Shown piece by piece: positions 1-57,287 of a DNA stretch of 57,287 nt. Source of the DNA: Prevotella sp. (GTDB taxonomy: Bacteria; Bacteroidota; Bacteroidia; Bacteroidales; Bacteroidaceae); contig JAFZSI010000071.1 of the NCBI GenBank assembly GCA_017619445.1, forward strand, positions 1 to 57,287, in the 5' to 3' direction. The notes beneath the pieces were generated by a model that worked only from the letters and a program-made list of their open reading frames with translations, searched no databases and was not told the origin of the DNA. Positions within the stretch are counted from its first letter, which is position 1, and every line of letters begins with the position of its first letter. The position numbers were made by a program, and so were the translations under genes.

Positions 1-74
1 CATTCCGAACAGAGCAGTTAAGCCCGCCCGCGCCGATGGTACTGCAATGCAATGCGGGAGAGTAGGTCGCCGCC
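1..74 (+). rRNA. rrf: 5S ribosomal RNA, 3' part (truncated by window edge)
   Basis: The window opens inside a 5S rRNA gene. The stretch CCGAACAGAGCAGTTAAGCC and the end GGGAGAGTAGGTCGCCGCC are the conserved 3' half of bacterial 5S rRNA. The 5' part, and presumably the 16S-23S genes of the operon, lie outside the window. A strong terminator follows directly. Confidence 0.93.
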
Positions 75-90
75 TTCTTTTATTTGTTGT

Positions 91-137
91 CCCCCGTGCC
101 TTTCCCATTGATGGGAAGGGCGCGGGGGATGAGTTTT
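91..137 (+). terminator. Rho-independent terminator of the rRNA operon
   Basis: A GC-rich inverted repeat (CCCCCGTGCC at 91-100 pairing with GGGCGCGGGGG at 118-128, extended by TCCCAT/ATGGGA) is followed by a T-run at 133-137. Placed right after the 5S gene, it is the expected end of the rRNA transcript. Confidence 0.85.
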
Positions 138-210
138 TGTGTTTGCTTTCTTCTTCCGCTGAGCTGCTTTACAATATTTTTTGTGTTGTCGCGTTAGTTT
201 AATTGCAATG

Positions 211-786
211 ATGTCTTTCCATAGGTGCATAATATGGTTGTCCCGTTGGAATAAGTGCCGCGGTTTTGGTGTTCAGTCTCCTTGGGCATATCAGATGATA
301 AGATATGTTATCAATGAGCATTGGCCGTATTATGCTTATGATGAGTTCGACAATCAACAGCTTTTTGATTCTGCCGAGGCGAAAAAGTTGGGCCGCTTTT
401 ATTATCGTCTGACCAATTATCGCCAGCCTCATGTTGTCTTGAATTATCAAGATTCTTCCATTTATACCACAGTTTTCAAGCGTGCCTGCTCGAAATGCTT
501 TGTAAAGAATGTTGATATAGATTGTTTAGCGTCTGAGCCAGTTGTTGAACTGTTACGAATGGAACTTGTAGGCGATTATGAGCGTTTTTTTGAAGAAGTT
601 TTGAGAAAAGTTGATGAGCAATCGGTGATTATTGTTGAGAATATTCATCGGAAAAAGAGCTTTCGCAAGTTCTGGAAACTTATTACCATGGACCCCCGAG
701 TAATTATTACTTTTGATTTATATGATTGTGGTATAATTTTTTTCCAAAATCGTCGTTATAAGGAAAACTATATTGTAAATTTTTAA
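211..786 (+). CDS. Conserved Bacteroidales protein, methyltransferase-like N-terminus
   Basis: A protein of 191 residues from ATG 211. An in-frame ATG at 208 and a TTG at 181 are alternatives. The N-terminal segment GFGVQSPWAYQMIRYVI resembles the opening of a Bacteroidetes family usually annotated as SAM-dependent methyltransferases, which begin with an H/F-G-V-H/Q-S-P motif. I see no clear glycine-rich SAM-binding loop in the middle, so catalytic activity is doubtful. The rest is mixed, with hydrophobic beta-strand-like pieces (QSVIIVENI, RVIITFDLYDCGIIFF) as in a Rossmann-like sheet. The stop is 11 bases before the adenosyltransferase gene, so the two probably share a transcript. The function is not established. 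Confidence 0.75.
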   Translation: MSFHRCIIWLSRWNKCRGFGVQSPWAYQMIRYVINEHWPYYAYDEFDNQQLFDSAEAKKLGRFYYRLTNYRQPHVVLNYQDSSIYTTVFKRACSKCFVKNVDIDCLASEPVVELLRMELVGDYERFFEEVLRKVDEQSVIIVENIHRKKSFRKFWKLITMDPRVIITFDLYDCGIIFFQNRRYKENYIVNF

Positions 787-797
787 CCTCAAAGACT

Positions 798-1358
798 ATG
801 AAAAGAGCAAGAGTTTACACCAAAACTGGAGATGAAGGTACCACCAGCTTGGTTGGCGGTTATCGAGTAAAGAAAACCAATTCGCGTATAGAGGCATACG
901 GCACCGTGGATGAGCTGAGTGCCAATCTGGGATTGTTGGCTTCGTGGATGAAGGATGGCGACGATAAAGACCTTATTATCCGCACGCAGCGCAATCTCTT
1001 TACCGTTTGTTCAAATTTGGCCACCGACAAATCGAAGATGGAGGTGGCGCCTTCCTATCGCCTTGACCCTGCCGAGATTGGCATATTGGAGGAAGAAATC
1101 GATGCCATCAACGCAAACATACCCCCGCAAACCACCTTCATTCTGCCCGGAGGCTCGCATGAGGCAGCCTATGCACACGTGTGCCGCACAGTATGCCGTC
1201 GTGCCGAGCGCCGCATATTTTTCCTTAACGAAAGTTCCCCAGTAGATGCCGAAATTCTGCAGTATATGAACAGATTGTCAGATTATTTGTTTGTATTGGC
1301 AAGAAAATTGAATTTTATTGACGGAGTAAGAGAAAAAATTTGGAAGAAACCCTTGTAA
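798..1358 (+). CDS. PduO-type ATP:cob(I)alamin adenosyltransferase
   Basis: 186 residues. It transfers the adenosyl group of ATP to cob(I)alamin to make adenosylcobalamin in the cytoplasm. The N-terminal ATP-binding signature YTKTGDEGTT is at residues 7-16, followed by RIEAYGTVDELSANLGLL. The C-terminal half carries the conserved ILPGGSHEAAYAHVCRTVCR helix with the Arg and Glu residues (RRAERR) typical of the PduO/YvqK family. Length matches the family. No other cobalamin genes are adjacent, so it probably serves cofactor salvage for B12-dependent enzymes encoded elsewhere. It follows the methyltransferase-like gene by 11 bases. Databases often label this family cob(I)yrinic acid a,c-diamide adenosyltransferase. 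Confidence 0.95.
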   Translation: MKRARVYTKTGDEGTTSLVGGYRVKKTNSRIEAYGTVDELSANLGLLASWMKDGDDKDLIIRTQRNLFTVCSNLATDKSKMEVAPSYRLDPAEIGILEEEIDAINANIPPQTTFILPGGSHEAAYAHVCRTVCRRAERRIFFLNESSPVDAEILQYMNRLSDYLFVLARKLNFIDGVREKIWKKPL

Positions 1359-1382
1359 ATAATTATTTTTTTATTACTTTTG
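1352..1382 (+). promoter_or_regulatory. Bacteroidetes-type promoter for the DUF2795 gene
   Basis: The -7 box TACTTTTG (1375-1382) matches TAnnTTTG exactly. CTTG at 1352-1355 stands 19 bases upstream as the -33 box, overlapping the end of the adenosyltransferase gene. Transcription should start near 1389. Confidence 0.7.
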
Positions 1383-1415
1383 CGCCCGATTTATTAACGC
1401 ATAAAAAAATTCACT

Positions 1416-1637
1416 ATGTATTGGACATTAGAATTAGCTTCTAAACTGGAAGATGCACCATGGCCTGCCACCAAGGACGAGTTGATAGATTATGCCATCC
1501 GTTCGGGTGCACCGCTCGAAGTGTTAGAGAATTTGCAGGAAATCGAGGATGAGGGCGATGTATATGAAAGTATTGAAGATATATGGCCAGACTATCCTAC
1601 AAAAGAAGATTTTCTGTTCAACGAAGATGAGTATTAA
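1416..1637 (+). CDS. Small acidic DUF2795-family protein
   Basis: 73 residues with many Asp and Glu and no signal peptide, so probably cytoplasmic. The pattern WPATKDELIDYAIRSGAPLEVLENL (residues about 17-41) is that of the short DUF2795 domain, where a helix-turn-helix-like fold is preceded by 'P-A-T-K-x-E-L'. The tail IWPDYPTKEDFLFNEDEY is strongly acidic and conserved in Bacteroidales homologues as far as I recall. It has its own promoter and terminator and is therefore monocistronic. Its function is unknown. Confidence 0.85.
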   Translation: MYWTLELASKLEDAPWPATKDELIDYAIRSGAPLEVLENLQEIEDEGDVYESIEDIWPDYPTKEDFLFNEDEY

Positions 1638-1667
1638 ACGTTAGATTTTTTCTAAGTAATTTAAAAT

Positions 1668-1712
1668 CAGCGGGATAAGCAAATTTTATTTGTTTGTCTC
1701 GCTGGTGTTTTT
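1668..1712 (+). terminator. Rho-independent terminator after the DUF2795 gene
   Basis: CAGCGGGATAAGCAAAT (1668-1684) pairs with ATTTGTTTGTCTCGCTG (1688-1704) across a 3-base loop with few mismatches. It is followed by GTG and five T (1708-1712). Confidence 0.85.
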
Positions 1713-1777
1713 ATCACTATTGTATCATTTGGTTTTGCTTTGCTTTTAACTTTCAAAAGTAAAAAATAAACGAATTA

Positions 1778-1809
1778 TTTGTTTTTTCAAAGTAAAAAAC
1801 GTATCTTTG
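1778..1809 (+). promoter_or_regulatory. Promoter of the AAA_14 ATPase gene; decides its start codon
   Basis: TTTG at 1778-1781, 20 bases, then TATCTTTG at 1802-1809: a full consensus promoter. An in-frame TTG at 1807 lies inside the -7 box and cannot be on the mRNA, so translation must begin at ATG 1828. Confidence 0.85.
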
Positions 1810-1827
1810 CATGCAAAAGAGTACGAA

Positions 1828-3021
1828 ATGGATAGATTGTACAAGACTTATGGCCGCCTGCTTGCGGAAACGGATTTGAGTTTTACCAGGTATCTTTATG
1901 AAAAGATAAACTGGGATAATAGGTTAATTGTGATTAAAGGAGCAAAGGGTGTCGGTAAGACGACGATGCTCCTTCAGCATATCCTACGGACTTTTGAGGA
2001 CAAGCAGAAGGCTCTTTATGCATCACTTGATCATATTTGGTTTGCCAACCATTCAATTCTTGACTTGGCAGAATACCACTATACGCATGGTGGTACTCAC
2101 TTGTTTCTGGATGAGGTACATAAGTACAAAGGGTGGCAGCAGGAAATCAAAAACATCTATGATTCCTATCCGCAGTTGCACGTCGTAGTGACAGGTTCGT
2201 CGATGCTGAAGTTGGAGGAGTCGCTGATGGGTGATCTTTCACGCCGTCATCGCCAATACACGTTGGAGGGATTGTCATTCAGGGAATACCTGCAGTTGGA
2301 TCAGGTGGTTCAGTTGCCAGTTCTCTCTTTAGAAACAATACTGACCGACCATTTCATGCAGGCATCGCAGATTACGTCGAAGGTTAAGGTGCTACAACAT
2401 TTCGAGAAATATCTTGAGACGGGTTATTATCCCTTTTATCGCGAGGAAGGTGACGGCTTTGCAGACCGCCTCCAGCAGGTGATAGAAACTATCGTCACCA
2501 GCGAAATTCCGTCGGTGAGCAATATAGAGTACGACTCTGTCTATAAGGCCAAGCAGTTGTTGGCAGTGCTGGCAGAAAGTTCGCCTTATACATTGAATAT
2601 CTCCGGACTCTGTGTCACGCTACAAGCTTCGCGTAACAATGTTCTAAAGCTAATCGACCTGATGGACAAGGCTGCCTTGGTGCGTCGACTTTACTCTGTT
2701 GATAGCGGGATGAACATGCTGACGAAGCCTGAAAAGGTTCTGTTCTACAACACCAACTTGATGCACTGTCTGACTCCACATGTTGAAGACGGAACGATGC
2801 GTGAGACTTATTTTGCATCACAGGTGGGTGTTGGCCACAGACTCTCAATGCCAAACCAAGGCGATTTAGTTGTAGATGGGAGATGGCTTTTCGAAGTAGG
2901 AGGAAAGAAGAAAGGTTTCAAACAGATAAAAGGAATTGAAGATAGCTACGTTGTTAGCGATGGCATCGATATAGGTCACGGAAAGAAGATTCCGCTTTGG
3001 CTTTTTGGTCTGCTTTATTAA
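1828..3021 (+). CDS. AAA_14 / DUF4143 family ATP-binding protein
   Basis: 397 residues from ATG 1828. The Walker A motif GAKGVGKTT is at residues 38-46 and the Walker B THLFLDEVHKY around 90-100. VVVTGSSMLKLEESL is the sensor-like strand, followed by the RRHRQYTLEGLSFREYL segment that marks the AAA_14 family. The C-terminal half is the DUF4143 region, with a winged-helix part (SGLCVTLQASRNNVLKLIDLM) and a nuclease-like end. Proteins of this family are widespread in Bacteroidales, often as strain-variable singletons; their cellular role is not known. The gene has its own promoter and a degenerate region downstream, which fits an accessory gene. Confidence 0.9.
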   Translation: MDRLYKTYGRLLAETDLSFTRYLYEKINWDNRLIVIKGAKGVGKTTMLLQHILRTFEDKQKALYASLDHIWFANHSILDLAEYHYTHGGTHLFLDEVHKYKGWQQEIKNIYDSYPQLHVVVTGSSMLKLEESLMGDLSRRHRQYTLEGLSFREYLQLDQVVQLPVLSLETILTDHFMQASQITSKVKVLQHFEKYLETGYYPFYREEGDGFADRLQQVIETIVTSEIPSVSNIEYDSVYKAKQLLAVLAESSPYTLNISGLCVTLQASRNNVLKLIDLMDKAALVRRLYSVDSGMNMLTKPEKVLFYNTNLMHCLTPHVEDGTMRETYFASQVGVGHRLSMPNQGDLVVDGRWLFEVGGKKKGFKQIKGIEDSYVVSDGIDIGHGKKIPLWLFGLLY

Positions 3022-3654
3022 TAACTAGTGCAAAAAATGCACAAGTTCGTCAGTATAAGAGTTGTTTAAACAAAGTAAACTGTTCGTATTTTCCGAACAG
3101 TTTCATGAATATCGTGAACGACTTGGGCATTATCTGTCAACCTTATCTAAACTCCTTCGAGGTGCAGTAAAGGCCGTTATCAATTATGTTCAGTTTGGCT
3201 ATCGCAGTTTCTCATATCCTCAGGAGTGCGATGTTAGACACCATATGAATGGCCAGCCGGACAAGGATAAGGCTGCAGATGAGGTATTAATTGCCTCACG
3301 TCCCTTCTTGAAATCGGATGAGTCTGAGCGAGTGAAGGGGCAACTCTCCTATATCGTTCAAGACATGAAGGAAGAACGGCAGCAAAGTCGAAGTCGAGGA
3401 TTCCACATGTAATACTCTGCATTTACAAGTTAGCCAGTAATAATAACTCTTTAGCAATCCGTATCATAGTCCAGTTCAATTCTGAGATGGAATAATTCAT
3501 GGGTGGACAGACTATTGGTGGCAGCAATGGTTGTGCTGATGAACTCACAAACTGGGATGGAACCAAGAAACGAAATGGCAAGGGACGATGATTTTTCTAG
3601 AGAATTGTTGACAGGTGAATCGAAGTATATAAGGTGATATGGCTCTTTCTGTTT
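3022..3654. other. Gene-poor stretch with hairpin and decayed reading frames
   Basis: A perfect 10-bp hairpin (AAACTGTTCG 3077-3086 with CGAACAGTTT 3094-3103) follows the ATPase gene and may act as its terminator. A 116-codon plus-strand frame (3062-3412, TTG start) runs through this hairpin and has no recognisable domain; I do not call it. On the minus strand the reading frame of the TolC-like gene continues for about 68 codons past its TAA stop to about 3447, again with no start codon. A single palindrome box TTTTCTAGAGAATT (about 3593-3606) of the repeat family described elsewhere is present. The region looks like gene remnants. Confidence 0.45.
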
Positions 3655-5010
3655 TTATTGTCCAGTTGCGTGTTTATAGGCCAGCAGTTTGTTCTGGTAA
3701 TCGGCGTATGCGTCGGTGAGTCGGTCGCATGCCTGCTGGTAGAGCAGCTGTGCCTCTAAGAGGTCGGCCATGCGCGAGGTTCCGGCGTTGTAGTAGTTGC
3801 GGTTGAGTCGCAGGTTTTCTTCCGCCTGAGCGATGCTGCGCTGAGCGATGCTTATTTGCTGCTGGGCTTCGTCAAGGTCGTTGGCGGCTTTCTGCATGCG
3901 TATAGCCAGGAGCTGGGTGTTGTCGGTGAGTTGCTGTTCTGCTTTCTGCTGTTCTATTTTTTTGCGTTTCACAGCGTACGAGCCGCCCCACCATGCTGTG
4001 ATTGGCACGCTGACGGTGGCAAAGAGCATGGCGAAGGTGCGGTTGTTGTCGAGCAGATTGTGGTAGTTGTAGCCTGCTCCCACGGCCACGGTGGGCAGGT
4101 TTTCCCCGATGGCCATTTTTGTCTGCAGGTTAGCGGCCTGCACTTGTTTGGTCAGCAACTGGTACTCGGGCAGGCGGGCGATTGAGAATTGGGAATTGGG
4201 GTTCGCGGCTTGTGGTTTGAGGTTTGTCAAATCGTCAAGTTTTTTGTCGTCAACCAAGATGAAGGCCGTGTCGCGCAGTCCGCAGTATTGAGCGGTCAGC
4301 AGTTTGACGATTGAGAGGCCGTTGAGCAGTTTCAGTTTCTGGCTTTCCACGTCGTTTTGTCGCAGTTGCACTTGCAGCAGGTCGTTGGGCATGGCTACGC
4401 CTGCGCGCACAGCCACGCTCACGTCCTTGGCGATGTCGTTGAGCAGGGTCTCAGCGGCGCTGATGGTCTTTAGTTTTTCTTGCAGGGATACAGCCTGCCA
4501 GAAATATTGGGTGACGTTTTTCTCCACTTCGTTCTCGGACAGCTGCAGTTGCAACTGGCTCACATCCTCACCCACCTTGGCCAACCGGTTGCCGTTGACT
4601 ATCTGCCCTCCGGCAAACACGGGCTGCACGGCAGTCAGGCTGCCAATGACCCCGTTTTTCATCATCGAGATGCTGACGGGGCTGGCCAGTGCCGCCAACG
4701 CTTCGGGTGGTAGCGAGGAGGCCATGACGGGTGCGAGCGACGAGGGGATGACCTCCGAGGGATTGACGGTGGTGGTGGCCATTGCACGGTTTGCGTTGAA
4801 CCAAAGTCCTGTGCCGCTGACGTTGGGGAAGTATTTGGTGAAAGCCTCCTTGCGCTGCTGCTGGGCCGCGTCAATGGAGTTGTGGGCATTGCGCACGGCA
4901 ATGTTGCTGCGCAGGGCAGAGTCCTTGAGTTGCTGTAGGGTGTAGTTGGGTTGGGCTACGGCAAAGCCGCAGCTTACGGATAAGAGGATGATGGCTATTT
5001 GTTTTTTCAT
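3655..5010 (-). CDS. TolC-family outer membrane efflux channel
   Basis: 451 residues, the usual length for the outer membrane factor of a tripartite pump. A signal peptide (MKKQIAIILLSVSCGFAVA, cleaved before QPNYTLQQL) is followed by the family start 'TLxQLxDSALxSNxAVRNA'. Two long coiled-coil halves (LSENEVEKNVTQYFWQAV; IEQQKAEQQLTDNTQLL and AEENLRLNRNYYNAGTSR) form the periplasmic alpha-barrel repeats, and NYYNAGTSRMADLLEAQLLY is the typical second-repeat motif. It is the last gene of the operon adaptor-pump-channel. It is separated from the pump gene by a 66-bp tandem repeat, where other such operons have only a few bases, so its expression relative to the pump may be affected. Confidence 0.93.
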   Translation of the reverse strand: MKKQIAIILLSVSCGFAVAQPNYTLQQLKDSALRSNIAVRNAHNSIDAAQQQRKEAFTKYFPNVSGTGLWFNANRAMATTTVNPSEVIPSSLAPVMASSLPPEALAALASPVSISMMKNGVIGSLTAVQPVFAGGQIVNGNRLAKVGEDVSQLQLQLSENEVEKNVTQYFWQAVSLQEKLKTISAAETLLNDIAKDVSVAVRAGVAMPNDLLQVQLRQNDVESQKLKLLNGLSIVKLLTAQYCGLRDTAFILVDDKKLDDLTNLKPQAANPNSQFSIARLPEYQLLTKQVQAANLQTKMAIGENLPTVAVGAGYNYHNLLDNNRTFAMLFATVSVPITAWWGGSYAVKRKKIEQQKAEQQLTDNTQLLAIRMQKAANDLDEAQQQISIAQRSIAQAEENLRLNRNYYNAGTSRMADLLEAQLLYQQACDRLTDAYADYQNKLLAYKHATGQ

Positions 5011-5038
5011 GTGTTGATAGTTAAGCGTTTGCGCTTAT

Positions 5039-5250
5039 TTAGTAGAAACTTTACATAAGTTTCTTTCGTTCGACCATTTGCAAGCGAGCTTGCATGGCAC
5101 TCACTTAGTCGAAACTTTGCATAAGTTTCTTTCGTTCGGCCATTTGCAAGCGAGCTTGCATGGCACTCACTTAGTCGAAACTTTGCATAAGTTTCTTTCG
5201 TTCGGCCATTTGCAAGCGAGCTTGCATGGCACTCACTTAGTCGAAACTTT
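5039..5250 (-). repeat. 66-bp tandem repeat, three full copies, between pump and channel genes
   Basis: Units begin at 5039, 5105 and 5171, with a fourth partial copy at 5237 that is the true 3' end of the pump gene. The two inner units are identical and the outermost differs at three positions. On the minus strand every unit repeats the last codons and stop of the pump gene (GTTTCGACTAAGTGA). Each also carries a hairpin, GCAAGCTCGCTTGC inside CCAT...ATGG. 66 bp is 22 codons, so one frame stays open through all copies. The array arose by duplication of the gene end plus spacer. Confidence 0.95.
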
Positions 5251-8200
5251 CCAATAAATGACTGGCAGCATGGTGACAACCAGGATGAGCGAGCCGATGC
5301 CTCCAGCAAAGATGGTGACACCAACGGGCATCCAGAACGACGATTGGGCAATGATCATCGGCATCACACCGACGGCCGTGGTGGCCGTGGTGAGGAAGAT
5401 GGGCACCATGCGGCGTTTGCCGGCCTCGTAGGCAGCCTGACGCACGGCATGGTTGTAGTCTTCGCGGTCGGTTGTCCAGTCGCCATGCTCTGCTACATGT
5501 TTTTTTATCAGTCCGATGGCATGTTCGAAGATGAGAATTTCGTTTCGCATAATCATTCCCATGAGCGTGATGACGCCCATGATGGAGGTGAGGCCCAGTG
5601 TGCGGTTCATCAGCCCCAGGCCGATGAGTGAACCGGGAATCATCAGCCCGAGTGCCACTATGCACACAAAGGTGATGCCGAATTTCTTGAAGTTGAACAG
5701 CAGGAAGAAGAACACGATGACCATCGAGATGGCAACGCCGCCGAAAATCATGGGCATGGCCTCGGCGTCGTATTCTATCTCACCGCCTACCTCGGCGCGT
5801 ACGCCCTGTGGCAGCTGTATCTCGTTCTCCATGATGTCGGCAACGCGACTTTCCACAGGAGCGGCGTAGATGCCGTTGGCAAAGTGGGCAGTCACCGTGA
5901 TGCAGCGTTCGCCTCCGCGGTGCATGATGCGGCTCTCGCTCCATTTTGGCTCAACCTTTGCTATCTGGCGCAGCGGCACGGTGGTGTTTGTTCCGTCTGC
6001 GGCTGCTGAGAGAATGGCCATTGGTGTGGCAATGCCGAGGTTCTCAATGTCGGAGAATGTCATGTCGGCATCATCCTTGACGATGATGGGCAGTTCGTTC
6101 TTTCCCTCCCAAATCTGTCCAACGCGCAGGTCGTTGGTAGTAGCGCTAAGGGCAAGAGCTGCCGAGGTGCGGGTAATGCCGAGTTGAGCCGAAGCCACGG
6201 GGTCGAGCTCCACGTTGATGAGCGGGAACGGCTGCAGGAAGTCGGTGTGCACCCATTCCAGCTCTGGCATCTTTCTCATGCGTTCCATGAGCCTTTCGGC
6301 CACGATGTGCAGTGAGTCAAGGTTTTCGCCATAAAAGCGGTATTCAAGTTCGGGCACCTCAAGGAAGTCGAGCCGTTTGAATTTCACGTAGGCCTCGGGG
6401 AAGGCCTCACTCCATTGCGGCTGGTATTTTGCCAAAAGGTCGAGTGTTGCCTGGAACGACTTGGTGTTGACAATAAACTGAGCGTAGTTCTTTCCGGCCA
6501 TCTGCGGGGCATAGCAGGTCATGAACCGGGGCGACGAGCAACCTATGAAACTGGTGATGCACTTCACCTTCTCGTCCTTCTGAAGCACTTGCCGCAGCGA
6601 GTCGGCCAACAGGCGTGTCTCGTTGATGCCTTTTCCCTCGGGCAGGAATATCTCCACCGCAAACTGGTCGCGGTCGGCGAAGGGGAACACGCGGATTTTC
6701 ATTCTTGGCAGGATTATCAGCGACAACAGCACGACGGCGATACCCCCACCAATGGTGAGCCACGGGTGGCGGAATGTGAAATTGAGTACACGGTTGTAGG
6801 TGTTCTGCACCCAACGGGTGATGGCGTTCTCGTGCGAGTCTTTTTCTTTTTGTTTGTCTTGGGGCTTGATTATCAGCACTTCTAAGAACGGGATGACGGT
6901 TACGGCGAGGAACAGCGACACCAGCAGGTTGATGGCAATGGTCCATGGGAAGTCGCGCAGGGCATCGTTGAAGCCCCCTTTCAGCGTTATAAGCAGGGGG
7001 AAGAAGATGATGCTGATGCAGAGCGTGGCGAGCATCATGGGCATGAAATACTGGCGCGAGGACTCGATGGCAGCCTGTTTAGGCTCGTAGCCTTTGTTCA
7101 AATACTCTAAGTAGCCGTCGATAACGACGATGGCATTATCGACCACCATGCCGAGCACCACGATGAGTGCCGCCAGGGTGACGATGTTCAGTTCGATGCC
7201 CACCATATACATGATGGCAATCGAGATGAAAGTGCTGAGCGGGATGGTGATGGCTGCCACGATTGCCGAGCGGAGCGGAAAGAGCACCATCATGACAAGG
7301 ATGATGATGGCCATGGAGATGAGCAGGTCGCGCAGGAAGTCGGTGATGCTCATTTCCACTACCTTCGGTTGGTCGGCAATGCGGGTAATGGTCACATCTT
7401 CAGGAAGTTCCGAAGCGCGGTATTCGTTGATAACCTTGTCCACCTCCTTGCCGTAGGCCACGATGTTGTTGCCAGGTGTCATTTCCAATGAAAGGAGCAT
7501 GCACGGGTGTCCGTCCTGTTCAATGTAGCTCTCGGTGGCATCGTATTCCCGGACCACGCGCGCCACATCGCGCACCCTGGCCACCTTGCCGCTGACGGGG
7601 TCGCTGAAGATTATCTGGTTGGCTATCTCGTCAACGGTGTTCTCTGTCTGCTCCACATGGATGGGCACCTGCTGGTCGTTGTCGCTGATGCTGCCGCTGA
7701 TGGTGGTGATGCCCTGTTCCTGCAGGCGTGAGAAGAGCATCTGCTGGCCAATGCCGTAGGCCTGTAGCCGCTGCCTATCTACATAGAGCGAAATCTGCTC
7801 TTTCTGTTCGCCGTACATCCGCACGTTGGCCACCGAGGGTATGCGGCGCAGTCGGTCGGACAGTTCGTCGCTGTAGTCGTGCAGCTCGCGGTAGCTGCGC
7901 TGCGAGCTCTCAATAGCAATGAGCAGTGCCGAGGTGTTGCCGAAGTCATCGTTTGCCACCAGTGCGAGCACACCCGCGGGCAGACTCTGTTTGAAGAGTG
8001 CCAGTCCGTGTTTTATCTTGCTCCACACCTCATCCTTGTTGTTCACCTCGTCGTTCAGTCGCACCATCACGATGCACATGCCGTTTTGTGCGGTTGTGGT
8101 GGTTTTCTTGCGGTTAACCTCGCCGTAGGTAAACAGATAGCGCTCCAAAGGCCGTGCCACTTGCATCTCCACCTCTTCGGAAGTGGCTCCCGGGCATACG

Positions 8201-8355
8201 GCCACCACCACGCCCTGACGTATGGTGAAGGCGGGAAACTCGTCCTTGGGCATGTCGTACATGCCGTAGATGCCCAGAATGAACAAGATGCCCACGATGA
8301 GCATTGTTATGGGGTAGTGTTCCTGTGGCCACTTGAGCCAGTTCATCCCTTTCAT
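5233..8355 (-). CDS. RND-family efflux pump, inner membrane transporter (AcrB/HAE1-like)
   Basis: 1040 residues, full length for an RND pump. The N-terminal membrane helix (YPITMLIVGILFILGIYGMY) is followed by the porter domain PGATSEEVEMQVARPLE. The first transmembrane bundle holds AALIVVLGMVVDNAIVVID, where the conserved Asp of the proton relay in helix 4 is present. The second bundle includes GLTSIMGVITLMGMIMRNEIL and the closing helices FLTTATTAVGVMPMIIAQSS. It exports small molecules by proton exchange together with the adaptor upstream and the channel downstream; the substrate cannot be told. Its stop codon lies within the first unit boundary of the 66-bp repeat. Confidence 0.95.
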   Translation of the reverse strand: MKGMNWLKWPQEHYPITMLIVGILFILGIYGMYDMPKDEFPAFTIRQGVVVAVCPGATSEEVEMQVARPLERYLFTYGEVNRKKTTTTAQNGMCIVMVRLNDEVNNKDEVWSKIKHGLALFKQSLPAGVLALVANDDFGNTSALLIAIESSQRSYRELHDYSDELSDRLRRIPSVANVRMYGEQKEQISLYVDRQRLQAYGIGQQMLFSRLQEQGITTISGSISDNDQQVPIHVEQTENTVDEIANQIIFSDPVSGKVARVRDVARVVREYDATESYIEQDGHPCMLLSLEMTPGNNIVAYGKEVDKVINEYRASELPEDVTITRIADQPKVVEMSITDFLRDLLISMAIIILVMMVLFPLRSAIVAAITIPLSTFISIAIMYMVGIELNIVTLAALIVVLGMVVDNAIVVIDGYLEYLNKGYEPKQAAIESSRQYFMPMMLATLCISIIFFPLLITLKGGFNDALRDFPWTIAINLLVSLFLAVTVIPFLEVLIIKPQDKQKEKDSHENAITRWVQNTYNRVLNFTFRHPWLTIGGGIAVVLLSLIILPRMKIRVFPFADRDQFAVEIFLPEGKGINETRLLADSLRQVLQKDEKVKCITSFIGCSSPRFMTCYAPQMAGKNYAQFIVNTKSFQATLDLLAKYQPQWSEAFPEAYVKFKRLDFLEVPELEYRFYGENLDSLHIVAERLMERMRKMPELEWVHTDFLQPFPLINVELDPVASAQLGITRTSAALALSATTNDLRVGQIWEGKNELPIIVKDDADMTFSDIENLGIATPMAILSAAADGTNTTVPLRQIAKVEPKWSESRIMHRGGERCITVTAHFANGIYAAPVESRVADIMENEIQLPQGVRAEVGGEIEYDAEAMPMIFGGVAISMVIVFFFLLFNFKKFGITFVCIVALGLMIPGSLIGLGLMNRTLGLTSIMGVITLMGMIMRNEILIFEHAIGLIKKHVAEHGDWTTDREDYNHAVRQAAYEAGKRRMVPIFLTTATTAVGVMPMIIAQSSFWMPVGVTIFAGGIGSLILVVTMLPVIYWKVSTK

Positions 8356-8409
8356 TTTACAATTTTCGATTTTACAATTGTCAAATAGTGTGATAGTCCA
8401 ATTGTCAAA

Positions 8410-9432
8410 TTAATAAATCACTTTCGTTCCTTCGCTCAGTTTCTGATAGCCTTCGGTCACCACGCGCTGGCCTTTTTCTATGCCGGTGGTGACGGTTACA
8501 CGGTTGCCCGAGGTGCTGCCGATGGAAACCGGTGTGCGGTGCGCCGTGCTGTCGTTGTTTATTGTCCACACGAAGAGATTTCCATCGGCCGATCCCTGCA
8601 CAGCCGTTACGGGCAGCGTCAGTTGTTGAGCGATGGGTGAGGACAGGGATGCAAACCTGACAGAGGCAACCATGCCTGGCATGAGCCTTCTTTCGTGATT
8701 GGCCACGTTGATGCGAATGTCGTAAGTGTGTGTCAGCGCGTCAGCCTCCACTCCTTTCTCTATGTGTCCCCCTTCAAGGCTTCTGCCCGCAGCCTCCACC
8801 TTGATGATGGATGGCGTGTGGGTACTGATGCGTCCTATTTCTGCTTCGGGTATGGCCACTTTCACCTTGACGGTGCTGATGTCGAGGATTGACACTACAG
8901 CTTGCGAGGGCATGGCCGTCTCGCCCGCACTAATATGCTTGCGTCCGATGATTCCGCTCACGGGTGCCCTCAGTCTGCAGTCAGCAAGGTTTTTTCTGGC
9001 CACGTCGAGCTGCGACTTTGCCTGTGCCACCTTACTCTGCACCTCCACCCACTGCACTTCGGGCAGCGAGCCGTTCTCGTGCAACATGCCGTAGCGTTGC
9101 AGCGCGTCGTTGGCCTGATGCATGGCAGCTTCGGCTCCGCTGAGCAGGTTGCGTGCCTGCGTGTCGTCCATCTCAGCAATGAGTTGGCCGCGGCTTACAG
9201 CCTGTCCCTCGTTTACCAGCACGCGCTTGACCACGCCCATGCTCGTAAAACTGACCGCCGTGCTCTTGTTCTCCTCCACAATGCCCACATACGTCTGGCC
9301 GTTTGTCCGTGCACCAGCCGACACCACTTCGGTTTCCACCCTTGTGGGTGTTTTCTGCGTGTTGTCTTTCTTCTCGCTGCAGCTGCACAATAAGCCGATA
9401 GCCAGCAATCCTATCGCATAAACTTTGTTCAT
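8410..9432 (-). CDS. RND efflux periplasmic adaptor, lipoprotein (HlyD/AcrA-like)
   Basis: 340 residues. A lipoprotein signal ends at L-C-S-C (Cys18), which anchors the adaptor to a membrane. The biotinyl-lipoyl halves are visible as VNEGQAVSRGQLIAEMDD and RLRAPVSGIIGRKHISAGE, separated by a short coiled coil (AAMHQANDALQRYGMLHENG). The beta-barrel domain follows around VKVAIPEAEIGRI and the membrane-proximal domain ends with GYQKLSEGTKVIY. First gene of the efflux operon; a 54-base AT-rich spacer containing CAATTGTCAAAT twice separates it from the pump. No local regulator gene (TetR or AraC type) is adjacent. Confidence 0.93.
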   Translation of the reverse strand: MNKVYAIGLLAIGLLCSCSEKKDNTQKTPTRVETEVVSAGARTNGQTYVGIVEENKSTAVSFTSMGVVKRVLVNEGQAVSRGQLIAEMDDTQARNLLSGAEAAMHQANDALQRYGMLHENGSLPEVQWVEVQSKVAQAKSQLDVARKNLADCRLRAPVSGIIGRKHISAGETAMPSQAVVSILDISTVKVKVAIPEAEIGRISTHTPSIIKVEAAGRSLEGGHIEKGVEADALTHTYDIRINVANHERRLMPGMVASVRFASLSSPIAQQLTLPVTAVQGSADGNLFVWTINNDSTAHRTPVSIGSTSGNRVTVTTGIEKGQRVVTEGYQKLSEGTKVIY

Positions 9433-9490
9433 ATTATACTGTTGGTGTTTGTTGTTTTTTTCTGAAAAAGGTATTTTGATTATTACGGGT

Positions 9491-9498
9491 ACAAAAAT
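9491..9498 (-). promoter_or_regulatory. Likely -7 box of the efflux operon promoter
   Basis: On the minus strand TATTTTTG (complement of 9491-9498) matches TAnnTTTG. The -33 region about 20 bases away (near 9518) is a poor match. The adaptor start is about 60 bases downstream. Confidence 0.5.
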
Positions 9499-9574
9499 AG
9501 TAGTTTTATTTCAATAATCCATGTTCGTTTTCACATTTTTAGTGTTTGGTTTTTCGTTTTGAGGTGTTACGGAC

Positions 9575-9698
9575 AAATTTTCTAAAGAATTTATCCGTAA
9601 AACATCACTTTGCATTCGTAAACCAATGCTTTGTTTTCATAAACCTACACTTTACGAACATAACTCATAGGATTATGTTCAAATTTTCTAGAGAATTT
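9575..9698. repeat. Palindrome/21-bp module repeat, locus A
   Basis: Two 18-bp palindrome boxes (AAATTTTCTAAAGAATTT 9575-9592; AAATTTTCTAGAGAATTT 9681-9698) flank about four 21-bp modules. Read on the minus strand the modules follow GGTTTACG, four variable bases, CAAAGCATT. The same elements recur at five other loci in the window. Confidence 0.85.
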
Positions 9699-9844
9699 AA
9701 TCGTAACGCCGACAGCTATGCAACGGTTGTCGGCATCTGTTGTTCTATTGTGCAGAAATAGAAGCCAAAAAGCAAGCAAGGAAAAAGGTTTTATCCGTTT
9801 TTTACTGATAAAATAGAATTCCCGCAAAAAAATACAGCGTTTTT

Positions 9845-9876
9845 GTTGCTCTGCAATGCAAAAAACCGTAAATTTG
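9845..9876 (+). promoter_or_regulatory. Promoter of the carboxylesterase operon
   Basis: GTTG (9845-9848), 20 bases, TAAATTTG (9869-9876, full TAnnTTTG match). The start codon at 9896 leaves only a very short leader of about 13 bases. Confidence 0.7.
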
Positions 9877-9895
9877 CAAAAGAACAAATACCACC

Positions 9896-11485
9896 ATGAA
9901 AATGAAAAAAATTCTGACAATCATCTTTGCCGTCTTTGCCATGATGACGGCTACAAGCACACTGGCACAATCGCGCCAGTCGGCACCCATTCTGAAAACC
10001 CATGTGGAAACCGGCGATGTGGAGGGCATTCTCGACGGAACGCTCGCCGTGTATAAGGCCATTCCTTACGCTGCTCCGCCGGTGGGCAACCTGCGTTGGC
10101 GCGAGCCACAGCCGCCTAAGGCGTGGGAAGGTGTGCTGAAAACCGACAAGTTTGGCCCTTGGCCGCCACAGCCCACGCGTCCTGGCCGCACAGCCGATAT
10201 GATGAGCGAGGACTGCCTCTATCTTGGCATTGCCACGCCCGCCACGAGCAGCGCCGACCGTCTGCCCGTGATGGTGTGGATTCACGGCGGCGGTTTCCAG
10301 ACCGAATGGTATGGTGGCGACCTGTGGAAACACCTTGCTCAGCGCGGGGTGGTCATCGTCAGTGTGGAATACCGTGCCGGCGCACTTGGTTTTATGGCAC
10401 ATCCAGAGCTGACCAAGGAATCGAAGAACGGGCACTCGGGCAACTACGGCCTGCTCGACCAGATATTCGCCCTGAAGTGGGTGCAGCGCAACATTGCAAA
10501 CTTCGGCGGCGACCCTGCTAAGGTGACCATCTTTGGCGAGAGTGCCGGAGCCATCAGCTGCAGCATCCTCTGCGCATCGCCGTTGGCCAAAGGCCTCTTC
10601 CGCGCTGCCATCAGCCAGAGCGGCGGTTCGTTTGCCCCGTGGAGCGACGGGCCGAGAAGCATGGTCACCGGTGCCTCGCAAAAGGGTGCCGAGCAGCATG
10701 GTCTGGCCTTCCAGAAGCATTTGAAGAAAAAGAACATCAAGCAGATGCGCAAGATGGACGCCATGGAACTGTGCGACGGCAATGTGGGTTTCGGTGGTTT
10801 CTGGCCCTGTGTTGACGGTTATGTGATTACCGACGACCAGTACCGCCTTTACGAGCGGGGCGAGTACAACGATGTGCCCGTCATCGTAATGACAAACAGC
10901 GACGAGGGCGCGCTGTTCTCGCGCAGCATACAACCCGAGGATTATCAGAAGTCAGCGCGGGGCATTTTCGGACCCTTTGCCGACGAGGCCCTGAAACTCT
11001 ATCCTGGCAACACCGTCGATGAGGCTTTCCGTGGCAATGGCGATGCGTTCCGCGACATGGGCTTCGCATGGCCTTCCTACGCCTGGGCGACGCTGCAGAA
11101 CAAGACTGGCAAGAACCCCGTCTATGCGGCTTTCCTTGCACAGCCCTCCACGCGCAGTTTCTCGGGTGACCCGCGCCGCCGAGGTGTGGCTCATGCCGAC
11201 GATATTCTCTATTTGAACGGTGAGTTCCTCACCCAGCCCGACAAATATCCCAACGAGTCGGCTGTGGCCGAAATCATGCAGCAATATTGGGTGAACTTCG
11301 CCACCAACTGCAACCCCAACGGCAAGGGACTGCCATACTGGCCCGTCTTTGACGAGACGAAGCCCACCACCATGCAGTTCAGCAACGGTGCATCGCTCAT
11401 CATGATGCCCAACAGCGAGCAGATTCATTTCGTGGACCGTTTCTATAAGTGGGTGCGCGAGGAATCGGAGAGCAAGAGGAAGTGA
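9896..11485 (+). CDS. Type B carboxylesterase (para-nitrobenzyl esterase family), secreted
   Basis: 529 residues. An N-terminal signal peptide (through residue about 24, STLAQ) sends it to the periplasm or beyond. The alpha/beta-hydrolase fold is complete: oxyanion loop HGGGF (130-134), nucleophile elbow FGESAGAIS with Ser216, acid Glu338 in NSDEGALF and His433 in RGVAHADDILY. SEDCLYLGIATP is the family signature around residue 104. It hydrolyses carboxylic esters; the natural substrate is unknown, and plant-polymer acetyl or feruloyl esters are only a guess. The CHASE2 gene begins 3 bases after its stop, so the two are co-transcribed. Confidence 0.93.
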   Translation: MKMKKILTIIFAVFAMMTATSTLAQSRQSAPILKTHVETGDVEGILDGTLAVYKAIPYAAPPVGNLRWREPQPPKAWEGVLKTDKFGPWPPQPTRPGRTADMMSEDCLYLGIATPATSSADRLPVMVWIHGGGFQTEWYGGDLWKHLAQRGVVIVSVEYRAGALGFMAHPELTKESKNGHSGNYGLLDQIFALKWVQRNIANFGGDPAKVTIFGESAGAISCSILCASPLAKGLFRAAISQSGGSFAPWSDGPRSMVTGASQKGAEQHGLAFQKHLKKKNIKQMRKMDAMELCDGNVGFGGFWPCVDGYVITDDQYRLYERGEYNDVPVIVMTNSDEGALFSRSIQPEDYQKSARGIFGPFADEALKLYPGNTVDEAFRGNGDAFRDMGFAWPSYAWATLQNKTGKNPVYAAFLAQPSTRSFSGDPRRRGVAHADDILYLNGEFLTQPDKYPNESAVAEIMQQYWVNFATNCNPNGKGLPYWPVFDETKPTTMQFSNGASLIMMPNSEQIHFVDRFYKWVREESESKRK

Positions 11486-11488
11486 GAA

Positions 11489-12727
11489 TTGAAAGCGTTG
11501 AGTGCTAAGTTGAAACCTATTGTGGCCGATGCATTGGCCATTGTGGTGCTGGCCATGCTGTTGATGCCGGTGCACAGCTGGTTGTATGGCACGTCGCTGC
11601 TCAACATGAGCGAGAAGTCAGCAGCTGCGGCAACCAGCCTGAGCTACGACATACAACGACGGCAGACGGCGGCGGTGCCTTCCGACGAGATTGCGCTGGT
11701 GGATATCAGCGGCATCTATGGTGCGGCTGCCCGTGCTGAGATTGCCGCCGTGCTCGACACCATCTATGCGATGGGCCCCAAGCGCATCGGCGTGGATGTG
11801 TTCTTCCCGTCATCGTCAACATCGCTTTCAAAGGATGCAGAGAACCAACGTCAGTTGACGGCGCAGACCGATTCTCTTTTGGCAGCAACGGCACGGCGCA
11901 TTGCCGACAAGACCGTGTTTGTGTGCCAGCTCGATTCGTTCGGCACCGTGAGTCGGCAGTTCCACCACATTGCCCATTCGTTTTTCTGCAGCACAGCAAC
12001 AACTGCTGACAGTCTTCAGTTGGCTGAGGGCTATGCAAACCTCATGCAGGATGAGCCGGGGATGCCCGTCAGCAAATACACGCTCACTCAGCAGGCTGAG
12101 GGAGGAAAGGTTCGCTCGTTTGCTGCCCAGTTGGTGGCTGATTATATGGACGAGGGCGACTTCAGCGACAACGAGCCCATCATACGGTTCGACCCCACCG
12201 ACTTTCCCTGCATGGCCCACAACCAACTGGTGCGTGATTCTATCCGCGACCGCATAGTTCTGGTGGGCGACATGCGCGACCGTGGTGACAGCCACCTCAC
12301 GCCGCTCGGCATGATGCAGGGAGTGGAGATTCACGCCTACGCCGTGCAGACCATTCTGCACCACGACGGCATGGCAGGTGCCAGTCCATGGCTCTTGATG
12401 CTCATTTCGCTGGTGGTGTGTCTGCTCTATGCGTTCGTCATTCTTTTCATCGATTTCAAACTCGATGTCAAGTCCAACAGCCTGCTGAAGTTCGCCATAA
12501 AACAGAGCCTGTTCACGTTGGGCGTGACCTACATTCTCAACCTGATTCTGCAATACATTGCCTACGTGTCGTTCACGGTGTTCGACACCACGCTCGGACT
12601 GCACGCCTTGCTGCCCGACCTCATCAAGCTCGTGGCATTCACCAAAGTAACTTATTGCATTGTGTTGCCGCTGCTCTATAAACGCTTCCGTTGGAAGTGG
12701 CTCCGCTACTCCTGTCTAATTCAGTAA
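11489..12727 (+). CDS. CHASE2-domain membrane protein without signalling output domain
   Basis: 412 residues, starting with TTG at 11489 just after the esterase stop; AGAGGAAG at 11473-11480 could help ribosome binding, and any later start would remove the first membrane helix (ALAIVVLAMLLMPVHSWLY). The extracytoplasmic region (about 30-295) has CHASE2 features: EIALVDIS, a segment IGVDVFFPSS, FDPTDFP and IVLVGDMRDRGDSHLTPLGMMQGVEIHAYAVQTIL. The C-terminus has about three membrane helices (WLLMLISLVVCLLYAFVILF and two more). No kinase, cyclase or GGDEF domain follows, unlike most CHASE2 sensors. It probably forms a unit with the next gene. Confidence 0.88.
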   Translation: MKALSAKLKPIVADALAIVVLAMLLMPVHSWLYGTSLLNMSEKSAAAATSLSYDIQRRQTAAVPSDEIALVDISGIYGAAARAEIAAVLDTIYAMGPKRIGVDVFFPSSSTSLSKDAENQRQLTAQTDSLLAATARRIADKTVFVCQLDSFGTVSRQFHHIAHSFFCSTATTADSLQLAEGYANLMQDEPGMPVSKYTLTQQAEGGKVRSFAAQLVADYMDEGDFSDNEPIIRFDPTDFPCMAHNQLVRDSIRDRIVLVGDMRDRGDSHLTPLGMMQGVEIHAYAVQTILHHDGMAGASPWLLMLISLVVCLLYAFVILFIDFKLDVKSNSLLKFAIKQSLFTLGVTYILNLILQYIAYVSFTVFDTTLGLHALLPDLIKLVAFTKVTYCIVLPLLYKRFRWKWLRYSCLIQ

Positions 12728-12730
12728 AAT

Positions 12731-12790
12731 CCCCATCATTCCCATCATTCCCATCATTCCCATCATTCCCATAACTCCCATAACTCCCAT
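12731..12790 (+). repeat. 9-bp simple tandem repeat (ATTCCCATC / ACTCCCATA)
   Basis: About six head-to-tail units between the CHASE2 stop and the next start codon. No promoter consensus lies in it, so it is inside the presumed operon. Confidence 0.9.
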
Positions 12791-12807
12791 AAAACAACCA
12801 GACAACA

Positions 12808-13317
12808 ATGAAAAGAATAGTTTTCACAGCCCTTTTGCTGACGAGCATTTTGCTCGGGGCCAATGCTCAGCAATATACCGTGTTCTATGTGAAAGGCGAG
12901 GTGAAGTGCCAGCAAAACGGAAAAACCACCGTGCTGAAAGAAAAACAGCAGGTCAGTGAGGATGCGACGTTCGTATTAGGAAAAGGCATGTCGCTGATTC
13001 TCAAAGACGATGCCAACTGCCGCCTGCCGGTGGTTAAAGGTCCCTGCAAGGGAAACCTCAAGAAATTGGTGAAAAAAGAAAAGGCCTCCATCTTGGAGCG
13101 TTCCATTGAATTCTTCTCGCACATCGCAGGCAAAAGCCGCGCTCAGGTGAAGGATGAGGCCACCCACATGCGCAACATGGGCAGCGTTTCGCGTCGGCCG
13201 ATTGCGGACAAAGAAGGCATCCGCAAGCCCGTTGAACCACCAAGAATCAACACGGAGTTGATTAATGTTTCCGATGAGCTGGAGAGCATCATCGCCGATT
13301 TGGAAAGAGAAGAATAA
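12808..13317 (+). CDS. Secreted hypothetical protein following CHASE2 gene
   Basis: 169 residues with a clear signal peptide (MKRIVFTALLLTSILLGANA, cleaved before QQYTVFYV). The mature part starts with a small beta-rich region (YTVFYVKGEVKCQQNGKTTVLKEKQQVSED), reminiscent of FecR-like or SH3-like folds, and continues into a Lys-rich helix (KLVKKEKASILERSIEFF) and a proline-containing tail. I do not recognise a named family. It lies 80 bases behind the CHASE2 gene with no promoter between, so the periplasmic product may be a partner of the CHASE2 sensor region; this is inference from position only. Confidence 0.75.
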   Translation: MKRIVFTALLLTSILLGANAQQYTVFYVKGEVKCQQNGKTTVLKEKQQVSEDATFVLGKGMSLILKDDANCRLPVVKGPCKGNLKKLVKKEKASILERSIEFFSHIAGKSRAQVKDEATHMRNMGSVSRRPIADKEGIRKPVEPPRINTELINVSDELESIIADLEREE

Positions 13318-13340
13318 TAAAGGAACTTTGGAGTTCATAA

Positions 13341-13404
13341 TTACGAGTTCAGAGTTATGATTACCCTTACCGTTTGAGAAGTAATCATAACTCTGAACTC
13401 GTAA
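13341..13404. terminator. 24-bp perfect inverted repeat between convergent genes
   Basis: Arms at 13341-13364 and 13381-13404 (TTACGAGTTCAGAGTTATGA... and its exact complement) with a 16-base loop, between the ends of the secreted-protein gene (+) and the alpha/beta-hydrolase gene (-). It lacks a strong T-run but can fold in both transcripts and probably ends both. Confidence 0.7.
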
Positions 13405-13425
13405 CTTGTAGTTCTGAATTGTCAA

Positions 13426-14406
13426 CTATTTCAACGACTCGAACTTAGCGTTCTTCTCGATGGTCCAGCCTTTGCGCTTTGACAGTTCGCAGTCTTTTCC
13501 CTTGAACATCTTTGCGGCCTGCTGGTCGCCTTTCAGTTGCCAGTTGAGCCAGGCCAGTGCCACCACGGCAAACTCGCCGCCATGAGGCTGGCGATAGGTG
13601 CCGCCGTGTCCTACGGGGAAGTTGGCAGCGCATGCAGGCACATGGCTGATACGGTGGAAGTCGTCCATGCCGTTGCCGTAGGCAATGTCGGTCTCGCCTC
13701 CCAATAAGTAGATGATGGAAGAGTGAATCTCGTTGAGCTTCTCTTTCGGGGGCATGGGCATACCGCCAACGGCTGAGGCTGCGTTCTGCTGATTGAACAG
13801 GCCGCTGTTGCACACCATCAAGGTCTTGATGCGCGGGTCAGCGCAGTTGTAGAGCGTCTGCAAGCCGCCGCACGACATACCCGCCAAGGCAATGTTCTTC
13901 ACGTCAATCTTGCCGAAGTAGGGCGAGTCCTTGTCTGCGTTCTGGGCTATTACCCAGTCGATGGACTCTATCTGCTGCTCGGTGGTTGACATGGGTCCAC
14001 GGTAAGGCTGGTCGTCCATGGGAATAAAGCCTGTGGCCACCACAATGTAACCGTAAGAGGCAATCTCGTTGAGGAACAGATAATGCTCCCAGGGCGAGTT
14101 GGTGCATGCGCCGTTGCCCCACACCAACACGGGCAGCTGCTTCTCTGCGCCAAACTGCGAGAGGTCTTGCGGGGCAAATACGGTGTGCGCTTTCAGCGAG
14201 GCCTCCTCTTTCATGATGGCCTTGAAAGGACCGGTGCCGCCTTCCTCAACAATGCGGTGCTTGCCGCATTTCTCGCAATGTTTGTCACCTTCGCATTTGC
14301 CGCAATGCTCGTCGTCGTCGCCATTGGCGAAACTCATGCTCATCAAGCCAACGGTGCACAGGCCGATGGCTACAAGAGCTGTACGAAAGAATTTGTTTGT
14401 CTGCAT
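13426..14406 (-). CDS. Secreted alpha/beta hydrolase with N-terminal four-cysteine motif
   Basis: 326 residues. A signal peptide ends near residue 27. Next comes CGKCEGDKHCEKC (Cys35, 38, 44, 47; CX2C-X5-CX2C), a likely metal-binding or disulfide knot. The catalytic domain resembles chlorophyllase/dienelactone-type hydrolases: LPVLVWGNGAC (91-101), the nucleophile elbow GMSCGG with Ser178, GGETD with Asp240 as acid, and GHGGTY with His267. It should act on esters or small polyesters outside the cytoplasm; the substrate is unknown. The gene is monocistronic or first in a minus-strand unit and faces the CHASE2 operon. Function is assigned from fold motifs only. Confidence 0.85.
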   Translation of the reverse strand: MQTNKFFRTALVAIGLCTVGLMSMSFANGDDDEHCGKCEGDKHCEKCGKHRIVEEGGTGPFKAIMKEEASLKAHTVFAPQDLSQFGAEKQLPVLVWGNGACTNSPWEHYLFLNEIASYGYIVVATGFIPMDDQPYRGPMSTTEQQIESIDWVIAQNADKDSPYFGKIDVKNIALAGMSCGGLQTLYNCADPRIKTLMVCNSGLFNQQNAASAVGGMPMPPKEKLNEIHSSIIYLLGGETDIAYGNGMDDFHRISHVPACAANFPVGHGGTYRQPHGGEFAVVALAWLNWQLKGDQQAAKMFKGKDCELSKRKGWTIEKNAKFESLK

Positions 14407-14486
14407 AATGTGTTTAGGTTTTTGTTTTTCTCGGTTTTTATTAATTGTCCTTCTTCAACTCCGTTCCTCTGAGTGAGAAACATAAC

Positions 14487-14523
14487 AATCCCCCCGCACC
14501 GGCTCACGCTGATGCGGGGGATT
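14487..14523 (-). terminator. GC-rich hairpin downstream of the small acidic peptide gene
   Basis: AATCCCCCCGC (14487-14497) can pair with TGCGGGGGATT (14513-14523). It lies between the end of the minus-strand peptide gene and the start of the hydrolase gene and is the likely terminator of the 1433-residue cargo unit. A T-run is poor. Confidence 0.55.
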
Positions 14524-14534
14524 ATCTTGTCTCA

Positions 14535-14592
14535 CACAGTTGTTACAGATGTCACGGATTCATTCTGTGTTATCTGTGAACTCCGTGTGAAG
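14535..14592. repeat. CACGGAT/CTGTG palindromic repeat, copy 1
   Basis: A Bacteroidetes-style intergenic repeat built of ACAGATGTCACGGATTCATT and TCTGTGTTATCTGTGA elements. It is nearly identical to the copy at 14850-14909, so the small peptide gene is bracketed by two copies. A weaker relative is at 38366-38440. Confidence 0.8.
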
Positions 14593-14610
14593 TATTGATC
14601 TGTTACTTCA

Positions 14611-14799
14611 TTACCACTCACCGATCTCATCGTCCCATGCGTTGAACGACTTTGAGCGGTTGTCGTCGTCGTCTGGATCTGGATTTGGGTCGATAATGGG
14701 GTCGCCCGGTTGGGTTCCGCCGCCGGTGAAGGCTTGCATTGCCCCCTCGAACTCTATATCACGCTTTTTGATGGCTGGTTCGATATACGTCTTTTTCAT
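14611..14799 (-). CDS. Small acidic protein downstream of T9SS cargo
   Basis: 62 residues, start MKKTYIEPAIKKRDIEFEGA. The N-terminal 'MKKxYIxPxI' beginning, followed by an E-rich strand and a GGG linker, is a pattern I know from many short Prevotella/Bacteroides hypothetical proteins. The second half is Pro/Asp-rich (DPNPDPDDDDN) and ends in DDEIGEW. There is no signal peptide. It lies 128 bases behind the 1433-residue secreted protein on the same strand, with a repeat copy on each side. A peptide with an A-F-T-GGG break could be a leader/core precursor, but no modifying enzyme is nearby. The function is unknown. Confidence 0.6.
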   Translation of the reverse strand: MKKTYIEPAIKKRDIEFEGAMQAFTGGGTQPGDPIIDPNPDPDDDDNRSKSFNAWDDEIGEW

Positions 14800-14849
14800 C
14801 TTTTGTCTGTATTTAATTGATAATGTTGTCAGTTATTTTATCTTTTCTC

Positions 14850-14909
14850 ACACAGATTCCACAGATGTCACGGATTTCATTCTGTGTTATCTGTGTAATC
14901 CGTGTGAGA
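14850..14909. repeat. CACGGAT/CTGTG palindromic repeat, copy 2
   Basis: Contains CACAGATGTCACGGATTTCA and TCTGTGTTATCTGTGTAATC, close to perfect self-complementarity with CACACGGATTACACAG. See copy 1 at 14535-14592. Confidence 0.8.
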
Positions 14910-14926
14910 TTAGAGATAGAGACGTT

Positions 14927-17900
14927 TTACTTGATCACCACTTTACGTCCGTTGTTCAGATAGACACCGCGCTTGGTCGGCTTGCCACTGAGCTTCGCAC
15001 CGTCGAGAGTGAACCAGCTGTCGTTCTCTGCCTTGCGCACATCACCATCAATCGTCTGGATGCCGGTAGCATCGTCGCCGAAGTTGAGGGTGAAGGTCAA
15101 ATCCTTAGCACTTCCATCGTCGGTTGAATGGAAGAAGAAGTAAGCGCGCAGGCTCTTCAGTGTGCGGGCAACTTCTGAGTGCTTCAGCGTGCTGTTGGCG
15201 GTCATGTAGTAGATGTTCAAGTCATCGGGCTCCTCGGCGGGATCAATATAAACCGGGTCGAAGTTACCAACGAAGAATACGCTGTAGTCACTGTTGTACA
15301 TCATGTATGAATCGTTAGCACTAATGGTCACGCCTTCGAATACAGGATTCACAAGGTTCGTTGCCTGTGCCTCAGTCCACCTGAGGATATAAGGTACACC
15401 AGCAATGAGCTCGGTCTGAGGCTCGCTGAAGTCGATATCCACGTGTGTGCCGGTTATCGTTGCGTCAGAGAACGTCTTGGCGGTTGCACCGTACAACGGG
15501 CTTTCGGGATCGGTGAGGTCAACGTCGAACGGCAGACAGATGGTGTTCCAAGTGGCGTCTCTGTAGATGGTACGGTTATTCAGCTTCACATCGACGGTTC
15601 TTTCCATATATTCAGTAATGACATCGGTGACAATCTCGTCGTTTTCAAGAACGATTTCTGCTCCGGTCCAGAAGTTAACCATTTCGCTCCATTCGGTCAC
15701 TGGGCTTGCACCCTGTACCTGCCACTGATATTCGGTGTCCTCAGTAAGGCCTGTGAGATCCACAGAAGTGTCAGTTGTGTTAATAGTCTGCCACTCTCCA
15801 GCAGGAGTCTCAATAGCATAGATTCCGAAGTCGTCAATCAAGAGGAAGTCTTGGTCTGTATCTGTATGGCGGATGGCAATGTAGCCTTCTGCTCCACCAA
15901 AGCTGGTCAGGTCAACAGAAACTTCCTTCCAAGTGCCAGTTGCATTGCCAGGCTCGAAGAACGGTGTGTCACCAAAGTCTGCGATGGTGTTGCCGGTTGT
16001 GGAAACATAGATATCATAATGCTCGTGATATTGTCCGTCGTCCATAACCCAGAACTTCAGGATACCGTCCAGAGATACCTGAGGTGTAATCAGCCAGTTG
16101 TCAACGCTGTATGCATTCTGACTTGCCCAGCTTCTTGACATAGCAACAGCATCACCACTGTGGTTAGAACCACCATCGAAATTGGTGGCGTCAAACGTAT
16201 GCCAGTCAGTGTTTTCAGTACCTTCTCCGTTGCGGATTGTGGTCCACTGGCCGAGTCCATCCTCAAAGTCGTCGAAGAATGTTGTTTCGTCTCCACAGAC
16301 AGCTGCTGTTCTGTATCTCACGGTGTAGCTGTCTTGAGCACCAGACCAGTTCAGTGTTGCGCCCTCCTTAGTGATGTTGGTTGTGGACAGGTCAAACGGA
16401 GGAGTAGTAGCAGCAAGGGTGGTGAATGTTGTCATAGCCCATCCGCTTATACCCTCGCCGTAATCGCTTTGCACTCTGACTACATAATTTGACTCAGGAG
16501 TCAAGCCTGTCAGTGCTTGGGTCGAGTTGGCATTTTCAACGATGGTCCAATCCAAAGAAGAAAGGTCTCCGTGGGTAATTGCGTGAATCATGAAGCAGCT
16601 ACCGGATATACCTGCCTCAGCAAGGTCCATCCACTCACCATCAAGTTCTACCCATCTGCCATTGGGGTCATTTTTCGAATCTGCGCTTACAGCAGCAGGA
16701 TAGGTGGCTCCGCTCGCATTGGTCACGATAACCCACAGGTTCTTAGTAGGATCAATCTCTAAGTCACCGAAACTGAAATCTACGAACTTATTAGCACCTG
16801 TCAAAGAAATTGCCTTAGTTTTGATGGCATTTTCGGGAGCAGTTGCGCCGCCGTTGTAGATGGTGATAGTACCATCCATAGCCAAAATATCGTAAATAGA
16901 AACTGTAGCCAATTTGTCACCAGTATAACTGCCGGTTGGGAACATTACGCCCCAAGAGAACGAACCTCCACCCATACCAATGTTACTTTTTAAAGTACCA
17001 TCGTCATACTGATTCTCTTGCAACAAATCAGAGTTTTCAGGAAGGATTGCATATTGCAACTCGTCGCTGACTCCGAAGGATGTCCAGCTGACATCTGCAG
17101 TAGTGGCAAGCACATTGTCAACAGTCAGGTCTTGGGGAACTGCGAAGCGTTCGTCGGTCATGAAGGAAATCACATCGCTCCACTTCTCGACATTTTCATC
17201 ACATGCCGGACGTACCATTGCATAATAGGTTGTCTCGGGATCCAGTCCTGTCAGTGTGTAAGGATTCTCATCCACCTCAATCTCGGTGACCTCTTCGTCG
17301 GTCTCAGCCATATATGCAATCACCCATGCTGTGGCTTCGCCGTTTTCTGTCCAGCTCAGCTTGGCGCTGGTTCCACTAATCTGAGAAGCGGTAAGGTCTG
17401 TAGGCTTGTGGCAGTCAGAAACGGTGCAGTCAACCGTATAATAGACGTAATCGCTCAAAGCACCCGTGGTGTTGAGAATCTCATCTCCATTTACATCCTT
17501 AACAATGATTTTATCAATAAGGTAAGAATCATAGCTGCCTGCATACCAACCAAATGCGATATCTCTGCCCGAGCAAACAGCTACAGAGCCTGTCACTTTG
17601 CTTGAGTTTTGTGGTACGGTCAGGTAGTCAACCAAGGTTCCTGTTTCTACATCATAAATCAAGAGATATGCGCCATACCAGCCATATTCTTCATATCCAC
17701 TGGTAGTATGGAGCTCATAGGTAATCAAGCACTGCTCTTCTTCTGGGCAGTAAGCGGTCTTGATTTCAATCTCGTCGCTCCATGCGCTAACGTCGCCGTC
17801 ACCGCAGTTGCCGCGAACCTTGATGGTGTAATAGGTTCCTGCATCGAGTCCTTCCAGTGTGTAAGGATTAGCTTCAACACCTTCGATGATGGTGAAATCC

Positions 17901-19228
17901 TTGTCATCCTCAGTCTTATAGGCTACGTCCCAAGCACGCTGGTCCTCAGAACCGGGTGTCCATGAAAGCTGTACCGACTGGTCGGTAGGATTGCCAACAG
18001 CTGCCAGCTCAGTAGGTCTTACGCAGGAAGCAAGCTTACAGCTCACAGTGTAAGTGTCAAGCACCTCACCTGTAGCCATTGAGGTGTTACCTTCGCCAGA
18101 GGTGATTTCTTCTCCATTGAGATCTCTGATAACCCATGAGGTTTCATTGCCATAAGAGCCCTTTACCCAAACGAATTTGATTTCCCTGTCAGGACATACG
18201 CCAAGCGTAAAGGTTCCGCTTGATCCACTGGCAATGGTCACTTCTCCTAAAACTTTGTTGGTCTCAACATCCACTACCTGAATGGCATTGCCGTTCCAGC
18301 CGTCTCCGTAGCTGTCGCTGAGCTCAAAGGTGATAACACACTGGTCTTCTTCGGTGCAGATGTCGGTGGTGAAACTGACGGCACTTGTCCAGTCGCTATA
18401 ATCGTCGCCACCGCAGTTAGAACGTACCTTCACCTGGTAAATCGTGGCCAAATCAAGGTCTTGCAGGGTGTAAGGACTGCTGACACCAGTAGTCACGGTG
18501 CCGTTCACGTCAATGTCGTAAGAATTAGCTTCGCCCGTCCAAGTCACTTCGGCAGTAGTGCCGCCCGTGTAGTTGACAGCAAGGTTCTTCGGCTTCGCGC
18601 AGGTAGGTCCAGCACCGGCTGTGATGTCGAGCTGAATCTGGTTCTTCACGTTCAGCACAGAGCCAGAGGCGGCAGGATTTGTGATGTCGTAGGCACCGCT
18701 GTCCCTGTATGCACGAATAGCCTGGCCTGTAGCAGTGAATACCAAGCAAGCCATGTGAGGCGAGCTGGAGTAATCACCCGAAACGTCGGCCACGGCCACA
18801 ATCAGGTTGGACTCGCCGTCGTAAGCAAAAGGCGCGTCAAGTTGAATCGTGGTCCACTCGCCTACGGGGAAGTCAAGCTCACCCGAGAATACCAGGTCTT
18901 CATCGCTCATGGCCACCCAGTCGGTGCCGCCTGAGAAGGATGCCTTGTCGGTGAGCTTAAAGTAAATGTTGTACGTGCGGCTCTTTTCTGCGCCGGTGTT
19001 CTTGAAGGCAATGCTGTTGATTGTTCCAGCCGTGCCAATCTCCTCAGCAGTGTAAATCTGCTGCGTGTAACTGTAGTTGTAGTAATTGTAGCCCGGCAGG
19101 TAGGTGTTGTTTGTCGTACCGCCATCGCCAATCTCAACTACATCAGCTCTTGCTCCAATGAAGCAGAGCATGGCAAGCAGCGTGAAAGCCGCCCTCGCCA
19201 GTAGGTTGCGTCTGATTTTCATTCTCAT
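14927..19228 (-). CDS. Large secreted multidomain T9SS cargo (fibronectin III and cleaved-adhesin domains)
   Basis: 1433 residues. A signal peptide (to about residue 28, FIGARA) is followed by a jelly-roll-like domain (residues about 30-205). Fibronectin-III-type domains then alternate (starts near CAKPKNLAVNYTGG, CVRPTELAAVG, CHKPTDLTASQ, AVPQDLTVDN, TPPFDLSTTN) with two Cys-bearing domains of the type CVITFELSDSYGDGWNGNA. A cleaved-adhesin/choice-of-anchor J domain begins at FFDDFEDGLGQWTTI (about residue 1020), with SVDNWLITPQVSL and FLLIDDFGI. The C-terminus GVYLNNGRKVVIK is the sorting signal of type IX substrates in Prevotella. It probably binds host or dietary glycans or proteins; no catalytic motif is seen. 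The T9SS operon starts 1.5 kb away, divergent. Confidence 0.9.
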   Translation of the reverse strand: MRMKIRRNLLARAAFTLLAMLCFIGARADVVEIGDGGTTNNTYLPGYNYYNYSYTQQIYTAEEIGTAGTINSIAFKNTGAEKSRTYNIYFKLTDKASFSGGTDWVAMSDEDLVFSGELDFPVGEWTTIQLDAPFAYDGESNLIVAVADVSGDYSSSPHMACLVFTATGQAIRAYRDSGAYDITNPAASGSVLNVKNQIQLDITAGAGPTCAKPKNLAVNYTGGTTAEVTWTGEANSYDIDVNGTVTTGVSSPYTLQDLDLATIYQVKVRSNCGGDDYSDWTSAVSFTTDICTEEDQCVITFELSDSYGDGWNGNAIQVVDVETNKVLGEVTIASGSSGTFTLGVCPDREIKFVWVKGSYGNETSWVIRDLNGEEITSGEGNTSMATGEVLDTYTVSCKLASCVRPTELAAVGNPTDQSVQLSWTPGSEDQRAWDVAYKTEDDKDFTIIEGVEANPYTLEGLDAGTYYTIKVRGNCGDGDVSAWSDEIEIKTAYCPEEEQCLITYELHTTSGYEEYGWYGAYLLIYDVETGTLVDYLTVPQNSSKVTGSVAVCSGRDIAFGWYAGSYDSYLIDKIIVKDVNGDEILNTTGALSDYVYYTVDCTVSDCHKPTDLTASQISGTSAKLSWTENGEATAWVIAYMAETDEEVTEIEVDENPYTLTGLDPETTYYAMVRPACDENVEKWSDVISFMTDERFAVPQDLTVDNVLATTADVSWTSFGVSDELQYAILPENSDLLQENQYDDGTLKSNIGMGGGSFSWGVMFPTGSYTGDKLATVSIYDILAMDGTITIYNGGATAPENAIKTKAISLTGANKFVDFSFGDLEIDPTKNLWVIVTNASGATYPAAVSADSKNDPNGRWVELDGEWMDLAEAGISGSCFMIHAITHGDLSSLDWTIVENANSTQALTGLTPESNYVVRVQSDYGEGISGWAMTTFTTLAATTPPFDLSTTNITKEGATLNWSGAQDSYTVRYRTAAVCGDETTFFDDFEDGLGQWTTIRNGEGTENTDWHTFDATNFDGGSNHSGDAVAMSRSWASQNAYSVDNWLITPQVSLDGILKFWVMDDGQYHEHYDIYVSTTGNTIADFGDTPFFEPGNATGTWKEVSVDLTSFGGAEGYIAIRHTDTDQDFLLIDDFGIYAIETPAGEWQTINTTDTSVDLTGLTEDTEYQWQVQGASPVTEWSEMVNFWTGAEIVLENDEIVTDVITEYMERTVDVKLNNRTIYRDATWNTICLPFDVDLTDPESPLYGATAKTFSDATITGTHVDIDFSEPQTELIAGVPYILRWTEAQATNLVNPVFEGVTISANDSYMMYNSDYSVFFVGNFDPVYIDPAEEPDDLNIYYMTANSTLKHSEVARTLKSLRAYFFFHSTDDGSAKDLTFTLNFGDDATGIQTIDGDVRKAENDSWFTLDGAKLSGKPTKRGVYLNNGRKVVIK

Positions 19229-19333
19229 AGCTTTTTGTTTGATTGTTAATAATGATTTCGATTTCTATACTATTATATGTATGTACATTATTATATAATG
19301 CGGTTTTTGGCCGCGCAAACTTAAAATTGATTA

Positions 19334-19341
19334 CAAAAGTA
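19334..19341 (-). promoter_or_regulatory. Likely -7 box for the 1433-residue cargo gene
   Basis: TACTTTTG on the minus strand (complement of 19334-19341) matches TAnnTTTG. No good TTTG box is seen 19-21 bases upstream. It would give a leader of about 100 bases. Confidence 0.45.
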
Positions 19342-19540
19342 AGGGATTTTCCTTTGTTTTTGTTATTTTTATTAAGAAAACGTGCGAATTTTAAAGTTTT
19401 TTTACATTGTGCGGCACAATAAGGCGATTTCACCCTAAAAATGGACAAAAGTACACATAGTTTTAACACACGCGCGGGCGGGAACTAATACGATGGGTTT
19501 TTCACACAGAGAAACGGAGGTTGGGAGGTTTTCTTTTTCA

Positions 19541-19690
19541 ACATTAATTGCCATTAATTTGGTCATTAATTTGCCATTAATTGGTTGGTAATATGCAAAC
19601 AAATGAACGATAATATGCCATTAATTGAACCTTGAATTGCTATTAATAGGTCGTTCATTTGCCGTTAATAGACCGTTGATATGTTTTATG
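19541..19690 (+). repeat. AT-rich phased repeats (ATTAATTTGCC-like, 11/22-bp spacing)
   Basis: The motif ATTAAT followed by TGCC, TGGTC or TGGTT recurs about nine times with steps near 11 or 22 bases (for instance ATTAATTGCC, ATTAATTTGCC, ATTAATTGGTTGGT, AATATGCC, GTTAATAGACC). The spacing is that of the DNA helix, as in iterons or multi-site protein-binding regions. No replication gene is near. Confidence 0.7.
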
Positions 19691-19714
19691 TGCAGGGCAG
19701 ATGACCGTAAAGCG

Positions 19715-19912
19715 GTCACCAATCAATAACCGAGGGTACGAGCGTAGCGAGCACCCCCGGGGACTGCCACTGTCAGTGCGTGAGAGCACTCTGACGGAGT
19801 GCCCCATGTCTCAATAAACAATGGGCGACCCCGTTAGGGTCGATAGGTTACCTGCCTGGTATCTGCCCGGGGGTGCTCGCTACGCTCGTACCCTCGGTTA
19901 TTGATTGGTGAC
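19715..19912. repeat. 47-bp perfect inverted repeat with 104-base structured loop
   Basis: The arm at 19715-19761 (begins GTCACCAATCAATAACCGAG) is exactly complementary to 19866-19912. The loop holds further hairpins: CACTGTCAG...CTGACGGAGTG around 19769-19801 and CGACCCCGTTAGGGTCG at about 19829-19845. It has no reading frame of note. It could be a miniature mobile element or give a long cruciform RNA. Confidence 0.95.
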
Positions 19913-19925
19913 GCTTCCAGCGTCA

Positions 19926-20232
19926 TGAAAGAGCCTATGCTTTACGAATGCAAAGCATGTTTACGATTACAATGCGTAGGTTTGCTGTTTCAAAGCGTAG
20001 GTTTATGATAATAGAGTATTGGTTTGTAATTGCAAAGCATCGGTTTATGAGCAAATTTTCTAGAAAATCTGCGTGTAAAGCATAGGGTTTTGCAGCCATC
20101 CTGAACACCACTGACGCAAAGGGGCACTTTATGGATGAATTTTCTAGAAAATCTGGGCGTAAAGCTTAGGGTTGTTGCAGCCATCCTGAACACCAGTGAT
20201 GCAAAGGGGCACTTTATGGATGATTTTTCTAT
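19926..20232. repeat. Palindrome/21-bp module repeat, locus B (with 84-85-bp copies)
   Basis: Five to six 21-bp modules (for example TTTACGATTACAATGCGTAG, TTTGCTGTTTCAAAGCGTAG) run into the palindrome boxes at 20053-20070 and 20137-20154 and a partial one at 20223. The interval between boxes (84 and 85 bases) is itself a repeat containing GCAGCCATCCTGAACACCA. A half box with GTAAAGCATAGGG recurs at 20490-20515. Confidence 0.85.
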
Positions 20233-20239
20233 CTTATAT

Positions 20240-20485
20240 TATTCACGGGAGTTATCTGGAGTTATATGAATTTTTCGCTATCGCTCAACAACACGTCTGC
20301 GAATTCATCGGGAGTTAACGGAAGTTAGCGGACAAATCCGCGATTAAGCGAGAGCCAACCAAGCTTGCTTGAAATTGGCCGAGCGTGAGCGGATTATCTA
20401 ATAGCCAGAGTATTGTCAGTTAACTCCCTGAGCGGTTGAAAACCGCGATAACTTCAGTTAACTCCAGATAACTCCAAGAATAATT
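20240..20485. repeat. GAGTTA-type palindromic element with nested second palindrome
   Basis: The arms contain GGAGTTATCTGGAGTTAT and GGGAGTTAACGGAAGTTAGC on one side and GTTAACTCCAGATAACTCC on the other. The same element, in reverse orientation, is at 46720-46865. Here the arms are interrupted by a 61-bp palindrome (20335-20395, ends AATCCGC/GCGGATT) related to the one at 44951-45007, suggesting insertion of one repeat into another. Confidence 0.8.
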
Positions 20486-20720
20486 CAGGCTAGAAAATTT
20501 GAGTGTAAAGCATAGGGTTGTGTCGGCTGTCAATGATGGCGGAGGAATAACTCCTGACTCTGCAAGTCTGTGTGTGGGGTTTACTTTTCCTCGGCATAAG
20601 GCGGAAGGTAGTAAATGCAGGGAAGATACAATAAAATGGCGGGCGGGGCGTTATAAGTACGTGGTTTTAAACGAAAACACTGATTTTGAAGTGATAACGG
20701 CGCGGGGAACTGATGCTTTT

Positions 20721-21689
20721 GTGAAAAGCAGGGGAGCCGCGGGTAACGGACGGCGCGCGTTCGTGGCCGTTGTGCTGCTGCTCTTGTCCGTGGTTGCGGT
20801 CAGGGGGCAGTACGACGTGTCGTTCAGTCATTATTTCGACATGGAGGGCTCGTTCAACCCTGCTGCCATCGGCAAGAAGGACTGTGTGAACATCGGCGCT
20901 GCCTACGCGATGGACCTTGCGGGCTTTAAGCACAATCCGAACACGATGTACATTGGCGCTGACATGCCGTTCTACTTTCTGAACATGATGCACGGTGGAG
21001 GCGTGCAGCTGCTGAACGACCGGCTGGGCTTCTTCACGCATCAGCGCGTGTCGCTGCAGTATTCGCTGAAGCGCGACTTGTTTGGCGGCAAGCTTGGCAT
21101 AGGCTTGCAGTTGGGGATGCTCAGCGAGAGTTTCGACGGTTCGAAGGTGGGTGAATTAGAGGACCCCAACGACCCCGTGTTCATGTCGGCGTCGGCCATA
21201 TCGGGCAATGCGTTCGATGTGGGCGCGGGCATCTACTACAGTCATGGCCGCTGGTATGTGGGCGTGTCGGCTCAGCATCTGACGGCCCCGCTGGTGGAGC
21301 TTGGCGAAAAGAACGAGCTGAAGATTGACCGCACGTATTATTTGACGGGCGGATACAATATTAAGCTGAGAAATCCGTTTATAACAATACCGACTTCGGT
21401 GCTGGTGCGCAGCGACATGGTGGGCTATCGCGCCGACGTGACGGCGCGCCTGGTATATACCACGGAGAAGAAACACCTGTATGTGGGTGCGTCTTACAGT
21501 CCCACCAATTCGGTGACGGTGCTCATCGGCGGCACGTTCAACGGGGTGAATGCCGGTTACAGTTACGAGATGTACACCTCGGCCATCAACCCGGGCAACG
21601 GCAGCCACGAGTTGTTCGTGGGCTACCAGACCGACCTCAACATGACGAAGAAGGGAAAGAACAAGCACAAGAGTGTGAGGTATTTGTAA
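20721..21689 (+). CDS. porP: PorP/SprF family type IX secretion outer membrane protein
   Basis: 322 residues if begun at GTG 20721, which puts a signal peptide (RRAFVAVVLLLLSVVAVRG) at the N-terminus. The frame is open to a TTG at 20499, but that start lies in a repeat and the extra 74 residues look non-coding. The mature part QYDVSFSHYFDMEGSFNPAAIG is the family hallmark (Q-Y...FNPA), followed by beta-barrel strands (VGAGIYYSHGRWYVGVSAQHL; HLYVGASYSPTNSVTVLIGG) and a basic tail (KKGKNKHKS). First gene of the T9SS operon porP-gldKLMN. In the family it is an outer membrane barrel working with GldK/PorK. The start is the uncertain point. Confidence 0.9.
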   Translation: MKSRGAAGNGRRAFVAVVLLLLSVVAVRGQYDVSFSHYFDMEGSFNPAAIGKKDCVNIGAAYAMDLAGFKHNPNTMYIGADMPFYFLNMMHGGGVQLLNDRLGFFTHQRVSLQYSLKRDLFGGKLGIGLQLGMLSESFDGSKVGELEDPNDPVFMSASAISGNAFDVGAGIYYSHGRWYVGVSAQHLTAPLVELGEKNELKIDRTYYLTGGYNIKLRNPFITIPTSVLVRSDMVGYRADVTARLVYTTEKKHLYVGASYSPTNSVTVLIGGTFNGVNAGYSYEMYTSAINPGNGSHELFVGYQTDLNMTKKGKNKHKSVRYL

Positions 21690-21719
21690 TTGAGATTAGA
21701 TAATTGTATAACTATAATA

Positions 21720-23171
21720 ATGAGAAAGTTAATCGTATTTGTCTGTGCCATGTGTGTGATGATGCTTTCGGGATGTTTCGGAAGCAAGGCTTCGCTGTCG
21801 TCAGGACGCGGCGGCGAGGTGACCGGCGTGAGCGGCGGCAAGGGCTTCAGCGAGCCTACGCCGTACGGCATGACGCTTGTGAAACGTGGCTACCTGAAGA
21901 TGGGCTTAGAGAAACAAGACAGCCTGTGGGGCATGCAAACCCCGGTGAAAGACATCTCCGTTGACGGGTTCTGGATGGACGAGACCGAAGTGACCAATGC
22001 CAAGTACAAGCAGTTTGTGCAGTGGGTGAGAGACAGCATCCTGCGCGAGCGGCTCGCCGACCCTGCATACGGTGGCGACGAGAGCTACAAGATTACCGAG
22101 GACAAGAACGGTGACCCCGTGCCGCCGCATCTGAACTGGAAGAAAGCACTGCCGCGCAAACCCAACGAGGACGAGCAGCGCGCCATAGAGAGCATGTATG
22201 TGACCAACCCCGTGACGGGCGAGAAGCTGATTGACTACAAGCAGCTGAACTACCGCTACGAGATTTACGACTACACGGCTGCCGCCCTGCGCCGCAACCG
22301 TCTGGACCCGTCGGACCGCAGTCTGAACACCGACTTCGAGGTTGACCCCAACGAGGTGGTAATGATTTCGAAGGACACGGCTTACATAGACGACGAGGGG
22401 CGCATCGTGCGTGAGACCATCGACCGCCCGCTGAGCGGACCGTGGGACTTCCTGAACACCTACATCGTGAACGTGTATCCCGACACTACCTGCTGGGTGA
22501 ACGACTTCCAGAACTCTGAGAACGAAATGTACCTGCGTTACTACTTCAGCAACCCCATCTACAACGACTATCCCGTGGTGGGCGTTACCTGGGAGCAGGC
22601 CAACGCTTTCTGCGCATGGCGCACCGACTACCTGCTGAAAGGACTGGGCGGCGCGGCCAAGTTTGTGCAGCGCTACCGACTGCCGACCGAGGCCGAATGG
22701 GAGTATGCCGCACGTGGCAAGGAAGGCACTGAGTTCCCCTGGGACAACGAGAACCCCGCCAGCGACAAGGGTTGTTTCTATGCCAACTTCAAACCCGACC
22801 GAGGCAACTACACCAAGGACGGCAACCTGATTACCAGCCGTGTGGGCGCCTACTCGGCCAACTCGAACGGACTGTTTGACATGGCCGGCAACGTGGCCGA
22901 GTGGACCAGCACCGTCTATACCGAGGGTGGCATTGACGCCATGAACGACCTGAACCCCACGCTGCAATACAACGCCGCAAAGGAAGACCCCTACAAGCTG
23001 AAGAAGAAAAGCGTGAGGGGCGGCTCGTGGAAAGACCCGGAGTCGTTCATCCGCTCGGCATGGCGCTCATGGGAGTATCAGAACCAGCCACGCTCGTACA
23101 TAGGATTCCGCTGCGTGCGTAGCCTGGCCAACACCTCAACGACAAAACAAAAAGGCAAGAAGAAAAAATGA
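21720..23171 (+). CDS. gldK: T9SS lipoprotein GldK/PorK (SUMF1-like domain)
   Basis: 483 residues from ATG 21720 (an upstream TTG at 21690 would only add 10 residues before the signal). A lipoprotein signal ends at LSGC (Cys19). The formylglycine-generating-enzyme-like fold is evident: GFWMDETEVTNAKYKQFVQWV, PVVGVTWEQANAFCAWR, YRLPTEAEWEYAARG, GNVAEWT and SVRGGSWKDPESFIRSAWR. In GldK this fold is structural, not catalytic. With GldN it forms the large periplasmic ring under the outer membrane. The stop TGA overlaps the gldL ATG (ATGA), so translation is coupled. Confidence 0.95.
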   Translation: MRKLIVFVCAMCVMMLSGCFGSKASLSSGRGGEVTGVSGGKGFSEPTPYGMTLVKRGYLKMGLEKQDSLWGMQTPVKDISVDGFWMDETEVTNAKYKQFVQWVRDSILRERLADPAYGGDESYKITEDKNGDPVPPHLNWKKALPRKPNEDEQRAIESMYVTNPVTGEKLIDYKQLNYRYEIYDYTAAALRRNRLDPSDRSLNTDFEVDPNEVVMISKDTAYIDDEGRIVRETIDRPLSGPWDFLNTYIVNVYPDTTCWVNDFQNSENEMYLRYYFSNPIYNDYPVVGVTWEQANAFCAWRTDYLLKGLGGAAKFVQRYRLPTEAEWEYAARGKEGTEFPWDNENPASDKGCFYANFKPDRGNYTKDGNLITSRVGAYSANSNGLFDMAGNVAEWTSTVYTEGGIDAMNDLNPTLQYNAAKEDPYKLKKKSVRGGSWKDPESFIRSAWRSWEYQNQPRSYIGFRCVRSLANTSTTKQKGKKKK

Positions 23172-24022
23172 CAAGATACAGCAAGTTCAATTTCATCTAT
23201 CGTCTGCAGAAGTGGATGGATAGCGTTCCCGGCCAGACATTCCTTAACTATGCCTACAGCTGGGGTGCAGCAATCGTGATTCTCGGTACGCTGTTCAAAC
23301 TGACCCACATTCCCGGCGCCAACTTCTGGCTGTTCCTCGGTATGGGCACCGAGGTGGTGGTGTTCTTCCTCTCGGCATTCGACCGTCCGTTCGACAAGAC
23401 AGCCGACGGCATGGAACTGCCTACGCACCTGAACCTTGGCGAGACCGATGAAAACGGCGAGGAACAGGGCGAAGGACAGGAACAGGAGACCGTGGGTGGC
23501 ACTACCGTGGTGAAAGGCGGTGGAGGCATTGGCGGAGGAACCATCATCATTGGCGGTGGCGGAGGCTCTGCCGGAACCGGCAGCGGCCAAGGCGTTGCAG
23601 CCAGTGGCGACGGACAGCCTGCCGTGGCAGCTGTCATCGGTGGCGGTGGCGTGATTGGTGGTACAGGCGGCGGCGTTGTGGCTGCCGAGCAGCCTGCAGT
23701 TATTCCGCCGTTGACACCCGACATGACCGAGGCTACCAACGCATACGTTGACGAGCTGAAGAAACTCACCGAGGTGCTGGAGCGCGTGTCGGAGCAGAGC
23801 AAGCGACTGACCACCGACTCTGAGGAGATGGAGAACCTCAACCGCACACTCACCGGCATCTGCAAGGTGTATGAGATGCAGCTCAAGAGTGCCAGCTCGC
23901 AGATTGGCACCATCGACGAGATTAACGAGCAGACAAAGAAAATGGCCCAGCAGATAGAGCAGCTGAACAACATCTATGCCCGCATGATTGAGGCCATGAC
24001 CATGAAGATGAAAGTAGAATAA
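23168..24022 (+). CDS. gldL: T9SS inner membrane motor protein GldL/PorL
   Basis: 284 residues. Two membrane helices at about 26-45 (FLNYAYSWGAAIVILGTLF) and 51-70 (ANFWLFLGMGTEVVVFFLSA) with the conserved charged Glu62 in the second, which with GldM makes the proton-driven motor. The cytoplasmic part contains a Gly-rich stretch (about 109-180, mostly GGGG/GGTG blocks). It ends in a long coiled coil (VDELKKLTEVLERVSEQSKR; IDEINEQTKKMAQQIEQLNN). The Gly-rich insert is longer than I expect from other GldL proteins. The gene overlaps gldK by 4 bases and gldM by 1 base. Confidence 0.95.
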   Translation: MTRYSKFNFIYRLQKWMDSVPGQTFLNYAYSWGAAIVILGTLFKLTHIPGANFWLFLGMGTEVVVFFLSAFDRPFDKTADGMELPTHLNLGETDENGEEQGEGQEQETVGGTTVVKGGGGIGGGTIIIGGGGGSAGTGSGQGVAASGDGQPAVAAVIGGGGVIGGTGGGVVAAEQPAVIPPLTPDMTEATNAYVDELKKLTEVLERVSEQSKRLTTDSEEMENLNRTLTGICKVYEMQLKSASSQIGTIDEINEQTKKMAQQIEQLNNIYARMIEAMTMKMKVE

Positions 24023-25578
24023 TGGCAATAAAGAAAAGACCCGTATCACCGCGCCAAAAGATGATCAACCTGATGTATGTCGTCTTGATGGCGATGCTGG
24101 CGCTCAACGTCTCGTCGGAAGTGCTGGAGGGATTCTCTATTGTCGAGGAGAGCCTGAGCCGCACCACCGCCAACTCGTCGGCGGAGAACAAGGCGCTGTT
24201 CGGTGACTTTGAGGCGCAGATGAAGAAAAACCCCGAGAAGGTGAGACAGTGGTTCGAGAAGGCGCGCACGGTGAAGCAGATGAGCGACTCGCTCTACGAC
24301 ATGGCGCAGCAGCTGAAAGAGGCCATCGCCCGCGAGGCCGACGGCAAGAACGCCGACCTGTCTAACCTGCAGCATAAGGAAGACCTGGAGGCTGCCACGC
24401 AAGTGATGCTCGCTCCCGGAAAGGGAAAGGGCAAGGCTCTCTTTGATGCCATCAACGCCTACCGCGAAAGCATTCTGAAGATGATTACCGACCCCAAACA
24501 GCAGCAAATCATCAAGAGCAACCTTTCCACCGAATTGCCCAAAGACGCTCATGCCATGGGCAAGAACTGGCAGGAATACATGTTCGAGGACATGCCCGTG
24601 GCCGCTGCCGTCACACTGCTGTCGAAACTGCAGAGCGACGTGCGCTATGCTGAGGGTGAGGTGCTGCATACATTGGTGTCGAACATCGACGTGAAGGATA
24701 TTCGTGTGAACAAGCTCGACGCTTTCGTCATTCCTGAAAAAACCACCCTCTATCCTGGCGAAACCTTCACGGCCAACATCGTGATGGCTGCCGTGGATAC
24801 TACCATGCAGCCTGAGATATTTGTGAACGGAACAAAAATCAACACCCGCAGCGGCAAATACTCGTTCACGGCCGGTGGAGTGGGTGAGCACCAGTTCGGC
24901 GGCTACCTGCTCACACAGAATGCGGCTGGCGAGGTGATGCGCCGCGACTTCACGCAGAAGTACAGCGTGATACCTGCGCCGAGTGGCGCCACGGTGGCTG
25001 CCGACCTGATGAACGTGCTCTACGCGGGCTACCAGAACCCGATGAGCGTCAGTGTGCCGGGTGTGCCCCAGAATGCCGTGTCGGTGAGCATGAGCGGAGG
25101 TACTCTTTCCCCGCGAGGCGACGGTCACTATATTGCCGTGCCAAGTGCGGTGGGCAAGGATGTGACGTTCACCGTGTCGGCCAACGACAAGGGCAAGAGC
25201 CGTCAGATGGCACAGGTGACGTTCAAGGTGCGCAAACTGCCCGACCCGACACCCTATATCAACTTGGGTACCGACCGCTTCAAGGGCGGCAGGATGCAGA
25301 AAGCCTCGCTCATGGGACTCACGCAGCTCAGCGCAGCCATTGACGACGGTCTGTTGGACATTCCGTTCCGCGTGGTGAGTTTCGAGGCCGTGTTCTTCGA
25401 CAACATGGGTAACGCCGTGCCGATGGCCTCGGAGGGCGCACAGTTCTCTGCCCGACAGAAAGATGCGTTCCGAAAGCTTTCGCGCAACCGCCGTTTCTAC
25501 ATCTCGCATGTGACGGCCATCGGTCCCGACGGACTGACGCGTAAGCTACCCACTGCCATGGAAATTGTGGTGAATTAA
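24022..25578 (+). CDS. gldM: T9SS motor/shaft protein GldM/PorM
   Basis: 518 residues, normal for the family. The start MAIKKRPVSPRQKMINLMYV and the single N-terminal membrane helix (MINLMYVVLMAMLALNVSSEVLEGF) are diagnostic. The periplasmic part comprises a helical domain followed by three beta domains (for example AFVIPEKTTLYPGETFTANIV; QNPMSVSVPGVPQNAVSVSM; the C-terminal domain with GTDRFKGGRMQKASLMGL). It passes motor torque from GldL to the GldK/N ring. The gene overlaps gldL by one base (TAATG) and is followed by a 94-base spacer with short repeats before gldN. Confidence 0.96.
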   Translation: MAIKKRPVSPRQKMINLMYVVLMAMLALNVSSEVLEGFSIVEESLSRTTANSSAENKALFGDFEAQMKKNPEKVRQWFEKARTVKQMSDSLYDMAQQLKEAIAREADGKNADLSNLQHKEDLEAATQVMLAPGKGKGKALFDAINAYRESILKMITDPKQQQIIKSNLSTELPKDAHAMGKNWQEYMFEDMPVAAAVTLLSKLQSDVRYAEGEVLHTLVSNIDVKDIRVNKLDAFVIPEKTTLYPGETFTANIVMAAVDTTMQPEIFVNGTKINTRSGKYSFTAGGVGEHQFGGYLLTQNAAGEVMRRDFTQKYSVIPAPSGATVAADLMNVLYAGYQNPMSVSVPGVPQNAVSVSMSGGTLSPRGDGHYIAVPSAVGKDVTFTVSANDKGKSRQMAQVTFKVRKLPDPTPYINLGTDRFKGGRMQKASLMGLTQLSAAIDDGLLDIPFRVVSFEAVFFDNMGNAVPMASEGAQFSARQKDAFRKLSRNRRFYISHVTAIGPDGLTRKLPTAMEIVVN

Positions 25579-25589
25579 TTGAAAAAGGT

Positions 25590-25651
25590 TCGTAATGCCG
25601 TAATGTCGAAACGTTGTAATAACGTAACATCGAAATAACGTAATGTCGTAA
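25590..25651 (+). repeat. Short degenerate repeats in gldM-gldN spacer
   Basis: CGTAATG, CGTAATGTCGAAAC, CGTAACATCGAAATAACG and CGTAATGTCG form a run of related units about 9-16 bases long. No promoter is visible, so gldN is probably read from the same mRNA. Confidence 0.6.
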
Positions 25652-25672
25652 AATTTGTCAAATAGAGAAACA

Positions 25673-26716
25673 ATGAAGCGTTTATTTAGCATATTCCTGT
25701 TGGTTTGTGTGGCTGTAGGCATGGCCGCGCAACCAGCATCGCGCCGACAAGCGCAGCAGACGCAGGCCCGTTCTAACGCCAACAATGTGACCACCCGTGC
25801 CCGTATCTCGTTCCCCACCATGGCCCCCATGTCGGAGGATGTGGTGTGGCGGCGTGACATCTATCGCCAGCTCAGTCTGGAGGAAGATGCCAATGCCGGT
25901 TTGTACTATCCCGTGGAGCCAGTGGACGGGCAGGCCAACCTGTTCACCTATATGTTCAAGCTGATGATGCGCGGACAGATTCGCGTCTATGAGTATCGTA
26001 TGGATGGTAACGAGGTGTTCACCGATTCTGCAAGGGTAAAGCCCAAGGATTTTCTGGACAACTATCACATTTATTATGAGCGGCGTGACCGGGGTGTGCA
26101 TATCGATGACAGCGACATTCCGTCGCGCGAGGTGAAAGGATATTACCTGAAAGAGAGTGCTTATTACGACCAGCAGTCGGCCACCTTCCACCGCAAGGTG
26201 ATTGCCCTGTGCCCCATCATGAGCCGTGAGGATGATTTCGGCGATGCTGCCACGCAGTATCCGCTGTTCTGGGTGAAGTACGACGACTTGGCTCCGTTCC
26301 TTGCCAAGCAGACCATCATGACCAGCAACCTGAACAATGCGGCGATTATGAGTCTTGACGACTATTTCACCCGCAACATGTACAAGGGAAAAATCTACAA
26401 AACCACCAACATGCTGGGCCGCACACTGGCACAGTATTGTCCCACCGACTCTGCCATGGCCAACGAGCAGAAACGCATTGAGGCCGAGCTGGTGGCTTTT
26501 GAGAAAAGCCTTTGGGGTGACCAGGCCCGCAAGGACTCGCTCGACAGTATTGCGAAGCTCAACGACAACCCGAAGCTGAAGAAAGCGTTGAAGAAGAACC
26601 GTCGCGCCTCCACCAAGACCAAGGAGGAGAAGGTGAAGACACGCCGTTCGTCTGGTTCTTCCTCTTCCTCAGGCTCCAGCCCCGCACGTGTTTCAGTGCG
26701 TCGTCAGAGACACTGA
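25673..26716 (+). CDS. gldN: T9SS periplasmic ring protein GldN/PorN
   Basis: 347 residues from ATG 25673 (the frame opens at a TTG at 25655). A signal peptide (MKRLFSIFLLVCVAVGMAAQ) precedes a low-complexity linker rich in Arg, Gln and Ala. The conserved core starts at VVWRRDIYRQLSLEEDANAGLYYPVEP, with FTYMFKLMMRGQIRVYEYRMDG and SAYYDQQSATFHRKVIALCPIM as further family motifs. The tail after about residue 300 is Lys/Ser-rich and low-complexity (SGSSSSSGSSPARVSVRRQRH). It forms the ring together with GldK. Last gene of the T9SS operon. Confidence 0.95.
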   Translation: MKRLFSIFLLVCVAVGMAAQPASRRQAQQTQARSNANNVTTRARISFPTMAPMSEDVVWRRDIYRQLSLEEDANAGLYYPVEPVDGQANLFTYMFKLMMRGQIRVYEYRMDGNEVFTDSARVKPKDFLDNYHIYYERRDRGVHIDDSDIPSREVKGYYLKESAYYDQQSATFHRKVIALCPIMSREDDFGDAATQYPLFWVKYDDLAPFLAKQTIMTSNLNNAAIMSLDDYFTRNMYKGKIYKTTNMLGRTLAQYCPTDSAMANEQKRIEAELVAFEKSLWGDQARKDSLDSIAKLNDNPKLKKALKKNRRASTKTKEEKVKTRRSSGSSSSSGSSPARVSVRRQRH

Positions 26717-26750
26717 TTCAGATGACGTTTTTCGATACGGAAACAAAAAG

Positions 26751-26826
26751 AAAATGCATTTTTTCGGCTATAAATAAAAAAACATCCGGAAAAATGCATT
26801 TTTTTCTTTGAAACACACTACCTTTG
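26751..26826 (+). promoter_or_regulatory. Promoter and paired AAAATGCATTTT palindromes before the barrel protein gene
   Basis: TACCTTTG (26819-26826) is a full -7 match. Upstream, AAAATGCATTTTTT occurs twice, 40 bases apart (26751 and 26791), and the second copy covers the -33 region where no TTTG is seen. Two identical palindromes four helical turns apart suggest an operator. Confidence 0.6.
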
Positions 26827-26865
26827 TAAAGTTGTTAGAATTAATCACCAGAAAACTATTTTATT

Positions 26866-27489
26866 ATGAGAAAAATCTATGCAGTATTTGTCCTGTTGGC
26901 AGCCATGATGATGGCGCAGTCAGCACAAGCACAAGCCAGTTTTGGTGTGCGTGGTGGTCTGAATGTTAGCAACATGTCGCTTGACAAAGACGTGTTTAAT
27001 GTTTCTAACCGTGCAGGCTTCTTCATTGGTCCGAGTGTAAAATTAGGATTCGGTAGCATTGGGGCAGACATCTCTGCTCTCTACGACCAGCGCGAGGCCA
27101 AGGTGAACGAAGAGACCATCAAGCAGAAGAGCATCGTGATTCCCGTCAACGCCCGCTTCAACATCGGTATGGGTGCTGCCAGTGCTTTCATCGCAGCTGG
27201 ACCTCAGTTCGGTTTCAACGTGGGTGATGATGAATTTACGTTCAAAGACCTGAAAGGCAGTAGCGAGACAGCACAGGACAAGTTCCAGCTGAAGAAGTCG
27301 AATTTCAGCGTCAATGTGGGCGGTGGTGTTCACTTTGGCAAGCTTGACATCGGTTTGGTTTATAACATCGCCGTTGGAAAGACCGCTGATGTGGACGCAA
27401 AAGGAGCCTTTGATACCACTAAGGATGCCATCAAGAACTTCGACGCAAAGAACAATGCCTGGCAGATTTATGCCGCCTACTACTTCTAA
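26866..27489 (+). CDS. Outer membrane beta-barrel porin-family protein
   Basis: 207 residues. A signal peptide (MRKIYAVFVLLAAMMMAQSA, cleaved at AQAQA) is followed by SFGVRGGLNVSNMS, the usual first strand of the 'PorT/OMP_b-brl_2' group of Bacteroidetes barrels. Alternating strands (FFIGPSVKLGFGSIGADISALY; SASFIAAGPQFGFNVG-like; FSVNVGGGVHFGKLDIGLVYNIAVG) end with WQIYAAYYF, whose last Phe is the outer-membrane assembly signal. Eight strands would fit the length. It has its own promoter with an unusual pair of palindromes and so is regulated separately from the T9SS operon upstream. The specific role is unknown. Confidence 0.9.
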   Translation: MRKIYAVFVLLAAMMMAQSAQAQASFGVRGGLNVSNMSLDKDVFNVSNRAGFFIGPSVKLGFGSIGADISALYDQREAKVNEETIKQKSIVIPVNARFNIGMGAASAFIAAGPQFGFNVGDDEFTFKDLKGSSETAQDKFQLKKSNFSVNVGGGVHFGKLDIGLVYNIAVGKTADVDAKGAFDTTKDAIKNFDAKNNAWQIYAAYYF

Positions 27490-27595
27490 ACGTTGACTTT
27501 TTTCTAATCACATCCAACAACTTTGATATTCGAAAGTATGTCTGGAAATGGCTTGAGTGCTGTTTCTTGACATGCTTTTCGACTTTTTTATTTGC

Positions 27596-29884
27596 ATGAG
27601 TCTCATGGTGCGCAACGATTCAGGCCGTTTTGCCGATGTTATTCTGCCTCTTCCATTGGAAGGGCTGTTCACCTACTCGGTGCCAGCGTCGCTGGCCGGG
27701 CAGGTGCGGTTCGGCGTGCGTGTACTTGTGCCATTAGGGCGAAGCAAAAAGTACTTGGGCATTGTGGTGCGTGTGCACGACCAGCAGCCGGCATTTGGCA
27801 CGAAAGACATTCTCGCCGTGCCCGACAAGTCGCCCATATTGCTGCCTACACAATGGAAACTGTGGCAGTGGATAGCCGACTATTATCTGTCGCCTGTTGG
27901 CGAAGTGATGAAGGCCGCCTTGCCCTCTGGACTGAAGGCTGAGGACGGCTACAAACCGAAGACAGAACTCTATGTTGGGCTGGCTCCTCAGTTGCAAAAC
28001 GAGCCGAGCTTGCATGTGGCACTCAACATGCTGTCGAAGGCCAGAAAACAGGAAAAGGTTTTCATGGACTACCTTACCTTGTCACACTGGGACACGCTCA
28101 GCGGCAGCGTCTGTGCTGAGCCGCCCGCAGAAATTACCCGCGACGAGCTGATGAACGAGAGCAACTGCACGTTGGCCGTGGTGAAAAGTCTCATCGACCG
28201 CAAGTTCCTTGTCACCTACGAGAAAGAAGTGAGCCGCATCAATGCTCCGGCACCAACTTCTAATCTCCAACAACTGAAACCGCTCACCACCGCCCAGCAA
28301 GACGCTTTCAACCAGATTCAGTTTCAGTTCCTGAAAAAGAATGTGGTGCTGTTGCACGGTGTAACCTCCAGCGGAAAGACCGAAATCTATATCCACCTCA
28401 TTCAGCAAGCCATTGACCGCCACGAGCAGGTGCTCTATCTCTTGCCCGAGATTGCCCTTACCGTGCAGATGATGGACCGTCTGCGGCGTGTGTTCGGTTC
28501 GCGCTTGGGCATTTACCACAGCAAGTACAGTGATGCCGAACGGGTGGAAATATGGCAGAAACAGCTGTCTAAGAATCCCTATGACATCATTCTTGGGGCG
28601 CGCTCTGCCGTGCTACTGCCTTTCCAACGGCTCGGCCTGATTATTGTTGACGAGGAGCATGAGACATCGTTCAAGCAACAAGACCCCATGCCGCGCTATC
28701 ATGCCCGCTCTGTGGCTATAATGATGGGGTGCAAGGTGCTTCTCGGTACCGCCACACCCTCGGCAGAGAGCTATCAGAACGCCATAAGCGGGAAATATGG
28801 ACTCGTTACGCTCAACACGCGCTATAAAGACATTCAACTGCCCGAGATACAAGTGGTTGACATCAAAGACTTGCAGCGGCGCAAAATGATGAGTGGTCCT
28901 TTTTCGCCCCAACTGCTCGCAGCCGTCAGAAAAGCTTTAGAGAGCGGTCGCCAAGTCATCTTGTTCCAAAACCGCCGCGGCTTTGCACCCATGATAGAAT
29001 GTCGCTCATGCGGCTGGGTGCCCCATTGCGAGCATTGCGACGTGAGTCTCACCTACCACAAGAACATCGGACAGCTTAGTTGTCACTATTGCGGCTACAC
29101 CTACGCTGTGCCCACCGTCTGTCCCAGTTGTGGCGACACCCATTTGCAGGGGCGTGGCTTCGGCACCGAGAAGATAGAGGATTTCATCCGCGACATCTTT
29201 CCCGACGCCCGTATTGCCCGCATGGACCTCGACACTACCCGCACACGCAACGCTTATGAGCGGCTCATCGGCGACTTCTCTTCCGGTCGCACCAACCTGC
29301 TCATCGGTACGCAGATGGTTACCAAGGGCCTTGACTTCGACCGTGTGGCCGTGGTGGGCATCCTCAGTGCCGACTCCATGCTCAACTATCCCGACTACCG
29401 CGCCTTCGAGCAGGCTTTCACCATGATGGCACAGGTGAGCGGGCGCGCCGGGCGCAAAGGGCAGCGCGGCCTGGTGATTCTGCAAACAAAGAACCCGCAG
29501 CTGCCCGTCATCAGTCATGTGGTAAACAACGACTATACCGCTTTTTTCAACGCCCTCTCCGCTGAACGCCGACAATTTCACTACCCCCCGTTCTATCGTC
29601 TCATCTATGTCTATCTGAAACACCAGAAGGAAACCGTTGTCAGTACAGCCGCCGTCGAATTGGCCAGCCGCCTGCGTCAGTGGTTCGGCCAGCGAGTGCT
29701 TGGCCCCGACAAACCCGTCGTGGCGCGCATCAAGTCGCTCTGCATCCGCAAGATGGTGCTCAAACTCGAGCCTGGCCTGTCCTCTGCCCAGGTGCGACAA
29801 TGCCTGCGTCAGGCACAAGAGCAGATGCTTGCCGACAAACGCTATGCTTCGGTGCAGATTTATTATGATGTAGATCCGCTGTAG
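27596..29884 (+). CDS. priA: Primosomal replication restart helicase PriA
   Basis: About 762 residues; ATG 27596 or 27605 is the likely start, since the family begins with FADVILPLPLEGLFTYSVP. Motifs in order: DNA-binding winged N-terminal domain; helicase motif I GVTSSGKTEIYI; motif II IIVDEEHETSFKQ; TATPSAES; the zinc-binding insert with eight Cys (CRSCGWVPHCEHC and CHYCGY...CPSCGD); GTQMVTKGLDFDRV; VSGRAGRKGQRGLV. It reloads the replisome at stalled forks in the cytoplasm. Complete. It converges with the FadL-like gene across a 38-bp perfect stem. Confidence 0.96.
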   Translation: MSLMVRNDSGRFADVILPLPLEGLFTYSVPASLAGQVRFGVRVLVPLGRSKKYLGIVVRVHDQQPAFGTKDILAVPDKSPILLPTQWKLWQWIADYYLSPVGEVMKAALPSGLKAEDGYKPKTELYVGLAPQLQNEPSLHVALNMLSKARKQEKVFMDYLTLSHWDTLSGSVCAEPPAEITRDELMNESNCTLAVVKSLIDRKFLVTYEKEVSRINAPAPTSNLQQLKPLTTAQQDAFNQIQFQFLKKNVVLLHGVTSSGKTEIYIHLIQQAIDRHEQVLYLLPEIALTVQMMDRLRRVFGSRLGIYHSKYSDAERVEIWQKQLSKNPYDIILGARSAVLLPFQRLGLIIVDEEHETSFKQQDPMPRYHARSVAIMMGCKVLLGTATPSAESYQNAISGKYGLVTLNTRYKDIQLPEIQVVDIKDLQRRKMMSGPFSPQLLAAVRKALESGRQVILFQNRRGFAPMIECRSCGWVPHCEHCDVSLTYHKNIGQLSCHYCGYTYAVPTVCPSCGDTHLQGRGFGTEKIEDFIRDIFPDARIARMDLDTTRTRNAYERLIGDFSSGRTNLLIGTQMVTKGLDFDRVAVVGILSADSMLNYPDYRAFEQAFTMMAQVSGRAGRKGQRGLVILQTKNPQLPVISHVVNNDYTAFFNALSAERRQFHYPPFYRLIYVYLKHQKETVVSTAAVELASRLRQWFGQRVLGPDKPVVARIKSLCIRKMVLKLEPGLSSAQVRQCLRQAQEQMLADKRYASVQIYYDVDPL

Positions 29885-29892
29885 ATATATTT

Positions 29893-30007
29893 TTCGGGGG
29901 TACGAAGGTGCGGGGGTACGGAGGTACGAGGTTTGTCTCTTCAACGGGGTATCCATAAAAAGTACTATTCTCGTACCTCCGTACCCCCGCACCTTCGTAC
30001 CCCCGAA
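29893..30007. terminator. 38-bp perfect inverted repeat between priA and the FadL-like gene
   Basis: The arm at 29893-29930 (starts TTCGGGGGTACGAAGGTGCG) is exactly complementary to 29970-30007, with a 39-base loop. The arm itself has inner repeats of GGGGGTACG and GAAGGTGCG. It lies between two converging genes and probably terminates both. Confidence 0.85.
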
Positions 30008-30067
30008 CAACAGTCTAAAAGTCTATTTGTCTTTATCCCTTTGTCTCTCTGTCAGAACAGCTCTCTG

Positions 30068-31630
30068 TCAGAAATCCACTTGGCATCCCACGCCCAGCAC
30101 GCGGTTGCTGCGGGTGAACGAGTCGCTCACGAGCGGCTCTTTGGATGTGATGCGGTCGTAGTGTTCGTAGTTTGTCTGGAAGTAAGCCGCGTTGAGCGTC
30201 ACCTTGTCGCTCACCTTGTAGGCGAAACCGAAGCCGAAGCTGCTGCTGTTCACCACAAACGACATGTCGTTCATATACTCGTCGGTCAGCTGGTAGCGGG
30301 TCAGTTGCAGACCGCCCGAAACCGTCAGCCGGTCGTTCACGTCCCATTCGGCACCGCCCAGATACTCGTTTGTGCCGCCGCCTAATAGCTTCTGTGTGTT
30401 GTTGTACCAGTTCACGTCCTTGTCAAAGAAATGATGGTAACCCAGGTTCAGCCTTATTCCGTCGGAAACTGTCCACTGTGCGCCCACTGCCAGCTGAGCG
30501 GGCGAATCTTCGTCAACTTTCTCACCGTCGCGGAACTTGTTGACCGCAGGAATTTCGCTCGCCTCGTTCACCGTCGATTCGTTTTTCATGCGCATCTGCG
30601 TCTTGAACTCATATTTCGCCGCCACGTTGAACGCACCGAAACGATAGTCAATGCCCACCACCGGAGCCAGACCCACGCCGGTCTGGTTGCACAACAGGTT
30701 CACGCCCTGCGAATACTTCTGCAGCGCGTTCAGATTGTCGCTCGTGCCCTGGAGCGTGGCCCCCGAAGCCTCCAACTGACTCTTGGCAGCTGTCAGTTCC
30801 GTAGGAACCGGCGCGCCCGCAGCCTCATACTGGGCGATGCCGCTGTTCACGCGGGCCAACTGCTCGGCAACGTAACTCATGCCGCCATCCACCATGGCCG
30901 TGGCATTCTGCATGAAACTGCCGAAGTTCACGTAGCCCGCAGCCGTCTTTACCTGAATGTTGCTGATTTTGGCCTTGTACGTGGCAGTGCCGTAGAGCAG
31001 GCGCAGACCGCCATAGACAGCCAGGTCGGGCGTAATCTTATAGGCCGCACCAAGCTGGAAACCAAAATAATACTGCCGTCCCTGCATATAGCCGTCCATG
31101 TCGTAGCCCGTCACGCCCGGAGCCTGCTGCCCCAGGGCCGTGGCCAGCTGGTCCAGACCTGCCAGCTGATGGGCAATGCTGCCCACCACGCTCTCGAACG
31201 AGCCCAGACCGTCGGCAAACTCACACTTGCCGCCGCCACCGGGCACCGAGAAGTTCAGCTGCCAGCTCCAGTCGCCTTTGTTCCAGGCTGCCTGCAGCGA
31301 AGGGATGAACGGTGCGTCGGCCACACCCTCGAATATTTTCGTGCTCTGCCCGTTGTTCTTGCGGCCCAATGCAAACACCGGGTTCGCCGACTCGATGGTG
31401 CGCGTCTGGTGAGCATACTGCCAGTTGAGTGCCAGATGGAATCCTTCGGGCATGAACGCCACGCCCGCCGGGTTGCTATACACGCCGTCGAGCCCGATGG
31501 CCGCATCGCGCGCGGGGTTTCTAAGAAAGTTTACGCTTTGATTCGTGTTGGTCAGGATGCCACCAGCCGTAGCCTCCTGAAATGCCGCACCGAGCAACAG
31601 GCTGGCGCAGATGATAATCGTTTTTTTCAT
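30068..31630 (-). CDS. FadL/OmpP1-family outer membrane transporter
   Basis: 520 residues from the ATG at 31630 (an earlier in-frame Met lies in the leader). A signal peptide (MKKTIIICASLLLGAAFQEA) precedes the hatch region GILTNTNQSVNFLRNPARDAAIGLDGVYSNPAGVAFM, which is the family signature. The barrel strands run to the C-terminal VLGVGCQVDF with terminal Phe. Members carry hydrophobic compounds such as fatty acids across the outer membrane. A Gln/Ala-rich helical insert (EQLARVNSGIAQYEAAGAPV...) lies in one extracellular loop. It has its own promoter. Confidence 0.92.
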   Translation of the reverse strand: MKKTIIICASLLLGAAFQEATAGGILTNTNQSVNFLRNPARDAAIGLDGVYSNPAGVAFMPEGFHLALNWQYAHQTRTIESANPVFALGRKNNGQSTKIFEGVADAPFIPSLQAAWNKGDWSWQLNFSVPGGGGKCEFADGLGSFESVVGSIAHQLAGLDQLATALGQQAPGVTGYDMDGYMQGRQYYFGFQLGAAYKITPDLAVYGGLRLLYGTATYKAKISNIQVKTAAGYVNFGSFMQNATAMVDGGMSYVAEQLARVNSGIAQYEAAGAPVPTELTAAKSQLEASGATLQGTSDNLNALQKYSQGVNLLCNQTGVGLAPVVGIDYRFGAFNVAAKYEFKTQMRMKNESTVNEASEIPAVNKFRDGEKVDEDSPAQLAVGAQWTVSDGIRLNLGYHHFFDKDVNWYNNTQKLLGGGTNEYLGGAEWDVNDRLTVSGGLQLTRYQLTDEYMNDMSFVVNSSSFGFGFAYKVSDKVTLNAAYFQTNYEHYDRITSKEPLVSDSFTRSNRVLGVGCQVDF

Positions 31631-31662
31631 ATCCTTAAACAAAACTTTATAAAAATTGGTTG

Positions 31663-31693
31663 CAAAGATACCTCCATTGTTCAAAATTTCCAA
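31663..31693 (-). promoter_or_regulatory. Promoter of the FadL-like gene
   Basis: TATCTTTG on the minus strand (complement of 31663-31670) with a TTG -33 box (complement of 31691-31693) at 20-base spacing. Just upstream, AAAACTGCAC (31727-31736) and GTGCAGTTTT (31752-31761) form a 10-bp perfect inverted repeat, a possible regulator site. Confidence 0.75.
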
Positions 31694-31915
31694 TTTTATA
31701 GGTCTGTATTTATGGTTTGTTAACTAAAAACTGCACAAAACATGCACAAAAGTGCAGTTTTGTGCAAAAATATTTGCGTTTTGTGTGCGCAAACATCCAC
31801 TTTTCCTCACTTGTTTCCGTGAACAATAAATGTATTTCTACGATTCTACAGATTATCTTCCCACGTTATTCTCACCATACTGTGAGTGGTGGAAATAACT
31901 GTCCACTTTGCATCT

Positions 31916-32103
31916 GAATTTTCTAAAGAATTTCAACGTAAAGTAATGGGTTGTATTTGCCACTCCTGACCCCCATTTAGCAAAGCGCGGGTTTAGCACA
32001 GAATTCTCTAAAGAATTTCAACGTAAAGTTATGGGTTGTATTTGCCGCTCCTGACCCCCGTTTTGCAAAGCGCGGGTTTAGCACAGAATTTTCTAGAGAA
32101 TTT
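31916..32103 (+). repeat. 85-bp tandem composite repeat, locus C
   Basis: Palindrome boxes at 31916-31933, 32001-32018 and 32086-32103 are exactly 85 bases apart. Each interval contains CGTAAAGTAATGGGTTGTAT, CCACTCCTGACCCCC and GCAAAGCGCGGGTTTAGCAC. The same composite unit, in reverse orientation, is at 53764-53866. The flanks 31762-31915 and 32104-32287 hold no gene that I can see. Confidence 0.9.
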
Positions 32104-32287
32104 TATCGTAACGTTGAGAGTTATTTTCATGATGCAGGTGAAGGGAAACCTATTTTCCATATTTACGGGCGTTAAACCGAAGGAACCGTCTTCTTTCTGG
32201 GAATCACACGGTTGCCTGTCGTGTAATATGCCCAGAAAAAAGGCGGCTCCATATTATCAATGCGCCCAGCGCTGTCATTATTTGCGC

Positions 32288-34387
32288 TCAGCGTCTTCTT
32301 TTCTTTTTGCTTTCGCCGGTGTTTTGCGGGGTGCCGGGTTTGTTGAGGGTGGGGTAGCTGACGCGGGTGTGGTAGATGCTCATCAGGCGTTCGGTGAGCA
32401 CCTGCTTAGCCTGCGAGATGTCGGAGAAATTGATGGGACACTCGGTGAAATAGCCCTCTGCAATCTGCGCGTCGATGATGCGGTTGACGAGCTGGCTGAT
32501 GCTCTGCTCGGTATATTCGCTGAGCGAGCGTGCGGCTGCCTCTACGGAGTCGGCCATCATAAGAATGGCCTGCTCGCGGGTGGAGGGGTTGGGGCCGGGG
32601 TAGGTGAAGGGCGCCTCGTCAATGGTCTGGTTGGGGTGCTCGTTGACGTATGAGATGTAGAAATACTTGGTTTTGCCGCAGCCGTGGTGTGTGGCTATAA
32701 AGTCTTTGATGATGGCGGGCAGGTTGTATTTCTCTGCTATGCGCAAGCCCTCGGTGACGTGGTTGATGACAATCTGTGCTGCCTGCAGGCGGTCCATGTT
32801 GGCGAGGGGGTTGACTCCTTTCTGGTTTTCGGTATAGAATGCGGGGTTCTGCATCTTTCCTATGTCGTGGTAGAAAGCTCCTGTGCGCACGAGCAGGGCC
32901 TTGGCTCCGATTCGGTTGGCTATTTCGGCTGCGAGGTTACCCACCATGATGCTGTGCTGGAATGTGCCTGGTGCGAGTTCGCTGAGTCGGCGCAGGGCGT
33001 CTTTGCTGGTATTGGAAAGCTCGATGAGTGCCACGTCGGAGATGAACCCGAAGAGTTTCTCGATGATGTACATCAGGGGGTAGGCGAAGAGCAGCAGCAC
33101 GCCGCCCACGGCCAGATAGGTGTACATGCTGTGGTCCATGGTGAGGATGTTGTTGTCCTGCATGAGCTGCAGCGCTAAGTAGGTGGCGGCGCTGGTGAGC
33201 GTGACGAGCACGGCTGTGTTGAACAGCTGTGAGCGGTTTGACAGTTCGCGGAGCGAATAGATGGCGACGAGCCCTGACGTGAGCTGCACGATGATGAACT
33301 CGTACTGGTATTTGACTGCTGCCGCGCAGAGGAGTATCATGATGGCGTGGGTGATGAAGGCTGTGCGTGAGTCCATGAACACGCGTGTGAGGATGGGCAC
33401 GATGGCGAAGGGCAGCACATAGACGCTGAGGATGGTGTTTTTCATCATGATGGACACCACGATGGGGAAGATGGTAATCATGGCGTAGAGCAGGAGCATG
33501 GTGCGCGTGTTCTGGAAATAGTCTTTGCGGAACAGGGCCAGATAGAGTGTGAACAGCATGATGAGAATGCCCACGAAGAGCGTCTGCCCGATGATGGTTG
33601 AGGCAATCTCATTGCCTTTGCTGTTGCGGCGTTGCATCTCGCGCTCAAAGGAGTTGAGCACACGGTAGGTGTAGTCGTCCACAATCTCTCCGCGGTCAAT
33701 GATTTTCTGTCCGCTGAGCACCATGCCGCTGGCTAAGGGTATAGAGCTGAGCAGGTCGGCCTTCTCGGTTTCGCTGCGCTCCTTGTCGTAGATGACGTTT
33801 GGTGCAATGTATTCTGTGAGGTCGCATTTTTGCAGGATGGCGCGCTGTGGGCCGAGCTTCTCGTCGGTAAACAGTTTGGTGTAGGCGGTTTTGGTGGAGT
33901 AGAGGCAGTTGATTTGCAGGCTTGAGGCTTCTTTTCCGCTGACAATGCGTATCATGTTGGTGCTGTCCTTGGAAATGTTGTCATACTGCTGTGCCGACAT
34001 GATGCCCGACTGGTAGAGGCGGTGCAGCCGGTCGGTGATGATGGTCATATATTCGGCTGGCAGGCCGGGAATGCCGTCCTGGAAGTCGTAAAGAAACTTG
34101 TTGATGTGTTTTTTCTCCACCTCGGTGTCATAGCTGAAGTAGGGTTCAAACTGGTTGATGAGACTGTCTTGTTCTGCCTTCACGGTCTCGTCGGTTTTAT
34201 AGATGGGGAAGTCGAAGTTGGCAATAAACGAGCCATACATCCAAGGCTTTCCAACGTCATAGCGGTACTGAGGTCCGTTGTCGCGGGGCAGGGCCCATAC
34301 AATGAGTGCTATCGTGACGATTATCAGTGCCAATATGGCGAGCAATCTGCGTAGTGAACGCTTTTCGCTAATGTTTGATTTACGCAT
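32288..34387 (-). CDS. pgpH: PgpH-type 7TM-HD phosphohydrolase (likely cyclic-di-AMP phosphodiesterase)
   Basis: 699 residues. One N-terminal membrane helix (LLAILALIIVTIALIVWALP) and a long extracellular 7TMR-HDED domain (residues about 35-265) precede seven membrane helices. The cytoplasmic HD domain carries KALLVRTGAFYHDIGK with the HD pair, HVTEGLRIAEKY, ATHHG and MMADSVEAAARS with the conserved Asp. In the PgpH family this domain cleaves cyclic-di-AMP to pApA, controlling turgor and envelope stress. No partner cyclase is in the window. A basic tail (GESKKKRRR) ends the protein. It is divergent from gltX. Confidence 0.93.
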   Translation of the reverse strand: MRKSNISEKRSLRRLLAILALIIVTIALIVWALPRDNGPQYRYDVGKPWMYGSFIANFDFPIYKTDETVKAEQDSLINQFEPYFSYDTEVEKKHINKFLYDFQDGIPGLPAEYMTIITDRLHRLYQSGIMSAQQYDNISKDSTNMIRIVSGKEASSLQINCLYSTKTAYTKLFTDEKLGPQRAILQKCDLTEYIAPNVIYDKERSETEKADLLSSIPLASGMVLSGQKIIDRGEIVDDYTYRVLNSFEREMQRRNSKGNEIASTIIGQTLFVGILIMLFTLYLALFRKDYFQNTRTMLLLYAMITIFPIVVSIMMKNTILSVYVLPFAIVPILTRVFMDSRTAFITHAIMILLCAAAVKYQYEFIIVQLTSGLVAIYSLRELSNRSQLFNTAVLVTLTSAATYLALQLMQDNNILTMDHSMYTYLAVGGVLLLFAYPLMYIIEKLFGFISDVALIELSNTSKDALRRLSELAPGTFQHSIMVGNLAAEIANRIGAKALLVRTGAFYHDIGKMQNPAFYTENQKGVNPLANMDRLQAAQIVINHVTEGLRIAEKYNLPAIIKDFIATHHGCGKTKYFYISYVNEHPNQTIDEAPFTYPGPNPSTREQAILMMADSVEAAARSLSEYTEQSISQLVNRIIDAQIAEGYFTECPINFSDISQAKQVLTERLMSIYHTRVSYPTLNKPGTPQNTGESKKKRRR

Positions 34388-34457
34388 AATATTATCCGAT
34401 TTTTACTATCACCGTGCGAAAATACAAAAAAAATATGCTATTATGCAAAAAAAATCG

Positions 34458-34465
34458 TACTTTTG
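34458..34465 (+). promoter_or_regulatory. Likely -7 box of the gltX promoter
   Basis: TACTTTTG (34458-34465) is a TAnnTTTG match; no TTTG lies 19-21 bases upstream. The opposite strand has TATTTTCG near 34415, a weaker candidate for pgpH. Confidence 0.5.
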
Positions 34466-34547
34466 CATAAAAATTTCACCCGTAACAGAAAAAACTCGAT
34501 TTTTCTATACTCGTTGAATCATTATTTCGCATATAATACACAGATAA

Positions 34548-36068
34548 ATGACAGATAATAAGGTTAGGGTGCGTTTTGCACCAAGTCCTACGGGGGCTTT
34601 GCATATCGGCGGTGTGCGCACCGCTTTGTTCAATTATTTGTTTGCTCGCCAGCATGGCGGCGATTTGGTGTTCCGCATTGAGGACACCGACTCCAGCCGT
34701 TTCGTTCCAGGCGCTGAGGAATATATCATTGAGTCGTTCCGATGGCTGGGCATCAAGTTCGACGAGGGCGTGAGCTTCGGCGGCGACAAGGGTCCCTACC
34801 GGCAGAGCGAACGGCGCGACATTTATAAAAAATATGTCAGGCAGCTGCTTGACGAAGGCAAAGCCTACATTGCGTTTGACACGCCCGAGGAGCTGGAGGT
34901 CAAACGCAAAGAGATTCAGAACTTCCAATACGACGCCCGCACACGTGGCATGATGCGCAACTCGCTCACCATGTCGCCGGAGATTGTGCAGGCCGAAATA
35001 GACAACGGCAGCCAGTACGTGGTGCGCTTCCTGATTAATCCCGGCGAGGAAATCGTGGTCAACGACATGATTCGCGGCGAGGTGCGTGTGAAAAGCGACA
35101 TCCTGGACGACAAGGTGCTCTACAAGAGTGCCGACGAGCTGCCCACCTACCATCTGGCAAACATTGTGGATGACCATCTGATGGAAATCACCCACGTCAT
35201 CCGTGGCGAGGAGTGGCTGCCCAGTGCTCCGTTGCATGTGCTGCTCTACCGCGCCTTCGGATGGGAACAGACCATGCCTCGTTTTGCCCACCTGCCGTTG
35301 CTGCTGAAACCCGAGGGCAAGGGCAAACTGAGCAAGCGCGACGGCGACCGTCTGGGCTTCCCAGTGTTCCCGCTGGAATGGCACGACCCCAAGACTGGCG
35401 AGGTGAGCTCGGGCTTCCGCGAGAGCGGCTATTTCCCCGAGGCTGTGGTGAATTTCCTTGCCCTGTTGGGATGGAATCCCGGCACAGAGCAGGAGCTGTT
35501 CTCGCTCGATGAACTGGTCAAGGCATTCGACATCAGCCGTTGTTCCAAGGCTGGTGCCAAGTTCGACTATCAGAAAGGCATCTGGTTCAACCATGAATAC
35601 ATCCTGCGCAAGAGCAACGAAGAGATTGCCCAGCTGTTTGCGCCCATCGTGGCCAACAACGGTGTTGACGAGTCGTTGGAACGCGTCACGAAGGTGGTGT
35701 CGATGATGAAAGACCGTGTGAATTTCGTCAAGGAACTGTGGCCCTTGTGCTCGTTCTTCTTCATTCCACCCATGGAGTACGATGAGAAAACGCGAAAGAA
35801 GCGCTGGAAAGAGGACTCGGCGCAGTGCATGACCGAATTGGCCGAGCTGTTGGAAGGTCTCGACGACTTCTCTCTCGAAAACCAGGAGCGCGAGGTGGAG
35901 GCCTGGATTGAGCAGAAAGGCTATAAGCTGGGCAACATCATGAACGCATGGCGGTTGACGCTGGTGGGCGAGGGCAAAGGCCCTGGCATGTTCGACATCT
36001 CAGCATTCTTAGGCAAGGAAGAGACGCTCCGCCGTATGCGCCGCGCCATCGAGGTGCTTGAGAATTAA
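34548..36068 (+). CDS. gltX: Glutamyl-tRNA synthetase
   Basis: 506 residues. Class I aminoacyl-tRNA synthetase that charges tRNA-Glu in the cytoplasm. [14 protein letters not shown] holds the HIGH-type motif (His19-Ile-Gly-Gly22) and KLSKRDG at residues 260-266 is the KMSKS loop. [11 protein letters not shown] and [17 protein letters not shown] are further family signatures. The anticodon-binding C-terminal domain is present and the length is normal. It begins a run of plus-strand genes, but the waaA gene is 115 bases away behind a 66-bp repeat element, so co-transcription is uncertain. Confidence 0.97.
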
Positions 36069-36131
36069 CTTCGTTGATTTTTGTCACGACTCAGCCAATC
36101 ATGCATGCATGTTGGCGTTCGCTGCTCCAAT
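36066..36131 (+). repeat. 66-bp dispersed palindromic repeat, copy 1
   Basis: From the gltX stop onward: TTAACTTCGTTGATTTTTGT, then CACGACTCAGCC, then a hairpin ATCATGCATGCATGTTGGC and CGCTGCTCCAA. An almost identical element (3 mismatches in 66) is at 41503-41568. Its core GCCA...TGGC hairpin resembles those of the 5039-5236 array and of 20335-20395. Confidence 0.85.
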
Positions 36132-36183
36132 AATTGACAATTGATAATTATGCATTATGCATTAAAAACAGTAAATACGTAAT

Positions 36184-37482
36184 TTGTATAATCTTGCCAT
36201 CTATTTGTATCTGACAGGCGTGGCCATCGCCAGCCTGTTCAGCCAGAAAGTGAAGAAGATGTGGCGCGGTGAGCGCGCTGCCTTTTCCGTGCTGCGCGAG
36301 AAAGTTGACCCCAATGCGCAGTACATTTGGGTGCATGCTGCGTCGTTAGGTGAGTTCGAGCAGGGGCGTCCCATCATGGAGCGCATCCGCCGCGAGCATC
36401 CTGAATACAAGATTCTGCTTACATTCTTCTCTCCTTCAGGCTATGAGGTGCGCAAGAACTACGAGGGTGCCGACATTATCTGCTATCTGCCCCTCGACAC
36501 CATTACCAATGCGCGGCGCTTCCTGCGGCTTATACACCCGTGCATGGCTTTCTTCATTAAGTATGAGTTCTGGTACAACTACCTGCACATATTGAAGCAC
36601 CGCAATGTACCCACCTACAGCGTTTCAAGCATTTTCCGGCCCGACCAGGTGTTTTTCCGTTGGTACGGAAAGCAGTATGGGCGTGTGCTGAAATGTTTCA
36701 CCCGATTCTTTGTTCAGAACGAGCAGAGCCGCCAGTTGCTGGCAACGCTTGGCATCACCAATGTAGAAATCACCGGCGACACACGCTTCGACCGTGTGCA
36801 GCAAATCAAGCAGCAGGCTAAGCAACTGCCCATTGTCAGCAATTTCTGCGAGTATAATATCTCCGACGACCCTGACGATGATTTGGTCTTTGCCTATGCG
36901 GGATGTGTGCGGCCAAAAGGAGTATTCGTGGCAGGCTCGTCATGGCCGCCCGACGAGGACATCTTCATCCGTTATTTCCTCGACCGCAAACTCTTTGGCT
37001 ACGGCAAGTGGAAACTGATAATCGCGCCCCATGTCATTGATGAGAGCCACTTGCAGCAGATTGAGCAGAAACTCGAAGGATGTAATGTGGTGAGATACAC
37101 CCGAGCCAAGACCGACATCAGCATACAAAGGGCTGATGTGCTTATCATCGACTGCTTCGGATTGCTGAGCAGCATCTACCGCTATGGCAACGTGGCCTAC
37201 GTGGGCGGAGGCTTCGGCGTGGGCATTCACAATCTGCCCGAGGCGGCTGCCTGGAGCGTTCCTGTGTTCTTCGGACCTAACAATGCCCGTTTCCAGGAGG
37301 CACAGCAGCTGAAGGCAAATGGCGGTGGCTTGGAAATTCACGGCTACGACGATTTTTCCGCGCAGATGGACCAGTTTGTTGCCCATCCCGAGTTGGTGAA
37401 AGAGCGCGGACTACAGGCCGGTGAGTATGTTGCATCGCGATCAGGTGCCACCGATGCCATTTTTAAAGCTGTGGGGCTATGA
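36184..37482 (+). CDS. waaA: 3-deoxy-D-manno-octulosonic acid (Kdo) transferase WaaA/KdtA
   Basis: 432 residues. Start TTG 36184 gives MYNLAIYLYLTGVAIASLF, exactly the family's membrane-anchor N-terminus. The catalytic N-domain has WVHAASLGEFEQGRPIMERI with the conserved Glu, FFSPSGYEVRKNYEGAD, and FIKYEFWYNYL. The C-domain has NVEITGDTRFDRV and VAYVGGGFGVGIHNLPEAAAW. It transfers Kdo from CMP-Kdo to lipid A at the inner membrane's cytoplasmic face. Complete. The next gene starts within its stop codon (ATGA overlap). Confidence 0.95.
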   Translation: MYNLAIYLYLTGVAIASLFSQKVKKMWRGERAAFSVLREKVDPNAQYIWVHAASLGEFEQGRPIMERIRREHPEYKILLTFFSPSGYEVRKNYEGADIICYLPLDTITNARRFLRLIHPCMAFFIKYEFWYNYLHILKHRNVPTYSVSSIFRPDQVFFRWYGKQYGRVLKCFTRFFVQNEQSRQLLATLGITNVEITGDTRFDRVQQIKQQAKQLPIVSNFCEYNISDDPDDDLVFAYAGCVRPKGVFVAGSSWPPDEDIFIRYFLDRKLFGYGKWKLIIAPHVIDESHLQQIEQKLEGCNVVRYTRAKTDISIQRADVLIIDCFGLLSSIYRYGNVAYVGGGFGVGIHNLPEAAAWSVPVFFGPNNARFQEAQQLKANGGGLEIHGYDDFSAQMDQFVAHPELVKERGLQAGEYVASRSGATDAIFKAVGL

Positions 37483-38291
37483 AGCGTTGCCGTATCAATT
37501 GTTTCTTTTTTGTTCTTTCGGCATTGTTGTTTGCCTCATGCCTGAAAGACACGTTTGGTGAATACGACTACGGCACACTCCATGTGGAGCGCGACCTCTA
37601 TGAGATGCCTTGCACAGGCACCCTCAATGTACCCGTTTATGAGGGAAGCCGCCGAATGCTCGTCACGCTCAACGACTGCACCCTTGTCAACATGGATGTG
37701 CGCAAATATTCGGAGATTTATTCCACCCTGTGGGAACCCAACCAGACCGCTGAACTGCGGCTCACCGGCAAAAGCAAACAGGGAACCACCGCCATCAGCA
37801 TCTACGATGAGCGAACAACCGAGTTGGTAGCCTTCAGGCTGCGCGTCACCACCGGCTATGTTGCCATGCTCATCACCGAGAGCAACCATCCCGTACTCAC
37901 CGCCAACAGTCCTCAGGCACTGCTCTTCATCGATGGCGACATGAACGCCTATCTCTTTCACATCAGTACACTTTCATCTCCCTCGAAACTCACGGCCGCC
38001 GACCTGCGCGAGCGAGGCACCGTGGCATTCACCAACCTCACTTCCGAACCCATCATGCAGATAAAGATAGAATCCGTCAACCAGGTGCTGTCCATGACTT
38101 TCAATTCAAATCCTGCCGGTTCTTATTTCTACCACATGCTGGGCCTCGACAAGTCGCTTACACAAAGTATGCAAAGCACTAACATCGAAGTGCCCAAGGA
38201 CCCCGTCATAGAACTCAAAGGAATAGATTCTGATGTGCACATCAAAGCCGAACTGCTCACCTCGCTTGTCATTCCCTCCGGATTGCTGTGA
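37479..38291 (+). CDS. Hypothetical lipoprotein coupled to waaA
   Basis: 270 residues. A lipoprotein signal ends at LFASC (Cys21). The mature part is beta-rich (GTLNVPVYEGSRRMLVTLND; TAELRLTGKSKQGTTAISIYD; TTGYVAMLITES), like a pair of Ig-like domains, with no recognised family. The start overlaps the waaA stop by four bases, so it is translated with waaA; an envelope role is likely, but no specific function can be assigned. It ends before a strong terminator. Confidence 0.75.
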   Translation: MKRCRINCFFFVLSALLFASCLKDTFGEYDYGTLHVERDLYEMPCTGTLNVPVYEGSRRMLVTLNDCTLVNMDVRKYSEIYSTLWEPNQTAELRLTGKSKQGTTAISIYDERTTELVAFRLRVTTGYVAMLITESNHPVLTANSPQALLFIDGDMNAYLFHISTLSSPSKLTAADLRERGTVAFTNLTSEPIMQIKIESVNQVLSMTFNSNPAGSYFYHMLGLDKSLTQSMQSTNIEVPKDPVIELKGIDSDVHIKAELLTSLVIPSGLL

Positions 38292-38319
38292 AACTGCCCC
38301 GAACTGACATCTCATTATA

Positions 38320-38356
38320 AAAACAGGGAAAAACCGTTTTGGCTTTTCCCTGTTTT
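38320..38356 (+). terminator. Rho-independent terminator of the waaA operon
   Basis: AAAACAGGGAAAA (38320-38332) pairs perfectly with TTTTCCCTGTTTT (38344-38356), with CC/GG extending the stem. The 3' arm itself ends in four T and more T follow. Confidence 0.88.
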
Positions 38357-38451
38357 CCTGTTTTGCGTCACACGGATGACACAGATTTCTCTAATTTCCG
38401 TTGCTTCTGTAAATGGGTTTGGAAAGAACTCTGTGTAAAAGAAGTGTTTGA

Positions 38452-38536
38452 AAACGAATTAGAATAATTAGCATAATTCTCACGAATAATATCTTTTTTT
38501 ACTGAAATTATTATTTCTAATTATTCTAATTCGTTT
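38452..38536. repeat. 20-bp perfect inverted repeat between convergent genes
   Basis: AAACGAATTAGAATAATTAG (38452-38471) and its exact complement at 38517-38536 with a 45-base AT-rich loop. It lies between the waaA operon terminator and the end of the LRR gene. It may serve the minus-strand transcript. Confidence 0.8.
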
Positions 38537-38556
38537 CCTAAATCAAAACTAACGCA

Positions 38557-40956
38557 TCATTTCACCAGCACCTTTTTGCCATTCTTGATGAACACGCCCT
38601 TTGTAGGCTCGTTCACCCGCTGGCCGTTCAGGTTGTAATAACGGTTATTGGTTATTGGCTCACGGTTATTGTACTCAATTCCGTCCTCGCCGCTGACAAC
38701 CTCGATGCCGTAAATCTTCAGCTCGCCGCTGCCGCCGGCCTTTCTCATGCCCTTGGCACCTGCAGCCTTTGTGCCTGCGTAGATATACACATACGTGTCC
38801 TCACTGACGTTGTAGGGGAACGATGCTTTCACCTTGCCGTCCAACACCATTTCCGTAGGAGCACCGTCGCCTATCTTCACCTTCAGCACCATGTTGCCGG
38901 TGGCCTCTGCCTCCACGTTCACGGTTCCCGTACCTGCTGCCACCTTAAACACGATGCCTGTGAAGTGGTCGTTGAAGTCCTCGCCGAAGATGTCCTGTCC
39001 GTCGATGGCATTGTCGTCCGTCGGCTTCGTCACCACGATGCATCCCTCAGTCGCATTGTAGCTGCCATCGCCGCTGCTGATGCTGTAATACACATCGCCC
39101 ACCACATTGCCGTCAAGGTTGGTTCCTTCGTCAATGTCCGTGCTAATGTCTATGCTCTCACCTTCATCAACGGTAGCCATCTCCGGGTCGCTGCCGGGGT
39201 ACTCAACTGAGCCATTTGAATCAACACTATATACTTTCCAACCTTTTTCCTTGGCTGCTGCCACTTGCGCCTTTGTTATTACGTTCTGCTCATATTCATC
39301 GAAGAATCCCATTACCAATAAGTATCCATTAGAGGTTTCAGGAAGACTTTCAATCAACGCATCCATGGCTGTACCCTTAATCTGGTTGTGTTGAATATTC
39401 AATGTTTTTAAAGAAGGATTGTTCGAAAGGTCAAGTTCTGTAAGATTATTTTGGTAACAAATCAACTCTTCCAGCGCAGTATTCTTTGATACATCAAGTG
39501 AAGTCAGTCTGTTTCCTCCACAAGACAAAGATGTCAGTGCAGTGAAATATTCAACACCTTTCAAGTCTGAAATGAAACCAGTGTTAAGGAAAATATACAT
39601 GCTTTTGACTGCAGCAATCTCCGTGTCTGTCAGCACACCATCCTTACCGTAGTCCTGTGCCAGCACCCAGTTGCGGAATTTCTCATCGGGGAAGTTCGTC
39701 TCGTCAATGGCGATGCCTTCCGGCATGCTGCCTTCATATTCTATCCAGTCAGAACCATCAGTTGCAAAAACCGTCCACCCCTTTGATTTTGCTTCAGCTA
39801 CTTGCGAAGTAGTGATAACATTCTGATCGTTGACATTATTCGTGTTTTTCACGAAGAAATCACCACTGTTTGTTGACGGAAGACCCCTCACCAACTTACC
39901 CATTTCTATTTCGTTGATTTGATTATTGAAGCAAACTAACGACACCAAAGCTGTGTTGTTAGTCACATCAATCGAGGTCAACTGGTTATTGTCACAGAAT
40001 AAAGCCTTCAATTCTGTATTACCCGAAACGTCTATCGAGGATAGCTGGTTATTGGAAGAATATAATTCGGTCAGTGCAAGATTTTTTGAAACATTAAGTT
40101 TTGATAAATTGTTTATTACGCAATTCAAAACTGTTAGTGCCGTAAAATGTTCTATGCCTTTTAAGTCTGCAATATTCATTCGAGGAATTTCTATGCTGGT
40201 GATAGCAGCAATCTCTTCGTCCGTCAGCACACCGTCCTGGCCATAGTCCTGTGCCAGCACCCAGTTGCGGAAGTTCTCGTCGGGGAATTTGTCTATATTT
40301 ACGGCAACGCCTGATGGTATTGAGGATGCTTTGGTCACTGGTCGTACCATGTAGCCTTCATAGCGATAATAACCCCCGATATCGAAATTGCCATCATAGT
40401 TAAACAAAAAACCGCCTAAGTCCGGTTGATCTGCAAAAATAGATGACAACCAGTATTCTGCCCGGCCTGTTTTTCTTGCAACAGGGAGAAACACGTGTGC
40501 TCCATTAGAGGCAGTTATACGGTAACCATAAATGTCATTCTCTATAGCAGACTCAGACTGGCAGTTGTCAAGCAATTCTCTCATTTGCTCAATAGAAGGC
40601 ATCGTCCATGAGCCTCCCCACCTCACATGAGCAACGTCATAATCCGTTCCAGAAATGTTAGTGCCGATGTTATCAACATCATTATAACTACGTCCATACA
40701 AATATGATTCCCAATCATAAGTACTCTTTTCTTCCGTCTCTCCCCATGCGTAATATCCACCAGAATCTTCTGGTTTTTCGGCTCCCACGTTGCAGCAGGC
40801 CCACTTGGTGCCAGAGGGCAGGCCGAGGTCAATCATGTGGGGGTGGTGGTTGTCGGGACATTGTGCGCTGGCCACTGTTGGCAGCAGCATGAGTGTGCAA
40901 GCGAGCAGCATCCGTTGGATGCTTTTCGCAGTAGTTGATAGGTTTTGTTTTTTCAT
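38557..40956 (-). CDS. Secreted LRR protein with FISUMP-like and EF-hand-like segments, T9SS cargo
   Basis: 799 residues. A signal peptide ends near ASAQ (residue 32). Residues about 40-205 are a FISUMP/DUF1566-like domain (HMIDLGLPSGTKWACCNVGA, GYYAWGETEEKSTYDW). Two copies of a module follow. Each starts with an acidic calcium-loop-like segment (FPDENFRNWVLAQDYGQDGV and FPDEKFRNWVLAQDYGKDGV, then LTDxEIAA) and continues into leucine-rich repeats of about 21 residues (LTELYSSNNQLSSIDVSGNT). A beta-rich domain (about 600-760) precedes the C-terminal sorting signal (YYNLNGQRVNEPTKGVFIKN...VLVK). It is predicted to be displayed or released by the type IX system for adhesion. No catalytic motif is seen. 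Confidence 0.9.
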   Translation of the reverse strand: MKKQNLSTTAKSIQRMLLACTLMLLPTVASAQCPDNHHPHMIDLGLPSGTKWACCNVGAEKPEDSGGYYAWGETEEKSTYDWESYLYGRSYNDVDNIGTNISGTDYDVAHVRWGGSWTMPSIEQMRELLDNCQSESAIENDIYGYRITASNGAHVFLPVARKTGRAEYWLSSIFADQPDLGGFLFNYDGNFDIGGYYRYEGYMVRPVTKASSIPSGVAVNIDKFPDENFRNWVLAQDYGQDGVLTDEEIAAITSIEIPRMNIADLKGIEHFTALTVLNCVINNLSKLNVSKNLALTELYSSNNQLSSIDVSGNTELKALFCDNNQLTSIDVTNNTALVSLVCFNNQINEIEMGKLVRGLPSTNSGDFFVKNTNNVNDQNVITTSQVAEAKSKGWTVFATDGSDWIEYEGSMPEGIAIDETNFPDEKFRNWVLAQDYGKDGVLTDTEIAAVKSMYIFLNTGFISDLKGVEYFTALTSLSCGGNRLTSLDVSKNTALEELICYQNNLTELDLSNNPSLKTLNIQHNQIKGTAMDALIESLPETSNGYLLVMGFFDEYEQNVITKAQVAAAKEKGWKVYSVDSNGSVEYPGSDPEMATVDEGESIDISTDIDEGTNLDGNVVGDVYYSISSGDGSYNATEGCIVVTKPTDDNAIDGQDIFGEDFNDHFTGIVFKVAAGTGTVNVEAEATGNMVLKVKIGDGAPTEMVLDGKVKASFPYNVSEDTYVYIYAGTKAAGAKGMRKAGGSGELKIYGIEVVSGEDGIEYNNREPITNNRYYNLNGQRVNEPTKGVFIKNGKKVLVK

Positions 40957-40989
40957 GATTATTTGTGTTTTAGGTTTTTGATTAGGTTA

Positions 40990-41077
40990 ATGGTACGTGG
41001 GTGTCTCACCCGCGGCAATCGCAACACCTGCAGATGAAAGCCTGCGGCAACCGCAGGTGAGACACCTGCGTACCATG
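40990..41077. repeat. Imperfect 27-bp inverted repeat in the LRR gene leader
   Basis: ATGGTACGTGGGTGTCTCAC (from 40990) pairs with GTGAGACACCTGCGTACCAT (to 41077) with three mismatches over the arms. The loop holds a second stem around CTGCAG/CTGCGG. It lies 34 bases upstream of the LRR start codon and would be in the 5' leader on the minus strand. Confidence 0.75.
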
Positions 41078-41079
41078 AA

Positions 41080-41290
41080 TTAATTCAGTCCAAAAGCCTT
41101 GGGGAAAAAGACAGAAAAAGAAAACGTGGACTGATTACTTCGCCTACGTTTCTCGAGGTATCGCCAAACACCTAACACACTATATACGAGTAAAAGCCCA
41201 CGCCATCGGCGTGAGCATCCGAGCTTATACTCTTGTGTGTTTCTTAAATTTGGCGAATTACGAGAAACAAGATTCAAAGCGGACGCTTCA
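41080..41290 (-). ncRNA. Candidate structured RNA (long irregular hairpin, 6S-like architecture)
   Basis: Four nested helices fold 41148-41268 into one rod: GTTTCTCG 41148-41155 with CGAGAAAC 41261-41268; TCGCCAAA 41161-41168 with TTTGGCGA 41249-41256; AACACAC 41174-41180 with GTGTGTT 41235-41241; GAGTA..GCCCACGCC 41188-41204 with GGCGTGAGC 41208-41216 and GCTTATACTC 41223-41232. All helices are 7-10 bp and separated by internal loops, as in 6S RNA. The minus strand is preferred because a promoter box is upstream (41376) and a T-rich tract flanked by CAGTCC/GGACTG follows. No credible ORF. It could instead be a leader of the LRR gene or a mobile repeat. Confidence 0.45.
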
Positions 41291-41375
41291 AATTCTATAT
41301 GTCTAAGTTATATGTTATGTCATGGGCAATGTGTGTTTAATGGTTATTATATGGTTTAACAATGTTTTCTTGCCG

Positions 41376-41383
41376 CAAAGATA
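41376..41383 (-). promoter_or_regulatory. -7 promoter box upstream of the structured RNA / LRR gene
   Basis: TATCTTTG on the minus strand (complement of 41376-41383) is a full match; the -33 region is weak. Transcription would start near 41369 and pass through the folded region. Confidence 0.55.
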
Positions 41384-41502
41384 ATAAAAGTTTCCGAAAG
41401 TTGTTACGTTTTTCCCCATTTTTTTGACAGAGAGTTTTTTCGACAGAGAGACAAAGAGTTTTTTTAATTGATAATTGACAGTTGATAATTGACAGTTGAC
41501 AG

Positions 41503-41568
41503 TTAACTTCGTTGATTTTTGTCACGACTCAGCCAATCATGCAAGCATGTCGGCATTCGCTGCTCCAA
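41503..41568 (+). repeat. 66-bp dispersed palindromic repeat, copy 2
   Basis: Matches the copy at 36066-36131 at 63 of 66 positions. Flanked on the left by simple repeats of TTGATAATTGACAG (41467-41502). Confidence 0.85.
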
Positions 41569-41680
41569 AAATTGATAAACAGACATAAATGACAAAGGGC
41601 TTCTCTATAACCTCTATACATCTGTGTAAGAAAAGAGAAAATGTCAGAAACACATACCTGCGCATTAGAATCACAAACCT

Positions 41681-41822
41681 GCACTTTACGAGCGCAAAGC
41701 ATAGGTTTATGGATAAAATTTCTATAAAATTTGATGATATAGTTTGGGTTAGTGTTGAATTATATAGAAAATGTGTGTGTAAAGCGTCGCTTTACAACAG
41801 CAGTGTGTAGGTTTATGAGAAC
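41681..41822. repeat. Palindrome/21-bp module repeat, locus D (diverged)
   Basis: CTTTACGAGCGCAAAGCATA and GGTTTATGGAT modules lead into a palindrome box AAAATTTCTATAAAATTT (41715-41732). Degenerate modules (GTAAAGCGTCGCTTTACAAC; GTGTAGGTTTATGAGAAC) follow. Confidence 0.7.
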
Positions 41823-41904
41823 ATAGGGTGAAATCGCGAGAACCGAATGCGGGCTTGTGGGGATGGTTGGCATGTCTTGATACTAGAAACAGGTTGTTAA
41901 GCAT

Positions 41905-42081
41905 AAAAAAAAGTAACCCTCGTTTCACAACGAGAGCTACCAAAATGAAAACTTACTTAATTAAACCGCTATTTGTTATTGTCTTTTTAAGAGAATCTTA
42001 TCGATTTTGTTGTATTTGCGTATCAAGGATTGCTGTTAGATTGTTCTTAGTTTTGCATGATTTATGTTCATGTTTGTTTAT
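41905..42081 (-). ncRNA. Candidate small RNA of about 175 nt with own promoter and terminator
   Basis: A consensus promoter (42088-42118, minus strand) predicts a start near 42081. A Rho-independent terminator lies at 41905-41934: stem CTCGTT/AACGAG with TCAC loop (41919-41934), then a run of eight T on the minus strand (41905-41912). The longest ATG frame inside is 11 codons, so the transcript is probably non-coding. It sits alone between the ABC transporter gene and repeat locus D. I cannot name its family. Confidence 0.65.
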
Positions 42082-42087
42082 TTGCTG

Positions 42088-42118
42088 CAAATTTACATAA
42101 AATTAGTTTATCTTCCAA
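42088..42118 (-). promoter_or_regulatory. Promoter of the candidate small RNA
   Basis: TAAATTTG (complement of 42088-42095), 20 bases, TTG (complement of 42116-42118). It follows the stop of the ABC transporter gene by about 130 bases and faces away from it. Confidence 0.7.
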
Positions 42119-42249
42119 GGCTTTTGGCGTTTTTTTTAACGAAAATCGACAAAAACATTGTTTTCGGGCCTTAAAACTTATAATTTGCAGGTTTTTATCA
42201 TTTGATAATTGTTAATTGATAGTTCCCGGCTGTTGATGGGCGGCAAGTG

Positions 42250-43947
42250 TCAGCTGTTTGCTGTTGACGTGTGGGTGTCAATTCTGTCGATGCGGAGCGT
42301 CTGGTCGCAGTAATCAACCACCGCGGGCCGGTGGGTGATGAAGATGATGGTTTTTTCGTGTGTGGCCAGGATGTTTTGCAGCAGTTGCCGCTCTGTTTCG
42401 GGGTCGAGTGCGCTGGTTGCCTCGTCAAAGAGCATGATGCTGCGGTTGCGCAGCAGGGCGCGGGCAATGCTGATGCGCTGTGCCTGTCCTTCGCTCAGTC
42501 CGCCGCCCGACTCTGTGCACGACGTGTCGAGTCCGTCGGGCAATTCGTCCACGAAGTCGGCGCAGGCGGTATGCAGGGCGCCGAGCATTTCGTCGTCCGT
42601 TGCGTCAAGTCGGCCTAAGCGCAGGTTATCGCGTATGGTTCCGCTCATCAGTGTGTTGCCCTGCGGCACATAGACGAAGTTGCAGCGCATGCGTGGCGAC
42701 AAAGGCATTGCCTTTCGCTGGTTATAGATTTCCACGGTGCCCTGTTGCGGGTTGATGAGTGCGAGAATCATGCGCACAAGTGTGGTCTTTCCTGCGCCCG
42801 TCTCACCGAGTATGGCTGTGCAGCTGCCCGGCAGGAAGTCGAAAGTGAGGTTGTCGATGACATTTTCCTCGCTGTCCTCATAGTGGTACGACACGCCGCT
42901 GAGCCTGACACCGCAGGGAGCATCGAGAGCGATGGGGTCGCCCTGCTCTTCCAGCGGGTTCTCCTCGAGTTCCATCAGTCGCTCGGCGGCAGTGAACACG
43001 CCAACGAAGGCAGGCACAAGTTTGGTGAGCGAGCGCGCCGGTGACTGTATTCTGTTCACTAATTGCAGGAAAGCCGTCATGCCTCCGAAGGTGAGTGTGC
43101 CCGACGACATGCGCAGCGCGCTCCAGAGGAATGCCACGAGGTAGCCCAGCGCGAATCCGAAGTTGAGCGCCAGGTTGGAGAACACCGAGAACCGTGTGCG
43201 CTTCACCACGCGGTGGCGCAGCTCGCTTTGCGTGTTTTCCAGCCTGTCCACCATTGCCGAGTCGCTTTCAAGCGTTTTGATGAGCATACGGTTTTGTATG
43301 GTTTCCTGCAGCACGCTCTGCACCTTCGAGTCCGAGTCGCGCACCTGTCGGGTGAGCATTCTCATGCGTCCGAAGTAGATGCGGCTGAAGAAAACGAAGA
43401 TGGGGATGAGCACCACGATGATGATGGCCAGCCGGTGGTCCATGCTGTAGAGGTAGAAGAATGCGCCGATGAACAGTGCCAGCGTGGAGATGGTGCCCGG
43501 CAGCGTTTCGGTGAGGAAATTCACCACATTGTTCACGTCACCCTCTAAACGGTTGATGATGTCGCCGCTGTGCATGCGCTCTTTGCCGTGCCACTCTGAG
43601 CGGAGTATGCGGTCGAGCATGCGCTGCTGCATACGGTTCTGCGCTTTGATGCCGAGAATGTTGCGTACCCAGATGCTGCTGATGCTGATGGCGAAGTTGC
43701 AAAGCACCAGTGCAGCCATGAACCCCACAGCCCAGTAGATGTTGCCTTGTTTTGCGTGCGATGCCACATCTATGGCGTTCTGCACGGCCCACACCTGCGT
43801 CAGGCTGACGCCCACGCCGAGCAGTCCGAGCACCGCGTTGAGCACTGCCTGCAGCTGGTTGCCTCGCCAAGCCCGCCAGAGCCACTTCATGGTGGCCCGT
43901 ACCGAGTATTTGGACGGTGGCATTTTGAGTAGGTTTCTCAGGTTCAT
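42250..43947 (-). CDS. ABC transporter, fused permease and ATPase (exporter type)
   Basis: 565 residues: six membrane helices in the first 300 residues (for example AVGFMAALVLCNFAISISSIWV; TISTLALFIGAFFYLYSM; LAIIIVVLIPIFVFFSRI), then one nucleotide-binding domain. The Walker A GETGAGKTT lies around residue 370; the Q-loop is in FVYVPQGNTLM; the signature SGGGLSEGQAQRIS is variant at the first position (LSEGQ instead of LSGGQ); Walker B IMLFDEATSALD; the H-loop is FITHRP. It is a half-transporter that works as a homodimer, or as a heterodimer with a partner not in the window. The substrate is unknown (lipid, peptide or drug). It is followed 40 bases upstream on the same strand by nadK. Confidence 0.92.
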   Translation of the reverse strand: MNLRNLLKMPPSKYSVRATMKWLWRAWRGNQLQAVLNAVLGLLGVGVSLTQVWAVQNAIDVASHAKQGNIYWAVGFMAALVLCNFAISISSIWVRNILGIKAQNRMQQRMLDRILRSEWHGKERMHSGDIINRLEGDVNNVVNFLTETLPGTISTLALFIGAFFYLYSMDHRLAIIIVVLIPIFVFFSRIYFGRMRMLTRQVRDSDSKVQSVLQETIQNRMLIKTLESDSAMVDRLENTQSELRHRVVKRTRFSVFSNLALNFGFALGYLVAFLWSALRMSSGTLTFGGMTAFLQLVNRIQSPARSLTKLVPAFVGVFTAAERLMELEENPLEEQGDPIALDAPCGVRLSGVSYHYEDSEENVIDNLTFDFLPGSCTAILGETGAGKTTLVRMILALINPQQGTVEIYNQRKAMPLSPRMRCNFVYVPQGNTLMSGTIRDNLRLGRLDATDDEMLGALHTACADFVDELPDGLDTSCTESGGGLSEGQAQRISIARALLRNRSIMLFDEATSALDPETERQLLQNILATHEKTIIFITHRPAVVDYCDQTLRIDRIDTHTSTANS

Positions 43948-43986
43948 GGTTTGATGGTTTTTACATTGCCAGTATTGTTTCTGGGG

Positions 43987-44874
43987 TCAGCTTCGGTTGT
44001 CCATTCCCCACATCATTTTGTCGCGCAGCGTGGTGTAGTATTTCCTTCCGCTCCGTTTGGCGATGCGTATGGCGTAGGGCGCGCGGGTAATGGTGAGTGT
44101 GGTGCCCTCCGAACACTTCTGTGAGCGTCCGTCGATGGCAATAAGGAAGTTGTGCGAGCGGCTTTCCACTTTCAAAGTGATGACGGCATCGTCGGGAATC
44201 ACCACCGGACGTATGTTCAAGCTGTGGGGTGCCACGGCTGTGAGACACATCACACCTGTCTGAGGCACAATGATGGGCCCGCCGTTCGAAAGCGAGTAGG
44301 CCGTTGAGCCTGTGGGCGTGCTCACGATGAGTCCGTCGGCCTGGTAGGTGGCCAGCTGGTCTCCGTTGATGTAGGTTCTGATGGAAATCATCGAGGCATT
44401 GTCGCGCTTGAGCACGGCAATGTCGTTGAGAGCCTTCGGGCAGATGGTGAGAGGTTCGCCGTCGGTTTCCAACTGTATGACGGCGTGGTCCTCCAGTTCG
44501 TAGTCGCCGCGGAACAGCGCGTCGATGGCCTGCTCAATCTCTGTGGGACTGACGTCGGCCAGGAATCCCAGCCGCCCCACGTTGATGCCCATCACGGGAA
44601 TGCCCTTGTTGCCCACAAAGTGGGCCGTCTTCAGGAACGTTCCGTCGCCTCCCATCGACAGGGCGAAGTCGGCCTCGAAGTTGGTGCCGTCGATGATGCG
44701 GGTGGCGGGCACGTCTATCAGCTGCCCTTTGGTGAGAAAATCATAATACTCGCGCTCCACCATAATCTCGGCTCCCCTTGACGAGAGCAGCGACATGATT
44801 TTCTGAATGGAAGCCGACTTTTTGGCTTGATAGACATTGCCGAAAATGGCGAATCTCAGCTGTTTTTCCGTCAT
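43987..44874 (-). CDS. nadK: NAD kinase
   Basis: 295 residues from the ATG at 44872-44874 (MTEKQLRFAIFGNVY); the frame continues upstream to 45075 but through the promoter and a repeat, so those 67 residues are not real. The kinase loop GGDGTFLKTAH (residues 75-85), NVGRLGFLADV and the NAD-binding NDIAVLKRDNASMISI are present. The second glycine-rich region TPTGSTAYSLSNGGPI is also seen. It phosphorylates NAD to NADP in the cytoplasm. The ABC transporter gene begins 39 bases downstream, so both may share the strong promoter at 44922-44952. It is divergent from pdxJ. Confidence 0.95.
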   Translation of the reverse strand: MTEKQLRFAIFGNVYQAKKSASIQKIMSLLSSRGAEIMVEREYYDFLTKGQLIDVPATRIIDGTNFEADFALSMGGDGTFLKTAHFVGNKGIPVMGINVGRLGFLADVSPTEIEQAIDALFRGDYELEDHAVIQLETDGEPLTICPKALNDIAVLKRDNASMISIRTYINGDQLATYQADGLIVSTPTGSTAYSLSNGGPIIVPQTGVMCLTAVAPHSLNIRPVVIPDDAVITLKVESRSHNFLIAIDGRSQKCSEGTTLTITRAPYAIRIAKRSGRKYYTTLRDKMMWGMDNRS

Positions 44875-44921
44875 AAATGCATGTTTTTGAAAACTTTCTG
44901 CCCGCAAAGCGTGGCCGAATG

Positions 44922-44952
44922 CAAAACTATTTGTATTTTTGCATCGTACAAA
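44922..44952 (-). promoter_or_regulatory. nadK promoter, -33 box supplied by a palindromic repeat
   Basis: On the minus strand TTTG (complement of 44949-44952), 19 bases, TAGTTTTG (complement of 44922-44929): a full consensus. The -33 box overlaps the end of the palindromic element at 44951-45007. Confidence 0.8.
44934..44941 (+). promoter_or_regulatory. Likely -7 box of the pdxJ promoter
   Basis: TATTTTTG (44934-44941) is a TAnnTTTG match on the plus strand, interleaved with the nadK promoter. The -33 match is weak. It would place the palindromic repeat in the pdxJ 5' leader. Confidence 0.5.
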
Positions 44953-45007
44953 TCCGCGAGTAAGCAGGCCATGAGAGCTTGTTTTCATGGCTGAGCGATA
45001 GCGGATT
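44951..45007. repeat. Palindromic repeat with AATCCGC/GCGGATT ends
   Basis: 57 bp bounded by AATCCGC (44951-44957) and GCGGATT (45001-45007), with an inner stem GCCATGAGAGC / GTTTTCATGGC. It is related to 20335-20395, which has the same ends, and in its core to the 66-bp array at 5039-5236. Confidence 0.75.
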
Positions 45008-45068
45008 ATACAAAAGATGTGCAAAAATAATGATTTTAATCGAAAAGACACACTAAAACGACCGAAAA

Positions 45069-45782
45069 ATGACAAAATTAAGCGTAAACGTCAATAAGGT
45101 GGCCACTTTGCGCAACGCGCGGGGAGGCAACAACCCCGATGTGCTGCAGGTGGCTATGGACTGCGAGCGGTTCGGAGCGCAGGGCATCACCGTGCATCCC
45201 CGCCCCGACGAGCGTCACATACGCTATCAGGACGTGCGCGACCTGTCTCCGCGTGTGAAAACCGAGTTCAACATCGAGGGAAACCCCATTGAGGAGTATG
45301 TAAAACTGGTGATTGAGGTGAAACCCACGCAGGTGACGCTCGTGCCCGACGGCCACGACCAGATAACCAGCAACCACGGATGGGACACGCTGGAAAACCG
45401 CACGTTCCTCACCGACGTGGTGGGCCGGTTCCGCGAGGCGGGCATACGCACCAGCATCTTTGTAGATGCCGACCCGCGCATGGTGGAGGGGGCGAGCCTG
45501 TGTGGAGCCGACCGTGTGGAACTTTACACCGAGCCATACGCCGCCCGTTACGCGCAAGACCGCGACGAGGCCATCCGCCCCTTTATCGAGGCGGCCAACG
45601 AAGCGCGCCAGCTGAAGTTAGGGCTCAATGCCGGCCACGACCTGAGCCTCGAAAACCTGGCATTCTACCACCAGCAGATTCCCTGGACCGACGAGGTGAG
45701 CATAGGCCACGCACTTATCTGCGACGCACTCTACCTTGGCCTGCAGGAAACCATACGCCGCTACCTCAAATGTTTAGAGTAG
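45069..45782 (+). CDS. pdxJ: Pyridoxine 5'-phosphate synthase
   Basis: 237 residues. It condenses 1-deoxyxylulose 5-phosphate and 3-amino-2-oxopropyl phosphate to pyridoxine 5'-phosphate, the last ring-forming step of DXP-dependent vitamin B6 synthesis. The start [19 protein letters not shown], the loop [30 protein letters not shown] and the phosphate-binding [13 protein letters not shown] are characteristic. The TIM-barrel length is normal. The gene is divergent from nadK and followed by repeat locus E with no terminator seen. A palindromic repeat lies in its predicted leader. Confidence 0.96.
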
Positions 45783-45809
45783 CAGGCCGCTTGGATGCGT
45801 TAGCAACAG

Positions 45810-46040
45810 ATTTTCTAAAGAATTTGTCGGCAAACCGCCGGTTTACGACGCTAAAGCATAGGTTTACGTTCACAAAGCGCAGGTTTGCGTTCACAAAGCA
45901 TCGCTTTACGGCCCCAAAGCTTAGGTTTACGAATGAATTTTCTAAAGAATTCATCCCTAACCCATGCATTACGCAGAAATTTTCTAGAAAATTTGAGAAC
46001 AAAGCGATGGTTTACGGAAATAAAGTGCAGGTATGTGTCC
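45810..46040. repeat. Palindrome/21-bp module repeat, locus E (clearest copy)
   Basis: Box 45810-45825, then four 21-bp modules in a row (starting GTTTACGACGCTAAAGCATA, GTTTACGTTCACAAAGCGCA, GTTTGCGTTCACAAAGCATC, CTTTACGGCCCCAAAGCTTA). Next come a box at 45936-45951, a box AAATTTTCTAGAAAATTT at 45977-45994 and two more modules to about 46040. It fills the whole gap between pdxJ and the DJ-1-family gene; no gene is seen in it. Confidence 0.9.
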
Positions 46041-46124
46041 GCAACGCGACCTTTTGAGACGACCAACAAAAGTGTTAACCAACAAACAAAGAATAACAAG
46101 AACCTTAACAAAACACTAACAACT

Positions 46125-46694
46125 ATGGCAAAAGTTTATATGTTTCTGGCCGACGGCTTCGAGGATGTCGAGGCCCTGATTCCGCTCGACGTGCTGCGCA
46201 GGGGCGGCGTTGACGTAAATACGGTGAGCATCACCGACAGTAATATTGTGGAGTCGGCCCACGGCGTAAGCATGTTGGCAGACTTTACCTTCGATGAGTG
46301 CGACCTGAGCGATGCCGACTTGCTGATGCTGCCCGGCGGAATGCCCGGTGCCACCAACCTGAACGCCCATGAGGGCCTGAAGCAGGCTCTGGTGGCGCAG
46401 AACGAGCGCGGCGGACTGATTTCTGCCATCTGTGCCGCTCCGTTGGTGCTCGGCGGGCTTGGACTGCTCCAGGGAAAACGTGCCACGTGCTATCCGGGCT
46501 TCGAGCAGACGTTGACGGGTGCCGAATACACGGCAGAGCTGTGCACCGTTGACGGCAACATCACCACCGGCGAGGGGCCGGCTGCCGCATTCCCCTACGC
46601 CTACACGCTGTTGGCTCGGCTCACCGACCAGGCCACGGCCGATGCCATTGCTGAAGGCATGCGCTATGTGCACCTGATGAGTGGTGAGAAATAG
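46125..46694 (+). CDS. DJ-1/PfpI family protein
   Basis: 189 residues from ATG 46125 (MAKVYMFLADGFEDVEAL); the frame is open upstream only through repeat locus E. The conserved Glu of the nucleophile pocket (FEDVEAL) and the elbow ISAICAAPLVLGG with the reactive Cys are present, as are LLMLPGGMPGATNL and the terminal GEGPAAAFPYAYTLLARL. Family members act as glyoxalase III, deglycase-like or chaperone proteins; the length and the C-A-A-P motif put this one in the DJ-1/YajL/ThiJ branch. It is cytoplasmic. No other gene shares its transcript with certainty. Confidence 0.9.
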   Translation: MAKVYMFLADGFEDVEALIPLDVLRRGGVDVNTVSITDSNIVESAHGVSMLADFTFDECDLSDADLLMLPGGMPGATNLNAHEGLKQALVAQNERGGLISAICAAPLVLGGLGLLQGKRATCYPGFEQTLTGAEYTAELCTVDGNITTGEGPAAAFPYAYTLLARLTDQATADAIAEGMRYVHLMSGEK

Positions 46695-46719
46695 AAATTA
46701 TTGATTAAGCCAGAATTGT

Positions 46720-46865
46720 TCATGGAGTTATCGGGAGTTAACTGAAGTTATCGCGGTCTGCGACCGCTGTAGGAGTTAACGGATATTAGCAGGGCTGTTG
46801 TCCGCTAACTCCCGCTAACTCCCAATGAATTCGCAGAATTCATATAACTTCCGCTAACTCCTGTG
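46720..46865. repeat. GAGTTA-type palindromic element, second copy
   Basis: GGAGTTATCGGGAGTTAACT, TAGGAGTTAACGG and, on the other arm, CGCTAACTCCCGCTAACTCC and AACTTCCGCTAACTCCTG. It is the reverse-oriented counterpart of 20240-20485, including GAATTCGCAGAATTCAT and the end TGAATAATAT. It fills the gap before ispD. Confidence 0.8.
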
Positions 46866-46888
46866 AATAATATAGATAGTATAAAGCA

Positions 46889-47569
46889 TTGAACTATATC
46901 ATCATCTTGGCGGGCGGCAAGGGCCTGCGCATGGGCTGCGACGTGCCCAAACAGTTTCTGCCCATTGGCGGCAAGCCTGTGCTTATGCGCACCATTGAGC
47001 GTTTCCGCGAATACTCCGAACAGCTCAGCATCATACTCGTGTTGCCTGCCGAGCAGCACGAGTATTGGCGGCAGCTGTGCAAGGACTACGGCTTCAGCGT
47101 GGAGTGCCAGGTGACCAACGGCGGCCCCACGAGGTTCCACTCCATCAAAAACGGACTGGCACTCATCCCTGACGATGCGCAGGGCGTGGTGGGTGTACAC
47201 GACGGCGTGCGCCCCTTCCCGGCCATTGAAGTAATCGACCGCTGTTACGCAACAGCGCGCAGCCACGCCACCGCCGTGCCCGTGGTTCCCGTCATTGAGA
47301 CGCTGCGGCATGTGCTTCCGCAACCCCAGCCCTCGGTCACCGTGCCCAGAAGCCAGTACCGGCTGGTGCAGACTCCGCAAATGTTTGACATACAGCTGCA
47401 CAAACGCGCCTACGCGCAGCCCTACCGCGACGACTTTACCGACGACGCGTCGGTGGTGGAGGCCTTGGGGCACGACATCACGCTGGTGGAGGGCAACCGC
47501 GAGAACATTAAAATCACCACACCCTTTGACATGGTGGTGGCCGAGGCCATCGTAGCCTCGCAGCAATAA
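46889..47569 (+). CDS. ispD: 2-C-methyl-D-erythritol 4-phosphate cytidylyltransferase
   Basis: 226 residues with a TTG start at 46889 ([16 protein letters not shown]). It makes CDP-methylerythritol in the non-mevalonate isoprenoid pathway, consistent with the DXP-dependent pdxJ nearby. The nucleotide-binding loop [10 protein letters not shown], the [12 protein letters not shown] segment, [22 protein letters not shown] and [20 protein letters not shown] are family signatures. The TTG start is forced because no ATG lies before the nucleotide-binding loop. The recG ATG follows the stop directly, so the two are one operon. Confidence 0.94.
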
Positions 47570-49711
47570 ATGCCATTGCCAGAAATCGTTAACCTCAAAA
47601 ACACACCGCAATTGTACGACATTCTTCAACAGGACATCAAATTCTTGCCAGGCGTCGGCCCGCGAAGGAAAGACATTCTGAGCAAGGAGCTGGACATCAA
47701 CACGTTTGGTGACCTGTTGGAGTATTATCCCTATAAGTATGTGGACCGCAGCAAGGTCTATCGCATTGGCGAACTGGCGGGCGACATGCCTTTCGTGCAG
47801 ATTAAGGGCCATGTGCTGGGCATTGAGGAGTTTGAGATGGGGCCGCGGCGCAAGCGCATCGTGGCTCATATCAGCGACCGCACGGGTGTGGCCGACCTGG
47901 TGTGGTTTCGTGCCACGCAATATGCGCAGCACAAGCTGAAAGCAGGGTTAGAGTACATTGTTTTCGGCAAACCGACCGTGTATAACGGCCGCTACCAGTT
48001 CGCACATCCTGAACTGGAGCTGGCCAGCGAGGTGGAACTCTCGGAGATGGGCATGCAGCCCTATTATATCACGACGGAGAAGATGAAGAACGCAGGGCTT
48101 ACGTCGCGTACCATTGAGAAACTCACTAAAAACATGCTCGAACGCATCAATAAGCCGCTGCCCGAAACGCTTCCGCCATTCATTGCCAACCGTTTGAGGC
48201 TGGTTTCGCGCGACAAGGCCTGCCGTTCCATTCACTATCCCAAGTCGTTGGACGAACTGCAACACGCTCAGCTGAGGCTGAAGTTCGAAGAGCTGTTCTA
48301 CGTGCAGTTAAATATATTAAGGTACGCGAGCGACCAGCGGCGCAAGTTCCGCGGCTACATCTTCAAACACGTGGGCGACAATTTCAACCGCTTCTATCAC
48401 GACAATTTGCCCTTTGAACTGACCAACGCACAGAAGCGCGTCATACGCGAGATTAGAATCGACACGCGCAGCGGGCGGCAGATGAACCGCCTGTTGCAGG
48501 GCGATGTGGGCTCGGGAAAGACGTTGGTGGCGCTGATGACCATGCTCATTGCACTCGACAACGGTTATCAGGCCTGCATCATGGCGCCTACTGAGATTCT
48601 GGCCGAACAGCATCTGAACACCATCCTGGAATTTCTGAACGGCATGGACATCCGCGTGGAGCTGTTGACAGGTATGGTGAAGGGAAAGCGGCGGCAGCAG
48701 GTGCTCGACGGGCTTGCCGACGGCAGTGTGCAGATATTGGTGGGCACACATGCGGTAATCGAGGACTGGGTGCAGTTCCGCAATCTGGGAATGGTGGTCA
48801 TCGACGAGCAGCACCGTTTCGGCGTGGCTCAGCGGGCCAAACTGTGGAGCAAAAGCCAGAATCCGCCCCACGTATTAGTGATGACGGCTACCCCCATTCC
48901 GCGGACGCTGGCCATGACCATCTACGGCGACCTGGACGTGAGCGTGATTGACGAACTGCCGCCGGGACGCAAGCCCGTGGTAACCATCCACAAATACGAC
49001 AATCAGACCACCAGCCTCTACAACGGCATCCGCCAGCAGATTCGTCAGGGACGGCAGGTGTATATCGTGTTCCCCCTGATTAAGGAAAGCGAGAAAATGG
49101 ATTTGCAAAACCTTGAGGAAGGCTTTGCCACACTATTAGAAGTGTTTCCTGAATTCAAACTCAGCAAGGTTCACGGGCGGATGAAGGCCAAGGAAAAGGA
49201 GGAGGAGATGAAACGCTTTGTAAGTGGAGAAACTCAAATTCTTGTAGCTACGACCGTCATTGAGGTAGGTGTGAATGTGCCGAACGCTTCGGTGATGGTA
49301 ATCCTCGATGCTCAGCGCTTCGGACTGTCTCAGCTGCATCAGTTGCGCGGCAGGGTAGGGCGCGGAGCCGACCAAAGCTTCTGCATCCTGGTCACTTCGC
49401 ACAGCCTGACTGAAGTGACGCGCAAGCGAATTGACATTATGTGCGACACCAACGACGGATTCCGAATTGCCGAGGCCGACCTGAAACTGCGCGGACCAGG
49501 CGATTTGGAGGGAACACAGCAGAGTGGCATGGCCTTTGACCTGAAAATTGCCGATATTGCCCGCGATGGCCAGATCGTGCAGATGGCCCGCGATGAGGCG
49601 CAGATGATTGTCGACGGCGACCCGCTGTGCCAGAAAGAAGAAAACATGATGCTTTGGAACCGTCTGCGCGAGTTGCGAAAGACAAACATCAACTGGGCGG
49701 CCATCTCTTAA
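47570..49711 (+). CDS. recG: ATP-dependent DNA helicase RecG
   Basis: 713 residues. It remodels stalled forks and branched DNA. The N-terminal wedge domain (FLPGVGPRRKDILSKELDIN; an OB-type region to about 190) precedes the helicase core: GDVGSGKT (about 311-318), MAPTEILAEQH, GTHAVIEDWV, VVIDEQHRFGVAQR (about 409-422), MTATPIPRTLAMT, TTVIEVGVNVPNASVMVI and QLHQLRGRVGRG. The end of the conserved C-terminal part is DLEGTQQSG. Complete. It is directly downstream of ispD (no gap) and followed by a terminator at 49853-49879. Confidence 0.97.
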   Translation: MPLPEIVNLKNTPQLYDILQQDIKFLPGVGPRRKDILSKELDINTFGDLLEYYPYKYVDRSKVYRIGELAGDMPFVQIKGHVLGIEEFEMGPRRKRIVAHISDRTGVADLVWFRATQYAQHKLKAGLEYIVFGKPTVYNGRYQFAHPELELASEVELSEMGMQPYYITTEKMKNAGLTSRTIEKLTKNMLERINKPLPETLPPFIANRLRLVSRDKACRSIHYPKSLDELQHAQLRLKFEELFYVQLNILRYASDQRRKFRGYIFKHVGDNFNRFYHDNLPFELTNAQKRVIREIRIDTRSGRQMNRLLQGDVGSGKTLVALMTMLIALDNGYQACIMAPTEILAEQHLNTILEFLNGMDIRVELLTGMVKGKRRQQVLDGLADGSVQILVGTHAVIEDWVQFRNLGMVVIDEQHRFGVAQRAKLWSKSQNPPHVLVMTATPIPRTLAMTIYGDLDVSVIDELPPGRKPVVTIHKYDNQTTSLYNGIRQQIRQGRQVYIVFPLIKESEKMDLQNLEEGFATLLEVFPEFKLSKVHGRMKAKEKEEEMKRFVSGETQILVATTVIEVGVNVPNASVMVILDAQRFGLSQLHQLRGRVGRGADQSFCILVTSHSLTEVTRKRIDIMCDTNDGFRIAEADLKLRGPGDLEGTQQSGMAFDLKIADIARDGQIVQMARDEAQMIVDGDPLCQKEENMMLWNRLRELRKTNINWAAIS

Positions 49712-50074
49712 GAATGCGTTCTTAGATTTGTGGTTGCCTGTTCGGGAAATGGGCTTAGCGATGCTATAAGACGCCGGAAGGATTTTCCAAAACAAGACGA
49801 ATCATAATGCTAAGCACGTGTCAGTCAACCAGTAATTAATTACCCGATAAAGTCTTTTAGAATCCTAAAAGAGTTTTTTATGTGTTAAAAAGACAACAAA
49901 AACTGTTAACGCACACTTCTGTTCGTGATTTTTTTCTTATCTTTGCACCGAATTTTTATCAAATCGATGGGAGCACTTTGGTTCTTATGTAAGTTTGTGC
50001 AGTCCTAACGGTTTTTTAAAAACAATAATAAATGCGGTCGATAGATGACTGGCCCAAACAACCGATTGAGAATT
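49712..50074 (+). other. Terminator and promoter region between recG and the M23 peptidase gene
   Basis: TCTTTTAG (49853-49860) pairs with CTAAAAGA (49865-49872) and is followed by six T (49874-49879), a good terminator for ispD-recG. TATCTTTG (49938-49945) is the -7 box for the peptidase gene; its -33 box is weak. The leader is about 120 bases; I see no gene in this stretch. Confidence 0.75.
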
Positions 50075-51031
50075 ATGGATTTAAAGAATAGTATTAAAAA
50101 AATTGCATTTACAACGCTTTTCGTATGTGTAGCCGTTCCCACAATGGCGCAGGACTTACTTGCGCGTCAGGCCCCCGTTGACAGAAAAATGAAGGTGGCC
50201 GACACCATTTCTATGGACATCAACTACACACTCGCAGTGGAAGAAACCATCGAAGAATGGCAAAATACATTCACCCGTCATACCAAACAACTTCCCGAAT
50301 CATTCAAAATTGATTTGACACACTTCTGTATGCCTACGCCCAGCCGCGTCATTACATCGAACTTCGGTGCACGTTGGGGACGCATGCACAAGGGTTTGGA
50401 CATCAAGGTTTATGTTGGCGACACCATCCGCTCAGCTTGGAGCGGCAAGGTGCGCATGGTGAAATATGAGGCTGCCGGCTATGGTAAATATGTGGTGATT
50501 CAGCACTACAATGGTCTGGAGACCATTTATGCACACATGTCTAAGCAGCTGGTGCGCGAGGGTGACAACGTCCGTGCGGGCGAACCCATCGGTCTGGGTG
50601 GAAACACGGGACGCAGCACAGGCTCACACCTGCATTTCGAGACACGTTACAAGGGCATTGCCCTGAACCCGGCCTTGATGTTCGACTTCCGTGCACAGGA
50701 CGTTACGGGCGACTACTATGTATATAACCGCAGCACATACAACCGCGATTCTAACGAGGCAAGTCGTCTGCGCGGCAAGATTGGTAACGGTGGCTACACC
50801 CGCAGCGAGGTAATCGGCACAGCCCGCGCAGCCCAGGAGGCACGCAGCACCAACCGCACCGTTGCTCAGAATGTGGATAACAGCAGCAAGCAGTATCACA
50901 AGGTGGTGCAGGGCGAGACGCTGTATTCCATTTCCCGTACCCGCGGCGTGTCGGTTGACGAGCTTTGCCGCCTGAACGGTCTGAGCAAGACTACCAAGGT
51001 GCGTGTAGGACAAATTATCCGCTACTCTTGA
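50075..51031 (+). CDS. Secreted M23 metallopeptidase with LysM domain
   Basis: 318 residues from ATG 50075. A signal peptide (to about residue 25, PTMAQ) is followed by a helical linker (residues about 50-85). The LytM/M23 domain runs from SNFGARWGRMHKGLDIKVYVG, with the first His and Asp zinc ligands, to GGNTGRSTGSHLHFETRYKG, with the HxH ligand. A LysM peptidoglycan-binding domain (YHKVVQGETLYSISRTRGV...VRVGQIIRYS) closes the protein. It should cut peptidoglycan cross-links or peptide stems in the periplasm, or activate amidases as NlpD/EnvC proteins do; all zinc ligands are present, so it is probably active. Monocistronic. Confidence 0.94.
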   Translation: MDLKNSIKKIAFTTLFVCVAVPTMAQDLLARQAPVDRKMKVADTISMDINYTLAVEETIEEWQNTFTRHTKQLPESFKIDLTHFCMPTPSRVITSNFGARWGRMHKGLDIKVYVGDTIRSAWSGKVRMVKYEAAGYGKYVVIQHYNGLETIYAHMSKQLVREGDNVRAGEPIGLGGNTGRSTGSHLHFETRYKGIALNPALMFDFRAQDVTGDYYVYNRSTYNRDSNEASRLRGKIGNGGYTRSEVIGTARAAQEARSTNRTVAQNVDNSSKQYHKVVQGETLYSISRTRGVSVDELCRLNGLSKTTKVRVGQIIRYS

Positions 51032-51087
51032 TGCTATCAGACATCATTTTCACTCCTTAATTTGATTTCTTATTTCATAAGATAAAA

Positions 51088-51147
51088 GTTTACCAGCAAA
51101 AAAGACCCGTCATCACAATCGGATGGCGGGTCTTTTTTGCTGATAAA
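51088..51147. terminator. Bidirectional terminator between M23 gene and glycosyltransferases
   Basis: GTTTAccAGCAAAAAAGACC (from 51088) pairs with GGTCTTTTTTGCTgaTAAAC (to 51147), the inner stem being AAAGACCCGtCATC/GATGgCGGGTCTTT with a 7-base loop. A T-run is on each strand, so it can end both converging transcripts. Confidence 0.9.
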
Positions 51148-51155
51148 CAAATCAT

Positions 51156-51935
51156 TTATTGAGGCTTTTTTATAATCATGCGCAGGGCAAACCATGCATG
51201 CATGACAAGTGTTGTGAATAGGCCGTAATGGCGCACCATGACGCGGAAACGCTCGCGAAGCGAGGCGCGGTGGTTGCGCGTGGTCTGCCCTTCGCGCAGG
51301 TAGTGGCACACGGTGGCGTGGACGTTCTTTAGTTCACGCTTTTCCTGTTCGCAGCGTTTCATCACACGTATGCACCAATCCACATCGGCCGAAAAACGGA
51401 ACTGCTGGTCGTAAGGCTCCTGGCGCGCAATGGAGGTGAGTGCATAGAATGCCTGGTGGCAGACGAGCATGCCCTGCCTGAACGAGCGCCATGTGAGGTG
51501 CTCGGGCGGAGTGAGCCGTCGGTGTCCGATGATGTTGCCCTGCTCGTCGATGAGGTCGGTGTCGCCGTAGAGCACGCCCGGCTTTTGTTCCATGTCTATT
51601 TTGTCGGCAATGGTGAGCAGGGTGTCGGCATCGGCCAGTCGGTCGCCCGCATTGAGGAAACAGACATAGTCGCCTGTGGCTCGGTCGAGTCCTTTCTGCA
51701 TGGCGTCGTAAATACCATGGTCGGGCTCAGAGAGAATGATGACCTCATGGCGGCTTGGGGCTTGGTCGCTCAGCTGTTTGTAGCGGTTGGCCATCTGCAG
51801 CGTCTCGTCGGTCGAGGCACCGTCGATGATGAGGTGCTCAACGTCGGCATACGACTGCTGGAGCACGCTCTGTGCGGTGAGGTCGAACACCTTGGCGGCG
51901 TTGTAGGTGACGGTGATGAGGGTGAATTTTATCAT
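51156..51935 (-). CDS. Family 2 glycosyltransferase
   Basis: 259 residues. GT-A fold features: KFTLITVTYNAAKVFDLTAQSVLQQSY at the N-terminus, then HLIIDGASTDETL with the first Asp cluster, and SEPDHGIYDAMQKGLDRATGDYVCFLNAGDRL. This last motif (D-x-G-x-Y-D-A-M-N/Q-K-G) defines the WcaA-type subgroup that uses nucleotide sugars. A C-terminal hydrophobic segment (FTTLVMHAWFALRMI) may touch the membrane. It is probably involved in capsule or O-antigen synthesis with the glycosyltransferase just upstream (76-base gap). Donor and acceptor cannot be told. Confidence 0.93.
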   Translation of the reverse strand: MIKFTLITVTYNAAKVFDLTAQSVLQQSYADVEHLIIDGASTDETLQMANRYKQLSDQAPSRHEVIILSEPDHGIYDAMQKGLDRATGDYVCFLNAGDRLADADTLLTIADKIDMEQKPGVLYGDTDLIDEQGNIIGHRRLTPPEHLTWRSFRQGMLVCHQAFYALTSIARQEPYDQQFRFSADVDWCIRVMKRCEQEKRELKNVHATVCHYLREGQTTRNHRASLRERFRVMVRHYGLFTTLVMHAWFALRMIIKKPQ

Positions 51936-52010
51936 GGCTGTTGATGGGAAGACGACGGTCGGGCCGCCGCTTACACTTATACAAATGCTTGGGTGGTAAA
52001 GGGTTGTGGG

Positions 52011-53285
52011 TTACAGTTTGAATTGCTTCGTGGCAATGACTTCGTTATAAAGTTCCTCGTAGTGCATGGCCACACTTTGCTGCGAATAGTTCTGCGCTAC
52101 CTTGCGCACGGCCTCATGGCTTACTGCGTCATACTCACATTCGCTGAGCACCCACCGTATGCCGTTGGCCAGGTCATCGGCATCGCGGTAAGCGGCCACA
52201 TAGCCGTTTTTCTGATGGTCAATCTCCTCTGGAATGCCACCCACGCGGAATCCCACGCAGGGCACTCCGCAGGCCATGGCCTCCATGATGGTGTTGGGCA
52301 GGTTTTCAGATAGCGACGGCAGCACAAACACGTCGGCAGCGTTATACACATCCACAATGCGGCGCGTGTCGTTGACATAGCCCAGCGCAAAGACGGGGAA
52401 GTCGAGCTGGTGCTCGTATTCCTCGGCATGTCCGCCCAGAATCACCACTGCTGCCTGCTGCCGCATGTCGGGATGGCGTTGTGCCAGCGTGTGGCAGGCC
52501 TCAATGAGATAGTTCATGCCCTTGTTGGCGTTGGTTGCACGCTGCGATACAAACAATATGAGCCGCTTGTCCTCAGGCAGTTGCAGTCGCTGACGCGCCT
52601 CCTGCTTGTTGGTACGGCGGAAGATGTGAGTGTCGATGGGGTTGGGTATGCATTCCACCTTGAGCCCTTTGAGCAGCGCGCTCTGACGCGCCTCGCCCTG
52701 CAGCCATTTACTGCAAACCACGAAGGCAATGTTGCTGTTCTTGAGCAGTTGCTGCTTGCGCTTCCACACAGTGGCAGCCAGGTCGTTGTCGGAACCGCCT
52801 CCAGGCAGGTAGCGGCAGCGTCGGCAAGCCGTCTTGAAGTTTTTGCAGCCCATGGTGAGGTGGCAGATGGCCGTTGCTGGCCACATGTCGTGCATGGTCC
52901 ACACCACCGGTTTCCCCGACTTCACGATGCGGCGGATGTCGTTCAACGACAGCATGCCCTGATTAATCCAATGCAGGTGTATGACATCGGCCTCGCGGAA
53001 CTCGCGCAGGCCCGTGATGTCGTTGCCCGCGTTGGCAATGTCGATGTCAAAGAGATGTTTGCGGCGGAAGTGCAGACGGCAGAATATGCACCAGCGTTCC
53101 CAGAGAAACCGCCACCTGCGCAGGAAGCCTGGCCGCAGACCAGTGACGGTCAGCTGGCGCGTCTCTTTGTCGCGCACCAGCATCATGGCCTTCACGCCGC
53201 TGTTGTTCAGGGCATCGGTCAGTCGTCCGGCAGCCAGAGCCGCTCCTCCGGCCCGCTCGCTTGTGTTCACAATCAGTACTCGCAT
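52011..53285 (-). CDS. Family 4 (group 1) glycosyltransferase
   Basis: 424 residues. GT-B fold: the N-domain starts MRVLIVNTSERAGGAALAAG, the glycine motif that binds the acceptor, and has DVIHLHWINQGMLS and WTMHDMWPATAICHLTMGC. An unusual cysteine patch (CKNFKTACRRCRYLPGGG) follows, seen in several Bacteroidales capsule transferases. The donor-binding C-domain shows ILFVSQRATNANKGMNYLIEA and the E-x7-E motif SLSENLPNTIMEAMACGVPCVG. It is the first gene of a two-gene minus-strand unit, transcribed from the promoter at 53319-53349. A capsule or exopolysaccharide role is inferred. Confidence 0.93.
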   Translation of the reverse strand: MRVLIVNTSERAGGAALAAGRLTDALNNSGVKAMMLVRDKETRQLTVTGLRPGFLRRWRFLWERWCIFCRLHFRRKHLFDIDIANAGNDITGLREFREADVIHLHWINQGMLSLNDIRRIVKSGKPVVWTMHDMWPATAICHLTMGCKNFKTACRRCRYLPGGGSDNDLAATVWKRKQQLLKNSNIAFVVCSKWLQGEARQSALLKGLKVECIPNPIDTHIFRRTNKQEARQRLQLPEDKRLILFVSQRATNANKGMNYLIEACHTLAQRHPDMRQQAAVVILGGHAEEYEHQLDFPVFALGYVNDTRRIVDVYNAADVFVLPSLSENLPNTIMEAMACGVPCVGFRVGGIPEEIDHQKNGYVAAYRDADDLANGIRWVLSECEYDAVSHEAVRKVAQNYSQQSVAMHYEELYNEVIATKQFKL

Positions 53286-53318
53286 GGATGATGAACGCTT
53301 AATAGTTTAACTTTGAAA

Positions 53319-53349
53319 CAAAGGTACGCCAAATCTGGGAAAGAAACAA
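53319..53349 (-). promoter_or_regulatory. Promoter of the glycosyltransferase pair
   Basis: TACCTTTG (complement of 53319-53326), 20 bases, TTG (complement of 53347-53349). The start codon is about 30 bases downstream. Confidence 0.75.
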
Positions 53350-53439
53350 GAAAAAGTGCGAAAAAGTGGCTGTTATCGCACACAATCGGTTGATTTACGT
53401 CAAGAAAGAGGCATTTTTATGAAAAAGAAGACGAAAAAA

Positions 53440-53471
53440 GTTGCGCGCAACTCAAAATCGCAGTACCTTTG
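53440..53471 (+). promoter_or_regulatory. Promoter of the 53.5-kb candidate small RNA
   Basis: GTTG (53440-53443), 20 bases, TACCTTTG (53464-53471): a complete consensus on the plus strand with no gene start behind it. Confidence 0.78.
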
Positions 53472-53477
53472 CATCGT

Positions 53478-53685
53478 CAAAAGGTTAATAGATTGTTTAG
53501 GTTAGTAGTAATAGATTTAGGTTTTTAGTTATTTAGATTTAAGGTAAGTTTAACAAGATTGCTTTCGTTTATGGATGACAATGGTGACCGCGAGGCTCCC
53601 ATTTCGTTTTGAAAAGGATTTTTAGTTAAACATAGGCGATACGCTGGTGCTCGTTGATGAGTATCAGCGTATATTTTTGCCCTTT
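53478..53685 (+). ncRNA. Candidate small RNA of about 200 nt
   Basis: The promoter at 53440-53471 predicts a start near 53478. A hairpin ATACGCTG (about 53639-53646) with CAGCGTAT (about 53665-53672) followed by TTTTTG gives a terminator near 53678. Inside, GTTTAAC (about 53547) and GTTAAAC (about 53626) can pair, closing a domain of about 85 nt. The only ATG frame is MDDNGDREAPISF (13 codons, about 53571-53612), which might be a leader peptide. No gene follows for 300 bases on this strand, so a stand-alone RNA is more likely than an attenuator. Confidence 0.6.
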
Positions 53686-53745
53686 CCCAATGCTGCTGCG
53701 CCAACTCCTCGTGCTGGAAAGACTACTTCTTGCATGGCAACCGCA

Positions 53746-53940
53746 ACTCATCACTTTACGTTCATATTTTCTAGAAAATTCTGTGCTAAACCTGTGCTTT
53801 GCAAAACTGGGGTAGGGAGTGGCGAATACAACTCATAGCTTTACGTTCAAATTCTCTAGAAAATTCTGTGCTAAACCTGTGCTTTGCAAAACTGGGGTAG
53901 GGAGTGGCGAAAACAACTCATTGCTTGGCGAAAACAAAGC
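53746..53940 (-). repeat. 85-bp tandem composite repeat, locus F
   Basis: Boxes ATATTTTCTAGAAAATTC (53764-53781) and AAATTCTCTAGAAAATTC (53849-53866) are 85 bases apart. The intervals hold GTGCTAAACCTGTGCTTTGC and GGGGTAGGGAGTGGCGAA, the reverse complement of locus C. No gene. Confidence 0.9.
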
Positions 53941-54023
53941 ACGGCGCAATTTTTCCGTTACGTTGCAGAAAAAATGCGCCGTGTGTGGTTATTGCGGGAT
54001 TTGTGGTCGTAGGCGGTGTGAGG

Positions 54024-54563
54024 TTATTCCTGCGTGTCCTCGTTCTCGGAACCGTTTTCCTCGTCCTCGTATTCGTTTCCTTCGTTCTCAGAACCGTTTT
54101 CCTCGTCCTCGTATTCGTTCTCGGTGTCCTCAAAATCCTCGTCAAGGAGCGAGCTTCTTTTTCCTTTCTTGCGGGTGGTTGTGGTTTTCTTGGTCGAGGT
54201 TGAAGTGGATTTTGTGCCTGTTGAGGTGGTCTTTGTGCCAGTGGTCTTTGTTCCAGTCGAGGTTGTCTTTGTGCCTGTCGATGTGGTTTTCTTGGTGGTT
54301 GTAGAGCCGGTTTTCTTGTTTTTTGCCGACGTGCTGGTCTTTGTGGTTGACGACTTTTTGTTGGTTTTGCTTACATTCAGCTTGTTTTTGTCGATGTCGA
54401 AGATTCCGAGCAGCCAGTCGAGGAGTTTAGAGCCTATTTTGCGCTCAATGCCTGCTTTTGTGGTGGGGATACCTGTTTTCTTGGTGAATTTTCGCTTGAT
54501 GGCCGGCAGCCCGTACTGCTGGTTGAGATACCACCAGAGGTCTTTTTTTGTTTTCTTTGCCAT
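54024..54563 (-). CDS. Hypothetical protein with Lys/Thr-rich repeats and acidic repeat tail
   Basis: 179 residues. Residues 1-60 (MAKKTKKDLWWYLNQQYGLP...KLLDWLLGIFDI) look folded and basic, with Trp and Leu. Residues about 65-138 are low-complexity blocks of K, T, S and G (TKTTSTGTKTTGTK and similar), resembling the tail of histone-H1-like proteins. The last 40 residues are acidic and contain a 15-residue tandem repeat (NEYEDEENGSENEG). No signal peptide. A DNA or RNA contact for the basic part is conceivable, with the acidic tail as a counterweight. A weak -7 box (TATCTATG) lies upstream near 54604-54611. I do not recognise a family. Confidence 0.7.
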   Translation of the reverse strand: MAKKTKKDLWWYLNQQYGLPAIKRKFTKKTGIPTTKAGIERKIGSKLLDWLLGIFDIDKNKLNVSKTNKKSSTTKTSTSAKNKKTGSTTTKKTTSTGTKTTSTGTKTTGTKTTSTGTKSTSTSTKKTTTTRKKGKRSSLLDEDFEDTENEYEDEENGSENEGNEYEDEENGSENEDTQE

Positions 54564-54727
54564 GGTGTTGTCTTTCTTTTATTTGTTGTTTGTATTGTCT
54601 TTGCATAGATAACGTTTGTTTCCGCTTTTTATTACTTCTTTGGGTCAGTAGTTGGCCTCCGCGGGGCTGATTTTTGCGCGTTTTTCTGCCCCCTTGCTAT
54701 TTTTGCACTAAAAAACGCTAAAAAACC

Positions 54728-54758
54728 TTGGCTGTTTCGCTGAAAAGTTGTAACTTTG
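54728..54758 (+). promoter_or_regulatory. rpsU promoter
   Basis: TTG (54728-54730), 20 bases, TAACTTTG (54751-54758). A second possible -7 box TATTTTTG is at 54699-54706. The leader to the start codon is about 95 bases. Confidence 0.78.
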
Positions 54759-54858
54759 CATCCGCTTTCAGTGCCCGTGTGTGCTTTCAAACCGCGGAAC
54801 ACGTTGTAAATAAGACAAATAACAAGAAGTTTAACACATAAAAACCAAAGACAAAAGC

Positions 54859-55050
54859 ATGATTATTGTACCAGTAAAAGATGGCGAGAACATCGAGAGA
54901 GCACTTAAGAAGTTTAAGAGAAAGTTCGAGAAGACGGGCGTGGTGAAGGAACTCCGCCGCCGTCAGCAGTTCGACAAGCCGTCTGTTCTTAAGCGCCTGA
55001 AGATGGAGCACGCTATCTACGTACAGAAGCTGCGCCAGACCGAGGAATAA
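54859..55050 (+). CDS. rpsU: 30S ribosomal protein S21
   Basis: 63 residues. MIIVPVKDGENIERALKKFKRKFEKTGVVKELRRRQQFDKPS is the conserved S21 core with its basic helices; the end KLRQTEE is typical for Bacteroidetes. In this phylum S21 lies next to the anti-Shine-Dalgarno tail of 16S rRNA. Length is normal. It is followed by a hairpin at 55092-55131 and then a spacer before the recombinase gene, an order (rpsU, xer recombinase, hpf, tRNAs, tuf) that I know from Bacteroidales genomes. Confidence 0.97.
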   Translation: MIIVPVKDGENIERALKKFKRKFEKTGVVKELRRRQQFDKPSVLKRLKMEHAIYVQKLRQTEE

Positions 55051-55399
55051 GAAGCAGCGACGCTTTTTGATAGAAGAACAATTTCGTTGGGGAACAGAAC
55101 CATTCTGCCGGAAGAGAGAATGGTTTTGTTCTCTGATTTGTTGTATCCCTTTCCCTCGTCCGGTCCTCGGCGGTGCATTAACGAATGTCAATTCTCGCCG
55201 CAGTTGGCAAAAAAACAGCAGAAAATTTGGAGGTTTAAAGAAAATTGCGTATATTCGTTGCCGAAAAACGTAAGTATCCGATTTTTCAGCTTGCCAACAA
55301 CGGGCGGGCGGCTTCCACTGAGGCGGCTGCTTGCCAAGGGCGGGCAACCCGGTTGGCCAACGAAAGGAGTGCCACCGGAACGGAAGGAGCGCATGACGT
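55051..55399 (+). other. Spacer between rpsU and xerC with terminator-like hairpin
   Basis: GAACAGAACCATTCT (55092-55106) can pair with AGAATGGTTTTGTTC (55117-55131); T-rich sequence follows, so this may attenuate or end the rpsU message. Around 55287-55360 there are GC-rich partial repeats (GCTTGCCAACAACGGGCGGG; GCTTGCCAAGGGCGGGC). The overlapping short frames show no protein features. Confidence 0.55.
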
Positions 55400-56290
55400 A
55401 TGACGATTGAAGAATTCCTGAACTACCTTCGCTACGAGCGGAACTATTCCGAACGTACCGTGCAAAGCTATGGCAAAGACCTGCAGGCGTTTGAGGCGTA
55501 CTTCAACAGTCAGGACGATGGGCTTACTTGGGAAACGGTTGATGCCGACAACATCCGCGGCTGGATGGAGAGCATGATGGACAAAGGCAATAATGCCACC
55601 TCCATCAAACGAAGGCTAAGCGCCCTGCGTTCCTTCTATCGTTTTGGCCTCGCACGGGGGCTGGTGAAGCACGACCCCGCGCGCCGTGTGGAGAACCCCA
55701 AGGGCGAGCGGCCCCTGCCTCAATTCCTGCGCGAAAGGGAGATGGACGAGCTGTTAGACAACGTGGCCTGGGAGGAAAACTATAATAATGTACGCGCGCG
55801 TACTATTATATTAATGTTCTACACGACGGGCATCAGACTTGCGGAACTCGTGAGGCTCGACGACAACGACATCGACTGGGCAGCCAGCCAGATAAAGGTT
55901 ACGGGCAAGCGCAATAAACAGCGCATCGTGCCTTTCGGACAAGAACTCGGGCAGGCCCTGCGGAATTACCAGAAACTGCGCGACGAGCAGGTGAACAGCC
56001 GCTGCGGAGCACTGTTCCTCACCGACAAGGGCGAGCGCATGAGCCACAACCAGGTGCGCTACGAGGTGAAAAAAAACCTCAGCAAGGTGAGCACACTGAA
56101 GAAACGCACGCCGCACGTGCTGCGCCACACCTTCGCAACAGCCATGCTCAACCATGAGGCTGGACTGGAAAGCGTGAAAAAGCTGCTGGGGCACGAAAGC
56201 CTTGAAACAACCGAAATATACACGCACACCACATTTGAACAACTGAAAAAGGTCTATGAAAATGCGCATCCGCGCAGCGACCTTAAATGA
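55400..56290 (+). CDS. xerC: Tyrosine recombinase XerC/XerD family
   Basis: 296 residues, normal for Xer. The N-terminal SAM-like core-binding domain is MTIEEFLNYLRYERNYSERT... and the catalytic domain carries all active residues: Arg146 (TTGIRLAEL), Lys170 (KVTGKRNKQR), His239 and Arg242 (HVLRHTFATAML), His265 (LLGHESLETT) and Tyr274 (EIYTHT). It should act with a second Xer protein on dif to resolve chromosome dimers. Whether this is the XerC or XerD partner is not certain from sequence alone; the position beside rpsU and hpf is the usual Bacteroidales one. Confidence 0.92.
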   Translation: MTIEEFLNYLRYERNYSERTVQSYGKDLQAFEAYFNSQDDGLTWETVDADNIRGWMESMMDKGNNATSIKRRLSALRSFYRFGLARGLVKHDPARRVENPKGERPLPQFLREREMDELLDNVAWEENYNNVRARTIILMFYTTGIRLAELVRLDDNDIDWAASQIKVTGKRNKQRIVPFGQELGQALRNYQKLRDEQVNSRCGALFLTDKGERMSHNQVRYEVKKNLSKVSTLKKRTPHVLRHTFATAMLNHEAGLESVKKLLGHESLETTEIYTHTTFEQLKKVYENAHPRSDLK

Positions 56291-56321
56291 ATATACTAAC
56301 CTTTTTAAATTGGAGGTAACT

Positions 56322-56621
56322 ATGGAAATCAAGATTCAGTCGATCCATTTCGACGCAACCGAGAAGTTAGAGGCGTTCATCGAAAAGAAAGTCGCCAAGT
56401 TGGAAAAGTCCTTTGAGGACATACGCAAGGTTGAGGTGCAGCTCAAAGTGGTGAAACCCGCCACCGCCCTGAACAAAGAGACCAGCATAACAGTGAATGT
56501 TCCCGGCAATACGCTGTTTGTGGAGAAGACGTGTGACACGTTTGAGGAAGGCATCGACCAATGCGTGGACTCGTTGAAGGTGCAACTAACCAAATTCAAA
56601 GAAAAACTGCGCAACAGATAA
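56322..56621 (+). CDS. hpf: Ribosome hibernation promoting factor (short HPF/RaiA family)
   Basis: 99 residues from ATG 56322. MEIKIQSIHFDATEKLEAFIEKKVAKLEKSF and the strand LQVKVVKPATALNKETSITVNVPGNTLFVEK-type sheet fit the HPF/YfiA fold with the basic helix that binds the 30S A and P sites. The short form lacks the C-terminal dimerisation domain. GGAGGT at 56312-56317, four bases before the ATG, is an unusually strong Shine-Dalgarno sequence for Bacteroidetes, where such sites are rare. It is 31 bases behind xerC and probably co-transcribed. It silences ribosomes in stationary phase. Confidence 0.94.
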   Translation: MEIKIQSIHFDATEKLEAFIEKKVAKLEKSFEDIRKVEVQLKVVKPATALNKETSITVNVPGNTLFVEKTCDTFEEGIDQCVDSLKVQLTKFKEKLRNR

Positions 56622-56638
56622 AAAAAATGCCGAAAAAT

Positions 56639-56669
56639 TTTGGCGTATGAAAAATTAGTCGTATCTTTG
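56639..56669 (+). promoter_or_regulatory. Promoter of the tRNA-tuf cluster
   Basis: TTTG (56639-56642), 19 bases, TATCTTTG (56662-56669): a perfect consensus, 53 bases before the first tRNA. Confidence 0.85.
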
Positions 56670-56721
56670 CAGCCGTTTTAGAACATATCCTGAATGCTCA
56701 GCCCAACGGCTGCAAGGATTT

Positions 56722-56795
56722 GCCTCTTTAGCTCAGTTGGCCAGAGCACGTGATTTGTAATCTCGGGGTCGTTGGTTCGAATCCGACAAGAGGCT
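56722..56795 (+). tRNA. tRNA-Thr (anticodon TGT)
   Basis: Acceptor GCCTCTT pairs with AAGAGGC; the D-arm is AGCTCAGTTGG; the anticodon loop TTTGTAA gives TGT; the T-arm has GGTTCGAATCC. CCA is not encoded. First gene of a four-tRNA cluster in front of tuf. Confidence 0.95.
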
Positions 56796-56850
56796 CAAAA
56801 AGAGCCTGTTACAAACAGAAAATAGGCAAGAGGCGTTCTTAAAAAAGCAA

Positions 56851-56933
56851 GGGTGGATACCAGAGTGGCCAAATGGGGCAGACTGTAAATCTGCTGGTTT
56901 TTACCTTCGGTGGTTCGAATCCATCTCCACCCA
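56851..56933 (+). tRNA. tRNA-Tyr (anticodon GTA)
   Basis: Acceptor GGGTGGA pairs with TCCACCC; the anticodon loop CTGTAAA gives GTA; a long variable arm (CTGGTTTTTACCTTCGG region) is typical for tRNA-Tyr; T-loop GGTTCGAATCC. Confidence 0.95.
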
Positions 56934-56995
56934 CGACAGTGTTTTACAGATGGCCGATACGGGGGCATTGCCCGATGTTGTCGGCTGTCGATTTT

Positions 56996-57068
56996 GCGGA
57001 AATAGCTCAGTTGATAGAGCACTAGCCTTCCAAGCTGGGGGTCGCGGGTTTGAGCCCCGTCTTCCGCT
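56996..57068 (+). tRNA. tRNA-Gly (anticodon TCC)
   Basis: Acceptor GCGGAA pairs with TTCCGC; the anticodon loop CTTCCAA gives TCC; T-arm GCGGGTTTGAGCCCCGT. The following bases happen to read CCA (57069-57071). Confidence 0.95.
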
Positions 57069-57079
57069 CCACTAATGTT

Positions 57080-57151
<72 letters not shown>

Positions 57152-57193
57152 CTCCACATTTTTTATTAGACTGATTATTCATTAAATAAATAA

Positions 57194-57287
<94 letters not shown>

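What the first reader, a model, noticed from the sequence alone, without database searches (positions are those of the whole stretch)
45810..46040. Modular repeat family: 18-bp palindrome plus 21-bp modules at six intergenic loci
Seen directly: boxes close to AAATTTTCTAGAAAATTT recur at 9575, 9681, 20053, 20137, 31916, 32001, 32086, 41715, 45810, 45936, 45977, 53764 and 53849. Between or beside them are modules of 21 bp with the shape GGTTTACG, four variable bases, CAAAGCATA. All copies are between genes. In locus E four modules stand head to tail with the 21-bp step kept exactly while about a third of the bases vary. 21 bp is two helical turns. The module sequence drifts, but the palindrome stays, which suggests that a protein or a replication/recombination enzyme recognises it. 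It does not fit CRISPR (spacers are not unique, boxes too short) or a simple MITE.
Basis: partly seen in the sequence, partly recalled or inferred. Interest (0 to 1): 0.75.

Follow-up and report, generated by a model that had tools for sequence, protein, structure and literature searches.

The report
Likely binding-site arrays of nucleoid protein
Many small, regularly spaced DNA motifs lie between the genes of this Prevotella-type bacterium, and the same motif stands in front of genes for a family of DNA-packaging proteins (HU-HIG), so the arrays are probably docking platforms for those proteins, written in a spelling that changes from species to species.

Summary
In detail: all 13 boxes exist, between genes, far above chance. 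They belong to a genome-wide family: 86 boxes at 63 loci in the 745 kb sampled, none inside a called gene. Boxes and 21-bp modules form one helically phased (10.5 bp) array of symmetric sites. The arms do not covary, so the unit is double-stranded DNA, not a hairpin. The general box is AATTYTC-NN-GARAATT. Its second home is upstream of a subgroup of HU-HIG (HU/IHF-superfamily) genes. Of 70 such loci examined, 42 carry an exact box within 700 bp (77 boxes against 0.25 expected), mostly as pairs 65 bp apart (33 of 38 pairs) around unconserved sequence. In the window's genome and its relative G215 the box follows the -7 promoter element of these genes at a fixed distance. Box and subgroup co-occur across 398 genomes (83/97 versus 44/301, not corrected for kinship). 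Two window arrays persist at orthologous places in G215 with modules rewritten into the G215 "dialect". Best reading: dispersed binding platforms of an autoregulated HU-HIG protein, working like IHF-binding RIB elements but unlike them in sequence. Binding is inferred; a linked VapE gene or an unlinked regulator remain rivals.

The parts
9575..9698 (.). array A: box 9575-9592, phased half-sites, box 9681-9698 (106 apart)
19939..20154 (.). array B: modules from 19939, boxes 20053-20070 and 20137-20154 (84 apart)
31916..32103 (.). array C: boxes 31916-31933, 32001-32018, 32086-32103 (85, 85); an array with 85-bp spacing stands at the orthologous place in G215
41683..41815 (.). array D: module 41683-41703, box 41715-41732, degenerate box 41757-41774 (42 apart)
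45808..46035 (.). array E (the finding): boxes 45808-45825, 45935-45952, 45977-45994; an array stands at the orthologous place in G215 with different modules
45840..45923 (+). four head-to-tail 21-bp modules within array E
53764..53866 (.). array F: boxes 53764-53781 and 53849-53866 (85 apart)

Best explanation
The arrays are dispersed double-stranded DNA binding platforms for an HU-HIG protein (HU/IHF superfamily; the subgroup whose members in this genome begin like MKYRMVKENRPTLKN.GRWKAVAVHE). A dimer probably reads the box AATTYTC-NN-GARAATT as a nucleation site; further copies bind the flanking 21-bp symmetric units on the same face of the helix, giving a short bent or wrapped filament between genes. 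The same box at the promoters of these HU-HIG genes would make the protein repress itself. In the window's genome and in G215 the genes have multiplied (7 and 4 found) and the platforms have spread to intergenic spacers, where they may insulate or compact neighbouring transcription units. Shown: array anatomy, phasing, absence of hairpin constraint, intergenic placement, box at HU-HIG promoters, co-occurrence, persistence of two window loci with dialect change. Inferred: that HU-HIG is the binder, autorepression, filament formation, insulation.
For: Of 70 subgroup loci with enough DNA, 42 have an exact box within 700 bp upstream, 77 boxes against 0.25 expected from each genome's own box density at a nominal 3 Mb; 11 of the other 28 have boxes 2.19-2.35 kb upstream, in front of the VapE gene that lies between. 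Of 38 neighbouring box pairs 33 are exactly 65 bp apart, 4 are 66 and 1 is 64; in the 33 (32 genomes) the 47 bp between are 36% identical, while the outer A and T, not part of the search, are kept in 57 and 56 of 66 boxes. A third, imperfect box (at most 2 mismatches) starts 44-60 bp before the gene in 16 of 70, against 3, 3, 0, 0 and 0 in five control slices of the same width in 68-71 loci. In G000 and G215, 8 of 10 subgroup promoters read TAnnTTTG-N5-box (two of the 8 with a box of 4 mismatches), and the other two have TTATTTTG in the same place. Flanking modules there are of the genome's own kind. Co-occurrence in 398 genomes: 83 of 97 with the subgroup have the box, 44 of 301 without (Fisher 6e-38); all 18 genomes with 20 or more boxes have the subgroup. 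G000 and G215 rank first and second in box number (168, 106) and in subgroup matches (8 pieces of 7 genes, 4; others at most 3, with at most 10 candidates scored per genome). No arm covariation in 99 boxes (z -0.85); period 10.5 bp. The VapE-type gene is not found in G000, which has the most boxes.
Against: No binding experiment exists. HU proteins are mostly known as non-specific. The association across related genomes is not corrected for phylogeny, and many upstream regions are orthologous. Of 18 genomes with 3 or more boxes and no subgroup hit at 1e-12, 13 have only weaker matches to the query and 5 (G122, G247, G265, G330, G406) none at 0.001, although G122 is 99% complete. Two genomes of the stricter subgroup set (G080, G236) have no exact box. 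L232 and L236 lack a box in about 2.2 kb upstream. Dispersed arrays keep away from gene starts (medians 256-262 bp), so they do not look like ordinary promoter operators. G353 and G247 carry arrays of the G215 and G000 kind, but the subgroup was not found in their incomplete assemblies. Only 3 of 7 syntenic G000 array places are occupied in G215, and that sample was not random.
Confidence: 0.6

Rival explanations
1. The box is the operator of an unlinked regulator, not of HU-HIG: a separate protein controls the HU-HIG/VapE module and also binds the dispersed arrays.
For: The evidence for protein reading fits any symmetric DNA binder; five genomes with 3 or more boxes show no match to the subgroup query at 0.001.
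Confidence: 0.17
2. The box pair is the origin (iteron) or operator of the VapE-type primase-helicase (BT4734-like N plus VapE-like domain) beside HU-HIG, a replication module of a mobile element, and the dispersed copies are leftovers.
For: Box pairs lie in front of the VapE gene or between divergent VapE and HU-HIG genes; families of such primases with VirE/VapE-type domains are linked to mobile elements (PMC5862659, passages); 11-bp repeats stand in the same intergenic region (by eye).
Against: No PF08800 match in G000 (85% complete) and only two low-scoring ones in G215 (E 4e-7 and 3e-6, above the family cut-off), the two most box-rich genomes; G302 and G406 (14 and 13 boxes) have none; 5 of 13 box-less control genomes do have PF08800 matches.
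Confidence: 0.12
3. The arrays are selfish REP-like repeats moved by a transposase such as RAYT.
For: High copy number, intergenic; one RAYT-like gene in G000 (NF047646, 38 bits, below its cut-off of 80) with a module-like stretch at its 3' end (by eye); relatives of it in 10 of the 13 strict-box genomes; 4 of 7 syntenic places are array-free in G215, two of them much shorter there.
Against: RAYT relatives are in 230 of 398 genomes, the strict box in 13; 30 RAYT loci (G000's and 29 others) hold no box with 0 or 1 mismatch; several carry other palindromes; box symmetric, no arm covariation; two arrays persist at orthologous places.
Confidence: 0.08
4. The arrays are RNA hairpins (terminators or mRNA stabilisers).
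For: Palindromic; in gaps of 200-400 bp they favour convergent gene pairs (10 of 19, tandem 8 of 45, divergent 0 of 34).
Against: No compensatory change between arms in 99 boxes, combined z -0.85; inside module units only weak correlation at the A/T triplets (combined z 1.8); no Rfam match at the window arrays; long divergent gaps (400 bp or more) hold arrays as well, 15 of 22.
Confidence: 0.03

Closest known systems
RIB/RIP (BIME-1) elements bound by IHF in Escherichia coli
   Same: Dispersed intergenic repeats at 3' ends of transcription units, bound by an HU/IHF-superfamily protein (Boccard and Prentki 1993, not held; seen as a title in reference lists and as one sentence of PMC2817692)
   Different: Different sequence; 21-bp phased arrays; the same site stands at the promoters of the candidate protein; no REP units seen; binding not tested
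REP/REPIN elements with RAYT transposases
   Same: Small palindromes, high copy, intergenic
   Different: No hairpin covariation; RAYT distribution and RAYT flanks do not match
BrickBuilt MITE of Porphyromonas gingivalis (PMC4596501, abstract and outline seen)
   Same: Bacteroidales, intergenic, tandem units of about two helical turns (23 nt)
   Different: 19 copies with leader, tail and small inverted-repeat ends; here far more boxes, no fixed ends seen, modules differ between species
HU at inverted repeats: E. coli hupA and P. gingivalis PG0121 (PMC3969353, abstract, outline and passages)
   Same: HU-type protein, inverted repeat at a promoter, negative autoregulation in E. coli
   Different: There a cruciform or stem-loop structure is proposed; here a linear symmetric site, repeated genome-wide

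Membership tests
RIB/RIP (IHF-binding BIME-1) | dispersed intergenic placement, towards 3' ends | tested here: met
   0 of 86 boxes in called genes; in tandem gaps median 154 bp after the upstream stop and 256 bp before the next start
RIB/RIP (IHF-binding BIME-1) | two opposed REP palindromes around an IHF site (PMC2817692 passage) | tested here: not met
   flank profiles show box plus 21-bp units only
RIB/RIP (IHF-binding BIME-1) | specific binding of an HU/IHF-superfamily protein | not testable with these tools
   only indirect: promoter position and co-occurrence
REP/RAYT | RAYT gene flanked by the same repeat (recalled) | tested here: not met
   no box with 0 or 1 mismatch in 30 RAYT loci, G000's among them; a module-like stretch lies at the 3' end of G000's gene
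REP/RAYT | hairpin-forming repeat with compensatory arms (recalled) | tested here: not met
MITE | fixed terminal inverted repeats and target duplication at empty sites | tested here: inconclusive
   four G000-only places against G215 printed and read by eye, no shared boundary seen
CRISPR | unique spacers between near-identical repeats | tested here: not met
   the stretches between boxes are degenerate repeats of one module
HU-HIG protein family (PF18291), for the linked genes | match above the curated cut-off | tested here: met
   L238 protein 58.3 bits, L150 protein 53.9, L070 protein 48.4, cut-off 26.2

The most novel reading that the evidence does not exclude
A sequence-reading nucleoid protein of the HU family and its many chromosomal docking arrays co-evolve as a code: the box and the helical grid stay fixed while the module 'dialect' is rewritten in concert across the genome, at old places and new ones, so that each Prevotella species organises its chromosome by its own spelling of one grammar.
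Probability: 0.3. Interest if true: 0.9.

Novelty: new variant of a known kind. Interest (0 to 1): 0.76.

Why it matters
HU-type proteins are usually thought of as near non-specific packers. A conserved box, near-exact spacing and promoter placement give a testable specific target for the HU-HIG family. In the held library the name HU-HIG turned up in 4 papers; the one I opened, on a Bacteroides strain, has it once as an annotation in a table, and by their titles the other three are unrelated. The dialect change at orthologous arrays is a natural experiment on how genome-wide binding sites follow a changing DNA-binding protein, an open question for nucleoid proteins and regulators in general.

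Tried and rejected
RAYT transposase as mover of the box: searched and rejected on flanks and distribution (the print-out was cut, so one search scanned all 30 loci). RNA element: Rfam on the window gave four tRNAs and a 5S rRNA; covariation tests negative. A common neighbour gene at boxes in box-poor genomes: 24 loci listed, HU-HIG beside three of them; this was the lead. VapE as reader: weakened. Period in G215 flanks (50 flanks): best period 10.4 bp but below permutations, not claimed. Empty-site boundaries: too diverged to call. Solved structures: only weak hits (SPO1 TF1 1exe E 0.068, HU 5eka E 0.077). The stricter HU set (E at most about 5e-24) was chosen after seeing the data.

Full report
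CHECK. All 13 boxes and the 21-bp modules of the finding are present. Eleven boxes have at most 3 mismatches against 0.03 expected, two have 4; modules 10 against 0.11, one of these inside a gene. The window is the whole of contig C6 of an unnamed 2.87-Mb draft genome, 85% complete. Genome-wide the pattern TTTTCTANANAATTT has 128 and 138 matches, the reversed pattern none. In 745,324 bp taken as stretches there are 86 boxes with at most one mismatch to AATTYTCNNGARAATT, in 63 clusters; the same DNA read backwards has none. Genome-wide there are 168 exact ones.

ANATOMY. Aligning 138 flanks on the box gives NNN-CGTAAASC-NNN-GCTTTG and so on, with information peaks about every 10-11 bp; in 172 flanks of 90 bp the best period is 10.5 bp, above all 300 permutations. 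A module is thus a symmetric unit CGTAAASC-NNN-GSTTTACG, and the box is a special symmetric unit on the same grid; box-to-box distances under 260 bp are 42, 84/85, 106 and 148, with 127 and the exceptions 50, 156 and 336 under a looser match. Array E of the finding is box, four clear modules, box, one unit, box. If the palindromes served as hairpins, opposite arm positions should covary. In 99 distinct boxes they do not (combined z -0.85 for 24 offsets); at the Y/R positions of the box mismatched T-G and C-A combinations (48) are as common as complementary ones (47). Inside module units the A/T triplets correlate weakly (combined z 1.8). So what is conserved is a double-stranded site with two-fold symmetry, read on one face of the helix.

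CONTEXT. None of 86 boxes lies inside a called gene, with 80% coding in the sample (own simple gene caller). Of gaps of 100 bp or more, 19 of 52 convergent, 27 of 161 tandem and 15 of 71 divergent ones hold a box. Length matters: at 100-200 bp 2 of 105 gaps hold one; at 200-400 bp 10 of 19 convergent, 8 of 45 tandem and 0 of 34 divergent; at 400 bp or more 7 of 12, 19 of 44 and 15 of 22. In tandem gaps the median distance is 154 bp from the upstream stop and 256 bp to the next start; in divergent gaps 262 bp to the nearest start. The arrays keep their distance from gene starts; long divergent gaps are not avoided.

RELATIVES. The strict box AATTTTCTAGARAATT is in 13 of 398 genomes of the genus: 213 strand matches in G000, 101 in G215, 1 to 10 elsewhere. 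Elsewhere the box stands alone or as pairs 65 bp apart and mostly with quite different flanks. The relative G215 appears to be a named assembly: its contig C39 has the length (63,698) and gene position of OMZS01000019.1, uncultured Prevotellaceae bacterium isolate RUG107; that RUG means rumen is recalled. No call named the window's own species.

THE LEAD. In 24 loci of box-poor genomes an HU-like gene stood beside the box in three (L067, L070, L125); places of the HU-HIG family (PF18291) in 13 box genomes added G101:C64 and G062:C70. Some of these five are orthologous to each other, so they are perhaps two or three independent cases. In G000 five of six HU-HIG-subgroup genes with DNA upstream have a box with at most 3 mismatches 145-178 bp before the gene; the sixth has one of 4 mismatches further off; a seventh lies at a contig end. 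The subgroup is found in 97 of 398 genomes at E 1e-12, at most 10 candidates scored per genome. Its upstream regions showed that the box is more general, AATTYTC-NN-GARAATT with the middle two bases free. This general box is in 127 of 398 genomes; the reversed control is in about 20, never with more than 2 sites. Of 97 genomes with the subgroup 83 have the box, of 301 without it 44 (Fisher 6e-38); with a stricter subgroup set chosen afterwards 80 of 82 against 47 of 316; all 18 genomes with 20 or more boxes have the subgroup (lists typed). The genomes are related, so the p-values are not to be taken at face value.

UPSTREAM REGIONS. One search counts 124 matches. I examined 72 loci: 30 it returned, 40 fetched from its listing, and two (G101, G298) that I already knew to have boxes. 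Two were too short. Of the 70, 42 have an exact box within 700 bp, 77 boxes in all against 0.25 expected from the box density of each genome at a nominal 3 Mb. A window 1.5-2.2 kb upstream holds a box in 1 of 33. Of the 28 without a near exact box, 11 have one or two at 2.19-2.35 kb, in front of a VapE-type gene (BT4734-like N plus VapE-like domain). Of the other 17, 11 also have that gene but the fetched DNA ends inside it or within about 110 bp of its start; L168 (G000) and L169 (G215) have degenerate boxes; L191 has a one-mismatch box at -688; L235 had only 287 bp; L232 and L236 lack a box in about 2.2 kb. Of 38 neighbouring pairs 33 are 65 bp apart, 4 are 66, 1 is 64. In the 33 (32 genomes) the boxes are 94-95% identical (partly by selection), the 47 bp between only 36%, outer flanks 33-34%; the first and last base of the 18-mer, not in the search pattern, are A in 57 and T in 56 of 66. 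A third, imperfect box starts 44-60 bp before the gene in 16 of 70, against 0 to 3 in five control slices.

PROMOTERS IN G000 AND G215. Eight of ten subgroup genes read TAnnTTTG-N5-box, two of them with a box of 4 mismatches; the other two have TTATTTTG in the same place. TAnnTTTG as the Bacteroidetes -7 element is recalled knowledge. The box thus covers the presumed start site, where a bound protein would repress. Flanking it are modules of the genome's own kind: in G000 AAAGCATAACTTTGCG-GTG-box-GGC-CATAAAGC-TGT-GCTTTAGA (L152), in G215 CGTCGTGAGTTATTTCC (L167). Of 172 flank sides in the G000 sample 17 have the look-alike TAnnTTTAC-N4-box and 3 the form TAnnTTTGC-N4-box, two of those 3 being HU-HIG promoters. 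I infer that some dispersed arrays are promoter-like with the -7 element disabled.

DIALECTS. Tokens GTAAAGC, GTAAACC and CAAAGC occur 0.44, 0.34 and 0.62 times per flank in G000 (172 flanks) and 0.04, 0 and 0.08 in G215 (50 flanks); GTCGTGAG and GTGAGATA 0.62 and 0.56 in G215 and 0 in G000. Two arrays of the window have counterparts in the same intergenic region of G215, flanking genes 78-85% identical: 85-bp box spacing at 31916-32103 and 127-bp at 45808-45952, but with modules of the G215 kind; 85 bp is the commonest spacing, 127 bp is rare. Over 29 syntenic gaps between the fetched parts, 7 hold G000 boxes, 3 of them G215 boxes as well (one is an HU-HIG promoter), 22 neither, none G215 only (Fisher 0.0096; for the 9 gaps of 150 bp or more in both, 3 of 5 against 0 of 4, p 0.12). 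This sample is not random: the three shared places came from regions fetched for the window's arrays or for HU-HIG genes. Two G000-only places look like array-free sites in G215. So arrays are both kept and gained or lost.

MECHANISM. The most economical reading is a specific HU-HIG protein that represses its own gene from the box and spreads along phased units, and for which the chromosome carries many platforms, placed away from gene starts. What supports HU-HIG over the neighbouring VapE gene: PF08800 was not found in G000 (incomplete assembly), only two low-scoring matches in G215, the two richest genomes, none in G302 and G406 (14 and 13 boxes), and 5 of 13 box-less control genomes have it. 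What speaks against: of 18 genomes with 3 or more boxes that lack the subgroup at 1e-12, 13 have weaker matches and 5 none at 0.001; G406 has neither gene. Insulation, compaction or silencing as the purpose of the dispersed arrays is inference.

KNOWN KINDS. It works like the IHF-binding RIB elements of E. coli but shares neither sequence nor REP units; membership in REP/RAYT is not met; MITE is undecided. Searches for print on HU-HIG, Prevotella intergenic repeats, BIME and IHF, Bacteroidales nucleoid proteins and VapE-type genes listed nothing that I recognised as this; I saw listings only, except the abstracts and passages named above. Subscription papers are not held, so absence from print is not shown.

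Noticed in passing
L051 790-1935 (G000:C47:58985-60127) and L079-L107: RAYT-like transposases (matches in 230 of 398 genomes): several of those read by eye carry a palindrome of the type GTTGCGACTCAGTCGCAAC inside or beside the gene, perhaps their own REP.
   Followed up: partly
window 36066-36137 and 41504-41573: A second repeat of about 70 bp (TTAACTTCGTTGATTTTTGTCACGACTCAGCCAATCATGC...GCTCCAA) occurs at these two places.
   Followed up: no
L158 about 3010-3230; window about 20235-20268: A small element with inverted ends (GGAGTTATC/GATAACTCC) splits a box at CTAG, with CTAG on both sides; a similar end sequence lies in the window near array B.
   Followed up: no
window 38453-38541: Long AT-rich inverted repeat ACGAATTAGAATAATTA...TAATTATTCTAATTCGT between genes; similar stretches at many places of G215.
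   Followed up: no
L170-L192, between divergent VapE-like and HU-HIG genes: 11-bp repeats of the type ATGTAGGCTTT, several copies, between the box pair and the HU-HIG gene in some loci (by eye); they look like iterons.
   Followed up: no
L062, L074 (G247) and L061, L073, L126 (G353): Arrays in the G000 and the G215 dialect occur in two further genomes in whose incomplete assemblies the HU-HIG subgroup was not found; contaminant contigs are possible.
   Followed up: no
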